Shown one piece after another: positions 1 to 64,000 of a DNA stretch of 64,000 bases. The notes beneath the pieces were generated by a model. It had not been told where the DNA came from. It was given only the letters and a program-made list of their open reading frames with translations, and made no database searches. The stretch spans positions 761,501 through 825,500 of the forward strand of contig NZ_CP132543.1 of NCBI RefSeq assembly GCF_030845195.1, in the 5' to 3' direction. Each line of letters opens with the position of its first letter. The stretch's first letter is position 1. This DNA comes from Sanyastnella coralliicola (GTDB lineage: Bacteria; Bacteroidota; Bacteroidia; Flavobacteriales_D; Sanyastnellaceae). Both the position numbers and the translations under genes were made by a program.

Positions 1-1698
1 AGTAGATGAATCAATGAAAATTCCTTCATAGTCAAACCACCCGCCTGACCCGTAGTTCTCGTTTACGTTGTTGGCCGCAATACCTACTTGATACCCATAG
101 TATCCGCCAGAAGGTGCATGGGATAGATTAAAGTACGATCCTTCAAAGTCTCCCCATCCTTCCATATATGAGGCGTCAGAGATGAGGTAGTAAATCCAAT
201 TCAAGTACTCATCACCGGCGAGGTTGAAGTCGTCTTTGTAATTGGTTGGGAAATCTTGGTTAGACCAGGCATCCCAGTCTAAACCGTTGTATAAATCTAC
301 GGTGGCGTTCCACCCACCATTCGGGTTGTCAACTGATACGAATGAAGCTTCAATGGATGCGGTGCCATCTCCATTGTCAATCCATGAGCCTGAAACCAAA
401 TGATAAAACTCATAACCTGGTGCAAAATCAGGAAGAATTAACGCCCAATCTTCATCGTAGTATTCGTTCAGAGGAAGAACGAGCGTGCATGCGTCGCCGT
501 CTACTTCGTTAATTTCTTCAGAGAAGACCACTTCTACATTAGGGTCACATGAATCTATGACGTCGACCATTGGCGGCTCAGGAAGCGGGTCACCACAATT
601 CAAGGTGATATTGTCAGGTACTCCAATGAGCTCAGGGGAAGTGTAGTCTTCTATCGTAATAGTGAAAGATGCGTTGGCTTCATTCCCACAATCATCTGTG
701 GCTACAACGGTGTATTCGATGGTACCTGTTGAAGGACAATCACCAGGAATAAATACATCTTCAACGGTTAGGGATACACCAGAACAATTATCACTAGCTG
801 AGATATTGAATTCAGGTAGAAGATCATCACATTCAATGGTCAAATCTTCAGGAAGCCCTTCAATGGTAGGTGCTTCATCGTCTGTGACTTGAATGGTGGT
901 CTCACATGTGGACTCGTTTCCGCAAACGTCTGTTGCGGTCCAGGTGTAGATAAACGTAGTTGTACATCCTTCAGAAATTTCTTCTACGATTTCAATGACA
1001 TCAAAAGAAGAATCGTCGGAGAAAACTGGAGCGCTAACACTCCATTCATCTGCACAGCTGTATTGAGCGTCTTCAGGACATTCTTCTACTACAGGCGGGA
1101 TTTCATCGATACATCCTTCATCACAAAGTAAAAAGCCGTTGTTACCGTCTCCATCAACATTGCTTTCGTTGATGTCGGCAAGTGTAGATGAAATCTGAGA
1201 TGCAGAGTAATTATCATTGCAACCTCCGAAAACGTCATTTGCGAGTGAAAGGAATTCACCGACAGTCCATCCTTCAAAATTACCCGAACCAATGATAGCG
1301 TCGGCTAAGAATGTATTACTTTCTCCAAAGTCAGGATCGTTATTGTCGAAACCGACACTTAGAGTCAATGCCACAATATGACCAGAAAAAACATTCCCAA
1401 TACACCCGGGATCTTCATACGATTCGTCGAGTGGGGTGGGTTGACCTCCGCATGGTAGGTAGTCTTCGACCGCTTGCGCAGAAGTTAAGACGAGCTGATT
1501 TTCTTCGCATCCGACAGTTAGGCCCTCTGGAAATGCACTCTCAAAGTTTGCATCACGATAGACACCGGGGTTGTTTCCATTAGCTGGAGCGCCCCATCCA
1601 CCGGGAGTTTGAGTACGCAGCTGACAGTCATCAGAAGCGAATGTGATTAGGGGTAATAATAGGATTCCTAATCCTACTAATTTGATAGGGTTGAGCAT
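1..1698 (-). CDS. Secreted HYR-repeat protein, C-terminus beyond the left window edge (partial)
   Basis: An uninterrupted frame of 566 codons runs from an ATG at 1698 leftwards to base 1 with no stop, so the gene continues outside the window. The N-terminus (MLNPIKLVGLGILLLPLITFAS) is a signal peptide. Residues about 25-185 form a Cys-containing domain with 'LTLSVGFDNNDPDFG' and 'NFEGWTVGEFLSLAN', a type I know from Bacteroidota secreted proteins but cannot name. Then come HYR/Ig-like modules with the 'ATD.CGNE' signature, and, from about residue 400, the large module also found in the 1993- and 2734-residue proteins of this window ('[10 protein letters not shown]', 'GYQVGIAANNVN'). It is divergent from the 1993-residue gene. 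It is probably cell-surface or secreted by T9SS, but the sorting tail is not visible. The function is unknown; adhesion is the usual guess for HYR proteins. Confidence 0.85.
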   Translation of the reverse strand, partial: MLNPIKLVGLGILLLPLITFASDDCQLRTQTPGGWGAPANGNNPGVYRDANFESAFPEGLTVGCEENQLVLTSAQAVEDYLPCGGQPTPLDESYEDPGCIGNVFSGHIVALTLSVGFDNNDPDFGESNTFLADAIIGSGNFEGWTVGEFLSLANDVFGGCNDNYSASQISSTLADINESNVDGDGNNGFLLCDEGCIDEIPPVVEECPEDAQYSCADEWSVSAPVFSDDSSFDVIEIVEEISEGCTTTFIYTWTATDVCGNESTCETTIQVTDDEAPTIEGLPEDLTIECDDLLPEFNISASDNCSGVSLTVEDVFIPGDCPSTGTIEYTVVATDDCGNEANASFTITIEDYTSPELIGVPDNITLNCGDPLPEPPMVDVIDSCDPNVEVVFSEEINEVDGDACTLVLPLNEYYDEDWALILPDFAPGYEFYHLVSGSWIDNGDGTASIEASFVSVDNPNGGWNATVDLYNGLDWDAWSNQDFPTNYKDDFNLAGDEYLNWIYYLISDASYMEGWGDFEGSYFNLSHAPSGGYYGYQVGIAANNVNENYGSGGWFDYEGIFIDSST

Positions 1699-1724
1699 AG
1701 ATGTTTAGCTAAAGGGTTCAGATT

Positions 1725-1759
1725 CAAAGATAAATATCGTGATTTTTTCGATATATTTG
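1725..1759. promoter_or_regulatory. Divergent Bacteroidota-type -7 boxes between two HYR genes
   Basis: TATCTTTG on the minus strand (1732-1725) faces the gene starting at 1698. TATATTTG on the plus strand (1752-1759) faces the gene starting at 1807. Both match the TANNTTTG -7 consensus of Bacteroidota, but no clear TTTG -33 box is visible at the right distance for either. Confidence 0.4.
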
Positions 1760-1806
1760 CATGAGCCCTTGGCATAGCTTGTTATCTAAACTTAACCGAA
1801 ATTACT

Positions 1807-4800
1807 ATGAGGTCACTACTCATGACGCTCGTGTGCGCATTCTTTTTTGCGGCATTTTCGAGCGAACTCTCTGCCCAATGTGAAGGACCATGCACGTCTA
1901 TTCGTTGGGAACAAGGTGCATCATGGAATCCAGATGGAACCATTGATGACGCGCCTAACTCAGGTCCAATAAACGGTATTATTCGATGTGGTTCATCTGC
2001 TGAGACTCAGTCGCAAATTATGCCGACTGACACCTATGATCCAAATGACTTTGATGTTGATATTAGCGGTTTCGCGTGTGTGGAACCTAGCTCTGGAAAC
2101 ACCGTATTTCCAGCTAATCCAGCTTCCGGTCAACCGATTATATGGCTCAACTTCGATGTTCGAGCTTTAGCGGGAACTTTCCAAGTGCAGATTAATGACA
2201 ACTCCGGTGACAACATCGCCTGGGCGCTTTATTACTCTAACGTTCGAACTACAGGAGTAACGGAGAATCCATCAACAGGTGAATTTCTAAGTGGAGACTT
2301 CAACGATTTGCAACTTGCAGCTTGTGGAGTCGAAAGTTCAAATACGTGGAATACGATCCCTGTTCCGAACTTCATTGAAGTAACAAACTACTACCTCGTA
2401 GTATGGGATCAAGATGCCGATGGTGACCTAGCCATCAATAACTTCAAGGCTCGCTTTGGTTGTGGTGACGCTGATGTACTGCTGTGTAATATCGATTACG
2501 AGGGCATTGATGTGAACTGTAACGGCGATGGAACATACACTGTGGATGTACATGTAGTGGGAATCAACGGCGAATACCGAGCGGTAGATTCGAATGCCAT
2601 TGATAATCCGTCAGAATCGGTTTGTTTGACCAATAGCGGGGAAGCAAACCCAGTCACCGAAGCCACATTGAGTCTGACCTATAATGATGGCCAGATGTAT
2701 AGCATCACGGTGGCTGAAGTTACACCGAGTTCAATTGCGGGTTGTGCAGAGCCCTTGAATACGGACGACTGCATGATTACTGGGATTTCTGGTCCATCAC
2801 CTGTCTGCTGTGATCTAGTGATTGAATGTCCGAATGGAATGAACTCGCTTCAATGCGCAGCAAATATTCCAGTGGCAGACCCTTCAGATATAAACGTGAT
2901 TAGTTCTTGTAACGCTCCTGTAATCACCATTTCAGAAATCGATAATGGTGGGACTGGCTGCGCAGGGGATAAGTATACTCTTACCCGAACCTACACCGTA
3001 GACGATGGAGTTTTCATAGAGGAGTGCATCGTAATATTCGAAGTAGAAGATACTGAAGCACCAATAATTTCATGCCCTAGTGGTGGGTCCTATGAGTGTT
3101 TGTCAGACATTCCTTTGGTTGATTTAAGCTCAATCATGGCGATTGATAACTGTTCAACTCCTGATATTACACTTGAATCCGAAAGTATTTCAGGAGATGA
3201 TTGCTCAGGAGTTCTTACCAGAGTATTCCGTGCAACAGATGATTGTGGCAACTTCTCTGAATGCACCCAAGAACACTTCTATGGCGACACTACAGATCCT
3301 GTAGCTCAGTTCTCAGCACCAGATGTAACCATTGAGTGTGATGAAGACGAGCCAGTAGTTGATCCAATCTTTACGGACAACTGTGATGATGACCTGGAGA
3401 TTACAGCGATCTCGGGAATCGTTCCACTAGCCTGTGGTTATGAAATCCAGCGTTCATGGACAGCAACAGATGATTGCGGCAATTCAACAACGGTATCGCA
3501 GACCATTACTGTTCTGGATACAACAGATCCTGTAGCTCAGTTCACAGCACCAGATGTAACCATTGAGTGTAATGAAGACGAACCAGTAGTTGATCCAGTC
3601 TTCTCAGACAACTGTGATAATGATCTTGAGATCACAGCGATCTCGGGTATCGTTCCGCTAGCCTGTGGTTATGAAATCCAGCGTTCATGGACAGCCACTG
3701 ATGATTGCGGAAACTCAACAACGGTATCGCAGACCATTACTGTTCTAGATACAACAGATCCTGTAGCTCAATTCTCAGCACCAGATGTAACCATCGAGTG
3801 TGATGAAGATGAGCCAGCAGTTGATCCAGTCTTTACAGACAACTGTGATGATGATCTTGAGATCACAGCGATCTCGGGTATCGTTCCATTGGCATGTGGT
3901 TATGAAATCCAGCGTTCATGGACAGCAACAGATGATTGCGGGAACTCAACAACGGTGTCGCAGACCATTACTGTTCTGGATACAACAGATCCAGTAGCTC
4001 AGTTCTCAGCACCAGATGTAACCATTGAGTGTGATGAAGATGAGCCAGTTGTAGATCCAGTCTTTACAGACAACTGTGATGATGACCTGGAGATCACAGC
4101 TATCTCGGGTATCGTTCCGTTGGCATGTGGTTATGAAATCCAACGATCATGGACAGCGACAGATGACTGCGGCAATTCAACAACGGTATCGCAGACCATT
4201 ACTGTTCTGGATACAACCGATCCTGTAGCTCAGTTCTCAGCACCAGACGTAACCATTGAGTGTGATGAAGATGAGCCAGTAGTTGATCCAATCTTTACGG
4301 ACAACTGTGATGATGACCTGGAGATTACAGCGATCTCGGGTATCGTTCCATTGGCATGTGGTTATGAAATCCAACGATCATGGACAGCGACAGATGATTG
4401 CGGGAACTCAACAACGGTGTCGCAGACCATTACTGTTCTGGATACAACAGATCCAGTAGCTCAGTTCTCAGCACCAGATGTAACCATTGAGTGTGATGAA
4501 GACGAGCCAGTAGTTGATCCAATCTTTACGGACAACTGTGATGATGACCTGGAGATCACAGCTGTCTCGGGTATCGTTCCGCTAGCCTGTGGTTATGAAA
4601 TCCAGCGTTCATGGACAGCCACTGATGACTGCGGCAATTCAACAACAGTATCGCAGACAATCACGGTGCTGGATACAACAGATCCAGTAGCTCAGTTCTC
4701 AGCACCAGATGTAACCATCGAGTGTGATGAAGATGAGCCAGCAGTTGATCCAGTCTTTACAGACAACTGTGATGATGATCTTGAGATCACAGCGATCTCG

Positions 4801-7788
4801 GGTATCGTTCCATTGGCATGTGGTTATGAAATCCAGCGTTCATGGACAGCAACAGATGATTGCGGGAACTCAACAACAGTGTCACAGACCATTACTGTTC
4901 TGGATACAACAGATCCAGTAGCTCAGTTCTCAGCACCAGATGTAACCATCGAGTGCGACGAAGACGAGCCGGTAGTTGATCCAGTCTTTACAGACAACTG
5001 TGATGATGATCTTGAGATCACAGCGATCTCGGGTATCGTTCCATTGGCATGTGGTTATGAAATCCAGCGTTCATGGACAGCGACAGATGATTGCGGGAAC
5101 TCAACAACGGTGTCGCAGACCATTACTGTTCTGGATACAACAGATCCAGTAGCTCAGTTCTCAGCACCAGATGTAACCATTGAGTGTGATGAAGACGAGC
5201 CAGTAGTTGATCCAATCTTTACAGACAACTGTGATAATGACCTCGAGATCACAGCGATCTCGGGTATCGTTCCGCTAGCCTGTGGTTATGAAATCCAGCG
5301 TTCATGGACAGCAACCGATGACTGCGGAAATTCAACAACAGTGTCGCAAACGGTTACGGTGCTAGACACTACACCGCCATCAATTACATGTCCGAACAAC
5401 GCTCACTACGACTGCTACGATGACATTCCTGATGCCGACATATTCTTGATATTCTCAACTGACAATTGTTCAACGCCATTGATTTCATGGTTGGGTGATC
5501 AACAAGTAGGAGATGATTGTTCTGGAACAATCTTCCGTACCTATCAGGCAGAAGATGATTGTGGAAACGCCTCTACATGCGTTCAAGAAATCACATACGG
5601 TGATGACGAAGCGCCAGTGTTGAGTGCTTATCCAGGAGACGATGAAGTGTCTTGTTTGGAGACTCCGGAACCAGCTATGATGCTCACAGCCACGGATAAC
5701 TGTGATGATGATGTTGCCGTCATCTTCAATGAAGTTTACGATGACTCTGATTGTCCTCAACGCTACATTCGTACTTGGACAGCGACCGATGATTGCGGAA
5801 ATGTAGAATCACACACACAAATCATTTACGTGATTGATACAACACCTCCTGTGATTGACCCATTCCCAATTTCTGTATTCGTAGAATGCGATGAGGTAGA
5901 TGACCTGATGGTAACGGCTACAGATGATTGTAATGAAGTAACCATCACCTACGAAGATGTGCTCTTCTCGGGCGGTTGTCTAGGTGTACTTGCAAGAACT
6001 TGGATTGCGACTGACGCCTGCGGAAACGTGAGTACAGCTGAACAGTATATCACGGTGACTGATACAACAGCGCCAGAAATTATTGGAGTTGGTGAGGGTA
6101 TGGACATTGACTGTTCAGAGCCAATTCCAGCAATCCCAATGGTAGAGGCTATCGATAATTGTGGTCAGGAGGTAGAACTTCTGTTCTACGAAGAAATCAT
6201 TGATGGAGATTGTCCTTCTGATTATCAGATTCGTTGGACTTGGGTGGCCATTGACTACTGTGGTAATGAAAGTGTTGCCATCAAAACCATCTCAATTTCA
6301 GATACAACGGCACCAGTCTTCGAAGAAGCACCAGAAGACATCACCATCAATTGTAATGAAGACATTCCAGCTCAAGGCGAGGTGATCGTAAGTGATGATT
6401 GCAGTGATTTCGGTGTCACTTTCAATGAAACTTCAGCTGCTGGAGATTGCCCACAAGAATCAACGATTACACGTACATGGACAGCTACTGACGCATGTGG
6501 AAATAGTTCACAGCACGTTCAAGTGATTCACGTGGTAGATGAAGAAGCACCAGAATTCACATTTGTCCCTGCCGACCTAACAATCCAATGTGACGAAGCG
6601 CTTCCAACAGAGATACCAGAGGCCATGGATAATTGCGCAATGGTGACCATCTCAGAGGAGCAAGAGATCATCCCGACTGACTGTGATTCAGAGTACACAT
6701 TGTTCCGCACTTTCACTGCCGAAGATGAGTGTGGTAATTCTAGCCAAGCTCAGCAAGTGGTAACTGTGGTTGATGAAAGTGCCCCAGTGTTAAGTGACCT
6801 ACCAGCAGACCAAGTGATCGATTGCAACGACGAAGTACCTGCACCTCCTGTGCTCACTGCTTCTGATAATTGCGATGGAGAGGTTGAAGTAATCTTCACG
6901 GAAACACTCGTTGGAGATCTTCCTGCGGAAGGAAGTGTTGCCGACTGCTTGGCAATGACACCAGCAGCGTACGAGAATGGTGAAACATGTGCAGGAACAG
7001 AAACATGGAGTGTAGTGCTCTTTGATTTCAACGGCATGGGTACGCAGTACTACAGCACAATTGAAGCGAACTGGGTAGAGTACCCTGATGGTTCAGCTAC
7101 CTTGTCTGGTTCAGTTTACTGCAATGACAACGAAGACGCTGGTTGGAATATCGATGTAGCATTCGATCCAGGAATGGATTGGGACGCATGGTCAAACCAA
7201 GACTTCCCAACAAGCTTCAAGGATGATTGCGATATCAGCAACGGCAACCATGTTGACTGGATGTACTACATCATGCAAGCAGGTGGAACACTAACCGGGT
7301 GGGGTGATTATGACGGAGCTCTACTTGAACTGACACACGCACCAGAGAACTACTACTACGGATACCAGGTAGGAGTGGCTGCAAACAATGTCAACGCGAA
7401 CTACGGATCAGGAGGTTGGTTCACTTACGAAGGTGAAATCAACGGAAACGATGTCATGGGAGGTGGAGACTTCGCCTTTGATCATGATTGTTGTCCACGT
7501 TACGAAGTGGTTTGGACTTGGGAAGCGGAAGACTGTGTTGGAAACCTAGTGTCGCATACGTCGACGGTAAGTTTCGAAGGAGACGGTATTCCTGCTCCAG
7601 CAATCGGACCGAACACTTGTCCAGCTGACTTTAATAACGATGGATTCATCGGAGCGCCAGACTTGCTCATGTTCCTAGCAGATTACGGATGTGAAAATAA
7701 CTGCGGATGCGACCTCAATGGTGATGGACGTGTCGACACCCAGGACATGCTTTATTTCCTTTCAGCGTTCAACACAAGCTGCAACTAA
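1807..7788 (+). CDS. Giant secreted HYR-repeat protein with nine near-identical 77-aa repeats and dockerin-like C-terminus
   Basis: 1993 residues. Signal peptide 1-24 ([24 protein letters not shown]), then an N-terminal domain of about 310 residues. HYR/Ig-like modules follow, of which nine consecutive copies (residues 494-1186) are almost identical ('[20 protein letters not shown]' to 'SQTITVL'). More divergent HYR modules come next, then the roughly 180-residue inserted module also seen in the neighbouring secreted proteins. The C-terminus carries two EF-hand-like dockerin loops ('[12 protein letters not shown]', '[12 protein letters not shown]') and ends '...[10 protein letters not shown]'. 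No T9SS type A tail is present. Many Asp-rich loops suggest calcium binding. A surface-adhesion or matrix role is inferred from the family only. A promoter box at 1752 and a terminator at 7808 suggest a single-gene transcript. Confidence 0.88.
3286..5364 (+). repeat. Nine tandem 231-bp repeats encoding 77-aa HYR modules
   Basis: Exactly nine in-frame units of 231 bp, with no insertions or deletions between them. Units 3-5 and 7-9 match best four units apart: unit 3 (from 3748) and unit 7 (from 4672) differ at only about four of 231 positions. Variants such as PAVDPVF / PVVDPVF / PVVDPIF recur in the same order in 3-4-5 and 7-8-9. This implies amplification of a multi-unit block by unequal recombination rather than one-by-one duplication. 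Confidence 0.95.
6937..7488 (+). repeat. Copy of the shared HYR-inserted module (1993-aa protein)
   Basis: It encodes a block with '[12 protein letters not shown]', '[16 protein letters not shown]' and '[12 protein letters not shown]'. It is very similar to the copy at 46129-46686 and recognisably related to those at 40831-41391 and at 498-1 (minus). It sits inside an HYR module, between the strand ending in '[10 protein letters not shown]' and the conserved Cys of '[11 protein letters not shown]'. Confidence 0.75.
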
Positions 7789-7807
7789 TATTACTCTTTT
7801 ATGCTGT

Positions 7808-7839
7808 AAAAGCCGGGCCAGAAATGGTCCGGCTTTTTT
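7808..7839 (+). terminator. Rho-independent terminator
   Basis: Stem AAAGCCGGGCC / GGTCCGGCTTT with a six-base loop followed by six T, just after the 1993-residue gene. Confidence 0.85.
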
Positions 7840-7944
7840 CATTTCCATCATTCCAAACAGGGCTGTAGGATACACAGCCTCAGAAGAAAGAAAGCTCGTT
7901 CCTCATACTTTTTCCGTATCTTTAGGGGAACCAATAATGCTTTT

Positions 7945-10900
7945 ATGAGAGCCTTGACCATGAGCGCTCCAGCACCAAATTTGCTGCGAGCACGTCGGAT
8001 CATTTTGACCGTTTCATTCTTCTTTGCTGCGATCTTCTTTACAATCACAGCGTTTTCTCAATCATTTACTGATGCTTCTGCAAACCTCCCTTCTAACTAC
8101 AATAGTGGTGGAACTGTAGGTGTAACTGATATGAATAACGATGGTCTAGATGACATCGTAACACTCGATCAAGCAGATCACTTGAAGATTCTCTACCAAA
8201 CAGCAGGTGGCTGGGTAGAAGAAGATTACGGTGTGGTTTCAGGTAACAACCAATGGGGTTTTGCGGTTGGAGATTTGAATAACGATGGTCACAATGACGT
8301 GATTAGCGGTGGAGCTTATGACGGAGTTCACTTCGTTTCAATTGACGCTCAAGGTATTTCGACAATGTCGAACCTAGCGAATGGTTCAATGTTTATGCAA
8401 GATTGTAACATGGCCGACATTGATAATGACGGTTACCTTGATTACTTCGCTTGTCACGATGACGCGGCATCGCGCATTTGGCACAATGATGGTGCTGGAG
8501 GGATGGTTCCAAATACAACGCTCATCGACTTTACAGATTACGATTACGGAGGCTACAACAATACTGACCACTCAGGTAACTATGGTTCAGTTTGGTCTGA
8601 TTTTGATGATGATGGAGACCTTGATCTCTTCATTGCAAAGTGCCGCCAGTTTGTAAATGACCCGAACGATCCACGTCGTATAAACCAGCTTTGGGTGAAC
8701 GACGGAAATGGAAACTTCACAGAGGAGGCTGCGGCTCGCGGTCTTGTACTGAACGAGCAGTCATGGACAGCAGACTTTGCTGACTATGATAATGACGGAG
8801 ACATGGACTGTTTGATCACAAATCACAGCACGAATATGATGCTGCTTGAGAATGATGGAACAGGAAACTTCACAGATGTGACAGCTGCTGCTGGTGTATC
8901 CACAACAGGATTCTTCCTCCAAGCTAAAATGGCTGACCTTGACAACGACGGATACAACGATATCGTTTACGCTGGTGGAGTGCACCGTTACTACCACAAC
9001 AATGGTGATGGTACATTCTCTTACATCGCGAACACATTCCCATACGGTGATACCATGCACAGCTTCGGAATCGGAGATTTGAATAACGATGGTTCACTTG
9101 ACCTTTACTCGTCATACGGAAATGGATACGTTAACCCAGACAATAGCAACGACGACATTCTTTGGTTGAATGATGGTAACAGCAACAACTGGGTAGTATT
9201 TGACCTCGAAGGAATCATCTCTAACGCAAACGCTGTTGGAGCGAAGATCAAGATCTATGGAGACTGGGGAGTTCAGGTACGCGAAGTAAGAGCAGGAGAG
9301 AGCTACGGTATCGTCAACACTTTCCATGCGCACTTTGGTCTTGGATCTAGTACTTCTATTGATAGCGTAGTAATCGATTGGCCAAGCGGAACACAAACCG
9401 TAATCAATGATCCTGCAATCAATACTTACAACAATGTTCTTGAAGCAGAATGTCAGCTAGCAGGAATTACTGTTACTGCAAATGGTGGAACAGGGCTTTG
9501 TCCGGGTGAAACAGTTGAACTTACTGCCCCAGCAGGGTACGACGTGTACGACTGGAACAACGGAGAAAGCACTCAGTCAATCATCGTTTCTGCTGCAGGA
9601 AATTACAGCGTGAATGTATACGACACTGATGGATGTATCGGTATTTCTAATAGCGTACTCGTTGAAGAGATTACACCGGTGGTTCCAACTATCGCTGCAG
9701 ATGGAGACTTGACTTTCTGTGAAGGAAGTTCAGTTACACTCACAGCTTCTGAAGGTACGAGCTACAACTGGTCAAACGGAGAAGACACACAATCAATCGT
9801 CGTAACTGCCGCTGGTAGCTATTCAGTGGGTGTTGTTGATGTATGTGCATCAGAAACGATGTCTGAAGCCATTGAGGTTTCTACCCTTAATACGCCTGAT
9901 ACGCCAGCTGTGATGGACGTCGATATCCCTGCCCCTGGAACAGCGGACGTTTCATGGATGGGAGACAATGTTCAATGGTATGATGACGAATTTGCAAATG
10001 CCCCAATCGCTACAGGAAATGACTTTACTACGCCGGTAGTAAACGATCAGTCAACTTTCTGGGTAGATGATTTCACGCTTCATGGAGGTGCCACTGGAAA
10101 CGGTGGAAAGCCTGGAATTACAAATGGATCAGGACAGTACCACTTCAATTCGAGCTACTGGCTGGAATTTGATGCGGCTGAAGACATCATCATTGATAAC
10201 GTAAGAGTATTTGCCAACGGTGCAGGAGACCGCGGTATTGAGGTAATCGATGATCAGGGAACGGTGATTGCTTCAGGAACATTCAACCTTCCTGACGGAG
10301 AGTCTGTAGTTACCCTTGATTTCTTCGTTCCTCAAGGAACAGGCTACGGACTGCGTAGCACCAATGCTGATCCACAGCTATGGCGTGATTCAAACACGAA
10401 TGAGATTCAATATCCATATGATTTGAATGGATTGGCAACAATTACATCAAGCTCAATCGATGGGGCCAACGCATTGAACTTCTACTACTTCTTCTACGAT
10501 TGGAACGTATCTACGCCAAGCACTGAGTGTACTACAGCTCGCACTAGCTTCACGGTAACGGTAGCTGGAGTTGAAGGTTGTACGAACCCTTCAGCTTGTA
10601 ACTACGATCCTGAAGCAAATGAAGATGACGGTAGCTGTGAGTTCTTGAGCTGTCAAGGATGTACAGATGCGAATGCATGTAATTACGATGCTACTGCAAC
10701 TGTAGATAATGGTTCATGTACTTACGCAGTAATGTACTACATGGATGGTGACATGGACGGTTTTGGTGCTGGAGCAGCAACACCATTCTGCGATGATCCA
10801 GGGAACGGATGGTCATTGAGTGATCAAGATTGTGATGACTCACTAGATACGGTTTACCCAGGAGCGCCAGGAACAGCAGAGGGAATCGACAACAACTGTA

Positions 10901-11109
10901 ATGGTTCGATTGATCCAACAGAAGAGATTCCTGCAGATTGTCCAGGAGACTTCGATGGAGATGGATTGGTGACCGCAGCTGACCTTTTGGTGATGCTTGG
11001 AGACTATGGATGTCTTGCTGACTGTGTTGCAGATCTAGATGGTGACGGGGAAGTAAGTACTTCTGATATCCTAGCCTTCTTCTCAGCCTTTGGTACCATT
11101 TGTGACTAA
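7945..11109 (+). CDS. Secreted FG-GAP/VCBS-ASPIC (CRTAC-like) protein with Cys-rich and dockerin-like tail
   Basis: 1054 residues. The signal segment is at about 20-38, after a basic N-terminus; an alternative start is the ATG at 7960. Residues about 40-400 contain repeated 'DMNNDGLDD', 'DLNNDGHND', 'DIDNDGYLD' loops typical of calcium-binding FG-GAP/VCBS beta-propeller blades. An ASPIC/UnbV domain follows ('VREVRAGESYG', 'HFGLGSS.SIDSVVIDWPSG'). Next are two Ig/PKD-like segments ('YDWNNGESTQSI', 'YNWSNGEDTQSI'), a further domain containing Trp and Tyr, two 'GCT..ACNYD....DGSC' modules, a MopE-like putative metal-binding segment ('DGDMDGFGAG', 'YPGAPGT.EGIDNNCNG'), and a dockerin-like pair of loops ending '...FFSAFGTICD'. 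There is no T9SS type A tail. It is probably an extracellular surface protein; no enzymatic motif is seen. Confidence 0.85.
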   Translation: MRALTMSAPAPNLLRARRIILTVSFFFAAIFFTITAFSQSFTDASANLPSNYNSGGTVGVTDMNNDGLDDIVTLDQADHLKILYQTAGGWVEEDYGVVSGNNQWGFAVGDLNNDGHNDVISGGAYDGVHFVSIDAQGISTMSNLANGSMFMQDCNMADIDNDGYLDYFACHDDAASRIWHNDGAGGMVPNTTLIDFTDYDYGGYNNTDHSGNYGSVWSDFDDDGDLDLFIAKCRQFVNDPNDPRRINQLWVNDGNGNFTEEAAARGLVLNEQSWTADFADYDNDGDMDCLITNHSTNMMLLENDGTGNFTDVTAAAGVSTTGFFLQAKMADLDNDGYNDIVYAGGVHRYYHNNGDGTFSYIANTFPYGDTMHSFGIGDLNNDGSLDLYSSYGNGYVNPDNSNDDILWLNDGNSNNWVVFDLEGIISNANAVGAKIKIYGDWGVQVREVRAGESYGIVNTFHAHFGLGSSTSIDSVVIDWPSGTQTVINDPAINTYNNVLEAECQLAGITVTANGGTGLCPGETVELTAPAGYDVYDWNNGESTQSIIVSAAGNYSVNVYDTDGCIGISNSVLVEEITPVVPTIAADGDLTFCEGSSVTLTASEGTSYNWSNGEDTQSIVVTAAGSYSVGVVDVCASETMSEAIEVSTLNTPDTPAVMDVDIPAPGTADVSWMGDNVQWYDDEFANAPIATGNDFTTPVVNDQSTFWVDDFTLHGGATGNGGKPGITNGSGQYHFNSSYWLEFDAAEDIIIDNVRVFANGAGDRGIEVIDDQGTVIASGTFNLPDGESVVTLDFFVPQGTGYGLRSTNADPQLWRDSNTNEIQYPYDLNGLATITSSSIDGANALNFYYFFYDWNVSTPSTECTTARTSFTVTVAGVEGCTNPSACNYDPEANEDDGSCEFLSCQGCTDANACNYDATATVDNGSCTYAVMYYMDGDMDGFGAGAATPFCDDPGNGWSLSDQDCDDSLDTVYPGAPGTAEGIDNNCNGSIDPTEEIPADCPGDFDGDGLVTAADLLVMLGDYGCLADCVADLDGDGEVSTSDILAFFSAFGTICD

Positions 11110-11128
11110 AAACAATAGACCTGAAATT

Positions 11129-11156
11129 AAAAAGGCCCGCTTCATGCGGGCCTTTT
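11129..11156. terminator. Bidirectional terminator
   Basis: AAAAAGGCCCGC / GCGGGCCTTTT hairpin with a TTCAT loop lies between two convergent genes, with A-tract and T-tract on the two sides, so it can serve both. Confidence 0.8.
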
Positions 11157-11159
11157 CAA

Positions 11160-11540
11160 TTATATACCGTCTCGTTCTTTTTGCTCTCGTCGTGCCGCTC
11201 TGTATTTGCGCATGGCTACTATCTCCATGATTTTGAAGACCAGCCAAACCACGACAGAGAATCCTGCAATTCCAATCAAAAGATTGATGCAGATAGGACA
11301 ATTCCAGTCAGCCCATAGACTGAAGAGAACAAGGAGACCTAACAATCCTCCGACAACTCCAGCAACAATCAGTGTTTGTCGCTCTACTGTTTGCCTGCGG
11401 CGAATTTTACGTTGACTGCTGTTTCGCAGTGAACGCACTTTTTCTGCCAAAGGGTCACGACGACGTTTCCGTCGTTTCTTTTTTCGAGGGCGGTCAGACT
11501 TAGGCTCTTCGTTAGATGTCAGTTCGTTTTCGTCAGGCAC
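11160..11540 (-). CDS. Small basic membrane protein, two transmembrane segments, unknown function
   Basis: 126 residues. The first 50 are hydrophilic and strongly basic (KKKRRKRRRDP). Two transmembrane helices follow (about 57-75, VAGVVGGLLGLLVLFSLWA, and about 84-104), with Cys residues in the short loop between them (WNCPIC). A charged C-terminus ends it (RAARREQKERDGI). I recognise no family. The basic arm could contact nucleic acid or anionic lipid, but this is speculation. It lies just downstream of a bcp gene on the same strand, 53 bp apart, so co-transcription is possible. Confidence 0.6.
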   Translation of the reverse strand: MPDENELTSNEEPKSDRPRKKKRRKRRRDPLAEKVRSLRNSSQRKIRRRQTVERQTLIVAGVVGGLLGLLVLFSLWADWNCPICINLLIGIAGFSVVVWLVFKIMEIVAMRKYRAARREQKERDGI

Positions 11541-11593
11541 AACGATGTATTGGTAACACCAAAGTAAGAACTTTCGAAAAATAGAGGTAGCGC

Positions 11594-12052
11594 TTAACCC
11601 AAAGTTTCGATGACCTGGAGGGCCTCGGCTACATGCTTTTCGGCTTGAGTTTGACTGTTGAAGATGTGAACGATCTTGCCGTGCTTGTCAATGATGTATG
11701 TGACTCGACCAGGGATCAGTCCTAGCAGATTAGTTGGGACTCCAATCGCTTTGCGAAGAGTGTTCCCTTTGTCAGAAAGCAGAGAAAAAGGCAATCGGTA
11801 CTTTTCAATGAACTTTCGATGGCTCTTTGGAGAATCTCCGCTTACCCCGTAAACAGTGACTCCAGCATCTGTGAACGAAGCATATGAATCTCTGAACGAA
11901 CAGGCTTCTTTTGTACATCCCGGAGTGTCATCTTTCGGGTAGAAGTACAATACCATTGGTCCGGTCATGTGTGATGGACCGAGCTTTACAACGGCGTCAT
12001 TTTCATCTTTTACTTCTACGCTTGGTAGAGTATCGCCAACCTTTAGTGCCAT
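11594..12052 (-). CDS. bcp: Thioredoxin-dependent peroxiredoxin, Bcp/PrxQ type
   Basis: 152 residues, the usual length of the Bcp/PrxQ family, which reduces hydrogen peroxide and organic hydroperoxides in the cytoplasm using thioredoxin. The peroxidatic Cys46 lies in 'PKDDTPGCTKEAC', with the candidate resolving Cys51 five residues on. The thioredoxin-like fold is shown by 'VLYFYPKD' and 'YGVSGDSPKSHRKF'. A second Bcp is encoded at 38213-38677. It is divergent from the M36-like peptidase gene, with about 150 bp between the two starts. Confidence 0.92.
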   Translation of the reverse strand: MALKVGDTLPSVEVKDENDAVVKLGPSHMTGPMVLYFYPKDDTPGCTKEACSFRDSYASFTDAGVTVYGVSGDSPKSHRKFIEKYRLPFSLLSDKGNTLRKAIGVPTNLLGLIPGRVTYIIDKHGKIVHIFNSQTQAEKHVAEALQVIETLG

Positions 12053-12201
12053 GGGTCAATTTTAGGGTTAAACCATCAAAGTGCAAGATAGTTCTCATAC
12101 CTCCTCAGATGAAGTCTACGGTTTGCATTCCTCTATCCCATCGAAAAACTGGGGGTTCCTTGGGAATCTTGACGTATATTCCAATGCCTAAATATGTAGA
12201 C

Positions 12202-15174
12202 ATGAGGAACTTGTTACTGTTTGCAGCCGCTTGCTGCCTGGGTTTTACTCTAAACGCCCAAAGTGATATTGAATATTATCAAGACATGTATGAAGTCCGA
12301 TTGGATCAGCCACACAAAGACCGATTCAATCCGCAGCTTCAACAGAACTTGAGAGAAGCTGGAGCCTGGAAGGCCTTCAGCCAGAATAATGATGGCTGGT
12401 ATGCCATTATGAGCCCTGAGCACCATCTACCACACCGCGCGTGGGGTACGCCAATGGAAATCCCAGGTTCAACTACACAAGACAAAGCAGAGTGGTTCAT
12501 CGAGAACAAGCTTTCTGATTTTGGAATCAACCTCGATGAATTGTCATCTCCTGTGGCTATTGCTACAAAGAAGAACGATATCATTCGCTACAAGCAAGTA
12601 GTGAACGGAATGGAAGTATTAGGAAGTAACTTAATCTTCAAATTCAATAATGATCGCCTGATCATGTTCTCTCTTGATTACTTCGGAGAAGCGAATGAGG
12701 TAGAAGCAACTCCACTTTCGTTTGAAACTTTGGCTTCATTCGCTACCGCGGGAATCGCTCTGAACAACATCGAAGTATCGACTGATGGCGCATTTATCTA
12801 CGCACTGAAAGCTGAGAACACAACAGACCTTCGTCTAGTTGAGCGAATTTGGGTGAGTGGATACGAAAGCACAGTACCGAAGAACTACCTCACATTGGTA
12901 GACGCAACAACAGGTGAAGTGCTCGTTCGTCAGAATATGGTGCAGCACATCGCTCCCGATTCCGGCGATAAGCCAAAGAAGAAGGAAAAGAAAATCTTGA
13001 CGATGGGTATGCCTGTAGTCATCTCAGGTCAAGTTGAAGGAACTATTCTTCCTTTGAACGTTTTCGATGAAGAAATTGAAGCTCCATTACCGTACTTGAC
13101 GTTCAACGTAGGTGGTGAGCAAGTTCAAGCAGATGTTGATGGAGGTTTCATCACATCAGTAACTGGACCAGCAGAAGCAGACTTCGATCTTTCAGGACCA
13201 TTCTGTACCATCTTTACTGCTGGTGTTACTCCTGAATTTTCAGCAACATTGGATGATGGCTACACTGTAGTATCGTTTGACAATGCGGCGAATATCCGAG
13301 AGTTGAGTGCTTACCGTAGCACAAACCAAATCCACGATCACATGAAGGCTTGGTTGCCAGATTTCGATGGATTGGATTTCTCACTGACAACTAACATTGA
13401 CGTTGCAGGTGAGTGTAACGCATTCTACGATGGAGCAAGTATCAACTTCTACCCGAACGGAGGAGGATGTAATTCAACAGCGCTCTTGGCTGACGTAGTT
13501 TACCACGAGTATGGTCACGGTATCAACAACGAATTCTACCAAGACAATGGTGGTTTCTACCAGAACGGAGCAATGAACGAAGGGTACGCAGATTGGTGGG
13601 GCCTAAGTTTAACAGAAAGTCCGCTACTGGCACAAGGATTCTACGATGACTCTGACGAGCCACTTCGTCGTTATGATATCGATCCTAAAGTATTTGGTAT
13701 TGATGATGACATCCAAGTACACAGCGGAGGTGAAATCATCTGCGGTGCATGGTATGACTCTCATTTGTTGATGGGTGGAGACTGGGATGCTTCTATGGAG
13801 CTTTTCATTGCTACTTACTCAGGACTTCAAGCAGTAGAGACTGACAACGCCACTGCATTTACAGATGTACTTCTTGATGCACTTCAAGAAGATGACGATG
13901 ACGGTGATTTGAATAATGGTACTCCGAACGGTTTGGCGATCCTTGAAGGATTCGATATCCACGGAATTTCATTGTTCTCATACACAGAGATTGAGCACGA
14001 ACCAGTTGAGTTTGCTGATTCAGGTGCTGAAGTTGTTTTAGTCGCTGACGCGGAAATCGTTTTCCCATTCGGTCAATACTTTGAGAACATGACAGCCTTC
14101 TACCGCACTGAACTAAACGGTGAATGGCAATCTGCAGTAATGGATGAAGTGAACGACGAGTTCGAAGTGAACATCGGACAGGTTGAAGGACCAGAAATCA
14201 TTGAGTACTACTTTGCTATCACAGATGTGCTCGGAGGTAATTCGGCTATTTCGCCTTCAGGTGCCAACAATGAAGTATATCCAAACCTCCCATTCATGAC
14301 ACTTGTTGGAGTAGAGCCTGCGCTGATTAATGACTCAGATGATTACTCTGAATTTGGTGACTGGGATCCAAGCATCAATGGTGATACAGCTACAACAGGA
14401 CAATGGGAAGAAGATGAGCCAGTAGGTTCAACAAGTGCTGAAGGAACGCCAGTAGCTCCGTCAGAAGACCACACACCAGTAGACTTTGGATTCTGTTTCC
14501 TAACAGGAGTGAGCCCAGGCCCTAACGGTGGAGTAGGTGAGAACGACGTAGATGCTGGACACACCACACTACTTTCTCCTGTGGTTGACCTTACGGAATA
14601 CCAAAACCCAATCTTCTCATACTGGCGCTGGTATGTAAACGCACCTCCAGGAGGGGCGAACCCAGGAACTGACTGGTGGCAAGTAGAAGTATCGGATGAC
14701 GGAGGTGACTCTTGGACATACATTGAGAATAACTTGACTCAAGATGTTTCTTGGAGACGCAATGCTTTCTTCGTGAGTGACTACGTTGACATCACCAACG
14801 AATTCCAAATTCGATTCATTGCCTCAGACAGTACGACTATCGGTGAAAACCTTGATGGAGGTTCGTTGATTGAAGCTGCAGTTGATGACATCGTATTGTA
14901 CGATGTAGCTACTGGAGACGGAGTACTAGAAGAATCATTGATTGATTTCGCGGTATGGCCCAACCCAACGAATGGAGAGCTGCGTGTGAACATCGAACGC
15001 GCTGGTGGTCAACTAGATATTATTGACCATAAAGGACGTTTGATCGAATCAATTCCTAATCAAGCACTAGGACAAGCAGTCATCGATTTGAGCGGGTATG
15101 CTCGAGGTCAATATTTTGTGAGGTACACGGTTGATGGTATGTCCGTCAGCAAACTCATACAGTTGATAGAGTAG
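12202..15174 (+). CDS. Secreted M36 (fungalysin)-like zinc metallopeptidase with T9SS type A tail
   Basis: The start at 12202 gives a clear signal peptide (MRNLLLFAAACCLGFTLNAQ). The in-frame ATG at 12184 is an alternative, but anything further upstream would overlap the bcp gene on the other strand. Residues about 60-260 look like an FTP-type propeptide. The catalytic motif HEYGH is at residues 435-439, followed by 'NEGYADWWG', which supplies the third zinc ligand; this arrangement fits gluzincins of the M36 type. After the protease domain comes a jelly-roll-like region ('SPVVDLTEYQNPIFSYWRWY', 'VEVSDDGGDSWTYIE'). The last 75 residues are a T9SS sorting domain (VWPNPTNGEL to YTVDGMSVSKLIQL). 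It probably acts as an extracellular protein-degrading enzyme activated by propeptide removal. Confidence 0.87.
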   Translation: MRNLLLFAAACCLGFTLNAQSDIEYYQDMYEVRLDQPHKDRFNPQLQQNLREAGAWKAFSQNNDGWYAIMSPEHHLPHRAWGTPMEIPGSTTQDKAEWFIENKLSDFGINLDELSSPVAIATKKNDIIRYKQVVNGMEVLGSNLIFKFNNDRLIMFSLDYFGEANEVEATPLSFETLASFATAGIALNNIEVSTDGAFIYALKAENTTDLRLVERIWVSGYESTVPKNYLTLVDATTGEVLVRQNMVQHIAPDSGDKPKKKEKKILTMGMPVVISGQVEGTILPLNVFDEEIEAPLPYLTFNVGGEQVQADVDGGFITSVTGPAEADFDLSGPFCTIFTAGVTPEFSATLDDGYTVVSFDNAANIRELSAYRSTNQIHDHMKAWLPDFDGLDFSLTTNIDVAGECNAFYDGASINFYPNGGGCNSTALLADVVYHEYGHGINNEFYQDNGGFYQNGAMNEGYADWWGLSLTESPLLAQGFYDDSDEPLRRYDIDPKVFGIDDDIQVHSGGEIICGAWYDSHLLMGGDWDASMELFIATYSGLQAVETDNATAFTDVLLDALQEDDDDGDLNNGTPNGLAILEGFDIHGISLFSYTEIEHEPVEFADSGAEVVLVADAEIVFPFGQYFENMTAFYRTELNGEWQSAVMDEVNDEFEVNIGQVEGPEIIEYYFAITDVLGGNSAISPSGANNEVYPNLPFMTLVGVEPALINDSDDYSEFGDWDPSINGDTATTGQWEEDEPVGSTSAEGTPVAPSEDHTPVDFGFCFLTGVSPGPNGGVGENDVDAGHTTLLSPVVDLTEYQNPIFSYWRWYVNAPPGGANPGTDWWQVEVSDDGGDSWTYIENNLTQDVSWRRNAFFVSDYVDITNEFQIRFIASDSTTIGENLDGGSLIEAAVDDIVLYDVATGDGVLEESLIDFAVWPNPTNGELRVNIERAGGQLDIIDHKGRLIESIPNQALGQAVIDLSGYARGQYFVRYTVDGMSVSKLIQLIE

Positions 15175-15516
15175 ATCAAAGAACATATTTAAAAGGAAGA
15201 GCTATCCGAAAGGATGGCTCTTTTTTTATTTCTATCCCTCTATAGGATTAGGGGTTAAGTGTCTGCTATACAGTATAATGGGTGGTTTTTAATGGGCGTG
15301 GTAACTTTAACTTGCGCTCGATTGCAAAGTACTCGGTGAGAACGACCAATTACTCATTCTGGAGACCATTGGTTGTTCAAATCGAGCACCTTCGCCAAGT
15401 CATCTGAAAAATGTAGTGAATAGGAGAGGGATTCTGTGCCCCAGGTAGGAAGAGTGCATGATTCAGAAAACCGAAAACTGTAACTGAATATCTCAACCAT
15501 AACCAAAACAAATCCT
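15175..15516. other. 342-bp intergenic region without a gene
   Basis: It holds the terminator of the metallopeptidase gene (15197-15227) and, further on, a GGTTAAGTGTCTG...GGGTGG stretch (about 15254-15292) that resembles one downstream of the next gene (19722-19753). No good -7 box is visible before 15517, and no coding frame or RNA fold was recognised. Confidence 0.6.
15197..15227 (+). terminator. Rho-independent terminator
   Basis: AAGAGCTATCC / GGATGGCTCTT stem (one G-U pair) with a GAAA tetraloop and a T-run, 22 bp after the metallopeptidase stop. Confidence 0.85.
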
Positions 15517-18500
15517 ATGAGACGGATCTATCTTTTTCTCTTGGCCTGTTGTTTGTCTTTTGTGACAATGGCTCAAGAAGCACCTTATGTTGACGGCGAG
15601 ATCATTATTATCACTGACGGTTCACAACCAGAAGCGATTGTCAATGATTTCTCTTCTATTGATGGGGTGCAAACACAACTCTCAATTAAGCAAACCATCA
15701 GTAATGACTTGAATACATGGTTGCTCAAATTCGATTTCAATCAGATCAGCCACGAAGCGATGTTGGCGAAGATCAGAACTTCATCGAAGATTAAGGCAGC
15801 TCAGTTCAATCACTACATCGAAGACCGTGCGGTGCCAAATGACCCACAATTCGGTAGCCAATGGCACCATATTGATGGTTCAGATAATGACATTGACACA
15901 GACCTAGCATGGGACGTGACCACAGGAGGAACAACTCCCAATGGTGACAACATTGTTGTTTGTGTGATTGAAACGCAAGGTGCAAACTGGGCACACACTG
16001 ATTTGATTGCCAATCACTGGACCAACAGTGGTGAAATCCCAAACAACGGCGTTGATGATGACGGCAACGGATACGTTGATGACTTCGACGGTTGGAACGT
16101 TACAAACAGCTCTGATAACATCAATCCAGGAGGACACGGAACAGCGGTTTCCGGTATGATCGGTGCACGTGGTAACAACGGCAACGGTGGAGCTGGTGTG
16201 AACTGGGACGTAGACATCATGCAAGTACAAATGGGTGGTATTACTGAATCCAACGTACTAGCTGCGTATGCTTACGCCTTCACAATGCGTAACCTTTACA
16301 ACACATCAGGTGGAACACAAGGAGCTTTCGTAGTAGCTACAAACGCTTCTTGGGGTATCGACAATGGTAACCCAGCCAACTTCCCTGCCTGGTGTGCTTA
16401 CTACAATACGTTGGGTGCAGCTGGTATCCTAAACTGTGGAGCAACAGCTAACAACAACGTGAACGTCGATGTAGTAGGAGATATGCCAACAGGATGTACT
16501 TCAGACTACATGATCGCTGTGACTGCAACCAATAGCAGTGACCAAAGAACATTTTCTGGATTCGGAGCTACTTCAATCGATCTCGCGGCACCAGGACAAG
16601 CAGTATTCTTGCCTTCTGGATCAAGCTCGTACTCGAACGCAACAGGAACGTCATTCGCGTCTCCTTGTGTTGCAGGTTCTATCGCACTGCTTTACAGCGC
16701 ACCATGTACTAACCTAGCCAACCTTGCGATCAGCGATCCTCAAGGAACGGCTGATATCGTTCGAGGGTTGATCCTCGATAACGTAGACGCAGTTGCTGGT
16801 CTATCAGGTGAAGTAGCAACGGGAGGACGTCTGAACGTGAACAACTCAATTCAAGCATTACTTGGTGACTGCGCCATTCTTGGTGGAGGAGTACCAGGAT
16901 GTATCGACGGTAACGCATGTAACTTTGATCCATCAGCTACAATTGATGATGGAACTTGCTGTTACAGCAACTGTCACTCAGTAGTTGCTGGTGGTGGAAC
17001 CTTCGATTCTGAAATCAGCTGGAATATCATCAACTCAGGTGGAACAACAGTACAGTCAGGGGTTGCAGGTACGATTGGTGCTTGTCTTCCTGATGACTGC
17101 TATACCATCGAACTTGTAGATGGCTTCGGAGATGGTTGGAATGGAGCTACCATCGATATTACCAACGAGCTTGGTGAAGTTGTATTCACAGGAACACTTG
17201 CTGCCGGTTCTTCTGAAACCTTTGAGTTCGTGGTTGGAAACCCTTCGTGTGCTGGTTGTACAGATAGCGCAGCTTGTAACTATAACCCTATCGCAATTGT
17301 TGATACTGGTGATTGTTGTTTTAGTACTTGCTATACTGTAAACGTAGGTGGTGGTACTTTCGATAGCGAAATCGGTTGGACTATCCAGAGCTACGGCGGC
17401 GTGACTGAGTACGCTCAAGGAGTAGCTGGTGACGGAACACCACTTTGTTTGAGCGATGGATGTTACCAAATGGTTTTGACTGATTCATTCGGAGATGGAT
17501 GGAATGGTGCAACCATTGATATCCTGCAGTTTGGTGATATCATCTTCAGTACGACACTGGAATCAGGTTCAATTGAAACAATTCCTTTCTCGCTAGGAGC
17601 AGGGTGTGAACTCGGTTGTACAGATGAAGGAGCATGTAACTACGATCCTGCAGCTGATATCAATGACAACTCTTGTACTTACCCAGGTTGTACAAACGTT
17701 GACGCGTGTAACTACGATCCAAACGCTGGATGTAGCGGTGGTCAGTGTGTATTCGATAACCAGTGTGACGACTGTCTAACGGCTGCGAATACAGGAGTAG
17801 GATTCTACGGACCGTACTCTCCATTCGCATGGACAACAGAAACAAATGGAGGTGATGGGTTCTCAGAAATCAGTACTGGTTTTGCCTTGGTGACAGGGAA
17901 CAACGCAGGTGATTCGAATATCGAAACTCAAATCACAACAACAGTTGCTGTTTCCGGTGATTTCAGCTTCGATTGGAATTATGCAACAGATGATGGTCCT
18001 TCATTCGACATCGCATACTATATCAATGGTGTTCGTGTTGATCTGACAAGCAACTTCGGTGGACTTCAGCAGGATGGATCAGTGACCTTCTCTGCAAATG
18101 CCGGAGATGTCATTGGGTTCGGAATCGAATCTACAGACGGGTGCTGTGGACGCGGATGGGTATCGATCACCAACTTCACTTGGCCATCTGATGATAGCTG
18201 TGTAGGTGGATGTACAGACCCAACTGCTTGTAACTACGACGCAACTGCAGGATTTGATGACGGATCTTGTGAGGCTACAGGTTGTACAAGCGCATTTGCA
18301 ATCAACTTTAACCCAACGGCTGGCTGTGATGATGGTTCTTGTCTCTTCATGAACCCTTGTAATCAAGTGGTAAATATCGGAGGCATTCCAACAGGGTTCT
18401 TTGGTGATTATATCGCTGGTAACTGGTCAATTGATCTCGGTGCTGGAAACGGTCAGATTAATATCAACTCCGCTAGTATGGATATCACTGGAAATGACAA

Positions 18501-19641
18501 CGGCACAAGCGGTGTTCTTACTCAAGCGACTGTGACGGCTGCTGAAACTGGTAACTACTCCTTTAATTGGGATTATTTCTCTGAAGATAGCGGTGCACAA
18601 TACGATATTGGTTACTACATCAACGGAGTACGCGTAGACCTGACCGATAATTTCGGTGGACTCGAACAAGACGGAGCCGTTTCGTTTGCTGCCAACGCAG
18701 GTGACGTAATCGGATTCGGAATCGAGTCAACAGACGGATGTTGTGGAGCAGGTCACTTGATTATTACTGACTTCCAACCAGCAAATGAAGAATTGTGTTT
18801 CCCTGGATGTACTTGTCCATGGGCGTGTAACTACGATGCCTTTGCAACCTACGATGACGGTTCATGTGATTTAACATCGTGTGTTGGCTGTACAGATCCT
18901 TCGGCGTGTAACTTCGATTCTGCTGCGTTGATAGACGACGGTTCATGTGCGCCAAGTGGATGTACTGACCCTGCAGCCTACAACTACAGCAGCCAAGCAA
19001 CGTGTGACGGCGGAACTTGTCTTTACATCAACGGATGCGGAAATGTAGTGGACGGAAGCGGAAACGCAGCTGGATTCACGACAGACTACGTTTCGGATAA
19101 CTGGACAATCGATATTGGAGCTGGAGACGGCTCTGTCAATATCAGTGATGACCAAATGGTGATTGAAGGAAATAACAACCAAGTAGTGGATGTCCTTACT
19201 CAAGCTTCAATCACTGTAATTGAATCGGGGAGTTTCTCATTCACTTGGGATTACGTAACAGACGATGGACCACTCTATGATATCGCGTACTACATTAACG
19301 GCGTTCGTTTTGATCTGACCAATGTAAACAACGGTGTACTTCAGGGAGACGTAGTAACGTTCATGGCGAATGCAGGAGACGTTATTGGATTCGGAATCGA
19401 CGCCACAGATGGATGTTGTGGAACAGGGTGGTTGACCATCACAGATTTCACCTACCCAGGAGAATCTTGTGTCGCTGGATGTACCTATGCAGATGCAGAC
19501 AACTACAACAACGCAGCCCAAGTAGACGACGGTTCATGTGTCTACACTGAGTCATGTGTTGGAGACTTTGATAACGATGGCTTCGTAAATGCCGGTGACT
19601 TGCTAGTGTTCCTAGCTGCCTTCGGTACGGTTTGCCCGTAA
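15517..19641 (+). CDS. Secreted S8 subtilase-like protein with Cys-rich DGSC modules; active-site Asp replaced by Glu
   Basis: 1374 residues, signal peptide 1-19 (MRRIYLFLLACCLSFVTMA). An I9-like propeptide ('EIIIITDGSQPEAIVNDFSSI') precedes a subtilisin fold with His207 in 'GGHGTAVSGMIGA' and Ser379 in 'ATGTSFASPCVAG'. The place of the catalytic Asp is taken by Glu152 ('VCVIETQGANWAHTDL'). Downstream are many 'GCTD..ACNYD....DGSC' modules. Interleaved with them are two copies of a 'GGGTFDSEI...DGFGDGWNGATIDI' domain and three copies of a roughly 135-residue domain ('YDIAYYINGVR.DLT', 'NAGDVIGFGI.STDGCCG'). The C-terminus is a dockerin-like loop (DFDNDGFVNAGD) ending '...FLAAFGTVCP', without a T9SS type A tail. 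Whether it is still a protease is uncertain because of the Glu. Confidence 0.85.
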   Translation: MRRIYLFLLACCLSFVTMAQEAPYVDGEIIIITDGSQPEAIVNDFSSIDGVQTQLSIKQTISNDLNTWLLKFDFNQISHEAMLAKIRTSSKIKAAQFNHYIEDRAVPNDPQFGSQWHHIDGSDNDIDTDLAWDVTTGGTTPNGDNIVVCVIETQGANWAHTDLIANHWTNSGEIPNNGVDDDGNGYVDDFDGWNVTNSSDNINPGGHGTAVSGMIGARGNNGNGGAGVNWDVDIMQVQMGGITESNVLAAYAYAFTMRNLYNTSGGTQGAFVVATNASWGIDNGNPANFPAWCAYYNTLGAAGILNCGATANNNVNVDVVGDMPTGCTSDYMIAVTATNSSDQRTFSGFGATSIDLAAPGQAVFLPSGSSSYSNATGTSFASPCVAGSIALLYSAPCTNLANLAISDPQGTADIVRGLILDNVDAVAGLSGEVATGGRLNVNNSIQALLGDCAILGGGVPGCIDGNACNFDPSATIDDGTCCYSNCHSVVAGGGTFDSEISWNIINSGGTTVQSGVAGTIGACLPDDCYTIELVDGFGDGWNGATIDITNELGEVVFTGTLAAGSSETFEFVVGNPSCAGCTDSAACNYNPIAIVDTGDCCFSTCYTVNVGGGTFDSEIGWTIQSYGGVTEYAQGVAGDGTPLCLSDGCYQMVLTDSFGDGWNGATIDILQFGDIIFSTTLESGSIETIPFSLGAGCELGCTDEGACNYDPAADINDNSCTYPGCTNVDACNYDPNAGCSGGQCVFDNQCDDCLTAANTGVGFYGPYSPFAWTTETNGGDGFSEISTGFALVTGNNAGDSNIETQITTTVAVSGDFSFDWNYATDDGPSFDIAYYINGVRVDLTSNFGGLQQDGSVTFSANAGDVIGFGIESTDGCCGRGWVSITNFTWPSDDSCVGGCTDPTACNYDATAGFDDGSCEATGCTSAFAINFNPTAGCDDGSCLFMNPCNQVVNIGGIPTGFFGDYIAGNWSIDLGAGNGQININSASMDITGNDNGTSGVLTQATVTAAETGNYSFNWDYFSEDSGAQYDIGYYINGVRVDLTDNFGGLEQDGAVSFAANAGDVIGFGIESTDGCCGAGHLIITDFQPANEELCFPGCTCPWACNYDAFATYDDGSCDLTSCVGCTDPSACNFDSAALIDDGSCAPSGCTDPAAYNYSSQATCDGGTCLYINGCGNVVDGSGNAAGFTTDYVSDNWTIDIGAGDGSVNISDDQMVIEGNNNQVVDVLTQASITVIESGSFSFTWDYVTDDGPLYDIAYYINGVRFDLTNVNNGVLQGDVVTFMANAGDVIGFGIDATDGCCGTGWLTITDFTYPGESCVAGCTYADADNYNNAAQVDDGSCVYTESCVGDFDNDGFVNAGDLLVFLAAFGTVCP

Positions 19642-19661
19642 TCTTAACTACAATGTGATAG

Positions 19662-19698
19662 AATACCGGACCCTGAATAGGGTTCGGTATTTTTTTTA
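19662..19698 (+). terminator. Rho-independent terminator
   Basis: AATACCGGACCCT / AGGGTTCGGTATT stem (one G-U pair) followed by a long T-run, 20 bp after the subtilase-like gene. Confidence 0.85.
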
Positions 19699-19846
19699 TT
19701 TCGATTAAGGCGCTGAAAATCAGTGGTTAAGGGTCTGTTTTAAGGGCTGGGTGAAAATTTTTTGAAACCTCTTTGAATACCCCCCGTAATAGATAGTAAG
19801 AAATTGATGTGCTAGAACACAACGCAATTTGGATAAGCATTTTTTT

Positions 19847-19890
19847 GGTTAAGGTTAAGGTTCTGAAAACGTTCGGAACCTTTTTCTTTT
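19847..19890 (+). terminator. Terminator module A (GGTTAAGGTTAAGG plus hairpin)
   Basis: GGTTAAGGTTAAGG leads into AGGTTCTGAA / TTCGGAACCT with an AACG loop and a T-rich tail. No gene precedes it closely, since the previous gene already has its own terminator at 19662. Confidence 0.6.
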
Positions 19891-20040
19891 GTCTAAACTT
19901 TTGAATGTCAGATTTCTCCTACATTCATTTACCATCGAGTTCCTACACCCTAACAATTATCCCTGTTCTACTTTCGGTAATGAAAGCAATAGCTTTCTAT
20001 CTATATCAAGCATGATGTCCGCACAGGACAAAGCGCAAAG

Positions 20041-20111
20041 GTTTAATAGTAGTTAAGTATTTAAGTTAATTTGGTTAAGTTAAAAGTCTCGATAACGATC
20101 GGGACTTTTGA
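20041..20111 (+). terminator. Terminator module B
   Basis: TAGTAGTTAAG...TTGGTTAAG leads into AAAGTCTCGAT / ATCGGGACTTTT with a short loop. The leader and hairpin resemble module C. Confidence 0.55.
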
Positions 20112-20124
20112 TTTTTATAGCCGA

Positions 20125-20173
20125 TTCTTAGTTACTAGTTCTTAGTTCTTAGTTCTTAGTTTTTGGTTCTTAG
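20125..20173 (+). repeat. Seven-unit tandem heptad repeat, consensus TTCTTAG
   Basis: Units in order: TTCTTAG, TTACTAG, three perfect TTCTTAG, TTTTTGG, TTCTTAG. More degenerate AGTTCTC-like units follow near 20260-20285. The repeat is outside any gene. Confidence 0.85.
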
Positions 20174-20482
20174 TCATGTTCAGAGGTGATGAGTTCTTGA
20201 TCATTGACAATTGATTTCAGATACCACACTAGACTCTTGTCCCTAGACACTCGTCAGTAGTTCTCAGTTCTCGATTCCTTGTCGTCGGTTATACTCAGAG
20301 GCGAGTTTTAGATTTCAGTTTCTAGATTATCGATTCGAATCCCCCCAATTAGCACATCTTAACAGTGTAATCCTTGTCCTACAGGCACTTGAGGAATCAT
20401 TCTTACGTTAATATTAAGTAGGGTAAAATACATTTGAAGTGTACAAGTAGCAAAGAGCTTTTTCATAGTTGAGGCGTTCTAG

Positions 20483-20575
20483 CTTCAACGAAGGTTAAGT
20501 TTAGTAGTTAAGTTATTTAGTATTTTGGTTAAGGTTAAGGCAGGGTCCCGAAAACGTTCGGGACCTTTGCTTTTT
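20483..20575 (+). terminator. Terminator module C
   Basis: TTTAGTAGTTAAG and TTGGTTAAGGTTAAGG lead into GGTCCCGAA / TTCGGGACC with the same AACG loop as module A. It also lies immediately downstream of batE on the opposite strand and could help end that transcript. Confidence 0.6.
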
Positions 20576-21332
20576 ATATACCTTCGATAGCGTTGTTCTT
20601 CACCCAACCTACTTGACCATTCGCAATGCGAATCTCAGTCCAAGCACCTTCTACCGTTTGGATCTTCACCTTTGTTCCTTCATGCAAGACAAAAGCATTC
20701 GAACCATTTTCGTTCGGACCATTTTTTACATCAACTTTTGGAGACATGATCACCGCTTCTGTATTGGCTTGAATCCGCGAGTAACTCACACGAGAGATCA
20801 CGTAAGACGCCATGGCCAAGAAGATCATGACGGCACCAATCCAGAACAAAGCGCGCTTCAGCCCTCCTGAACGAGAGAATAGCCAGATCATCAATAGTCC
20901 AAATCCAATCACATTGCCTAGAAGGGCAATCCATGTCCACATACCCAATCGGTCAGTTGCGGTAATGGCACTCCAAATGTTTTCTACTCCTAAACCTTTC
21001 AACTCAGGAATGCGGTCGGCTACCTTTTCGTTGGCAATGGCCAAATTCACCAACAAGTCGTCAGCAGTGGGATTGATCTTTCGTGCGCGTTCGTAGTACA
21101 ATATGCTTTCGCCCAACATACCTGCTTTGAATGCAGCGTTTCCTGCATTAAAGCATAGTTCAAAACTTCGGTAGTCTGTGGCAATAGAATCATAGGTTGC
21201 GTAGGCATCACTGTACAACTCTGCTTCAAAAGCTGCATTAGCTTCGAAGAACAAGCGTTCAGCCTCAATCTTATCCATTGAGAAGCTCGGAATCTGAATG
21301 AGCAGGAACAGAATGGCTAGGATACTTCTCAT
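20574..21332 (-). CDS. batE: BatE: TPR and SH3-like protein of the aerotolerance operon
   Basis: 252 residues. N-terminal signal or anchor (MRSILAILFLLIQIPSFSM), TPR-like helices at about 22-110 ('LFFEANAAFEAELYSDAYATY', 'ILYYERARKINPTADDLLVNLA'), two central transmembrane segments (about 133-155 and 160-180), and a C-terminal bacterial SH3-like domain ('HEGTKVKIQTVEGAWTEIRI', 'GQVGWVKNNAIEGI'). This domain order is that of BatE. Bat proteins are thought to form an envelope complex for stress or aerotolerance, but the exact function is unresolved. It is the last gene of the operon, and its start overlaps the batD stop by 4 bp. Confidence 0.88.
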   Translation of the reverse strand: MRSILAILFLLIQIPSFSMDKIEAERLFFEANAAFEAELYSDAYATYDSIATDYRSFELCFNAGNAAFKAGMLGESILYYERARKINPTADDLLVNLAIANEKVADRIPELKGLGVENIWSAITATDRLGMWTWIALLGNVIGFGLLMIWLFSRSGGLKRALFWIGAVMIFLAMASYVISRVSYSRIQANTEAVIMSPKVDVKNGPNENGSNAFVLHEGTKVKIQTVEGAWTEIRIANGQVGWVKNNAIEGI

Positions 21333-21562
21333 GACTGTGATTCAATTTTATCGATGAGCTGATTCGCTTCGTCAAGTAAGTCGTTCTTGCTCATTTGGCT
21401 TACGGGTGCAAAACGCGCTTGCTGACAAGTTTTCCAAACCTTCATAAATCGCTCAGCCGTTTCTTCGTCGGTAGCAGAACGAACGATGTCATTCATGCTG
21501 CGTTCATTTAATCGGCTGCGGTCAATGGTGAATTTGTCCATGACATATTGTTCCATTCCTCT

Positions 21563-21575
21563 CGCTAGCGCGGAA
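21563..21575 (+). repeat. 13-bp motif CGCTAGCGCGGAA, site 1
   Basis: Inside batD, antisense to the gene; read in the gene as Ser-Ala-Leu-Ala. Confidence 0.75.
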
Positions 21576-23003
21576 TAGAATACGTTGCTATTGTCTCGAC
21601 CTTTCGAAGCTTCGCTGAGCCACTTCTTAGCAGATCTCTTCGCTTTCTTGCGGCGCGTACCTTCAACATCACCAGCTTCGTTGATCTTTTTACGTCTGTA
21701 TGCGATAGCACCAATGAAAATCAAGAATGGCGCTCCATAACTCAAGTAAAAGGGGAGTGATCCAAAGAAAATATTTGCCGGACGTGTCAACTTACCTGCA
21801 TCTGAACGGATGTAGCGAATATCCTTATTCAAGATTTGCACGTCTGATTTGGCATTGAAACTATATGGAACATCACTTCCTGCTTCACTAGGTGAAACCT
21901 TTAAGGTAATGGCCTCTAAATTGATCTTCTCGTATTGCTTCTTGATGGTGTTGAAATAGCTAAAGTCCAAACCTGGGATCTCATAGTTACCCTCCGTTCG
22001 TGGAATGACCACGTAACTGTAGGTTCGTTTACCACTTACTCCAGATGCTGTTGTACTTATACGGTCCCGAACCTCTGGATCAAATACTTCCATATCCGAA
22101 GGCCAGTCGGTTTTGGGTTCCTGAATCAGTCGCAGCGCTCCTTTACCTGAAAACTCTACACCCATATCCAATGCTTGGTTAGCTTTCATGTCGAGCGCAG
22201 AATAGGTTCTACGAATCGATAGGGAAGGGAAGCTCCCCAAGAAGTTCGCTGGCTTTCCTTCAGGAAGAGGGAGAACCTCAATGTTCACCGACTGCGAGGT
22301 AGATTCCACACGCTGTCGGTTGAAGAAGCCGCCAACAACTCCTGACATGTTGAAGCCGAAGAGCGTAAAATCACCCGTGCGTTGCGGGAAGATCACATCA
22401 ATCTTAATCGTTGCCACCGAATAGCGTTGGCCATTGATAATCAGGTTTTCCCAGCGTCCTTGGTGGTCACCTACATTCTCAACCCAGAATCCATCAAATT
22501 CAGGAAGGTCATAGCTCTCGATGTTGAACGAGTTGTATCGCTGATACACTTTGTATTTGATGACAACAGGTTCTCCCAAGTACACCTTCTTCTTCGAGGC
22601 CTCAATAACCGTCACGAAGTTCTGACTAATGGAAGAGTCTGAATTCTTGCTTACGCTCAGTGTGAAAGGACGTGTTTTCAAAACGCCTGCGCTGGTTCTT
22701 ACAGGAATAGCCGGGATCTCCATCTTACCCTCCACATTCGCGCGGAAGGTATAGGTGTAGCTCGTTTCAGAAGTCTTGCGGCCGTTATCTATTCGCACGC
22801 TCTGTCCGGTACTTGGTCCGTACAACAACTGCAAACCATCCACAGCTGGAAGTTTGATTTGACCATCACTGTTCGTGATTGTGACCGTAAGCTTAAATGC
22901 CTCACGCGGAGCAACAGGGTTCTTACTAACGCTCGCAGAAACGCTCACGTCTTGTCCTTGAATTGCCCCAGAAATAAAGAAGGCAACCAAGAACAGGATC
23001 AGA

Positions 23004-23734
<731 letters not shown>

Positions 23735-23738
<4 letters not shown>

Positions 23739-24874
23739 GATACAGTGAATTTACGTTTCCATGCGCGTTCACTCAAGAGGGTTTCTGTAACCAACAAGAG
23801 TAAGGCTGCAATGGCAAATAGTCTAAAGCGGTGCTCGTAATCAACGAAGTTAGCCGTGCCTAAATCTCCGAGTTCGAGTTCTTTGAATGCGTCGAGAATA
23901 GGACGAACATCAACGATCTGTTCATTAGCCCTAACAAACGTACCATCACCGATTTTCACCAGCTCAACCAACATCTGCTCGTTTAGCTGTGTCACCACGG
24001 TCTTTCCATTAGCGTCTGTCTTGAACCCGCTACGACGACCATTTCGATCGAACTCAGGAATAGGCGCCCCTCCAGGAAGCCCAGCCCCAATGGCACAGAT
24101 TTGAATCCCTCGACTTGCTGCCAATTCCGCGCTAGCGATAGCATCATCTTCATGATTCTCACCATCAGTGATTAACAGAATAGCCTTTCCGGCTTCACTA
24201 TCTTGATCAAAGCTGCTCATACATAGGTCTAGAGCCGCACCAATAGCCGTACCCTGAGTAGGAACGCTATTCGTTTCAATGGCATCTAAGAAGATTTTTG
24301 CCGCCTTCGTATCGCTGGTAAGTGGAAGTTGAACGTAGGCGTCTCCAGCAAAAATGACGATACCAAGTCGGTTACTGCCCATGTCATTGATCACTTGCTG
24401 CACGGCGCGCTTCGCCAGCTTCAAACGATTGGGCTTGAGGTCTTCAGCTAGCATGCTGTTCGAGACATCAATGGCTACCATCAAGTCAATCCCTTGCGTT
24501 TCAACCTCTTCAATTTTACTTCCCACCTTCGGATCCAACAAGGCGATGACAATCATACCCAGTGCAAGTCGCCATATGATGAACTTGAAAATGGTACGGG
24601 CAGGCGACATTCGCGGCGCCATATTGCTCAAAAGATGACCGTCTGCCAAACGCCGCAATGCGCGGTTCTTCCAAGCCAGGTTGATCAGGAAAATGATCAT
24701 GCTCATCGGCAAAAGCAGCAAGGTCCAAAGCCAAGGTCGGTTGTGTAGAACCAAACTTGGATCGAACTGACTGACGAGGTAATAAAGGCCAATCATGCCC
24801 GACCAAAAGAGGACTTCGATCGCCACAAAGAGCAACACCATCAGCGGCATCTTATATGTGTTCGACTTTCTCAT
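23735..24874 (-). CDS. batB: BatB: membrane-anchored von Willebrand factor A protein
   Basis: 379 residues. Two N-terminal transmembrane helices (about 8-34 and 48-66), another at about 97-114, a VWA domain with the complete MIDAS motif DVSNS (136-140) and 'LLITDGENHEDD', and a C-terminal transmembrane helix (about 350-366). The VWA domain binds a divalent metal and mediates protein contacts. Overlaps of 4 bp with both batA and batC indicate translational coupling. Confidence 0.92.
24125..24137 (-). repeat. 13-bp motif CGCTAGCGCGGAA, site 2
   Basis: Inside batB, same strand as the gene, read as Ala-Ser-Ala-Glu. Confidence 0.75.
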
Positions 24875-25938
24875 ATTGGTGTTCTGAATACCGTTACGCG
24901 TAAGGCCATTTCCAATAACATCAATACAATCGCGATCAATAAGAATGGAGTAAACTCTTCTGTTTTTCGGTTGTATTGAAGCACATTGAATCGCGTCTTT
25001 TCTAACTGATCAATCTCTTGGTAAATAGAGTTGAGCTTGTTCTTACTGGTTGCTCGGAAGTACTTGCCCCCGGTCTCCTCAGCGATGTCTTTCAGTGTTT
25101 CTTCATCAATCTCTACCTCAATCCAATCATAGACGTACTGTCCGTTTGACATGCCTACAGGACTCTTCGCTTTACCAATCGTTCCAACACCAATAGTGTA
25201 TACACGGATGCCGTAGAGAGAGGCAAGCTGTGCCGCATCGGCTGGTTTGATTTCACCTGCATTATTGACACCATCGGTCAACAGGATCACCACTTTACTC
25301 TTGCCTTCGCTTTCTTTTAGTCGATTCACTGCTGTGGCCAATCCCATACCAATCGCGGTTCCACCAGTGAGTTGTCCAGTGTGCAATTGAGCAAGTCCGT
25401 TGGTTACAACGCGGTGGTCACTGGTGAGCGGAACCTGCGTAATGCTTTCGCCTTCGTAAACAACCACACCAATGCGGTCATCAGGACGTTCAGAAACAAA
25501 GTTGACTGCTACTTCTTTGGCACTTTCCAATCGGTTCGGCTCAAAGTCTTTCGAAAGCATCGAAGCAGATACGTCCATTGCAATGACGATGTTGATTCCC
25601 TCGCGAGTGAGGTCTTCAAAGCTATCGCTGGATTGAGGCCTTGCAATCACATAGATCAAGAAACTGATCGTCATGAGACGAATAGCGAAGAGGAGGTGTC
25701 GATTCAATTGTGGTAGAATCTTCTTCCAATCTTCTGGTAAGTAGCTCGTGTTGACACTTTCTCGTCGGTAGAATTGACGAAAGAAATAGATACCACTGAG
25801 TGCTGGAATCAACAAGTATAACCACAGCGCATTTGGGTAGGCAAGCTCGTATCTGTCGTGAAAGAAAAACACGATGCCTCCCACGATCACATTGATCACG
25901 AACAATGATATAGCGAGTATGAGCCTCTTCTTTGTCAT
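24871..25938 (-). CDS. batA: BatA: membrane-anchored von Willebrand factor A protein
   Basis: 355 residues. Transmembrane segments near 8-25, 38-54 and 83-98, a VWA domain with MIDAS DVSAS (122-126), 'VVILLTDGVNNAGEI', and a C-terminal transmembrane helix (about 330-348, FLLIAIVLMLLEMALRVTV). It is the paralogue of BatB. In characterised Bacteroidota the two interact within the Bat complex. The gene overlaps its upstream and downstream neighbours by 4 bp each. Confidence 0.92.
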   Translation of the reverse strand: MTKKRLILAISLFVINVIVGGIVFFFHDRYELAYPNALWLYLLIPALSGIYFFRQFYRRESVNTSYLPEDWKKILPQLNRHLLFAIRLMTISFLIYVIARPQSSDSFEDLTREGINIVIAMDVSASMLSKDFEPNRLESAKEVAVNFVSERPDDRIGVVVYEGESITQVPLTSDHRVVTNGLAQLHTGQLTGGTAIGMGLATAVNRLKESEGKSKVVILLTDGVNNAGEIKPADAAQLASLYGIRVYTIGVGTIGKAKSPVGMSNGQYVYDWIEVEIDEETLKDIAEETGGKYFRATSKNKLNSIYQEIDQLEKTRFNVLQYNRKTEEFTPFLLIAIVLMLLEMALRVTVFRTPI

Positions 25939-26852
25939 TGTTGTATCACCTCCGCCGTTTGTTCTACAAATTGCTGAGCCGAACTCATGCTTTGACTGTT
26001 CTCAGCGTCAATTGGCTTGTATTTGGCAAACTTCACCATGTCGGCGAGTTCTAGAATACCCTTTACACGCTGTTGTTCATCAACGGGTAGACCAAGTGTG
26101 CGCAGTTGAAGGAGAATTTCGCGTGTTGTTTTCTCAGTGCAGGCAATCGCAAATCGACGTTCGAGGTAGTTTCGAATGATATCACTGAGAATAGTGTGGT
26201 GTTCCTTTACTTTTCCTTTGGTAATCAAATCCATCGCCCGCAATTCAGCTAGGGCTTCATTGGCTTCAATATGCGCTGGTAATGACGGCTTCTTTTTGAT
26301 GACAGGAACGAATTCCTTGTCTTTGGTGCGCTTGCTTAGAATGTAAATCACCACGGCGATGACCAAGGCAAGAACGATCAAAAGCACAGCCAACCATTTC
26401 TCCATCAATACATCCCAAATGGTGTATTGAACTTCAACGATTTCTTTAATGTCTTTGAGTTCGGCATTTTGATCAAGTTGCATTCCTTCGACATAAAGAA
26501 GGGCAGCATTCGATTCAATCGATCCACTTTCTAAAGAAAATACGATTGGAGGGATAGCGATGTATCCCGTGTCAAAGGACGTCAAGATCACCTCTTGTGC
26601 TATGACATACTTTGCTTCTTGAAACGACGTATCAATGCTTCCTTTTGAAACAATGTCTAGCGCATGAATGGAGTCTCCTTGAATTGGCCACGGATTGATA
26701 TTTGGAATCTCTCCTTCACCATAGAATCGAATCAGTGCCTTGACATGTCCTCCAAGTGGAATGTCTGTGGTGTCAAGCGTAATGTCTGCTCGTTGCCCCA
26801 GAGAAGCAAGACTGATCAAACTAATGATGGCCGAAAGTAGAAACCTTTTCAT
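25935..26852 (-). CDS. BatD-like membrane protein of the Bat operon
   Basis: 305 residues. Signal peptide (MKRFLLSAIISLISLASLGQ), a beta-rich ectodomain of about 130 residues ('ITLDTTDIPLGGHVKALIRF'), one transmembrane helix (about 155-174, LAVLLIVLALVIAVVIYIL), and a cytoplasmic helical domain ('HHTILSDIIRNYLERRFAI', 'TTREILLQL') like the tail of BatD and DUF4381 proteins. This gene position, between DUF58 and batA, is usual in Bacteroidota bat loci. The biochemical role is unknown. Confidence 0.75.
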   Translation of the reverse strand: MKRFLLSAIISLISLASLGQRADITLDTTDIPLGGHVKALIRFYGEGEIPNINPWPIQGDSIHALDIVSKGSIDTSFQEAKYVIAQEVILTSFDTGYIAIPPIVFSLESGSIESNAALLYVEGMQLDQNAELKDIKEIVEVQYTIWDVLMEKWLAVLLIVLALVIAVVIYILSKRTKDKEFVPVIKKKPSLPAHIEANEALAELRAMDLITKGKVKEHHTILSDIIRNYLERRFAIACTEKTTREILLQLRTLGLPVDEQQRVKGILELADMVKFAKYKPIDAENSQSMSSAQQFVEQTAEVIQQ

Positions 26853-27718
26853 CGTGTGCGCTGTTTGAAAAGGTTCATAAGTGAACGCACGTATGGTCTG
26901 TTCGTGCGAATGGTAATATTATCGACGCCCGCGCGGGTGAATTGTTCCTTGATACGCTTATTTCGTTCAAGAAAGGCATGCTTCAATCGAAGTCTATTTC
27001 TTTTGAGATTACTATTCACCCAGGTCATTTCACCATTCTCGCTATCGCGGAATAGCAACCAACCTGCTTTCGGTAGTTCTTCTTCTCCTGGGTCTTCGAT
27101 TTTCAGAGCAACCAAATCGTGCTTTCGGGAAGCGATCTTCAAGCTCTGCTCAAAGTTGTCGTCGATGAAGTCAGAGAGCACGAAACAGATCGATCGCTTC
27201 TTGATCACACGGTTCATGTAATCAAGGGCAAAGGCAATATCTGTTTTCGTTCCTTCGGGCTCGAAGTCAAGTAATTCCCGAATGATACGCAGGATGTGAC
27301 TTCTTCCTTTTTTCGGAGGAATGAACTTTTCTATGCGATCAGAGAAGAGTATGACTCCAATCTTATCGTTGTTCTGAATCGCACTAAACGCCAACACAGC
27401 CGTGAGTTCGGTAATCAGTGTTTTCTTAAGCTGTGTGCGTGTTCCGAAATTCCCTGACGAAGAAACATCAACCAAGATCATGGCGGTAAGCTCACGTTCT
27501 TCTTCGAAAACTTTCACGTAGGGGTGTCCCATTCGGGCCGTTACGTTCCAGTCGATGGTTCGGATTTCATCCCCATGCTGGTACTCACGATTCTCACTGA
27601 AGGCCATCCCACGTCCTTTAAAGGCTGAGTGGTATTCACCAGAGAAGATCTGTTTCGACAATCCTCGGGTTCTCAGTTCAATGGCTCTGACCTTCTTTAA
27701 AAGTTCGGTCGTTTCCAT
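26849..27718 (-). CDS. DUF58 family protein of the moxR-bat operon
   Basis: 289 residues with no signal peptide. The DUF58 signature 'FSENREYQHGDEIRTIDWNV.AR' (about 36-61) and a VWA-like fold with 'ILVDVSSSGNFGT' are visible. DUF58 proteins almost always neighbour MoxR ATPases and are thought to be their partners. It follows moxR by 9 bp and overlaps the next gene by 4 bp. One of the 13-bp motifs lies within it at 27040. Confidence 0.9.
   Translation of the reverse strand: METTELLKKVRAIELRTRGLSKQIFSGEYHSAFKGRGMAFSENREYQHGDEIRTIDWNVTARMGHPYVKVFEEERELTAMILVDVSSSGNFGTRTQLKKTLITELTAVLAFSAIQNNDKIGVILFSDRIEKFIPPKKGRSHILRIIRELLDFEPEGTKTDIAFALDYMNRVIKKRSICFVLSDFIDDNFEQSLKIASRKHDLVALKIEDPGEEELPKAGWLLFRDSENGEMTWVNSNLKRNRLRLKHAFLERNKRIKEQFTRAGVDNITIRTNRPYVRSLMNLFKQRTR
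27040..27052 (+). repeat. 13-bp motif CGCTATCGCGGAA, site 3
   Basis: Inside the DUF58 gene, antisense; read in the gene as Phe-Arg-Asp-Ser, a different frame from site 1. Confidence 0.75.
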
Positions 27719-27727
27719 AGAGCTGTA

Positions 27728-28759
27728 TTAAGGGACGTCGATTTGATTCAGGATCTCAGTAATGATCTGTTCTTGAGTGATATTTTCGGCTTCCGCCTCG
27801 AAGGTAATTCCTACACGGTGGCGCATGATATCCATACACACAGCACGAACGTCTTCAGGAATGACAAAACCTCGACGGTTGATGAAGGCGTAGGCCTTGG
27901 CCGCAAGTGCCATGCTAATTGACGCACGTGGCGACCCTCCGAATTGAATCAACTGACTGAGGTGTCCTAGTCCGTGATCTTCAGGAGTACGTGTAGCGAA
28001 TACTAGGTCGATGATGTATTGCTCGATCTTTTCATCCATGTACACTTCGCGAACTGCTTTGCGTGCTTCCAGAATTTCAGACGCTTGAATGACTTTCTTC
28101 GGCTTCGGCATTCCGTCTACAGAAATGTTGTTGCGGACAATCATCTTCTCTTCGGCCTTTGTTGGGTAGCCAATCACTACTTTCAGTAGGAATCGGTCAA
28201 CCTGAGCTTCAGGAAGAGGGTAGGTACCTTCTTGCTCCACCGGGTTTTGAGTGGCAAGTACAAGGAATGGCTCAGGAAGTTTGAAAGTCTGAGGACCGAT
28301 AGTCACTTGACGTTCTTGCATCGCTTCAAGGAGAGCAGATTGCACTTTTGCCGGTGCACGGTTGATCTCATCAGCCAAGACGAAGTTGGCAAAGACAGGT
28401 CCTTTCTTGACACTGAAATCTTCGCTCTTCTGATTGTATATCATTGTACCTACCAAATCGGCAGGGAGGAGGTCAGGAGTGAATTGGATCCTCGAAAAAT
28501 CGACATCAATACAAGATGCCAATGATTTGATCGCAAGGGTTTTCGCTAGCCCAGGAACACCCTCTAGAAGAATGTGTCCGTTCGCCAACAATCCAATGAG
28601 GAGTTTGTCAACCATGTCTCGCTGGCCAATGATGACCTTTTCCATCTCAAGATTGAGGAGGTCAACAAACGCGCTGGCCTTTTCAATCTTCTCACTAAGC
28701 GCGACGATGTCTTCAGACTGCATCTGATTAGATCCGGAAATACCTTGTTCCATGTTCAT
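27728..28759 (-). CDS. moxR: MoxR-type AAA+ ATPase
   Basis: 343 residues. Walker A GVPGLAKT (67-74), Walker B region LADEIN (128-133), 'ATQNPVEQEGTYPLPEAQVDRF' with sensor 1, and a C-terminal lid ('FGGSPRASISMALAAKA'). MoxR ATPases act as chaperone-like remodelers of VWA partners, here most likely BatA, BatB and the DUF58 protein. It is the first gene of the operon. The ATG at 28753 is an equally possible start, two codons on. Confidence 0.93.
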   Translation of the reverse strand: MNMEQGISGSNQMQSEDIVALSEKIEKASAFVDLLNLEMEKVIIGQRDMVDKLLIGLLANGHILLEGVPGLAKTLAIKSLASCIDVDFSRIQFTPDLLPADLVGTMIYNQKSEDFSVKKGPVFANFVLADEINRAPAKVQSALLEAMQERQVTIGPQTFKLPEPFLVLATQNPVEQEGTYPLPEAQVDRFLLKVVIGYPTKAEEKMIVRNNISVDGMPKPKKVIQASEILEARKAVREVYMDEKIEQYIIDLVFATRTPEDHGLGHLSQLIQFGGSPRASISMALAAKAYAFINRRGFVIPEDVRAVCMDIMRHRVGITFEAEAENITQEQIITEILNQIDVP

Positions 28760-29009
28760 ATAATCGACTTCTAACTTGCGTGTACTTTAAAATTAGCGTG
28801 GCCTACAAATTTCCTATATCGTACGCCAGCCGTGAGAGTGCCGCTGTTAAAAGTTGTTAAGTATAGTAGCTTATTTAACGCGTTTTGGACGCGTCGGGCG
28901 GCGCAATTTAATGCATTCAACTTGATGGTTGATAAAAGTAGCAGCACGAGTGGAAAACTACGGCGCCAAATATGAGCTGTCTAGTCATCCTAAAAGTAAC
29001 TTGCTCCTG

Positions 29010-29438
29010 ATGGACCAGAAACAAACGAAACCTTTTGCGGAGATCGTAGACCACGTGCGTGAGTTTCATGATGCTTTCATGATTGGCAATGCATACGAAC
29101 CTACCGCTGAAATCGGCGTTGACCAGGTAGCCCTTCGTCATCGTTTGATGCATGAAGAGAATGAAGAGTATCTAGAGGCAGCTCAGAATGGAGATCTTGT
29201 AGAGATTGCTGACGCCTTGGGTGATCAGCTCTATATTCTTTGTGGTACCATCTTAAAGCACGGGTTGCAGGACAAGATCGTAGAGGTGTTCGAAGAGATT
29301 CAACGCAGCAACATGTCGAAACTTGACGCCAACGGAAAACCGGTAATGCGTGAAGACGGCAAGATCTTGAAGAGTGACTTGTACTTCAAACCAGACATTG
29401 CATCTATTCTCCAAATGGAGAAGCAGATTCAGGAATAG
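29010..29438 (+). CDS. MazG/PRA-PH-like all-alpha NTP pyrophosphohydrolase
   Basis: From the ATG at 29010 the product has 142 residues (MDQKQTKPFAEIVDHVREFH). The frame is open further upstream to 28929, but that extension does not look like the family. Metal-binding residues typical of all-alpha NTP-PPases are present: EENEE (49-53) and EIADALGD (65-72). These enzymes hydrolyse (d)NTPs to monophosphates for pool sanitation or metabolism; the substrate here cannot be told. The end '...KSDLYFKPDIASIL' matches the phage/Bacteroidota subgroup. It is probably transcribed alone, with a terminator at 29505. Confidence 0.8.
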   Translation: MDQKQTKPFAEIVDHVREFHDAFMIGNAYEPTAEIGVDQVALRHRLMHEENEEYLEAAQNGDLVEIADALGDQLYILCGTILKHGLQDKIVEVFEEIQRSNMSKLDANGKPVMREDGKILKSDLYFKPDIASILQMEKQIQE

Positions 29439-29504
29439 ACTTATCGCTCTTAATGACGCTGAGGCAGCGAGAGAGATAGTGTGGGGAACTCAGTTTTCTT
29501 CATC

Positions 29505-29534
29505 AGGACCATCTTGGGGGATGGTCCTTTTTTT
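29505..29534 (+). terminator. Rho-independent terminator
   Basis: AGGACCATC / GATGGTCCT stem with a TTGGGG loop and T-run, between the pyrophosphohydrolase and DUF4442 genes. Confidence 0.85.
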
Positions 29535-29545
29535 ATCTTAAGACC

Positions 29546-30052
29546 ATGGAATTGAAAGCACTTTTTGAAAAAGCCAAAGCGGGCAAGCGGGGAAGATTTA
29601 TTCTAGATCGAGTTTTGTGGAAAGGGATTCCATTTAACCATCCGCACCGCTTCAGTATCCAGGAGTTAACTGATGAGTCAGTTGTGGTGTTGATTCCATT
29701 CCGAAGAAAGAATTTGAATCACCTGAAAGGGCTGCATGCGTGTGCATTGGCTACTGGTGCTGAATATGCTTCGGGCTTGGTAATGCTTCAGCATTTTGAT
29801 CCTTCTTCCTATCGATTGATCATGAAACGGATCGAAATCGATTATCACTACCAAGGAAAAACGAACGGACTCGTGAAGTATGAACTTCCCACGTCAGTGG
29901 TAGAGTCAGAAATCAAGAAAGCACTCGAAACAGAAGATGCCGCCCTCTTCCTCTGCAAGGTTCCTGTAGAAGATGAGAACGGCAACTTGTTATGCTCAGC
30001 CGTGGTAGAGTGGCAGATCAAACCATGGACGAAGGTCCGAACGAAATCATAG
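29546..30052 (+). CDS. DUF4442 hotdog-fold protein (putative thioesterase)
   Basis: 168 residues. The segment 'RRKNLNHLKGLHACALATGAEYASGLVML' (about 54-82) is characteristic of DUF4442, a hotdog-fold family related to acyl-CoA thioesterases such as PaaI. The Asn/His/Gly residues of this helix lie where the active site is in relatives. No signal peptide. The substrate is unknown. Its last 6 bp overlap the convergent gene that follows. Confidence 0.75.
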   Translation: MELKALFEKAKAGKRGRFILDRVLWKGIPFNHPHRFSIQELTDESVVVLIPFRRKNLNHLKGLHACALATGAEYASGLVMLQHFDPSSYRLIMKRIEIDYHYQGKTNGLVKYELPTSVVESEIKKALETEDAALFLCKVPVEDENGNLLCSAVVEWQIKPWTKVRTKS

Positions 30053-30688
30053 TTGGACGAAGCCGGTGATTTTCCATTGGCCATCGATCATTTTGACTTC
30101 CATTCCCTTAGGCAGACCTGCATCAGAAATGGTGAAGTAGGATGCCGCTAGGTAGCCTTGTAGTGATCCCAATTCAGGGTGGTGAAGTTCTACCGGTTTC
30201 CACTCGATTCCAGCTCCGTCTGTGAGACTCGCTTTATTCGAAGAAATATTCCCAGCGTAAATACCGTCTTGAAGGATGCAGATGGTAGCCGACTCTTTTG
30301 ATGGAAGTTTCCGCAAGCGCAGTGCGTTCGCTTCTACTGTGAGTAGCTCTCCGTAGCGTAATTGATTGTGGATAGACACAAAGGTGCGGTCAACTTCACT
30401 TCCTGTGAATACAAATCCGCTCGCGAGTCCTTCCAGAATTTGTTCCGGTGAACCGAATTCGTCGAGGCATTCAAAGACTTCTGCGACAGTCAAGTAATCG
30501 ACACTTCCGTCATCACGTTCCCAACGTACCGAATCGGTGAAGAAAGCGGTTGTCAATGAATTGTTCTTCTGTAAGTCAACTTCCTTGAAGAGTTGAATGA
30601 ATGCTTCGAAAGAAGGACTGGTTGCCGGTTCTGAAGCGTAAGCGTTCCCGCCGAAGGCGAGTAAAATAACAAGCACTAAATTTTTCAT
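30047..30688 (-). CDS. Secreted protein with SH3-like domain, unknown function
   Basis: 213 residues, signal peptide 1-18 (MKNLVLVILLAFGGNAYA). The first 100 residues are helical ('SFEAFIQLFKEVDLQKNNS'). Residues about 115-185 look like a bacterial SH3-type domain ('LLTVEANALRLRKLPSKES', 'LGSLQGYLAASYF'), often a cell-wall or protein ligand module. I do not recognise the full architecture. It converges with the DUF4442 gene, overlapping by 6 bp, and diverges from thrS. Confidence 0.65.
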   Translation of the reverse strand: MKNLVLVILLAFGGNAYASEPATSPSFEAFIQLFKEVDLQKNNSLTTAFFTDSVRWERDDGSVDYLTVAEVFECLDEFGSPEQILEGLASGFVFTGSEVDRTFVSIHNQLRYGELLTVEANALRLRKLPSKESATICILQDGIYAGNISSNKASLTDGAGIEWKPVELHHPELGSLQGYLAASYFTISDAGLPKGMEVKMIDGQWKITGFVQL

Positions 30689-30813
30689 GAGTTTTTTCTT
30701 TCACAACGGAACGAATTTCAAATTCAGTGTGGCGGTGTGCTCAGCTTTAAAACGAGCGTATGGAAATGGCGAGAATCCGTAGTTCAGAGTGTGTCTATCT
30801 TTAGGTAAAATCG

Positions 30814-30821
30814 TAACTTTG
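30814..30821 (+). promoter_or_regulatory. -7 box of the thrS operon
   Basis: TAACTTTG matches TANNTTTG exactly, 20 bp before the thrS ATG, giving a very short leader. No clear -33 box. Confidence 0.4.
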
Positions 30822-30841
30822 CAGCTTGCAAAAACACTGAT

Positions 30842-32782
30842 ATGATTAACATCACACTACCTGACGGTTCGGTCAGAGAAGTGGAACAAGGTACCACTGC
30901 CATGCAGGTGGCCCAGTCGATCAGCGAAGGACTCGCTAGAAAAGTACTGGCCGCTGAAGTGAATGGTGAGGTGTACGACCTCACTCGCCCAATCAATGAC
31001 AACGCAACGTTGAAGCTATTGACCTGGGATGACGATGGAGCAAAGTCGACCTTGTGGCACTCTTCTGCGCACCTGATGGCAGAGGCGTTAGAGGAGTTCT
31101 ATCCAGGAGTGAAGTTCTGGGTGGGTCCGCCGGTAGAAAACGGTTTCTACTATGATGTTGACTTCGGTGAAGAAACCTTTAGTGAGCACGATTTCCAGAA
31201 AGTAGAGAAGAAGATGCTTGAATTGGCATCGCAAAAGAACGAATACGTACGCAAGGAAATCAGCAAGGACGAGGCGATTGCATATTACAAAGAGAAAGGT
31301 GATGATTACAAGCTCGACCTCTTGGAGGGCTTGGAAGATGGAAGCATCACTTTCTACACACAAGGAAACTTTACTGACCTCTGTCGTGGTCCGCACATCC
31401 CAAACACTGGCCATATTAAGGCGGTGAAATTGATGAATGTAGCTGGAGCTTACTTCAAAGGTGACGAAAAGAATAAGCAGCTAACACGTATTTACGGAGT
31501 GGCATTCCCGAAACAGAAGATGCTCAATGAGCACCTGACGTTATTGGAAGAAGCGAAGAAACGTGATCACCGTAAGCTCGGTAAGGAACTTGACCTATTC
31601 CACTTCAGTGAAAATGTAGGACAAGGGTTGCCGTTGTGGTTGCCGAAAGGTGCTGAGCTGCGCGCGCGTCTTGAGAACTTCTTGAAAGAAGCGCAACGAA
31701 AAGCAGGTTACGAACCAGTGATCACTCCGCACATTGCGTCAAAAGATCTTTATGTGACTTCTGGTCACTTTGCGAAATACGGAGAAGACAGCTTCCAACC
31801 GATTGAAACTCCTGCTGAAGGAGAAGTATACCTGCTGAAACCGATGAACTGTCCACACCACTGTGAGATTTACAAGTCACGTCCACGTTCTTACCGTGAC
31901 CTACCGATTCGCTATGCAGAATTCGGAACGGTTTATCGTTATGAGCAGTCTGGAGAGCTTCACGGTCTAACACGTGTTCGTGGATTTACGCAAGATGACG
32001 CGCACATTTTCTGTACTCAGGATCAAGTGAAAGAGGAGATTGGCAAGGTGATTGATCTTGTGTTGTACATCTTCCGAGTGCTTGATTTCAAAGATTATGT
32101 AGCACAGGTTTCGTTGCGCGATCCGCAGACACCAGAGAAGTACATCGGTTCTACTGACAACTGGGAACAAGCAGAGAAAGCAATCCAGGAAGTGGCTGAT
32201 GAAAAAGGTCTCAAGACGGTTGTGGAATATGGCGAAGCGGCCTTCTACGGACCTAAGCTTGACTTCATGGTTCGCGATGCGATTGGACGCAAGTGGCAGC
32301 TGGGTACAGTTCAGCTAGACTACAACCTTCCAGAGCGCTTTGAACTTGAGTATACAGGTAGCGATAACGCACCTCACCGACCAGTAATGATCCACCGTGC
32401 GCCGTTTGGATCGATGGAACGATTTGTGGCAATTCTCATTGAGCACTGCGCAGGAAAGTTCCCAATCTGGCTAACGCCGGAACAAGTTAGGATCCTTCCA
32501 ATCAGTGATCGCTTTATGGATTATGCTCAAGAACTTTCGAAAGTCCTTGAAAATTACGATATTCGCGCCCTCATTGACGAAAGGGGAGAAAAGGTCGGGA
32601 AGAAGATTCGCGACGCCGAACTAGATCGCATCCCATACATGCTAATCATTGGAGAAAGCGAAGTAGAGGAGCGAAAGGTGTCAGTGAGAAAGCAAGGTGA
32701 AGGAGACGTTGGGTCAATGTCACCAGAAGAGTTTGCAGAGGTAATCAATGGCGAGATTGCCACACTGTTAGAATTGAATTAG
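30842..32782 (+). CDS. thrS: Threonyl-tRNA synthetase
   Basis: 646 residues, normal for bacterial ThrRS, which charges tRNA-Thr with threonine. TGS domain 1-60 ('[18 protein letters not shown]'), the second additional domain with the editing-site motif '[11 protein letters not shown]' and '[11 protein letters not shown]', the class II catalytic core ('[13 protein letters not shown]', '[35 protein letters not shown]', '[11 protein letters not shown]'), and an anticodon-binding domain at the end ('[17 protein letters not shown]'). First gene of the thrS-infC-rpmI-rplT operon. Confidence 0.98.
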
Positions 32783-32801
32783 TAATTAAAAAGTACGAGC
32801 C

Positions 32802-33356
32802 ATAGCAATACGAAGAAGACGTAAGAGAGGTCCTGCCAGAGTCATTAAAGAAGACAAACACAGGATTAACCGCCGTATCACCGCACCGGAAGTGCGCGTG
32901 GTGGGTGAAGACATTGAACAAGGAGTTTACCCAATCGCACAAGCTTTGCGCATGGCGCAAGAGCAGGAGTTGGATCTAGTTGAGATCTCTCCAAATGCGA
33001 AACCTCCTGTATGTCGAATCGTTGATTACAAGAAGTTCCTTTATTCACAGAAAAAGCGTGAGAAGGAGCTGAAAGCGAAACAACAGAAAGTTGTTGTGAA
33101 GGAAATCCGTTTCGGACCGAACACGGATGATCACGATTTCGAGTTCAAGTTGAAGCACGCGAAGAAGTTCCTTGAAGAAGGAGCGAAAGTGAAGGCTTAC
33201 GTATTCTTTAAAGGGCGAACAATTGTATTCAAGGAGCGTGGAGAAATCTTGCTTCTGAAGTTTGCTCAAGAATTGGAAGAGTATGCAGCGGTAGAACAGA
33301 TGCCTAAGCTTGAAGGAAAGCGGATGATCATGATGTTCAACCCGAAGAAGAAATAA
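32802..33356 (+). CDS. infC: Translation initiation factor IF-3, probable AUA start
   Basis: IF-3 binds the 30S subunit and checks start codons and initiator tRNA. A GTG at 32892 gives only 154 residues and cuts off the conserved IF-3 N-terminus. The frame is open upstream and encodes '[37 protein letters not shown]', matching IF-3 N-termini that begin M-A-I-R. No ATG, GTG or TTG exists there; the codon in the Met place is ATA at 32802, 20 bp after the thrS stop, giving 184 residues. infC genes are known to use AUU/AUC/AUA starts for autoregulation, so I take ATA as start. The C-terminal domain ('[15 protein letters not shown]', '[16 protein letters not shown]') is normal. Confidence 0.9.
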
Positions 33357-33372
33357 ATCAAAGTTCACGGTT

Positions 33373-33567
33373 ATGCCGAAAATGAAGACCAAATCGAGCG
33401 CTAAAAAGCGTTTCAAGTTTACCGGCTCCGGGAAGATTAAGCGCAAGCACGCTTACAAAAGCCACATTCTGACGAAGAAGGCTAAGAAGCGTAAGCGTAA
33501 TCTGACCGCGTTCACTACGGTAGACAAAGCGGATGAGAAGAGCATTAAGAAACAACTTCTCGCCTAA
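33373..33567 (+). CDS. rpmI: 50S ribosomal protein L35
   Basis: 64 residues, strongly basic, with the L35 signature '[21 protein letters not shown]' and '[14 protein letters not shown]'. A component of the large ribosomal subunit, in its standard place between infC and rplT. Confidence 0.97.
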
Positions 33568-33645
33568 GAATTAACCAGGTATGTTTTAACCCGGTTTGCA
33601 GTATTAAGTGTCTATGACCGCTGTTGACCAAAAAACACGAACACT

Positions 33646-33990
33646 ATGCCACGTTCAGTAAACTCAGTTGCATCAAGAGCGCGCCGAAAGAAAGTCATGA
33701 AAATGGCGCGCGGTTACTACGGAGCCAGAAAAAATGTATGGACAGTAGCCAAAAACGCAGTAGAGAAAGGGCTTCTCTACTCTTATGAAGGACGTAAACA
33801 ACGCAAGCGTCAATTCCGTCGTCTATGGATCCAGCGTATCAACGCAGGAGCTCGTCAGCACGGAATGTCGTACTCAGCGTTGATGGGTAAACTCCATGCT
33901 CAAGGGATCGAGTTGAACCGTAAGGTACTTGCTGACCTAGCAATGAACCATCCTGAGGCCTTCAAAGCCGTAGTAGATAAAGTGAAATAA
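33646..33990 (+). CDS. rplT: 50S ribosomal protein L20
   Basis: 114 residues, with the L20 signature '[31 protein letters not shown]' and '[23 protein letters not shown]'. It binds 23S rRNA early in 50S assembly and in some bacteria represses its own operon. The 78-bp gap after rpmI could hold a leader structure, but I see no clear L20-type mimic. A terminator follows at 34011. Confidence 0.98.
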
Positions 33991-34010
33991 GTTTACTTCA
34001 CAATATTGAG

Positions 34011-34036
34011 AAAGCCAGCTATATGCTGGCTTTTTT
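34011..34036 (+). terminator. Rho-independent terminator
   Basis: AAAGCCAGC / GCTGGCTTT with TATAT loop and T-run closes the thrS-infC-rpmI-rplT operon. Confidence 0.88.
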
Positions 34037-34038
34037 CA

Positions 34039-34066
34039 TTTGGGCACTTGATTTGCTATATCTTCG
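34039..34066 (+). promoter_or_regulatory. Bacteroidota-type promoter of the NHL-repeat gene
   Basis: TTTG at 34039-34042, 16 bp, then TATCTTCG at 34059-34066, a near match to TTTG-N-TANNTTTG. The inferred transcription start is about 20 bp before the ATG at 34091. Confidence 0.35.
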
Positions 34067-34090
34067 TTGTACTTCAATAATCTTAACTAC

Positions 34091-36001
34091 ATGCGAGTTC
34101 TGCTTCTATTCTTATTCATCTTTGTTTCCGCAACTTCATACAGCCAAGTGCGCAAGGATTCACTCTATCGATTCCGCAAAGCGCAGGAGGGAGTGACCTT
34201 TCCGAGAGGATCTGAATGGCACAATGCGAAGCGTGCGTTCTCTGTTTTTGATATTGGCGAACGTATCATCGTTCTCCATATTTGGGACCCACGTTCTGTA
34301 GATGGGAAAGAATCAATCGAAGCAATCAACGGTTGGAAGCGAGAGTTTTCGCCATTCATTCCAGTGACAATCATTCCTGATTCCACATTACACTCGCTCA
34401 GCGATAAGGAAATTGACCAACTCATCGAACGATACGAAATAGAGCATCCGCTCCTATTCAATAAGAACCTCTCAAGCCTCAAGCTTCCAGAAGATTTTGA
34501 GGCACCAGGGGTTTTATTGATTCGTGAAGATGGAAGACCCGCGGGAGTGTTCTATGGAGAAGACTATCTCGATGAACTCGAATTGAAGCTCAGCGCTTTC
34601 GATAAAGAGACGAATACAAAGGTTGGTCTTTCCAATACGCGATTCATTGCCACGGAAGAGCGAATGAGCCTCTATACTCCGATGTCATACCCAACGGCAG
34701 TGGCTGCATCTTCAAGAGAGCAACGAAGCTATGTAGCGGATACGGAGAATAATCGAATCCTACTTGTAGACTTCGACGGACAAGTGAATGAGGTAATTGG
34801 AACAGGAGTTCGCGGTTTACGTGACGGACGTTACGGTGCTTGTCAATTTAATCGTCCTACAGGGTTAGCTCTAGATGAGGAAAACAGAATTCTCTACGTC
34901 GCTGATGCAGGGAACCATGTAATCAGACAAGTAGATCTCAAAACAAGAACTGTAACTAATATCCTTGGGACGGGGTATCGAGCGGCAGCACCGATATCTA
35001 AGGTAGACAGTACTAGCGGTCCATTGAATTATCCTATGGCACTTGAGTTTGGTGCAGGGAAGCTTACCATAGCTATGGCCGGAAGTAATCAGATCTGGCA
35101 ATACGACGTGAAGAAAAAGCAAGCCATTGCCATGGCCGGAAATGGTGCTGCTCGTTCAATAGACGGAACAGGTGTCGCAAGCGCAATCAAAGAACCAATT
35201 GCTATTACCACAGATAAGAAAGGAACTTACTACGTGCTGGAACAAGGTGCAAAGAATGTACGCGTAATCGATCCACAATGGAATGTTTCCACCTTGGAGG
35301 TTATGAGTAAGGATGACTCATTGAATTATCCGCAGTCGATTGCGTTCAAAGATGATGAGCTTTACATCGCAGATACCTACAACAATCGTATTGTCAAGTA
35401 CAACAAGAAGAAAACGGAGGTTATTGCAGGAACGGGCGTGCCTGGTTTCCAAGACTCTCGTAAGGACGGAGAGCTGTTCAATAAACCGATGGGGCTTAGT
35501 GTCAAGGGAGATGAGATTTGGGTTGCAGACTGTTTCAATCATAGCTTGCGTATCGTTGATTCCAAGAAGGGTAAGACGAAGACTCAACCGCTGACGAGAA
35601 TCGACAAGTTATTCCGAAACATCGAAGCCTATAACGAAGGCGACCGCATATATTTGGAAGAGTTGGTTATCGGGCCAGGGGAGAACAACCTCTATATCGA
35701 GTTAGAGACCCCTGAAGGTTATGAATTGGTCCCAGATGGTCGCAATGAAGTCTTCATGGAAAGACCTGGGATGAATCAACTGCTCAACTCAAACCCTTCA
35801 CGAGGATACATAGAAGTTGAGGTAGCTGGAAAAGAGATGAACCCTTACGCGGGTATGCAGATTTATGTGACAATGCGCCACAAAGAAACAGACCAGGTGA
35901 TCTTCCGTCCGGTTTTATTGGTAGTGCCGTTCTTGCATGACTCGAGCGGGCCGACAAGTCACGACCTCAAATTCAATTTGCTTCAGAAACAGGAGGAGTG
36001 A
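34091..36001 (+). CDS. Secreted NHLRC2-like protein: degenerate thioredoxin fold plus NHL propeller
   Basis: Start 34091 gives a signal peptide (MRVLLLFLFIFVSATSYSQ) and 636 residues. Residues about 50-190 resemble the thioredoxin-like N-domain of NHLRC2-type proteins ('IIVLHIWDPRSVDGKESIEAINGW', 'GVLLIREDGRPAGVFYGE'), but the Cys motif of that domain is absent. Residues about 205-510 hold NHL blades ('YVADTENNRILLVDF', 'YVADAGNHVIRQVD', 'YIADTYNNRIVKYN', 'WVADCFNHSLRIVD'), forming a beta-propeller, followed by a beta-stranded C-domain. It probably acts in the periplasm or outside. No catalytic residue can be pointed to; ligand or protein binding is likely. Confidence 0.8.
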   Translation: MRVLLLFLFIFVSATSYSQVRKDSLYRFRKAQEGVTFPRGSEWHNAKRAFSVFDIGERIIVLHIWDPRSVDGKESIEAINGWKREFSPFIPVTIIPDSTLHSLSDKEIDQLIERYEIEHPLLFNKNLSSLKLPEDFEAPGVLLIREDGRPAGVFYGEDYLDELELKLSAFDKETNTKVGLSNTRFIATEERMSLYTPMSYPTAVAASSREQRSYVADTENNRILLVDFDGQVNEVIGTGVRGLRDGRYGACQFNRPTGLALDEENRILYVADAGNHVIRQVDLKTRTVTNILGTGYRAAAPISKVDSTSGPLNYPMALEFGAGKLTIAMAGSNQIWQYDVKKKQAIAMAGNGAARSIDGTGVASAIKEPIAITTDKKGTYYVLEQGAKNVRVIDPQWNVSTLEVMSKDDSLNYPQSIAFKDDELYIADTYNNRIVKYNKKKTEVIAGTGVPGFQDSRKDGELFNKPMGLSVKGDEIWVADCFNHSLRIVDSKKGKTKTQPLTRIDKLFRNIEAYNEGDRIYLEELVIGPGENNLYIELETPEGYELVPDGRNEVFMERPGMNQLLNSNPSRGYIEVEVAGKEMNPYAGMQIYVTMRHKETDQVIFRPVLLVVPFLHDSSGPTSHDLKFNLLQKQEE

Positions 36002-36002
36002 T

Positions 36003-37055
36003 TTATTCTCCTAGTACGCGTCCTTTGGCAAGGGCAGCTGGAGTATAGTCTGGCTGCATGCTGAGTGCACGGTTGTAATCTGCCAAGGCCTCTTCTTTGT
36101 TGCCTAGACTTTCATAGCACAATCCTCGGTTATAGTACGCTTGATAGTAGGCTGGATAGATATCTGCCGCTTGATCGAAGAAAGTAATGGCACTGTCGTA
36201 GTGCTGGAAGTATTCCAAGTGAATATATCCCTGGTTGTAGTATGCCGGGACAAATTCTGGATCAATTTCTAAGATTTCCCTGTACTGCTTGAATGCCTGT
36301 GTATAGCGGTTAGCATCACGATCACCGCTGGATTGCAGGTAGTACGCCAAGTTGTACTTAGCTTCAATACTCTGAGGCTTGATTTCGGTGGCCGTGCGGT
36401 AGTATTCAATGGCTAGGTCGCTTTTTGCCGATGCATACAAGAGCCCAATTTCGATGTAAGCGTCGTAGTATTCTGGGTCAACCTCAATGGCCGTTTGGTA
36501 ACTAGATGCTGCAAGCGTTGTGTCTCCTGTTTCCTTGTAGATTCTTCCTTTCATATAGTATCCGAAGGGAAGGAATTCATTTACAGTTAAGGCTTTGTTG
36601 ATTTCCTCTAGGGCTTTCGGGTAGTTCTGTAGGTGAATCTGCATCTCACCAAGTTTCAATAAACACTCCGTGTTTTCAGGAGAAAGGTCAACACAAGCTT
36701 GATAGTCAGCAACAGCTAATTCAAAATCGGTTCTTCCGTAGTGATATTCACCTCTGGCGAAGAAGATATCATCTCGTGTGCTGTCTGCATCGAGCGCGTT
36801 GGAGAAGTCTTCGAGCGTGCGGTTGACGTCTCCTTTTTCCGCATAAAGGTGGGCACGTTCAAGGTAGTTGTCAGCATTTCCCGGGTCAGCAATGATACGT
36901 TGGTTCAAGGAGTCTAGTCGGGCTTGCACTGTATCGATAGCGACGGTCTCTACCTCTTGGGCAGTTTGATCACTTGATTGATCCTCTGCAGGGTCGTTAC
37001 AAGCAGAGAAGAACAGGGCCGAAGCCGAAAGAATAGCAGCTAACTGGAGTTTCAT
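36003..37055 (-). CDS. TPR lipoprotein
   Basis: 350 residues. Lipoprotein signal with lipobox LFFSAC (Cys19), then an acidic linker and about eight TPR units ('AHLYAEKGDVNRTLEDFSNAL', 'YYQAYYNRGLCYESLGNKEEALADYNRAL'). It is probably attached to an envelope membrane, with the TPR superhelix acting as a protein-binding scaffold. Its own promoter is not visible; the recA terminator lies just upstream of its start. Confidence 0.85.
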   Translation of the reverse strand: MKLQLAAILSASALFFSACNDPAEDQSSDQTAQEVETVAIDTVQARLDSLNQRIIADPGNADNYLERAHLYAEKGDVNRTLEDFSNALDADSTRDDIFFARGEYHYGRTDFELAVADYQACVDLSPENTECLLKLGEMQIHLQNYPKALEEINKALTVNEFLPFGYYMKGRIYKETGDTTLAASSYQTAIEVDPEYYDAYIEIGLLYASAKSDLAIEYYRTATEIKPQSIEAKYNLAYYLQSSGDRDANRYTQAFKQYREILEIDPEFVPAYYNQGYIHLEYFQHYDSAITFFDQAADIYPAYYQAYYNRGLCYESLGNKEEALADYNRALSMQPDYTPAALAKGRVLGE

Positions 37056-37066
37056 AGGTGCAAATT

Positions 37067-37096
37067 AAAAAAGCCCGCTCCAGAAGAGCAGGCTTT
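37067..37096 (-). terminator. recA terminator
   Basis: AAGCCCGCTC / GAGCAGGCTT stem with CAGAA loop; the A-run on the plus strand is the T-run for recA, which ends 18 bp away. Confidence 0.85.
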
Positions 37097-37113
37097 TCAA
37101 TCAAAATTGTGGC

Positions 37114-38142
37114 TTATTTAGTCAGTTCAGCCTTGATCTTTTCCTCAAGCTCTTCCATAAGCTCAGGGTTATCGTTCAATAGTTGCTTCACTGCGTCGCG
37201 ACCTTGACCGAGTTTTGTTTCTCCGTAAGAGAACCAAGAACCGCTCTTCTTGATCACGTTCATATCTACACCAAGGTCGATGATTTCTCCAGTTTTTGAG
37301 ATTCCTGTTCCGTACATGATGTCGAATTCAGCACGTTGGAATGGAGGAGCCACCTTGTTCTTCACGATTTTCACTTTTGTACGGTTACCAATAACTCGGT
37401 CTCCGTCTTTGATTTGTGAAGAACGACGAATGTCAATACGTACAGAAGAGTAGAACTTCAGTGCGTTACCACCCGTTGTGGTTTCAGGGTTTCCGAACAT
37501 CACTCCAATCTTCTCACGAAGCTGGTTGATGAAGATACAGCAGCATCCTGTCTTGCTAATCGTAGATGTCAGTTTACGAAGGGCTTTAGACATCAAGCGC
37601 GCCTGAAGACCCACTTGGCTATCAGCCATTTCTCCTTCGATCTCTGCGCGAGGTGTCAGTGCTGCAACAGAGTCAATCACCAAAAGATCAATTGCACCTG
37701 AACGGATCAAGTTATCTGCGATTTCCAGTGCTTGTTCTCCGTTGTCTGGCTGAGAGATCAAAAGGTTCTCAGTATCAACACCTAGGTTTTCAGCATAGAA
37801 CTTATCAAATGCGTGCTCGGCATCGACGATAGCACAGATTCCTCCGTTGCGCTGCGATTCCGCGATAGCGTGAATAGCAAGAGTCGTCTTACCAGAAGAT
37901 TCCGGACCGTAGATCTCAATGATTCGTCCTTGTGGGTATCCACCTATTCCTAGAGCAAGATCAAGGGTCAATGACCCTGAAGGAATGAAATCAAGTTGTT
38001 CGATGGCATCATCGCCCAGCTTCATTACCGTACCTTTTCCGTAGGTCTTCTCCAGCTTGTCTAGAGTCAGCTGAAGCGCCTTCATCTTTTCTTTATTCAC
38101 TTCTGTTGCCATGCGCGTTAGATTTTGAGCTAATGTAGCCAT
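37114..38142 (-). CDS. recA: RecA recombinase
   Basis: 342 residues from the ATG at 38142. The ATG at 38112 (332 residues, '[20 protein letters not shown]') aligns better with Bacteroidota RecA starts. Walker [10 protein letters not shown], Walker B '[10 protein letters not shown]', the L1/L2 loop regions ('[17 protein letters not shown]', '[18 protein letters not shown]') and a short C-terminus are all present. It forms filaments on ssDNA for strand exchange and SOS signalling. Two perfect inverted repeats lie directly upstream. One 13-bp motif lies inside it. Confidence 0.98.
37858..37870 (-). repeat. 13-bp motif CGCTATCGCGGAA, site 4
   Basis: Inside recA, same strand as the gene, read as Ala-Ile-Ala-Glu. 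Confidence 0.75.
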
Positions 38143-38146
38143 TCAA

Positions 38147-38194
38147 CAACGTAATGTATTTACGTTGCGCAATGATTTTGTCCACGTTGGACAA
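38147..38194 (-). promoter_or_regulatory. Two perfect inverted repeats upstream of recA
   Basis: The first has arms CAACGTAA / TTACGTTG with a 5-bp centre (38147-38167). The second has arms TTGTCCA / TGGACAA with a 3-bp centre CGT (38178-38194). They fill most of the 70-bp gap between the second bcp and recA. Their size and place suggest repressor operators, possibly an SOS box. The second could instead be a weak hairpin after bcp, but it lacks a T-run. Confidence 0.45.
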
Positions 38195-38212
38195 TCCTTT
38201 GTGTGTGTAACC

Positions 38213-38677
38213 TTAGAGGCCGAATCCGTTCAAGATCTGATCGGTATGTTCCTTGGCTTTTACCTTCTTAATCACATCCACAATGGTTCCTTCTTCGTCG
38301 ATCAAAAAAGTAGTGCGGTGCGTACCGTCAAACTCTTTACCCATGAACTTCTTAGGTCCCCATACACCAAAGGCTTGTAGTACTGAACGTTCCTCATCTG
38401 CGATTAGAGGAAATGGCAACTCGTGCTTGTCTATGAACTTCTGGTGCTTTTTCGCAGGGTCATCATTCACTCCAATGATCTCAATACCATGTCCTTTCAG
38501 CACGTCGAAGTTGTCGCGGATGTTACAGGCTTGAGTAGTACAAGTTGGAGTCATGTCTCTAGGGTAGAAATATACCACGAGTTTCTTCCCGCTGTAGTCT
38601 GATGATTTGATCTCGCTTCCGTCTTGGATGATTCCTGAAAAGTCAGGGGCTTTATCGCCTTTTTGTAGGGTTGTCAT
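38213..38677 (-). CDS. bcp: Second Bcp/PrxQ-type peroxiredoxin
   Basis: 154 residues with peroxidatic Cys46 in 'PRDMTPTCTTQAC' and a second Cys at 51, as in two-Cys atypical PrxQ enzymes that reduce peroxides with thioredoxin. It is clearly paralogous to the protein at 11594-12052 but diverged ('DMTPTC' in place of 'DDTPGC'). It lies 70 bp upstream of recA on the same strand; the inverted repeats between the two suggest recA has its own control. Confidence 0.92.
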   Translation of the reverse strand: MTTLQKGDKAPDFSGIIQDGSEIKSSDYSGKKLVVYFYPRDMTPTCTTQACNIRDNFDVLKGHGIEIIGVNDDPAKKHQKFIDKHELPFPLIADEERSVLQAFGVWGPKKFMGKEFDGTHRTTFLIDEEGTIVDVIKKVKAKEHTDQILNGFGL

Positions 38678-38807
38678 ATCTAGATTCTAATTGCTCTTAG
38701 AGTGACAAATATGCCACGAATTTGTTCTTGTTATTCACGGTTTGGGATCGTGATTCATTTTGTTTTTAGTCGACGAACGAAAGATATCAACAGACGAATG
38801 AAAATAT

Positions 38808-38838
38808 TTTGATGACCAAGCCTTCGGCTGTACATTCG
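38808..38838 (+). promoter_or_regulatory. Bacteroidota-type promoter of the giant NIDO/HYR gene
   Basis: TTTG at 38808-38811, 19-bp spacer, then TACATTCG at 38831-38838: correct spacing, with one mismatch to the TANNTTTG -7 consensus. It implies an untranslated leader of about 50 bp. Confidence 0.5.
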
Positions 38839-38895
38839 ATTTGGTGCAACTTGCATTAGAAGACAATTATTCTGATCTCAAAATTCAATTTCTCT

Positions 38896-41800
38896 ATGAG
38901 ACACACTACGCTTGTGGTAAACGGAAATACCCGAAACAACAGGGCTTACCGTTTCTCGCGTGTGTTTTTCGCAATGGTTCTGGCACTGGCATTCGCCGGG
39001 ATCAATGCAAACGCACAAACTCCTGAACCCGGTACCGAGGCTTATGCTTCTGCAAAAGATGCAGGTCTGGTGGAGCAAATTTCACTTGCTCTAGACTATG
39101 ACGGGGAATCTCCAAACGTTCAACACTACCTCGATGCAGCTGCTGCTCGCGGTGCTGGATGTTTTATTCCTCACGATCCAATGACATGGACAAACTTCCC
39201 AGGAAATGATGATGGTTCTGAAGGGCCAATCGCACTTCCTTTCTCGTTTGACCTATACGGTAGTGCATACAGCAGCATTTACCTCAATAACAACGGAAAC
39301 CTGACCTTCGGCAATAGCCTTTCGTCATTTACACCAGATGGTTTCCCTATTTCAACGCCAATGATCGCTCCGTTCTGGGGAGACGTTGATACACGAAATG
39401 GAAGAGGTGAAGTTTGGTACTATGTGACTGACCATGCATTGTATGTGAACTGGGTAGAAGTAGGAGTGTTCTCAGCGAACAACCCTGACCTGGAAGATCT
39501 TCGCAATACTTTCCAAGTGATCATTACTGATGGTACAGACGCAGTTCTTGAACCAGGAAACAACATTGCCTTTCATTATGAAATCATGGATTGGACAACC
39601 GGAGACGCTTCTCTCGGTGAACTTGGTTTCGGTGGTGCACCTGCAACTGTTGGTGTAAACGCTGGAAACAATGTAGACTTCATTCAGATTGGACGTTTCG
39701 GAACAGATACCAATGACTATGACGGTCCTGACGGTGAAATTGACGGAGTAAACTGGCTAGAGTTCCAGTGTTTCCAGTTCAACGTTTCAAGTGGAGCGAA
39801 CTTCCCTCCAATTGCACAGAACCTTCCAGTAGGAAACGAAATCAACATTTGTAATGATGAAAGTGCTACGCTTGACTTAGGTTTCATCGGGCCAGAAGGC
39901 GATCAAACGGTAACAGTTGCTGTTTCTTCTGGAGATCCTTACACCTTGAATTCGAACGATGCTGGAAACCCAGCAGAAGTTTCTGTGACATTCGAAGGGC
40001 TTGCACCAGGATCTTACTCATATGATTTCATCGCAACAGATAACGGAGATCCAGTAGGAGAAACAACCGTGACAATTACTGTCAACGTTGAAGATTGTAC
40101 AGGAGGATGCGAACCGAACTTGATGATCGCTTGTCCTGAAGACATGACAGTGGAGTGTGGTAGTGACCTTGACCCAATGTCTCTCGGAATGCCAATGGTT
40201 GATACTGACGATTGTTACGCAGGCTCAATTGATGTCACTTACATGGACGATGTCATTTCTAACAACGGTTGCGAACAAATGATCGCCCGAACGTGGATGG
40301 CTTCAGCAGGTGATGAGACTGACATGTGTACTCAGATGATCACCGTGATTGATACAGAAGCACCGGTACTCAACATGCCTCCACTATACTACTCTCTTGA
40401 GTGGAGCGTATATGAAGGGAACTTCATCGAAGACTTCCTAAACGGACAAATCACACTCGAAGATCTTGAGACACTTAGTCCATTGTTCAACGAGCAACTT
40501 GAAGCCCAAGGGTACTTCTACCCAACAGCATCAGACGCATGTGATGATGACGTTACACCATACTACATCCAATCAGTACTCGGACCTGAAGAATTGGAGT
40601 GTCCGCTTGTAGCAGAAGTGATTTGGTCATTCTATGCTCAAGATGATTGTGGGAATGTAACTGGACCATTTGATGTTGTGTGCGAATTCTTCGACACGAC
40701 TCCTCCAGAGTTCGTTGACTTCCCTGAAGATGTGCTCGTAGAGTGTATCGAAGATGTTCCAGCTCCAGAAGTAGTAGATGCAGAAGATGCATGTGCTGAT
40801 GTGGTTTTAGTAGACATCTTCACAAGCGAAACAGGTTTCCCAACTGATTCATGTGTAGCATCAACGGCATTCGGACCTGGAGATGATTGGGCACTATGGC
40901 TACCAGTATTGGAGACAGAAGGTCTATCACCAACAGATGATTTCGTTCCAGTAGGAGACTTGACATTTGTTAAGTACAACGACGGAACAGCACGTTTGAC
41001 TGGTTCAGTAGTAAACGATGAGAACCCAGCACAAGGATGGGACATTGACCTACACTTCGAGAACCAAGCAACATGGGCAGAGTGGGAAGCAATGGGCCGT
41101 TCTTACAAGGATGACCTAGGACTTGCAGCAGCAGGCGGTAACCTATGGACAACATGGGATTACTACGAGCTAGTAAACGGCTTCTCAACATTGACAGGTA
41201 CAGGAGACTTCGCAGGCGACGTTCTTTACCTAGATCACATGCCATCAAGCTACTACTTCGGATTCCAGTGTGGAGAGGCAGCGAACAACCGCAACTCAAA
41301 CTTCGGTATGAGCGGATGGTTCACTTACTCAGGATTCATCGGAGGTGAAGCAGTAGAAGGACACGGAGACGTAAACGTAGACAAGGAATGTGTTCCAACA
41401 CAGGGTCAAGAGTGTGTGAACGATGATGAGTTCACTTACTACTACCGTGCAGAGGATTCATGTGGAAACGTAGCGTTCGAATCATACACTGTAACAGTAA
41501 ACGATACAACAGCACCAGAATTCACTGTCGTACCAGAAGACATCACAGTAGAATGTGACGAGGTACCAGTACCAGTATTCGAAGGAGTTGAAGCAATCGA
41601 CAACTGTGAGTGTGGGGTAGAAAGCATCGTATACATCGGCGAGACCCTCGTAGATGGAGGTAACGATTGTCTTTACCAGCTACAGCGTGAGTGGGCAGCA
41701 TTCGACTGCTGTGGAAACCGCGCAGACTACGTACAAACAATCACTGTAGAAGACACCACAGCACCAGAGGTTACTTACGTACCAGCTGACGTGACTTACG

Positions 41801-44800
41801 AATGTGACGAAGAAGTACTAGTAGAACTAGCAGAAGGAGTAGACAACTGTCAGGACGTAGAGGTTACTTACGAAGATTCAATCGAAGAAGGTGACTGTCC
41901 ACAGGAATACACGATCACACGTACGTTCTACCTATCAGACGGATGTGATAACGTATCTACAGCAACACAAACAATCTCAGTAGTTGATACAACAGCTCCA
42001 GTATTCGGAGATTACGAAGTATCAGTATCAGTAGAGTGTACAGAAGTTGACGAAGTAGAAGGACCAGACGCAACAGACAACTGTGGTGAGGTAACGATCA
42101 CTTACGAAGACCAACTCCAATCAGGAGGATGTCTAGGAGTAATCGTACGTACCTACACAGCCGTAGATGAGTGTGGTAACGAAGTAACAACAGAGCAGTA
42201 CATCACGATCTTGGATACGACACCACCGGTGATCGAGAATCCAGCAGACATGACAGTAGAGTGTGACGAAGTACCAGCAGCTCCAGGAGCAGACGGTATC
42301 GAGATCTACGACAACTGTGGTGAAGAAGTAGAGGTAACATTCACAGAAGAGATCATCGACGGTCTATGTGAAGACAGCTACACAATCGTATGGACATGGA
42401 CAGCAACTGACTACTGTGAGAACATGTCAGAGGCTTCAACAACAATCACAGTACAAGACACAACAAACCCAGTATTCGTAGAAGTACCGGAAGATGTGAC
42501 TTACGAGTGTGACGAAGAAGTACCAGCATGTAGCTCAGACGACGTAGTAGCAGAAGATAACTGTGACAACGACGTAGTAGTAGAATGTGAAGATCAGATC
42601 ATCGACGGAGACTGTCCACAAGAGTACACGATCCAGCGTATCTACCGCGCATTCGATAACTGTGGTAACCAAGCGATCTACGTACAGAACATCTCAGTAG
42701 TTGACACCACTGCACCAATGTTCCCAGAACTAGCAGAGTTGACTTACGAGTGTGACGAAGAGATTCCAGTGATCCTACCAGACGCAACAGATAACTGTGG
42801 TGTGGTAACGGTTACTTACGAAGACTCAACAGTAGACGGAGAGTGTCCACAGGAATACACTATCACACGTACTTACACAGCAGAAGACGAGTGTGGAAAC
42901 ACAAGCTCAGCTTCACAGACAATCAACGTGGTTGACACAACTGCACCGGTATTCGATGAGTACTCAGTAGAAGTAGAAGCACCATGTGATAACGTAGACG
43001 TGGCGATCCTAACAGCTACAGATAACTGTGGTGAGGTAACTGTGACATACGAAGACACACCAGTGTCAGGAGGATGTGCAGGAACAATCATCCGTGATTA
43101 CGTAGCAGTAGACGAGTGTGGAAACGAAGCAACAGCACAGCAGATCATCTCACTAGTTGATGAAGTAGCTCCTGTATTCGTTGAAGTACCTGCAGACATG
43201 ACTTACGAGTGTGACCAGGAAGTACCAGCATGTAGCTCAGACGACGTAGCAGTTGAAGACAACTGTACAGAGGTTGAGGTTAGCTGTGCAGACGTTACAA
43301 TCGACGGAGACTGTCCACAGGAATATACAATCGAGCGTACATACACAGCAGAAGATAACTGTGGAAACATCTCAACATACACACAGACGATCACAGTAGT
43401 TGATACAACAGCTCCTGAGTTCACAGAAGTACCAGCAGACGCAATGTACGAGTGTGATGAAGAGATCCCAGCAATCAACGCTGAAGCAGAAGATAACTGT
43501 GGTGATGTAACAGTAACATGGGAAGATTCAATCGCCGATGGAGACTGTCCACAAGAGTACACGATCACACGTACATTCACAGCAATGGACGAGTGTGGAA
43601 ACTCAAGCACAGAGACACAGACAATCACAGTAGTTGATACAACAGCTCCTGAATTCACAATGGTACCAGCTGACGCCACTTACGAGTGTGACGAAGAAGT
43701 ACTAGTGATGATGGCTGAAGCATCTGATAACTGTGGTGAAGTAACAGTTACATACGAAGATTCAACAGTAGAAGGTGAGTGTCCTCAAGAGTACACAATC
43801 ACACGTACGTTCACTGCAGAAGATGAGTGTGGTAACTCAAGCACTGCAACACAGACAATCAACGTGTTTGACACCACTGCACCGGTATTCGATGAGTACC
43901 CAGTAGAGGTAGAAGCACCATGTGATAACGTAGACGTGGCGATCCTAACAGCTACAGATAACTGTGGTGAGGTAACTGTAACCTACGAAGACACACCAGT
44001 GTCAGGAGGATGTGCAGGAACAATCATCCGTGATTACGTAGCAGTAGACGAGTGTGGCAACGAATCAACAGCACAGCAGATCATCTCACTAGTTGATGAA
44101 GTAGCTCCTGTATTCGTTGAAGTACCTGCAGACATGACTTACGAGTGTGACCAGGAAGTACCAGCATGTAGCTCAGACGACGTAGCAGTTGAAGACAACT
44201 GTACAGAGGTTGAGGTTAGCTGTGCAGACGTTACAATCGACGGAGACTGTCCACAGGAATACACTATCGAGCGTACATACACAGCAGAAGATAACTGTGG
44301 AAACATCTCAACATACACACAGACGATCACAGTAGTTGATACAACAGCCCCTGAGTTCACAGACGTACCAGCAGACGCAACGTACGAGTGTGATGAAGAG
44401 ATCCCAGCAATCAACGCTGAAGCAGAAGATAACTGTGGTGATGTAACAGTAACATGGGAAGATTCAATCGCCGATGGTGACTGTCCACAAGAGTACACGA
44501 TCACACGTACATTCACAGCAATGGACGATTGTGGAAACTCAAGCACAGAGACACAGACAATCACAGTAGTTGATACAACAGCTCCTGAATTCACGGCAGT
44601 AGGTGAAGATGTAACGATTGAGTGTGACGAAGAGCTTCCAGCTCCATTCGCTGAAGCAACAGACAACTGCGGTGAAGTAACGATTGAGGTGTCTCCGGAG
44701 ATCATCGATGGCGACTGTCCACAGGAGTACACAATGATCCGCACATACACAGCAATGGATGACTGCGGTAATTCAACTACAGCAACTCAAACAATCACAG

Positions 44801-47100
44801 TAATTGACACTACGGCACCGGTATTCGATGAGTACCCAATCCAAGTAGACGTTCCTTGTGATGAAGTAGATGTCATGACGATCACGGCAACAGACAACTG
44901 TGGTGAGGTAACAATCACCTACACTGAGTTCATGATCTCAGGTGGATGTGCTGGAAGCATGATTCGCGATTACGTTGCAGTTGATGAATGTGGAAATGAA
45001 GCTTATGCTCAGCAAATCATCAGCCTTGTTGATGAAGTAGCTCCAGAAGCTGAAAACGTTCCGGCAGATGCTACATTCGAATGTGATGAAGAGATCATCC
45101 TTGGTGAGCCAACCTTCACTGATAACTGTGATGATGACTTGGAAATCACTTACAACGAAGTAACGGAAGACCTCGATTGTTTCTACCAGATCATTCGCAC
45201 TTGGACTGCCATTGATCACTGTGATAATGAAACAACCGTTTCTCAAGTCATTACAGTAACAGATACAACAGCTCCTTCTATTGAAGCCGGAGATGACATG
45301 ACCATCGAGTGTACAGCGATCATTCCTGATCCATCGTTCGAGGTGTCTGACAACTGTGATGAAGACGTAATGGTTGACATCACTTCTGAAATGTTCGATG
45401 GTGATTGTCCGCAAGAGTACACGATGGTTCGCACGTACACTGCAACAGATGATTGTGGTAACGTTTCTGTAGATACTCAGACAATCACAGTAGTTGATAC
45501 AACTGCTCCTGTATTCATTGCAGTAGCGGAAGATGTTACTGTTGAGTGTGATGAAGAGCTTCCTGCTCCTTTCGCTAGCGCGGAAGACAACTGTGGTGAA
45601 GTGACAATTGAAGTATCGCCAGAGATTATCGACGGGGAATGCGGAAATGAATACACAATGGTTCGCACTTACACTGCAACTGATGAATGTGGAAACGCCA
45701 GCACTGCGACGCAAACAATCACAGTAGTTGATACAACTGCTCCTGAATTCACGAACGTACCATCGAGCATGACAGTTGAATGTCTAAGCGATGTACCGGA
45801 CATGATGACATTGGCAGCTACTGATAACTGTGGAGATGCAGAAGTAGTGTGTAATGAAGTAAGTGACCTTGACGATTGTGGTAACGGTGTAATCATCCGC
45901 ACTTGCACTGCAACTGACGCTTGTGGAAACACAACTCAGGTGAGCTACTCAATCACAATCAACGATACCACTGCTCCTACACTTAATGATCTTCCAGAAG
46001 AGAACCTAGTGATCGATTGTGAGGATGATGTTCCTGCACCAGCAGATGTAACAGCAACTGACAACTGTGACAATGATCTTGAAGTGATCTTCACTGAAGA
46101 GATCATCGGAGACCTTCCTGCAGAGGGAAGTTCAGCAGATTGTGTAGCAACTACGCCAGAAGCTTACTTCGAAGGTGAAACGTGTGGTGGAACTGATCCT
46201 TGGAGCTTGGTACTATTCAACTTCGGTGGAGAAGAAGCTGCATTGTATAGCACAATCGAAGCAAACTGGGTTGAATACCCTGATGGTACAGCAACACTCA
46301 CAGGTTCTGTATTCTGTAATGACAATCCTGATGCAGGATGGGAGATTAACGTAGCCTTCGAAAATGGCATGCCATGGACAGAGTGGTCTACACAAGGCTT
46401 CCCAACTGGATACAAAGATGATTGTGACATTGCAGGAGATAACTTCCTTGATTGGATGTACTACATCATGTCTGAAGGAGCTACACTCACAGGATGGGGT
46501 GATTACGAAGGAGCAACGCTCAACTTGGATCACGCACCGAGCAACCTATACTACGGTTACCAAGTAGGTGTTGCGGCAAACAACGTGAACGACAACTACG
46601 GATCTGGAGGATGGTTCACTTACAGTGGAGAATTCAACGGAGAGGAAGTGTACGGTTCAGGTGATTTTGCCTTCGATCACGATTGTTGTCCTCAGTACTC
46701 AGTAGAGCGCACTTGGTGTGTAACTGATTGTTCTGGAAATGAAACTTGCTTCACGCAAATGATCTCATTCGATGACTTGAGTGATGACAACCCATTGGTT
46801 GATCTAGACTTCGAAGAGATGGCAGCTGAGCGTGGTGATTTCGAGATTGTTCGTCTTTCTCCGAACCCAGCAGAAAGCTACGCTCGAGTTGAAGTAATGG
46901 CTTACAAAGGAACTCCAGTTCGTATCGAGCTGGTTGACCTCAACGGTAAAGTGGTTGACGTGATCTTCGAAGGTGACCTTTCAAGAGGTCAGACGTTCAG
47001 AACGATTGTCAACACAAACAACCTATACAACGGCGTTTACACCGTGAGAGCATACTCTCAAATGCATGCTGATGTAACGAAGCTTGTCATCCAGAAATAA
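38896..47100 (+). CDS. Giant NIDO/HYR-repeat surface protein (2734 aa) with T9SS type A tail
   Basis: The signal peptide ends near residue 41 (VLALAFAGINANAQ). Residues about 90-300 match a nidogen-like (NIDO) domain ('LPFSFDLYGSAYSSIYLNNNGNLTFG', 'STPMIAPFWGDVDTR'). A cadherin/Ig-like segment follows, then some twenty HYR modules of about 78 residues with 'VDTTAPEF', 'YECDEE', 'DNCG.V', 'CPQEYTI.RT' and 'DECGN' landmarks. The shared large module occurs twice (40831-41391 and 46129-46686), each time inserted inside an HYR module. The last 80 residues form a T9SS sorting domain (LSPNPAESYARVEV to DVTKLVIQK). It is probably a cell-surface adhesin. Codon choice in about 40850-44600 is strikingly uniform. 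A terminator follows at 47118. Confidence 0.88.
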   Translation: MRHTTLVVNGNTRNNRAYRFSRVFFAMVLALAFAGINANAQTPEPGTEAYASAKDAGLVEQISLALDYDGESPNVQHYLDAAAARGAGCFIPHDPMTWTNFPGNDDGSEGPIALPFSFDLYGSAYSSIYLNNNGNLTFGNSLSSFTPDGFPISTPMIAPFWGDVDTRNGRGEVWYYVTDHALYVNWVEVGVFSANNPDLEDLRNTFQVIITDGTDAVLEPGNNIAFHYEIMDWTTGDASLGELGFGGAPATVGVNAGNNVDFIQIGRFGTDTNDYDGPDGEIDGVNWLEFQCFQFNVSSGANFPPIAQNLPVGNEINICNDESATLDLGFIGPEGDQTVTVAVSSGDPYTLNSNDAGNPAEVSVTFEGLAPGSYSYDFIATDNGDPVGETTVTITVNVEDCTGGCEPNLMIACPEDMTVECGSDLDPMSLGMPMVDTDDCYAGSIDVTYMDDVISNNGCEQMIARTWMASAGDETDMCTQMITVIDTEAPVLNMPPLYYSLEWSVYEGNFIEDFLNGQITLEDLETLSPLFNEQLEAQGYFYPTASDACDDDVTPYYIQSVLGPEELECPLVAEVIWSFYAQDDCGNVTGPFDVVCEFFDTTPPEFVDFPEDVLVECIEDVPAPEVVDAEDACADVVLVDIFTSETGFPTDSCVASTAFGPGDDWALWLPVLETEGLSPTDDFVPVGDLTFVKYNDGTARLTGSVVNDENPAQGWDIDLHFENQATWAEWEAMGRSYKDDLGLAAAGGNLWTTWDYYELVNGFSTLTGTGDFAGDVLYLDHMPSSYYFGFQCGEAANNRNSNFGMSGWFTYSGFIGGEAVEGHGDVNVDKECVPTQGQECVNDDEFTYYYRAEDSCGNVAFESYTVTVNDTTAPEFTVVPEDITVECDEVPVPVFEGVEAIDNCECGVESIVYIGETLVDGGNDCLYQLQREWAAFDCCGNRADYVQTITVEDTTAPEVTYVPADVTYECDEEVLVELAEGVDNCQDVEVTYEDSIEEGDCPQEYTITRTFYLSDGCDNVSTATQTISVVDTTAPVFGDYEVSVSVECTEVDEVEGPDATDNCGEVTITYEDQLQSGGCLGVIVRTYTAVDECGNEVTTEQYITILDTTPPVIENPADMTVECDEVPAAPGADGIEIYDNCGEEVEVTFTEEIIDGLCEDSYTIVWTWTATDYCENMSEASTTITVQDTTNPVFVEVPEDVTYECDEEVPACSSDDVVAEDNCDNDVVVECEDQIIDGDCPQEYTIQRIYRAFDNCGNQAIYVQNISVVDTTAPMFPELAELTYECDEEIPVILPDATDNCGVVTVTYEDSTVDGECPQEYTITRTYTAEDECGNTSSASQTINVVDTTAPVFDEYSVEVEAPCDNVDVAILTATDNCGEVTVTYEDTPVSGGCAGTIIRDYVAVDECGNEATAQQIISLVDEVAPVFVEVPADMTYECDQEVPACSSDDVAVEDNCTEVEVSCADVTIDGDCPQEYTIERTYTAEDNCGNISTYTQTITVVDTTAPEFTEVPADAMYECDEEIPAINAEAEDNCGDVTVTWEDSIADGDCPQEYTITRTFTAMDECGNSSTETQTITVVDTTAPEFTMVPADATYECDEEVLVMMAEASDNCGEVTVTYEDSTVEGECPQEYTITRTFTAEDECGNSSTATQTINVFDTTAPVFDEYPVEVEAPCDNVDVAILTATDNCGEVTVTYEDTPVSGGCAGTIIRDYVAVDECGNESTAQQIISLVDEVAPVFVEVPADMTYECDQEVPACSSDDVAVEDNCTEVEVSCADVTIDGDCPQEYTIERTYTAEDNCGNISTYTQTITVVDTTAPEFTDVPADATYECDEEIPAINAEAEDNCGDVTVTWEDSIADGDCPQEYTITRTFTAMDDCGNSSTETQTITVVDTTAPEFTAVGEDVTIECDEELPAPFAEATDNCGEVTIEVSPEIIDGDCPQEYTMIRTYTAMDDCGNSTTATQTITVIDTTAPVFDEYPIQVDVPCDEVDVMTITATDNCGEVTITYTEFMISGGCAGSMIRDYVAVDECGNEAYAQQIISLVDEVAPEAENVPADATFECDEEIILGEPTFTDNCDDDLEITYNEVTEDLDCFYQIIRTWTAIDHCDNETTVSQVITVTDTTAPSIEAGDDMTIECTAIIPDPSFEVSDNCDEDVMVDITSEMFDGDCPQEYTMVRTYTATDDCGNVSVDTQTITVVDTTAPVFIAVAEDVTVECDEELPAPFASAEDNCGEVTIEVSPEIIDGECGNEYTMVRTYTATDECGNASTATQTITVVDTTAPEFTNVPSSMTVECLSDVPDMMTLAATDNCGDAEVVCNEVSDLDDCGNGVIIRTCTATDACGNTTQVSYSITINDTTAPTLNDLPEENLVIDCEDDVPAPADVTATDNCDNDLEVIFTEEIIGDLPAEGSSADCVATTPEAYFEGETCGGTDPWSLVLFNFGGEEAALYSTIEANWVEYPDGTATLTGSVFCNDNPDAGWEINVAFENGMPWTEWSTQGFPTGYKDDCDIAGDNFLDWMYYIMSEGATLTGWGDYEGATLNLDHAPSNLYYGYQVGVAANNVNDNYGSGGWFTYSGEFNGEEVYGSGDFAFDHDCCPQYSVERTWCVTDCSGNETCFTQMISFDDLSDDNPLVDLDFEEMAAERGDFEIVRLSPNPAESYARVEVMAYKGTPVRIELVDLNGKVVDVIFEGDLSRGQTFRTIVNTNNLYNGVYTVRAYSQMHADVTKLVIQK
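40831..41391 (+). repeat. Copy of the shared HYR-inserted module (first in the 2734-aa protein)
   Basis: It encodes 'DDWALWLPVLE', 'DGTARLTGSVVNDENPAQGW', 'SYYFGFQCGEAANNRNSNFG' and 'GWFTYSGF'. This is the most divergent copy of the four, inserted before the 'FTYYYRAEDSCGN' strand of its HYR host. Confidence 0.7.
42951..44592 (+). repeat. Tandem duplication, period 936 bp, in the 2734-aa gene
   Basis: About 706 bp from 42951 recurs from 43887 with only scattered changes. The period of 312 codons equals four HYR modules. Sequence upstream of 42951 and downstream of about 43656 is related to its counterpart but much less similar, so the duplicated block is roughly three modules long within a four-module period. 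Confidence 0.85.
45573..45585 (+). repeat. 13-bp motif CGCTAGCGCGGAA, site 5
   Basis: Inside the 2734-residue gene, read as Ala-Ser-Ala-Glu. It interrupts the sequence otherwise shared with the homologous module near 44640, which has 'GCT GAA GCA ACA' here. Confidence 0.75.
46129..46686 (+). repeat. Copy of the shared HYR-inserted module (second in the 2734-aa protein)
   Basis: Closest to the copy at 6937-7488 ('[13 protein letters not shown]', '[12 protein letters not shown]', '[10 protein letters not shown]'), with the same boundaries inside the HYR host. Confidence 0.75.
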
Positions 47101-47117
47101 GGATGAATAACATATCT

Positions 47118-47148
47118 AAAAAGGCCTCGCAATTTGCGGGGCCTTTTT
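47118..47148 (+). terminator. Rho-independent terminator
   Basis: AAAAAGGCCTCGC / GCGGGGCCTTTTT with AATTT loop, 18 bp after the giant gene. Confidence 0.88.
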
Positions 47149-47183
47149 GTTTGCATCAATTGTGATGAGCTTTTATCCACACC

Positions 47184-47215
47184 TTGGGTAATGCATGAAA
47201 TCTGGCGTAATTTCG
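47184..47215 (+). promoter_or_regulatory. Possible priA promoter
   Basis: TTG at 47184-47186, 21 bp, TAATTTCG at 47208-47215, ten bases before the ATG at 47226. This is a weak match and would give an almost leaderless mRNA. Confidence 0.25.
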
Positions 47216-47225
47216 AAGTTCGATT

Positions 47226-49697
47226 ATGTCAGGACTCGCCACCTTCATCGATGTCGTAATTCCGATTGCGATCCCTAATCTTCTCACGTACCGCGTACCA
47301 CGAGAACTAGAGGGGCACGTCCAATTCGGACAACGAGTGGTGGTCCAACTCGGTCGGTCAAAACTGTACACTGCAGTGGTTCATCGAGTACATGATCAAC
47401 CCCCTCAAGCATATGAAGCAAAGTACATTGAGTCGCTGCTCGATGAAGTACCGATTGTGACCAAGAAGCAGATGCGTCTATGGGAATGGATGGCGGAATA
47501 CTACATGTGCACCTTAGGCGAAGTACTTGGTTCAGCACTGCCTTCAAGCTTGAAGCTAGCGAGCGAAACCAAGATTGTAGCTCACCCAGATATCGAGGAG
47601 TTAGATGCCAGTTCACTGACTGATCGAGAGTTCTTATTGATGGAGGCCCTCGAGCTTCGAAAGGTGTTAGAAATCGCTGAGGTTGCTGAGATCTTGGAGA
47701 TAAAGACGGTTCAGCCCATCATCAAATCATTGATCGAAAAAGGCTTTGCAACCACTGAAGAAGAATTAAAGCATCGCTACAAACCGAAGACAGAGGAACG
47801 CCTTTCCTTGCACCCAAGACTTGAGAACGAGGATTTGTTGAGTGAGGTGTTTGATCAGCTCGAAAAGCGCGCAAGAAAGCAGTCAGAGCTATTGCTTTGT
47901 TACCTCAGAGAACGAGAAACGCAAGGTGATTCCATTGGAAAGGTGGCCTTGCAGAAAATGGCTGGAGTTGATTCAACGGTAGCCAAGAAGCTTATTGAAA
48001 AGGAGGTTTTCGTCAGCGAGACTGTCGAAATCGATCGAATTGGTCCGTTCACAGGAGAACACCAACAGATTAAAGACCTTTCTGACGATCAGCAACGAGC
48101 TCTTCAAGAGATCAAAGATCACTACGAAGACAAGGATGTCGTCTTACTCCATGGTGTCACCGGTTCGGGTAAAACAGAGGTCTATGTCAAGCTCATTGAA
48201 GAATGCATAGCTCGAGGAGAACAGGTGCTCTATCTCTTACCTGAGATTGCATTGACAACGCAACTGATTCAACGACTGCAGAAATACTTCGGCGACCAGA
48301 TTGGCGTCTTCCACTCAAAGTTCAATCAACAAGAAAGAGCAGAGACCTGGAAGAGAACAATGTCTGCAGAAGCGAACAGCTACTCCATCATCATGGGAGC
48401 GCGTTCTTCGGTGTTTTTGCCTTTTAGGAAATTGGGTTTGGTCATCGTTGATGAAGAACATGAAAGTAGTTTTAAGCAATACGATCCAGCACCGCGTTAT
48501 AACGGACGAGATGCCGGGGTGGTGCTAGGGATGCTTCACAAAGCAAAAGTGCTGCTAGGAAGCGCCACACCCTCCATTGAAAGCTACTTCAATACTACAG
48601 AAGGTCGATATGGCTTGGTGGAGATGAAGCACAGATTCGGTGGTGTAGTCCTACCGGAGATCCTGACAGCGAATATTCGCAAAGAGCTTCAGCGTAAAAC
48701 CATGAAGTCTCACTTCACTTCATTCCTCCTCGAAGAAATGAAGGAAGCATTAGAACGCGACGAACAGATTATCCTCTTCCAAAACCGACGAGGGTACTCA
48801 CCGTTTTGGCAGTGTCATACTTGTGGTTGGGTACCAGAATGTGATCGATGTGATGTAAGCTTGACTTACCACAAACACGTCCATCACCTCAATTGCCATT
48901 ACTGCGGTTATACCTCAAGTCCGCCCCTCAAATGCCAAGCATGCGGAAGTCACGACCTCCGAAGTGTCGGTTTTGGAACCGAGAAGATCGAGGAAGATCT
49001 AAAAGAGCTCTTTCCAGAGGCTCGCGTGGCTAGAATGGACTTAGATACCACTCGAAGTAAGAACGCTTATCAGAACATCCTCAGAAGCTTCGATCTGCAT
49101 GAGATTGATATTCTTGTGGGGACACAGATGGTAACGAAGGGGCTTGACTTCGAGCGCGTTTCGTTAGTAGGTGTATTGAACGCTGATCAAATGCTTAAGT
49201 TCCCAGACTTCAGAGCTTATGAACGCGCCTTCCAGTTGATGACGCAGGTAGCAGGACGTGCCGGACGAAAGCACAAGCGCGGAAAGGTGATCATTCAAAC
49301 CTATGATCCGGAACACTGGGTGATTCATCAAGTGATTGATAACGATTACGACGCCATGTATCGCAGGGAAGTGATCGAACGCAAGGAATACAAGTATCCT
49401 CCGCATACAAGGTTGATCAAGCTAAATATGCGCCATCGAAACGAGGGCTTTTTGCGCGCTTCGGCGCACGAGTTGGCGGCACAGCTCCGACAGCACCTCG
49501 GCGACCGAGTAGTTGGCCCAGAGGCTCCTTATGTGGCACGTATCAATAATCAGTACCATCAGAATATCTTACTGAAGGTGGAACGCACGGCGTCACCGGC
49601 TCAATTCAAGAAGGTCCTGCAAGACACCATTGATAACTTCCGTCAAGACAAAGAAAAAAGAGCGATCCGTTTCGTCCCGGATGTAGATCCGGCCTAG
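47226..49697 (+). CDS. priA: Primosomal protein N' (replication restart helicase PriA)
   Basis: 823 residues. N-terminal DNA-binding region ('FIDVVIPIAIPNLLTYRVP'), helicase lobe 1 with Walker A 'GVTGSGKTEVY' (about 310) and DEEH box, a zinc-binding insert with paired Cys from about residue 531 ('CHTCGWVPECDRCD', 'CHYCGY', 'CQACGS'), and lobe 2 ('GTQMVTKGLDFERV', 'QVAGRAGR'). PriA reloads the replisome at stalled forks. The stop overlaps the convergent small gene by 4 bp. Confidence 0.97.
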   Translation: MSGLATFIDVVIPIAIPNLLTYRVPRELEGHVQFGQRVVVQLGRSKLYTAVVHRVHDQPPQAYEAKYIESLLDEVPIVTKKQMRLWEWMAEYYMCTLGEVLGSALPSSLKLASETKIVAHPDIEELDASSLTDREFLLMEALELRKVLEIAEVAEILEIKTVQPIIKSLIEKGFATTEEELKHRYKPKTEERLSLHPRLENEDLLSEVFDQLEKRARKQSELLLCYLRERETQGDSIGKVALQKMAGVDSTVAKKLIEKEVFVSETVEIDRIGPFTGEHQQIKDLSDDQQRALQEIKDHYEDKDVVLLHGVTGSGKTEVYVKLIEECIARGEQVLYLLPEIALTTQLIQRLQKYFGDQIGVFHSKFNQQERAETWKRTMSAEANSYSIIMGARSSVFLPFRKLGLVIVDEEHESSFKQYDPAPRYNGRDAGVVLGMLHKAKVLLGSATPSIESYFNTTEGRYGLVEMKHRFGGVVLPEILTANIRKELQRKTMKSHFTSFLLEEMKEALERDEQIILFQNRRGYSPFWQCHTCGWVPECDRCDVSLTYHKHVHHLNCHYCGYTSSPPLKCQACGSHDLRSVGFGTEKIEEDLKELFPEARVARMDLDTTRSKNAYQNILRSFDLHEIDILVGTQMVTKGLDFERVSLVGVLNADQMLKFPDFRAYERAFQLMTQVAGRAGRKHKRGKVIIQTYDPEHWVIHQVIDNDYDAMYRREVIERKEYKYPPHTRLIKLNMRHRNEGFLRASAHELAAQLRQHLGDRVVGPEAPYVARINNQYHQNILLKVERTASPAQFKKVLQDTIDNFRQDKEKRAIRFVPDVDPA

Positions 49698-49918
49698 CTC
49701 TGTTTCTTGGTGAGATCCTTCACCACAATCCAATACAGAATAGAGAAGGCAGCTGCAATGACCAGGGCGTAGATCAGTCCCGTTGCATCTGTTTTCACTT
49801 CCATATCGTTTTCAGCGAGTTGCTGCGCTCGTAGACGAATTCGTCCTGTGATGTAGTATGATACCCCCACAACAATCGGGAGTAAGACCAGGTATATTTT
49901 GAGATAGCGATCGTTCAC
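49694..49918 (-). CDS. Small two-helix membrane protein, unknown function
   Basis: 74 residues with two hydrophobic helices (about 8-25, IYLVLLPIVVGVSYYITG, and about 48-64, LIYALVIAAAFSILYWIVV) separated by a charged segment, and a basic end (KDLTKKQS). No family recognised. Its start overlaps the stop of the PLP-homeostasis gene by 4 bp, so it belongs to that operon. Such small proteins may stabilise a membrane complex, but nothing here shows a partner. Confidence 0.65.
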   Translation of the reverse strand: MNDRYLKIYLVLLPIVVGVSYYITGRIRLRAQQLAENDMEVKTDATGLIYALVIAAAFSILYWIVVKDLTKKQS

Positions 49919-50595
49919 CCGTAATGACGTTGACCAAATATGCTAGAACCTACTCTGACCATCGTACTCCCTTCCGCGATAGCGATAGAGTAATCACCAC
50001 TCATACCCATAGACAAGGTGTCAAATTGAGTCAAGCTCGCTAGACCTTTCGCTTGAACGGCATCGAACCGTACTTTCAAACTTTGGAATTCTTGAGCCAC
50101 CTGAGACTCATCATCCGTGAATGTTGCCATCCCCATCAACCCTCGAACGCGCACGTTTTCGTAATTAGAAATCACTTCAAGGAGCTGATTCAGCTCATCA
50201 TCGTTCATTCCGAACTTGGTAGACTCCTGAGCAATGTGCATTTGAAGAAGCACATCAATCACTCGGTCATTGGCCTTCGCGCGCTTGTTAATCTCAGCTA
50301 GAAGCTTCTCACTATCTACCGCGTGAATCATAGATACGAAAGGGGCGATGTACTTTACCTTATTCGTCTGCAGGTGTCCGATGAGATGCCATTGAATATC
50401 CTTCGCCATGGTCTCATATTTGGCCACCATGTCTTGAACCTTGTTCTCACCGAAAATGCGCTGGCCCGTGGCATAAGCCGCCTCAATCGCGTCAACGGGA
50501 TGAGTCTTTGAAACCGCGACTAAGGTCACGTGCTCAGGCAAACTGTCTTTAATCTGAGCTAGGTTCGATTGAATATCCTTGGCTACTGCTGTCAT
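49915..50595 (-). CDS. yggS: PLP homeostasis protein (YggS/PROSC family)
   Basis: From the ATG at 50595 the protein has 226 residues; the frame extends upstream to 50676, but that part overlaps the previous gene and is unlike the family. PLP-binding Lys30 lies in 'LVAVSKTHP'. The alanine-racemase-like barrel shows 'FGENKVQDM', 'WHLIGHLQTNK', 'GLMGMATFTDD' and 'LSMGMSGDYSIAIAEGSTMVRVG'. The family binds pyridoxal phosphate and balances vitamin B6 pools without known catalysis. The ATG overlaps the DUF1015 stop (ATGA), so the two are translationally coupled. Confidence 0.93.
   Translation of the reverse strand: MTAVAKDIQSNLAQIKDSLPEHVTLVAVSKTHPVDAIEAAYATGQRIFGENKVQDMVAKYETMAKDIQWHLIGHLQTNKVKYIAPFVSMIHAVDSEKLLAEINKRAKANDRVIDVLLQMHIAQESTKFGMNDDELNQLLEVISNYENVRVRGLMGMATFTDDESQVAQEFQSLKVRFDAVQAKGLASLTQFDTLSMGMSGDYSIAIAEGSTMVRVGSSIFGQRHYG
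49972..49984 (-). repeat. 13-bp motif CGCTATCGCGGAA, site 6
   Basis: Inside yggS, same strand as the gene, in the conserved 'SIAIAEGSTM' segment; read as Ala-Ile-Ala-Glu. Confidence 0.75.
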
Positions 50596-51833
50596 GAATA
50601 TTGGTCTGAGAAATCGTAAATAGTAAGTCCGCTGCGCAATTTTGGTTCGATCCAAGTACTTTTTGGAGGCATGCATTGGTTCAGATCTGACACCATCTTC
50701 AATTGATCAAACGGAACAGGGTGGAGGATGAATGCACAAGAGAATCTTCCATCATCAACCATTGATGCCAAGGTCTCTATCCCAGAAGTTTCCGGTTCGA
50801 AAGCGATTCTCGAATCACTGCGCAGGTCTCCAATGCCTAAAATTGGCTTTAAGATATGTGAGGTCAACCATGCGCTGTCAGGGGTTGACAGGTCTATCTG
50901 GTCTGAGAAATCAAGTCGGTACCAACGTTCATGAACGTACATGTCGATGGTTCCAACTTTCGGTAGTTGTTCTTTTTCTTGAAGTGGTGTGACTTTCGCT
51001 AGCGCGGAAATGGCACTTACGAATTCTTCAGGTTGTAGACCATTTAAATCTCGTACCAATCGATGGTATCCATGAATGACCAAAGCTGAAGCAGGAATCA
51101 TGTAGCTCATGAAGTAATCACTTCCGAGTTCATCTTCTGTTGAAGCCTGAGCTCTTCGGCGTTCAGCCAAAAGAACAGAAGAAGCGCTGCGGTGATGCCC
51201 ATCAGCAATGTAGAGCGAATCAATTCTAGAAAACGCCTCTGTTAAGAAAGCCACTTCTTTCGGATCATCAATCAACCAGAACTGATGTTCAACACGGTCA
51301 GTGGTCATGTAATCATACTCACAAGGTCGTTGCATCACCTCTTGATAGAAGGCATTGACCTCAGGAAGATCTTCATGACTCATCAAGGTCGGCTCAGCAT
51401 TAAAGTTTGTAGCGTCCAAGTAATTCGCAAAGAGCTCTTCACGAGCGGAAAGTGTCTGTTCGTGAATCTTAATAGTACCGTTGCGGTAATCGTCAGCATG
51501 AACAACAGAGATCACCCCTATGCAATCTAAATTGTGTTTACTCTGGCGGTAGATGTAGTATGACGGTTGGTCATCTTGAACGAAAAACTCTTCATCAATA
51601 AACTCCTCATAACGCTGACGCACTTTCTGAAAACGTTCTTCAGAGGCCGGTTCAGATGGCTGTACTTCGTTATAATCTGGATTGATGATATGAATGAAAG
51701 TGAACGGATTATTCTCGAGCTTATCGCGAAGCTGCCATTCGGAATAGGTCACATAACTACGCGATGCTACAAGGTGCACTTTGTTCGGCGTAGGACGAAA
51801 TGCTTTGAAAGGTCTAACTCTTGCCATAGTCAT
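50592..51833 (-). CDS. DUF1015 family protein
   Basis: 413 residues, or 411 from the second ATG (51827), where the family's typical start 'MARVRPFKAFRP' begins. Conserved DUF1015 features: 'NPFTFIHIINPDYN', 'DRVEHQFWLIDD', 'LYIADGHHRSASSVLLAE' and 'FILHPVPFDQL'. It is cytoplasmic and its function is not established. The stop overlaps the yggS start by 4 bp, so the pair is probably made together and a link to PLP or serine metabolism is worth considering. Motif site 7 lies inside it. Confidence 0.88.
   Translation of the reverse strand: MTMARVRPFKAFRPTPNKVHLVASRSYVTYSEWQLRDKLENNPFTFIHIINPDYNEVQPSEPASEERFQKVRQRYEEFIDEEFFVQDDQPSYYIYRQSKHNLDCIGVISVVHADDYRNGTIKIHEQTLSAREELFANYLDATNFNAEPTLMSHEDLPEVNAFYQEVMQRPCEYDYMTTDRVEHQFWLIDDPKEVAFLTEAFSRIDSLYIADGHHRSASSVLLAERRRAQASTEDELGSDYFMSYMIPASALVIHGYHRLVRDLNGLQPEEFVSAISALAKVTPLQEKEQLPKVGTIDMYVHERWYRLDFSDQIDLSTPDSAWLTSHILKPILGIGDLRSDSRIAFEPETSGIETLASMVDDGRFSCAFILHPVPFDQLKMVSDLNQCMPPKSTWIEPKLRSGLTIYDFSDQYS
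50997..51009 (+). repeat. 13-bp motif CGCTAGCGCGGAA, site 7
   Basis: Inside the DUF1015 gene, antisense; read in the gene as Ser-Ala-Leu-Ala. Confidence 0.75.
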
Positions 51834-51894
51834 TGATGGAAAGGAATGCGAAGTACGGAAAAAGCACTGTCATTGCGACATGTCGTGAATAAAA

Positions 51895-54192
51895 TCAACT
51901 GGTCGATTCTGCCTGAATCGCTGCTGGCTTTTGCTTGAAAAAGTACATGATCAATACCGGGAGTAACAACAAGTCAGCAAAGACCGCAAAGACAAGAGTC
52001 ATACTCACCATAAGTCCGATATAGAATGTTCCAAGGAAGTCAGATAGAATCAACGTCATGAACCCACCACAAAGGATGATACTAGTGACGATGATCGCCT
52101 TACCAGTATCGAGGTAAGTGCGTTTCAATGCGTATACTACAGTTCGTCCTTTGGATAGCTCCAGCCTGAATTTCGACATGAAGTGTATGGTGTCGTCGAC
52201 GGCGATACCGAAGGCGATGGTAAAGATGATTGAGGTAGAAACCTTCAAGTCAATCCCGTTAAAGCCCATAAATGCGGCAATGAGCAAGAGAGGGAGGAAG
52301 TTCGGGATCAAACAAATCAAGACCATCTTGACATTGCGGAACATCAAGCCCACAATCAACGCCACCACAAGGAAGGCGATGATCAGTCCGCCGGTCATAT
52401 CCACAGCCAGTGTGCGGTTGTTCATGTCGATCAGCATCGGTGTTCCAGTAACGCGTAATTCGAACGGAGCATCAGGCATTTCAGAAGCTAAGAACTGTTC
52501 TAGTTCGGCATTGCGTGCCTCGAAGTGTTTCGCGCCTAAGTCACCTACCTTTCCGCTGATTCTAGCCACACCTACTTCTTGATTGACATACAATGACATC
52601 AGACTGTCTTTGTCATATCTACTTGCTAGCGTGACCAGACGATCAATTTGTCCTTGGTTATCAGGAATGACATTGAATCGCATATTTCCACCGTTCATTT
52701 GGCGGTAACCTAGCTTGATAAAACGAGCCGGCGAGAATACGGTTCCCACCCCATAGACCTCTTCAAGAAAGGTATCTACCTGGTCAAGCTGGTTCAGTAC
52801 ATCCTTATCAAAGATGTCTGTCGAGTCTTCCAACAAGATCGCCATTTCGAACGGACGAGCACCAGAGAAGTTTTCTTCGAAATAGGTGAATTCCTTCTTC
52901 AATTCATCACCTTCTCGCAGGTCTTCCAGAATGAAGTTGTTGACCTGAATACGACTCATTCCGAAGATGGAAATCGCAATCAACACCACCGATCCAATGA
53001 TGATGGAACGCTTGTGCTTGATCGTCCAACGGAAACTCTTTCTGAGTTGACGTGTCCAGAAGATCTTATTCTCTTTCTGGTCGTTCAGCTTCGGAGCTTT
53101 CGATAGAATAAGAACTGCCGGTAGCAGCGTATAAGCTAGGATGTAGGCAAGGAATACACCAACAGCAGTGGTTTGACCAAACTGAGCAATCGGACGAATG
53201 CTCGAAGTCATCAAGGTCAGGAACCCTATAGCCGTAGTTAATGAAGTCAAGAAAGTAGCAATACCGATCTCACGGAATGACACTTTGATGGCTTCAATCT
53301 TCGGCTTGCCTCGGCGTAGCTCATCATAGTATTTCGTGAGTACGTGCACCACATCACTCATACCAACAACAAAGATGATGGTTGGTAGAACGATCAACAT
53401 CAAGTCAATCGATTTACCAGTCAGCTTCATGAACCCGAGAATCCAGAGCACGCTTAGCATGACCACCGTCACTGGAACCCAAATTCCCCAAGCAGAGCGG
53501 AATGAGACCCAAAGGAAAATGATGATGAGAATGAGTCCGAGGGAAATGAAAATCACCACCTCCATCTGCATAACCCCTACATAGTAAGTCTGGCCAATAG
53601 CACGACCAACTACGTGAGCTTCGTCAAAAGAAGAGTTGTACACCAAGTCTTGCATGACGATAGAAAGGGTATCGCATGCTTCTTTGGAGAGGTACTGCGT
53701 ATGCTTGATTTGAAAAGCGATCGACTTTCCGTCTTCGGCGAAGAGGGTGCCAATCATTTCACCACGATCCCAAATGCGCGTGCTATCGATTTGTAGCATC
53801 GCATTGTCATCAATCCGAAGTAGCGGTTTCTGGAAAACCGTTCCTATCAGTGGATCACGCAAAGCCTCAGTAAGGCGCGTAGGGGAGATGACGGTGTCAA
53901 TGTGCGCTACTTTTTCAATCTCTCTCGCGAGGGAATCGGCGCGTTGTAAGAAGTCAGATTGGAAAACACCTTCGTCATTTTTGAGTCCAACGATCATGAA
54001 GTCGTTGTCGTTCTCAAAGTAGCTTCGGTATTCAAAGAAAAACTCTGTTTCAGGTTCTCCGTGCGGAAGGAAGTTTTCGAAATTATAATCGAATCCGAGT
54101 TGTGAACTCAGCCAAATACAGAGGACAGAGATAGCCATGATGGCTACTAATCCGATACGTGCGATCCGCTTCAACTTATGTTCTTCCCACAT
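51895..54192 (-). CDS. RND/MMPL-type exporter (HAE3-like)
   Basis: 765 residues. The layout is the two-fold RND pattern: TM1 at about 13-31, a periplasmic domain, five to six helices (about 210-360), TM7 at about 390-410, a second periplasmic domain, and a final helix bundle (about 610-750). Conserved segments 'IFVVGMSDVVHVLTKYYDEL' and 'FTIAFGIAVDDTIHFMSKFRLEL' hold the Asp residues expected for proton coupling. Relatives move lipids or hydrophobic compounds such as hopanoids. No outer-membrane or adaptor partner is adjacent, as is usual for the HAE3/MMPL group. Confidence 0.88.
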   Translation of the reverse strand: MWEEHKLKRIARIGLVAIMAISVLCIWLSSQLGFDYNFENFLPHGEPETEFFFEYRSYFENDNDFMIVGLKNDEGVFQSDFLQRADSLAREIEKVAHIDTVISPTRLTEALRDPLIGTVFQKPLLRIDDNAMLQIDSTRIWDRGEMIGTLFAEDGKSIAFQIKHTQYLSKEACDTLSIVMQDLVYNSSFDEAHVVGRAIGQTYYVGVMQMEVVIFISLGLILIIIFLWVSFRSAWGIWVPVTVVMLSVLWILGFMKLTGKSIDLMLIVLPTIIFVVGMSDVVHVLTKYYDELRRGKPKIEAIKVSFREIGIATFLTSLTTAIGFLTLMTSSIRPIAQFGQTTAVGVFLAYILAYTLLPAVLILSKAPKLNDQKENKIFWTRQLRKSFRWTIKHKRSIIIGSVVLIAISIFGMSRIQVNNFILEDLREGDELKKEFTYFEENFSGARPFEMAILLEDSTDIFDKDVLNQLDQVDTFLEEVYGVGTVFSPARFIKLGYRQMNGGNMRFNVIPDNQGQIDRLVTLASRYDKDSLMSLYVNQEVGVARISGKVGDLGAKHFEARNAELEQFLASEMPDAPFELRVTGTPMLIDMNNRTLAVDMTGGLIIAFLVVALIVGLMFRNVKMVLICLIPNFLPLLLIAAFMGFNGIDLKVSTSIIFTIAFGIAVDDTIHFMSKFRLELSKGRTVVYALKRTYLDTGKAIIVTSIILCGGFMTLILSDFLGTFYIGLMVSMTLVFAVFADLLLLPVLIMYFFKQKPAAIQAESTS

Positions 54193-54260
54193 TTCAGGAG
54201 GCTAACATTTGCGGCGCAATTTAGTTCAGAACTTGCGGAGGGTTATATCAGAAACATCAC

Positions 54261-54293
54261 AAAAAAAGGGAATACCGTGAAGTATTCCCTTTT
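54261..54293 (-). terminator. mscL terminator
   Basis: AAGGGAATAC / GTATTCCCTT stem; the seven A on the plus strand form the U-run for the minus-strand mscL transcript. Confidence 0.82.
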
Positions 54294-54317
54294 GGTTCGA
54301 AAACCGTGGGTTTTCGC

Positions 54318-54719
54318 TTATTTCTTGAGAAGGTCGCGGATTTCTCCAAGAAGCACTTCTTCGTTTGAAGGTGCAGGAGGAGCTGCTGGAGCTTCTTCTT
54401 CTTTCTTTTGCATGTTGTTGTAGGCTTTCACTACCAAGAAGATAGCGAAGGCTACAATAATGAAGGTGATGATTGTATTAATGAACGTTCCGTAATTGAT
54501 GAATACTTCGGTGATGGTTCCATCATCAGCGGTATTCTCTCCAATTCTCAGTTTGAGTTCATTAAAATCAACGCCTCCAATGGCTTGACCAATAGGCGGC
54601 ATGAGGACGTCGTTTACAAACGACTTTACAATAGCTCCAAAGTACGTTGCCATGATCAGACCTACAGCCATATCAAGCACGTTTCCTTTGCTAATAAAAC
54701 TCTTGAATTCTTTTAACAT
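54318..54719 (-). CDS. mscL: Large-conductance mechanosensitive channel MscL
   Basis: 133 residues. N-terminal amphipathic helix and TM1 ('FKSFISKGNVLDMAVGLIMATYFGAIVKSFVND'), periplasmic loop, TM2 ('FINTIITFIIVAFAIFLVVKAYN') and a cytoplasmic helix at the C-terminus. MscL opens on membrane tension to release solutes in hypo-osmotic shock. The TM1 segment reads GLIMATYFG where many homologues have GVIIGAAFG, a mild variation. It is transcribed alone. Confidence 0.96.
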   Translation of the reverse strand: MLKEFKSFISKGNVLDMAVGLIMATYFGAIVKSFVNDVLMPPIGQAIGGVDFNELKLRIGENTADDGTITEVFINYGTFINTIITFIIVAFAIFLVVKAYNNMQKKEEEAPAAPPAPSNEEVLLGEIRDLLKK

Positions 54720-54816
54720 AACACTGGTGTTTCGATTAAGGTTATCTAACCCAAATTAAATGATTTTCACGCTTGTGACGTAAAAATCTCAAGAAGTTAC
54801 ATCTGTAGTTATTCAC

Positions 54817-54846
54817 AAAGAAAAAGTCCCGCATAGAGCGGGACTT
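54817..54846 (-). terminator. dnaK terminator
   Basis: AAGTCCCGC / GCGGGACTT stem with ATAGA loop, flanked by an A-run that acts as the U-run for dnaK on the minus strand. Confidence 0.85.
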
Positions 54847-54869
54847 ACTTCTTTTTATGTGGGCGACGA

Positions 54870-56783
54870 TTACTTATCGTCGTTGACTTCTTCGAAATCG
54901 ACGTCTGTTACTTCTTCGTCGCTTCCTCCGTCTGATGCTGGTTCTTCAGCTCCGCCTTGCGCTTGTCCTTGGTCTGCTTGCGCAGCGTTGTACATGTCTT
55001 GGCTAGCTGCTTGGAATGCAGTGTTGAGCTTTTCAGTCGCAGGCTTGATCTGATCTGGATCTTTCGTTTCGTAAGCTGTTTTCAGCTCTGCCAACGCATC
55101 CTCGATCGGCTGCTTCTTGTCTGCAGGGATCTTGTCACCATACTCTTTCAGCTGCTTCTCCGTTTGGAAAATCAAGCTGTCAGCCTGGTTGATGATATCT
55201 GCTTGCTCTTTTGCTTTGCGGTCAGACTCAGCATTTGCCTCTGCCTCATTCTTCATGCGTTCGATTTCATCATCAGTCAATCCTGAAGATGCCTCGATGC
55301 GAATGCTCTGCTCTTTGTTTGTCGCTTTGTCTTTCGCGCTTACGTTGATGATTCCGTTCGCATCAATATCGAAAGTCACTTCGATCTGAGGAATACCTCG
55401 TGGTGCTGGTGGAAGTCCATCCAAGTGGAATCGTCCGATAGTGCGGTTGTGCGCAGCCATTGAACGTTCTCCTTGAAGCACGTGAATCTCAACTGAAGGT
55501 TGGTTGTCAGAAGCAGTAGAGAAGGTCTCTGACTTCTTCGTTGGGATGGTTGTGTTTGCGTCGATCAACTTCGTGAATACTCCACCCATTGTTTCGATAC
55601 CCAATGAAAGTGGCGTTACGTCAAGAAGAAGAACGTCTTTCACTTCACCAGTCAATACACCCCCTTGGATTGCAGCTCCTACAGCTACTACCTCATCTGG
55701 GTTAACTCCTTTTGAAGGCTCTTTTCCGAAGTACTTCTGTACTGCTTCTTGAACCGAAGGAATACGTGTAGAACCACCAACCAAGATCACTTCGTCGATA
55801 TCTGACTTGCTCAATCCAGCGTTTTTCAATGCTGTTTCACAAGGCTCGATAGTACGCTTGATCAATGAATCAGCCAACTGCTCGAACTTTGCACGAGACA
55901 TTGAACGAACCAAGTGCTTAGGCACACCGTCAACTGGCATGATGTAAGGAAGGTTGATCTCAGTTGAAGAAGTGCTCGACAACTCGATCTTCGCTTTCTC
56001 AGCTGCTTCTTTTAGACGCTGAAGGGCCATCGGATCTTTAGTTAGATCGAGGTTTCCGTTCTCGTCTTTGAACTCTTGTACCAACCAATCGATGATCACT
56101 TGGTCGAAGTCGTCACCTCCAAGGTGCGTGTCTCCGTCTGTAGAAAGTACTTCGAATACTCCGTCTCCTAGTTCAAGGATAGAAACATCGTGTGTACCTC
56201 CACCAAGGTCAAATACAACGATCTTCTGATCTACTGTCTTCTTGTCAAGACCGTAAGCCAAAGCTGCTGCTGTAGGCTCGTTGATAATACGTTTTACTTT
56301 CAATCCAGCAATCTCACCAGCTTCTACTGTCGCTTGGCGCTGTGCATCGTTGAAGTATGCAGGAACGGTAATAACCGCCTCAGATACGTCAGTACCTAGG
56401 TAGTCTTCCGCTGTCTTTTTCATTTTCTGTAGAACGATCGCAGAAATCTCCTGTGGAGTGTACATGCGGTCGTCAATCTTTACACGAGGTGTGTTGTTGT
56501 CTCCCTTCACTACTTCGTAAGGAACTCGTCCTGACTCTGTCGTAGTCTCATCGAAAGACTGCCCCATGAAACGCTTAATCGAGAAGATTGTTTTCGTTGG
56601 GTTCGTGATCGCCTGACGCTTCGCCGGGTCACCTACTTTACGCTCTCCTCCATCAACGAAGGCTACCATAGAAGGGGTAGTGCGTTTTCCTTCGCTATTT
56701 GCAATGACCACTGGCTCATTACCTTCCATCACTGCTACACAGGAGTTGGTTGTTCCGAGGTCGATTCCAATAATTTTACTCAT
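54870..56783 (-). CDS. dnaK: Chaperone DnaK (Hsp70)
   Basis: 637 residues, full length. The ATPase domain starts '[21 protein letters not shown]', with phosphate motifs '[14 protein letters not shown]' and '[13 protein letters not shown]'. The substrate-binding domain is '[20 protein letters not shown]', followed by a helical lid and an acidic end ([17 protein letters not shown]). It works with DnaJ and GrpE, neither of which is in the window. No CIRCE operator is seen in the 180 bp before it. Confidence 0.98.
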
Positions 56784-56966
56784 TGTTATTGCGTTTGTTC
56801 CGAATTTTCGTTGTTCGATCTCTCTTACTCAATCCGTATGCCATTAGCTTCCAGCGCTGAAATGGTGAAAATTTGGCAGAAATAGTCTGACATGTCCTGT
56901 CATATGTCATTCAGCAACTGACAAGGTGACCAAACAACTTACTGCCACAGATGTTACCTTAGGCAC

Positions 56967-64000: not shown

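Follow-up and report, generated by a model that had tools for sequence, protein, structure and literature searches.

A conserved palindrome upstream of recA in Sanyastnella coralliicola and its relatives as the probable operator of a WYL-regulated DNA-repair regulon

A 64,000-nucleotide stretch of the Sanyastnella coralliicola genome (hereafter the window) was analysed around the recA gene. A palindrome with the core CGTAA-N5-TTACG upstream of recA is probably the operator through which a WYL activator (wHTH-WYL-WCX architecture) controls a DNA-repair regulon; this activator would have replaced the S24 protein at recA. The dyad was conserved among relatives, varied by matched changes on its two sides, kept a fixed spacing to the -7 promoter box and recurred before a common set of target genes. 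A WYL protein co-occurred with the site and was linked to it by gene position, its recognition helix changed together with the motif, and the S24 genes did not match the distribution of the site. Judged from these comparisons of sequence, the regulator of the palindrome is likely to be the WYL protein rather than an S24/LexA-like protein.

Two perfect inverted repeats had been claimed in front of recA, and re-reading of the sequence confirmed both, with the coordinates and arm lengths as described. The first lies at 38147–38167 (8-bp arms and a 5-bp centre; CAACGTAAATACATTACGTTG on the complementary strand), with its core at 38150–38164, and the second lies at 38178–38194 (7-bp arms and a 3-bp centre; TTGTCCA-CGT-TGGACAA, TTGTCCANNNTGGACAA). 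They were the only perfect inverted repeats with arms of at least 6 bp in the 70-bp gap (38143–38212) that separates recA from the upstream gene of a bcp/PrxQ-type thiol peroxidase (38213–38677, complementary strand). The window contained 43 perfect repeats with arms of at least 7 bp and a spacer of up to 10 bp, and the reported pair was its sole non-overlapping pair (arms of at least 7 bp) within 48 bp. An 8-bp arm together with a separate second arm of at least 7 bp appeared in 0.08% of 5000 dinucleotide shuffles of the 70-bp gap. Adjoining the recA locus, the region 38896–47100 encodes a secreted-looking protein of 2734 amino acids in which DTTAPEF and CDEE motifs recur in many near-identical repeats.

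Conservation of the first palindrome was evaluated in 150 relatives. A recA match at the cut-off was lacking in 16, and 127 upstream regions were scored from the remaining 134; six genomes were left out as fragments or not fetched (G061, G088, G140, G121, G058, and G039) and one was not located (G142), while the mislocated G023 was counted as a miss. G003 and G131 are apparently one genome, and only G131 was within the 127. In 65 of the 127 relatives (the genome of the window included), the 250 bp in front of recA contained an exact CGTAA-N5-TTACG, and in 14 more a copy with a single mismatch, compared with a mean of 0.03 and a maximum of 1 exact match for 59 permuted-arm controls. The conservation in relatives that the original prediction had proposed as a check could thus be observed for the first palindrome. 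Among the 26 two-mismatch cases, 17 were the compensated palindrome TGTAA-N5-TTACA (17 of 127 genomes), and CATAA-N5-TTATG, altered in both arms, was found in one of the 127; the site of G155 reads AGAACATAA-N5-TTATGTTCT. Where bcp abuts recA (families f2 and f4, and G125), the site was located upstream of bcp instead in seven of nine genomes (G097, G108, G099, G110, G117, G128, and G125), and no site was found upstream of bcp in the pairs of G123 and G132. In G102, the site precedes an operon consisting of a gene for a 132-amino-acid protein, bcp, and recA. Among 80 named recA loci, CGTAA-N5-TTACG (up to one mismatch) was upstream in 12, mostly labelled Flavobacteriales or Crocinitomix/Crocinitomicaceae. 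CTAA-N5-TTAG was seen at nine, all of them loci other than the CGTAA ones and including Pedobacter, Mucilaginibacter, Sphingobacterium, and Marinoscillum, and GGA-N5-TCC at four, one of which (L001) also carries CGTAA.

The second palindrome was patchily conserved, in part of its own genus and in genus g3, where full copies were present (e.g., G029 and G096). The full palindrome was absent in G008, a congener of the genome studied, and no further exact copy was found in the whole own genome. In family f1, only its right-hand ACAAA, an A-rich element near -55 (38177–38181, complementary strand), was kept at a fixed distance from the operator. It was dropped as an operator because it has no other exact genomic copy and ACAAA alone is conserved in relatives, and a terminator was ruled out since neither strand shows a run of T after it, as judged by eye. 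The proposal of an SOS-type operator at this place therefore survives for the first palindrome, which is conserved and stands at repair genes, and not for the second. In the f1 recA upstream regions, a second A-rich block of columns was seen 34–36 bases before the operator core; it lies two helical turns (about 21 bp) farther upstream than the conserved ACAAA and suggests contacts resembling those of an UP element.

The promoter layout was assessed by scanning 100 site-bearing recA upstream regions for a -7 box (consensus TAnnTTTG). A box scoring at least 5 of 6 could be identified in 79 of the 100. Its start followed the site by 11 or 12 bases in 76 of these and by 4 bases in three, while the control window gave 17 boxes scattered over ten positions; tied box positions were settled towards 12 in test and control alike. 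TTG, the usual -33 element, was present 17–23 bases before the -7 box in 6 of the 76 promoters. Since the -7 box of Flavobacterium psychrophilum spans -12 to -5 (PMC9723704), the centre of the site would fall near -32/-33. In S. coralliicola, the box TACATTAG occupies 38130–38137 on the complementary strand, 12 bp downstream of the operator core, and the transcription start is predicted near 38125. At zero mismatches, the operator with its -7 box occurred at recA only in the 4.1-Mb own genome. Because the box falls within the opening codons of recA as read from the longest ORF (start 38142), the start of recA is more likely to be the second ATG, giving a coding sequence at 37114–38112 on the complementary strand. 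The description of the palindrome as directly upstream of recA is accurate for the first ATG at 38142, but from the likelier start at 38112 the palindrome lies approximately 35–55 bp upstream.

To describe the candidate regulon, 65 loci around exact sites in relatives were fetched and sorted by the gene downstream, and a target gene could be assigned in 45 and none in 20. Twenty sites were directly before recA and one was before the recA operon of G102. Ten preceded a small gene of the p137 family, eight were at a p77 gene, three were before radA, two were before a Y-family polymerase gene, and one was before a PA0069-type (splB-like) radical-SAM gene. One radA locus (L161) matched TIGR00416 above the cut-off and appears to be the same gene as that of L211. 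The spacing of 11 or 12 to the -7 box recurred at nearly all of the p137, p77, polymerase, radA, and radical-SAM sites (two p77 loci showed a spacing of 15 and weak box scores), and it was absent at the presumed chance sites L196 and L197. Recurrence at other repair genes, a further expectation of the original prediction, was thus evident in relatives, at the Y-family polymerase, radA, and splB-like radical-SAM genes. It did not extend to the own genome, which contained three copies of the exact core, at recA and at the small genes p137 and p77 (both with weak boxes), and none at its two Y-family polymerase genes. Upstream of one of these two (in L134) no operator was seen by eye, and the other (in L133) has a 22-bp gap to the preceding gene. 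In the searched genomes, raw whole-genome counts of the 15-bp pattern were no higher than those of the reversed control; the significance of the motif rests on position, not on number.

Neither p137 nor p77 had a Pfam or NCBIfam match above the cut-off. The p137 proteins outside f1 formed one family in a leave-one-out hmmsearch (8 of 10 at E ≤3e-12, Z=1000; L188 and L202 weak), with a weak tie to the p137 proteins of f1 (hhalign probability 53%). Most of those outside f1 (L151, L156, L166, L173, L174, L203, and L204) have -IRA or -IVA at the C-terminus; this ending could be the tag by which a damage-induced protein is quickly degraded. A two-mismatch operator with a box was also observed in the own genome at G000:C1:3730140-3730173 (L465), before a gene named by eye as DNA N6-methylase-like, and an operator with a box stood upstream of DNA N6-methylase or HsdM-like genes (by eye) at L150, L162, and L170 in two relatives; such copies suggest that the regulon may reach restriction-modification genes. 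Exact operators before small or transposase-like ORFs (L192, L194, L195, L201, and L216), some of them near-identical between genomes, may be copies travelling with mobile elements.

The WYL protein matched PF13280 with 76.5 bits (cut-off 21.8), and its WCX domain matched PF25583 with 36.6 bits (cut-off 23.9). Its N-terminal region had no Pfam match; position and conservation point to a helix-turn-helix there. Sequence matches in the PDB were PafBC, DriD (8tp8), and CapW. Trp203, Tyr204, and Arg222 were kept in at least 95% of 68 WYL proteins and align with W195, Y196, and R214 of PafB, while PafB R211, one of two arginines needed for binding of single-stranded DNA, aligns with Ala219; sensing of single-stranded DNA is therefore plausible but not secured. 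The WYL-WCX gene of the own genome is followed on the same strand by p137 and p77; one site sits just past the stop codon of the WYL gene and a second lies 446 bp further on. Of 30 WYL loci, 14 had a zero-mismatch site immediately behind the WYL gene, about 450 bp farther along, or at both places, and 16 had no such site nearby. The sites at WYL loci varied in step with those at recA: TTGTAA-N5-TTACAA was found at the WYL gene in G016, G038, and G019, and the TTGTAA version at the WYL loci L259, L264, and L267 was equal wholly or by half to the respective recA sites. For WYL loci of other families (15 fetched, 14 scanned), a single generic site was found, distant from the gene. Outside f1, where the site and the WYL gene are mostly not neighbours, the link between them thus rests on co-occurrence.

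Co-occurrence with the site was compared for two regulators, WYL and S24, in a set that again comprised 127 genomes, with G023 dropped and G142 added from L186. Site-positives set by hand were G014, G025, G033, G106, and G155 (two mismatches), eight operon-level cases, and G142. Like these calls, the cut-offs for presence (E 1e-48 for WYL and 1e-34 for S24) were chosen after the data had been seen, and the resulting p values overstate independence because the genomes are related. Among genomes at least 90% complete, 74 had both site and WYL, three had the site only (G037, G051, and G128), four had WYL with no site found (G103, G105, G123, and G132), and nine had neither (Fisher p 1.9e-7). The corresponding counts for S24 were 58 with both, 19 with the site only, nine with S24 only, and four with neither (p 0.73). 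An S24 match at the cut-off was thus missing in 19 of the 77 near-complete site-bearing genomes, and the site was kept while S24 was missing at the cut-off in genera g14, g20, g42, and others.

Comparison of 68 WYL proteins further revealed that the motif and the recognition helix change together. In T-type genomes, in which the outer core positions of the recA site are T and/or A, all 18 WYL proteins had STIDKD (or STVDKD) and also shared Leu49, Arg28, Gly43, and Ala107. The C-type WYL proteins of f1 had Glu53 (STIEKD or STLEKD) in 28 of 28 cases, and so did 13 from other families. Five of 337 positions separated the two types perfectly, and four of these were within residues 1–80, where the wHTH is expected. 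The T group formed one clade in the tree (100/100), so the shift of motif and helix represents one coupled event and not many. G117, which is outside the T clade, has STIDKD and yet a CGTAA-type site upstream of bcp; Asp53 alone therefore does not set the preference for T.

SOS genes of Bacteroidetes are reported to be controlled by an S24 'non-canonical LexA' through CTAA-N5-TTAG or GGA-N5-TCC, and a diverged motif, TTAC-N5-GTAA, has also been described (PMC8565304). The premise that the SOS boxes of Bacteroidota are not well defined accordingly needs to be qualified, as they are partly defined in that survey; the recA site CGTAA-N5-TTACG, however, is none of these three motifs. It contains GTAA-N5-TTAC, which has the N5 build of the known boxes and a different dyad. 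The own genome has a single S24-domain match (G000:C1:3362488-3363270) with an HTH_3-type N-terminus, for which no match to PF01726 of canonical LexA was listed. Even at one mismatch, the site was within 1.5 kb at none of 30 S24 loci. CTA-N7-TAG was found in 11 of the 30 S24 promoters, two of these being exact CTAA-N5-TTAG, and since such promoters occur where recA has CGTAA-N5-TTACG, two operators coexist in one genome. In genus g5, the S24 promoters L273, L274, L277, L279–L281, and L285 share a conserved TTGCTA-N7-TAGCAA about 40 bp before the S24 gene, which by its sequence looks like the own operator of S24, a drifted CTAA-N5-TTAG. The S24 protein had been the first hypothesis for the regulator and was dropped because its loci lack the site, its own promoters are of the CTA type, and it shows no co-occurrence with the site.

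The proposed mechanism would begin with a symmetric WYL homodimer binding CGTAA-N5-TTACG centred about -33. Bound 11–12 bp before the TAnnTTTG box, the dimer would stand in for the missing -33 element and recruit or position RNA polymerase for recA. DNA damage would induce the genes through single-stranded DNA held by the WYL domain, by analogy with PafBC and DriD. An activator is favoured over a repressor because of the constant distance to the -7 box, the lack of a TTG at -33 in most promoters, and the precedents of DriD and PafBC. The main rival, which we consider possible but rather unlikely, places the WYL protein at the same site as a CapW/BrxR-like repressor that blocks polymerase at -33 until DNA is damaged. 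It fits an operator that overlaps the place of the -33 element, WYL repressors such as CapW and BrxR are known (PMC10693628), and CapW is itself among the PDB sequence matches. A repressor, however, could work without a distance to the -7 box that varies by no more than 1 bp between unrelated targets, the promoters mostly lack the TTG that would let polymerase work alone, and the characterised WYL members of DNA-damage responses, DriD and PafBC, activate.

It is improbable that the site is instead a drifted SOS box of an S24 non-canonical LexA encoded elsewhere in the genome. GTAA-N5-TTAC differs from CTAA-N5-TTAG by one base per arm and has the same dyad-N5-dyad build, the motif is known to diverge (PMC8565304), and the own S24 protein has the HTH, the Ala-Gly pair, and the Ser/Lys positions as expected (residues by eye). 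These resemblances are outweighed by the absence of the site at all 30 S24 loci, by the CTA-type boxes at 11 S24 promoters, some where recA has the CGTAA site, and by the 19 near-complete genomes with a site and no S24 match, with no association between the two. The least probable reading, to which hardly any weight is given, takes the palindromes as chance or structural inverted repeats (a terminator or hairpin) with no dedicated regulator. Small intergenic inverted repeats are common, as the count for the window illustrates, and the second palindrome has no regulon; for that palindrome alone this reading remains. For 38147–38167 it is refuted by the conservation, the two-sided changes, the promoter spacing, and the recurrence at repair genes.

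The WYL activator favoured here resembles several known systems. Mycobacterial PafBC is likewise a WYL-WCX factor, controls recA and many repair genes, and acts by sigma adaptation with single-stranded DNA as the trigger (PMC6789036, PMC11804915). It activates by replacing the -35 contact, as is proposed here by analogy, but it is a heterodimer on a non-palindromic -26 motif and works beside a true LexA system, whereas the Bacteroidota system would use one protein and a perfect palindrome centred about -33. DriD of Caulobacter crescentus is a homodimeric WYL protein of the DNA-damage response with single-stranded DNA as effector; it binds the palindrome ATACGAC-N7-GTCGTAT, which overlaps -35 at a fixed distance from -10, comparable to the fixed -7 spacing here (PMC12340889). 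Its motif and spacer length differ from those of the recA site, its host also has SOS induction, and recA is not among the targets named for it in that source (didA, bapE, recJ, dnaG, and a divergent operon). SiwR of M. smegmatis, also a homodimeric WYL protein, binds a palindrome across -35 to -10 of a neighbouring damage-responsive operon, but is a local regulator of DinB/YfiT-like metalloenzyme genes, unlike the control of recA proposed here (PMC10693628). Non-canonical LexA (S24, COG2932) shares the phylum, N5-spaced palindromes, and part of the targets (recA, DinB/UmuC, and SplB-like radical SAM) with the present system (PMC8565304). It acts by de-repression through self-cleavage, while the motif here is another, the protein family is likely another, and activation by WYL is what the promoter layout suggests. 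None of the terms WYL, Crocinitomi*, Schleiferi*, Cryomorph*, Owenweeksia, and Fluviicola was matched in the main text of PMC8565304.

That WYL proteins control DNA-damage genes is as such already known. What appears to be new is the probable occurrence of this control in another phylum, with a new palindrome, and on recA itself. By titles and abstracts, the literature searched contained no described WYL recA/DNA-damage system in Bacteroidota (subscription papers and preprints were mostly outside the coverage), and none in that on the Flavobacteriales SOS regulon and Fluviicola LexA/recA. The motif, the promoter rule, and the gene list are now ready for testing, and the site and its protein offer a natural operator/recognition-helix pair (C or T in the site, Glu or Asp in the helix) for studies of WYL specificity. 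If the proposal is true, the regulon adds the uncharacterised small protein families p137 and p77, and Bacteroidota would join actinobacteria and Caulobacter in WYL control of DNA-damage genes.

A survey published in NAR in 2021 described Bacteroidetes clades in which the S24 SOS regulator is absent or diverged and tied this to a loss of regulation (PMC8565304). If the WYL reading is true, at least one lineage kept damage control of recA and handed it to a different class of protein, with the logic reversed from de-repression to activation. With the palindrome replacing the -33 element for a WYL activator, induction of recA would not depend on RecA-driven cleavage of a repressor. In a large part of the order, recA and the repair regulon may have moved from a cleavable LexA-type repressor to a WYL activator that reads single-stranded DNA, a proposal for which we regard the balance as even, and lineages without S24 would then keep WYL as the likely sole SOS-like master regulator.
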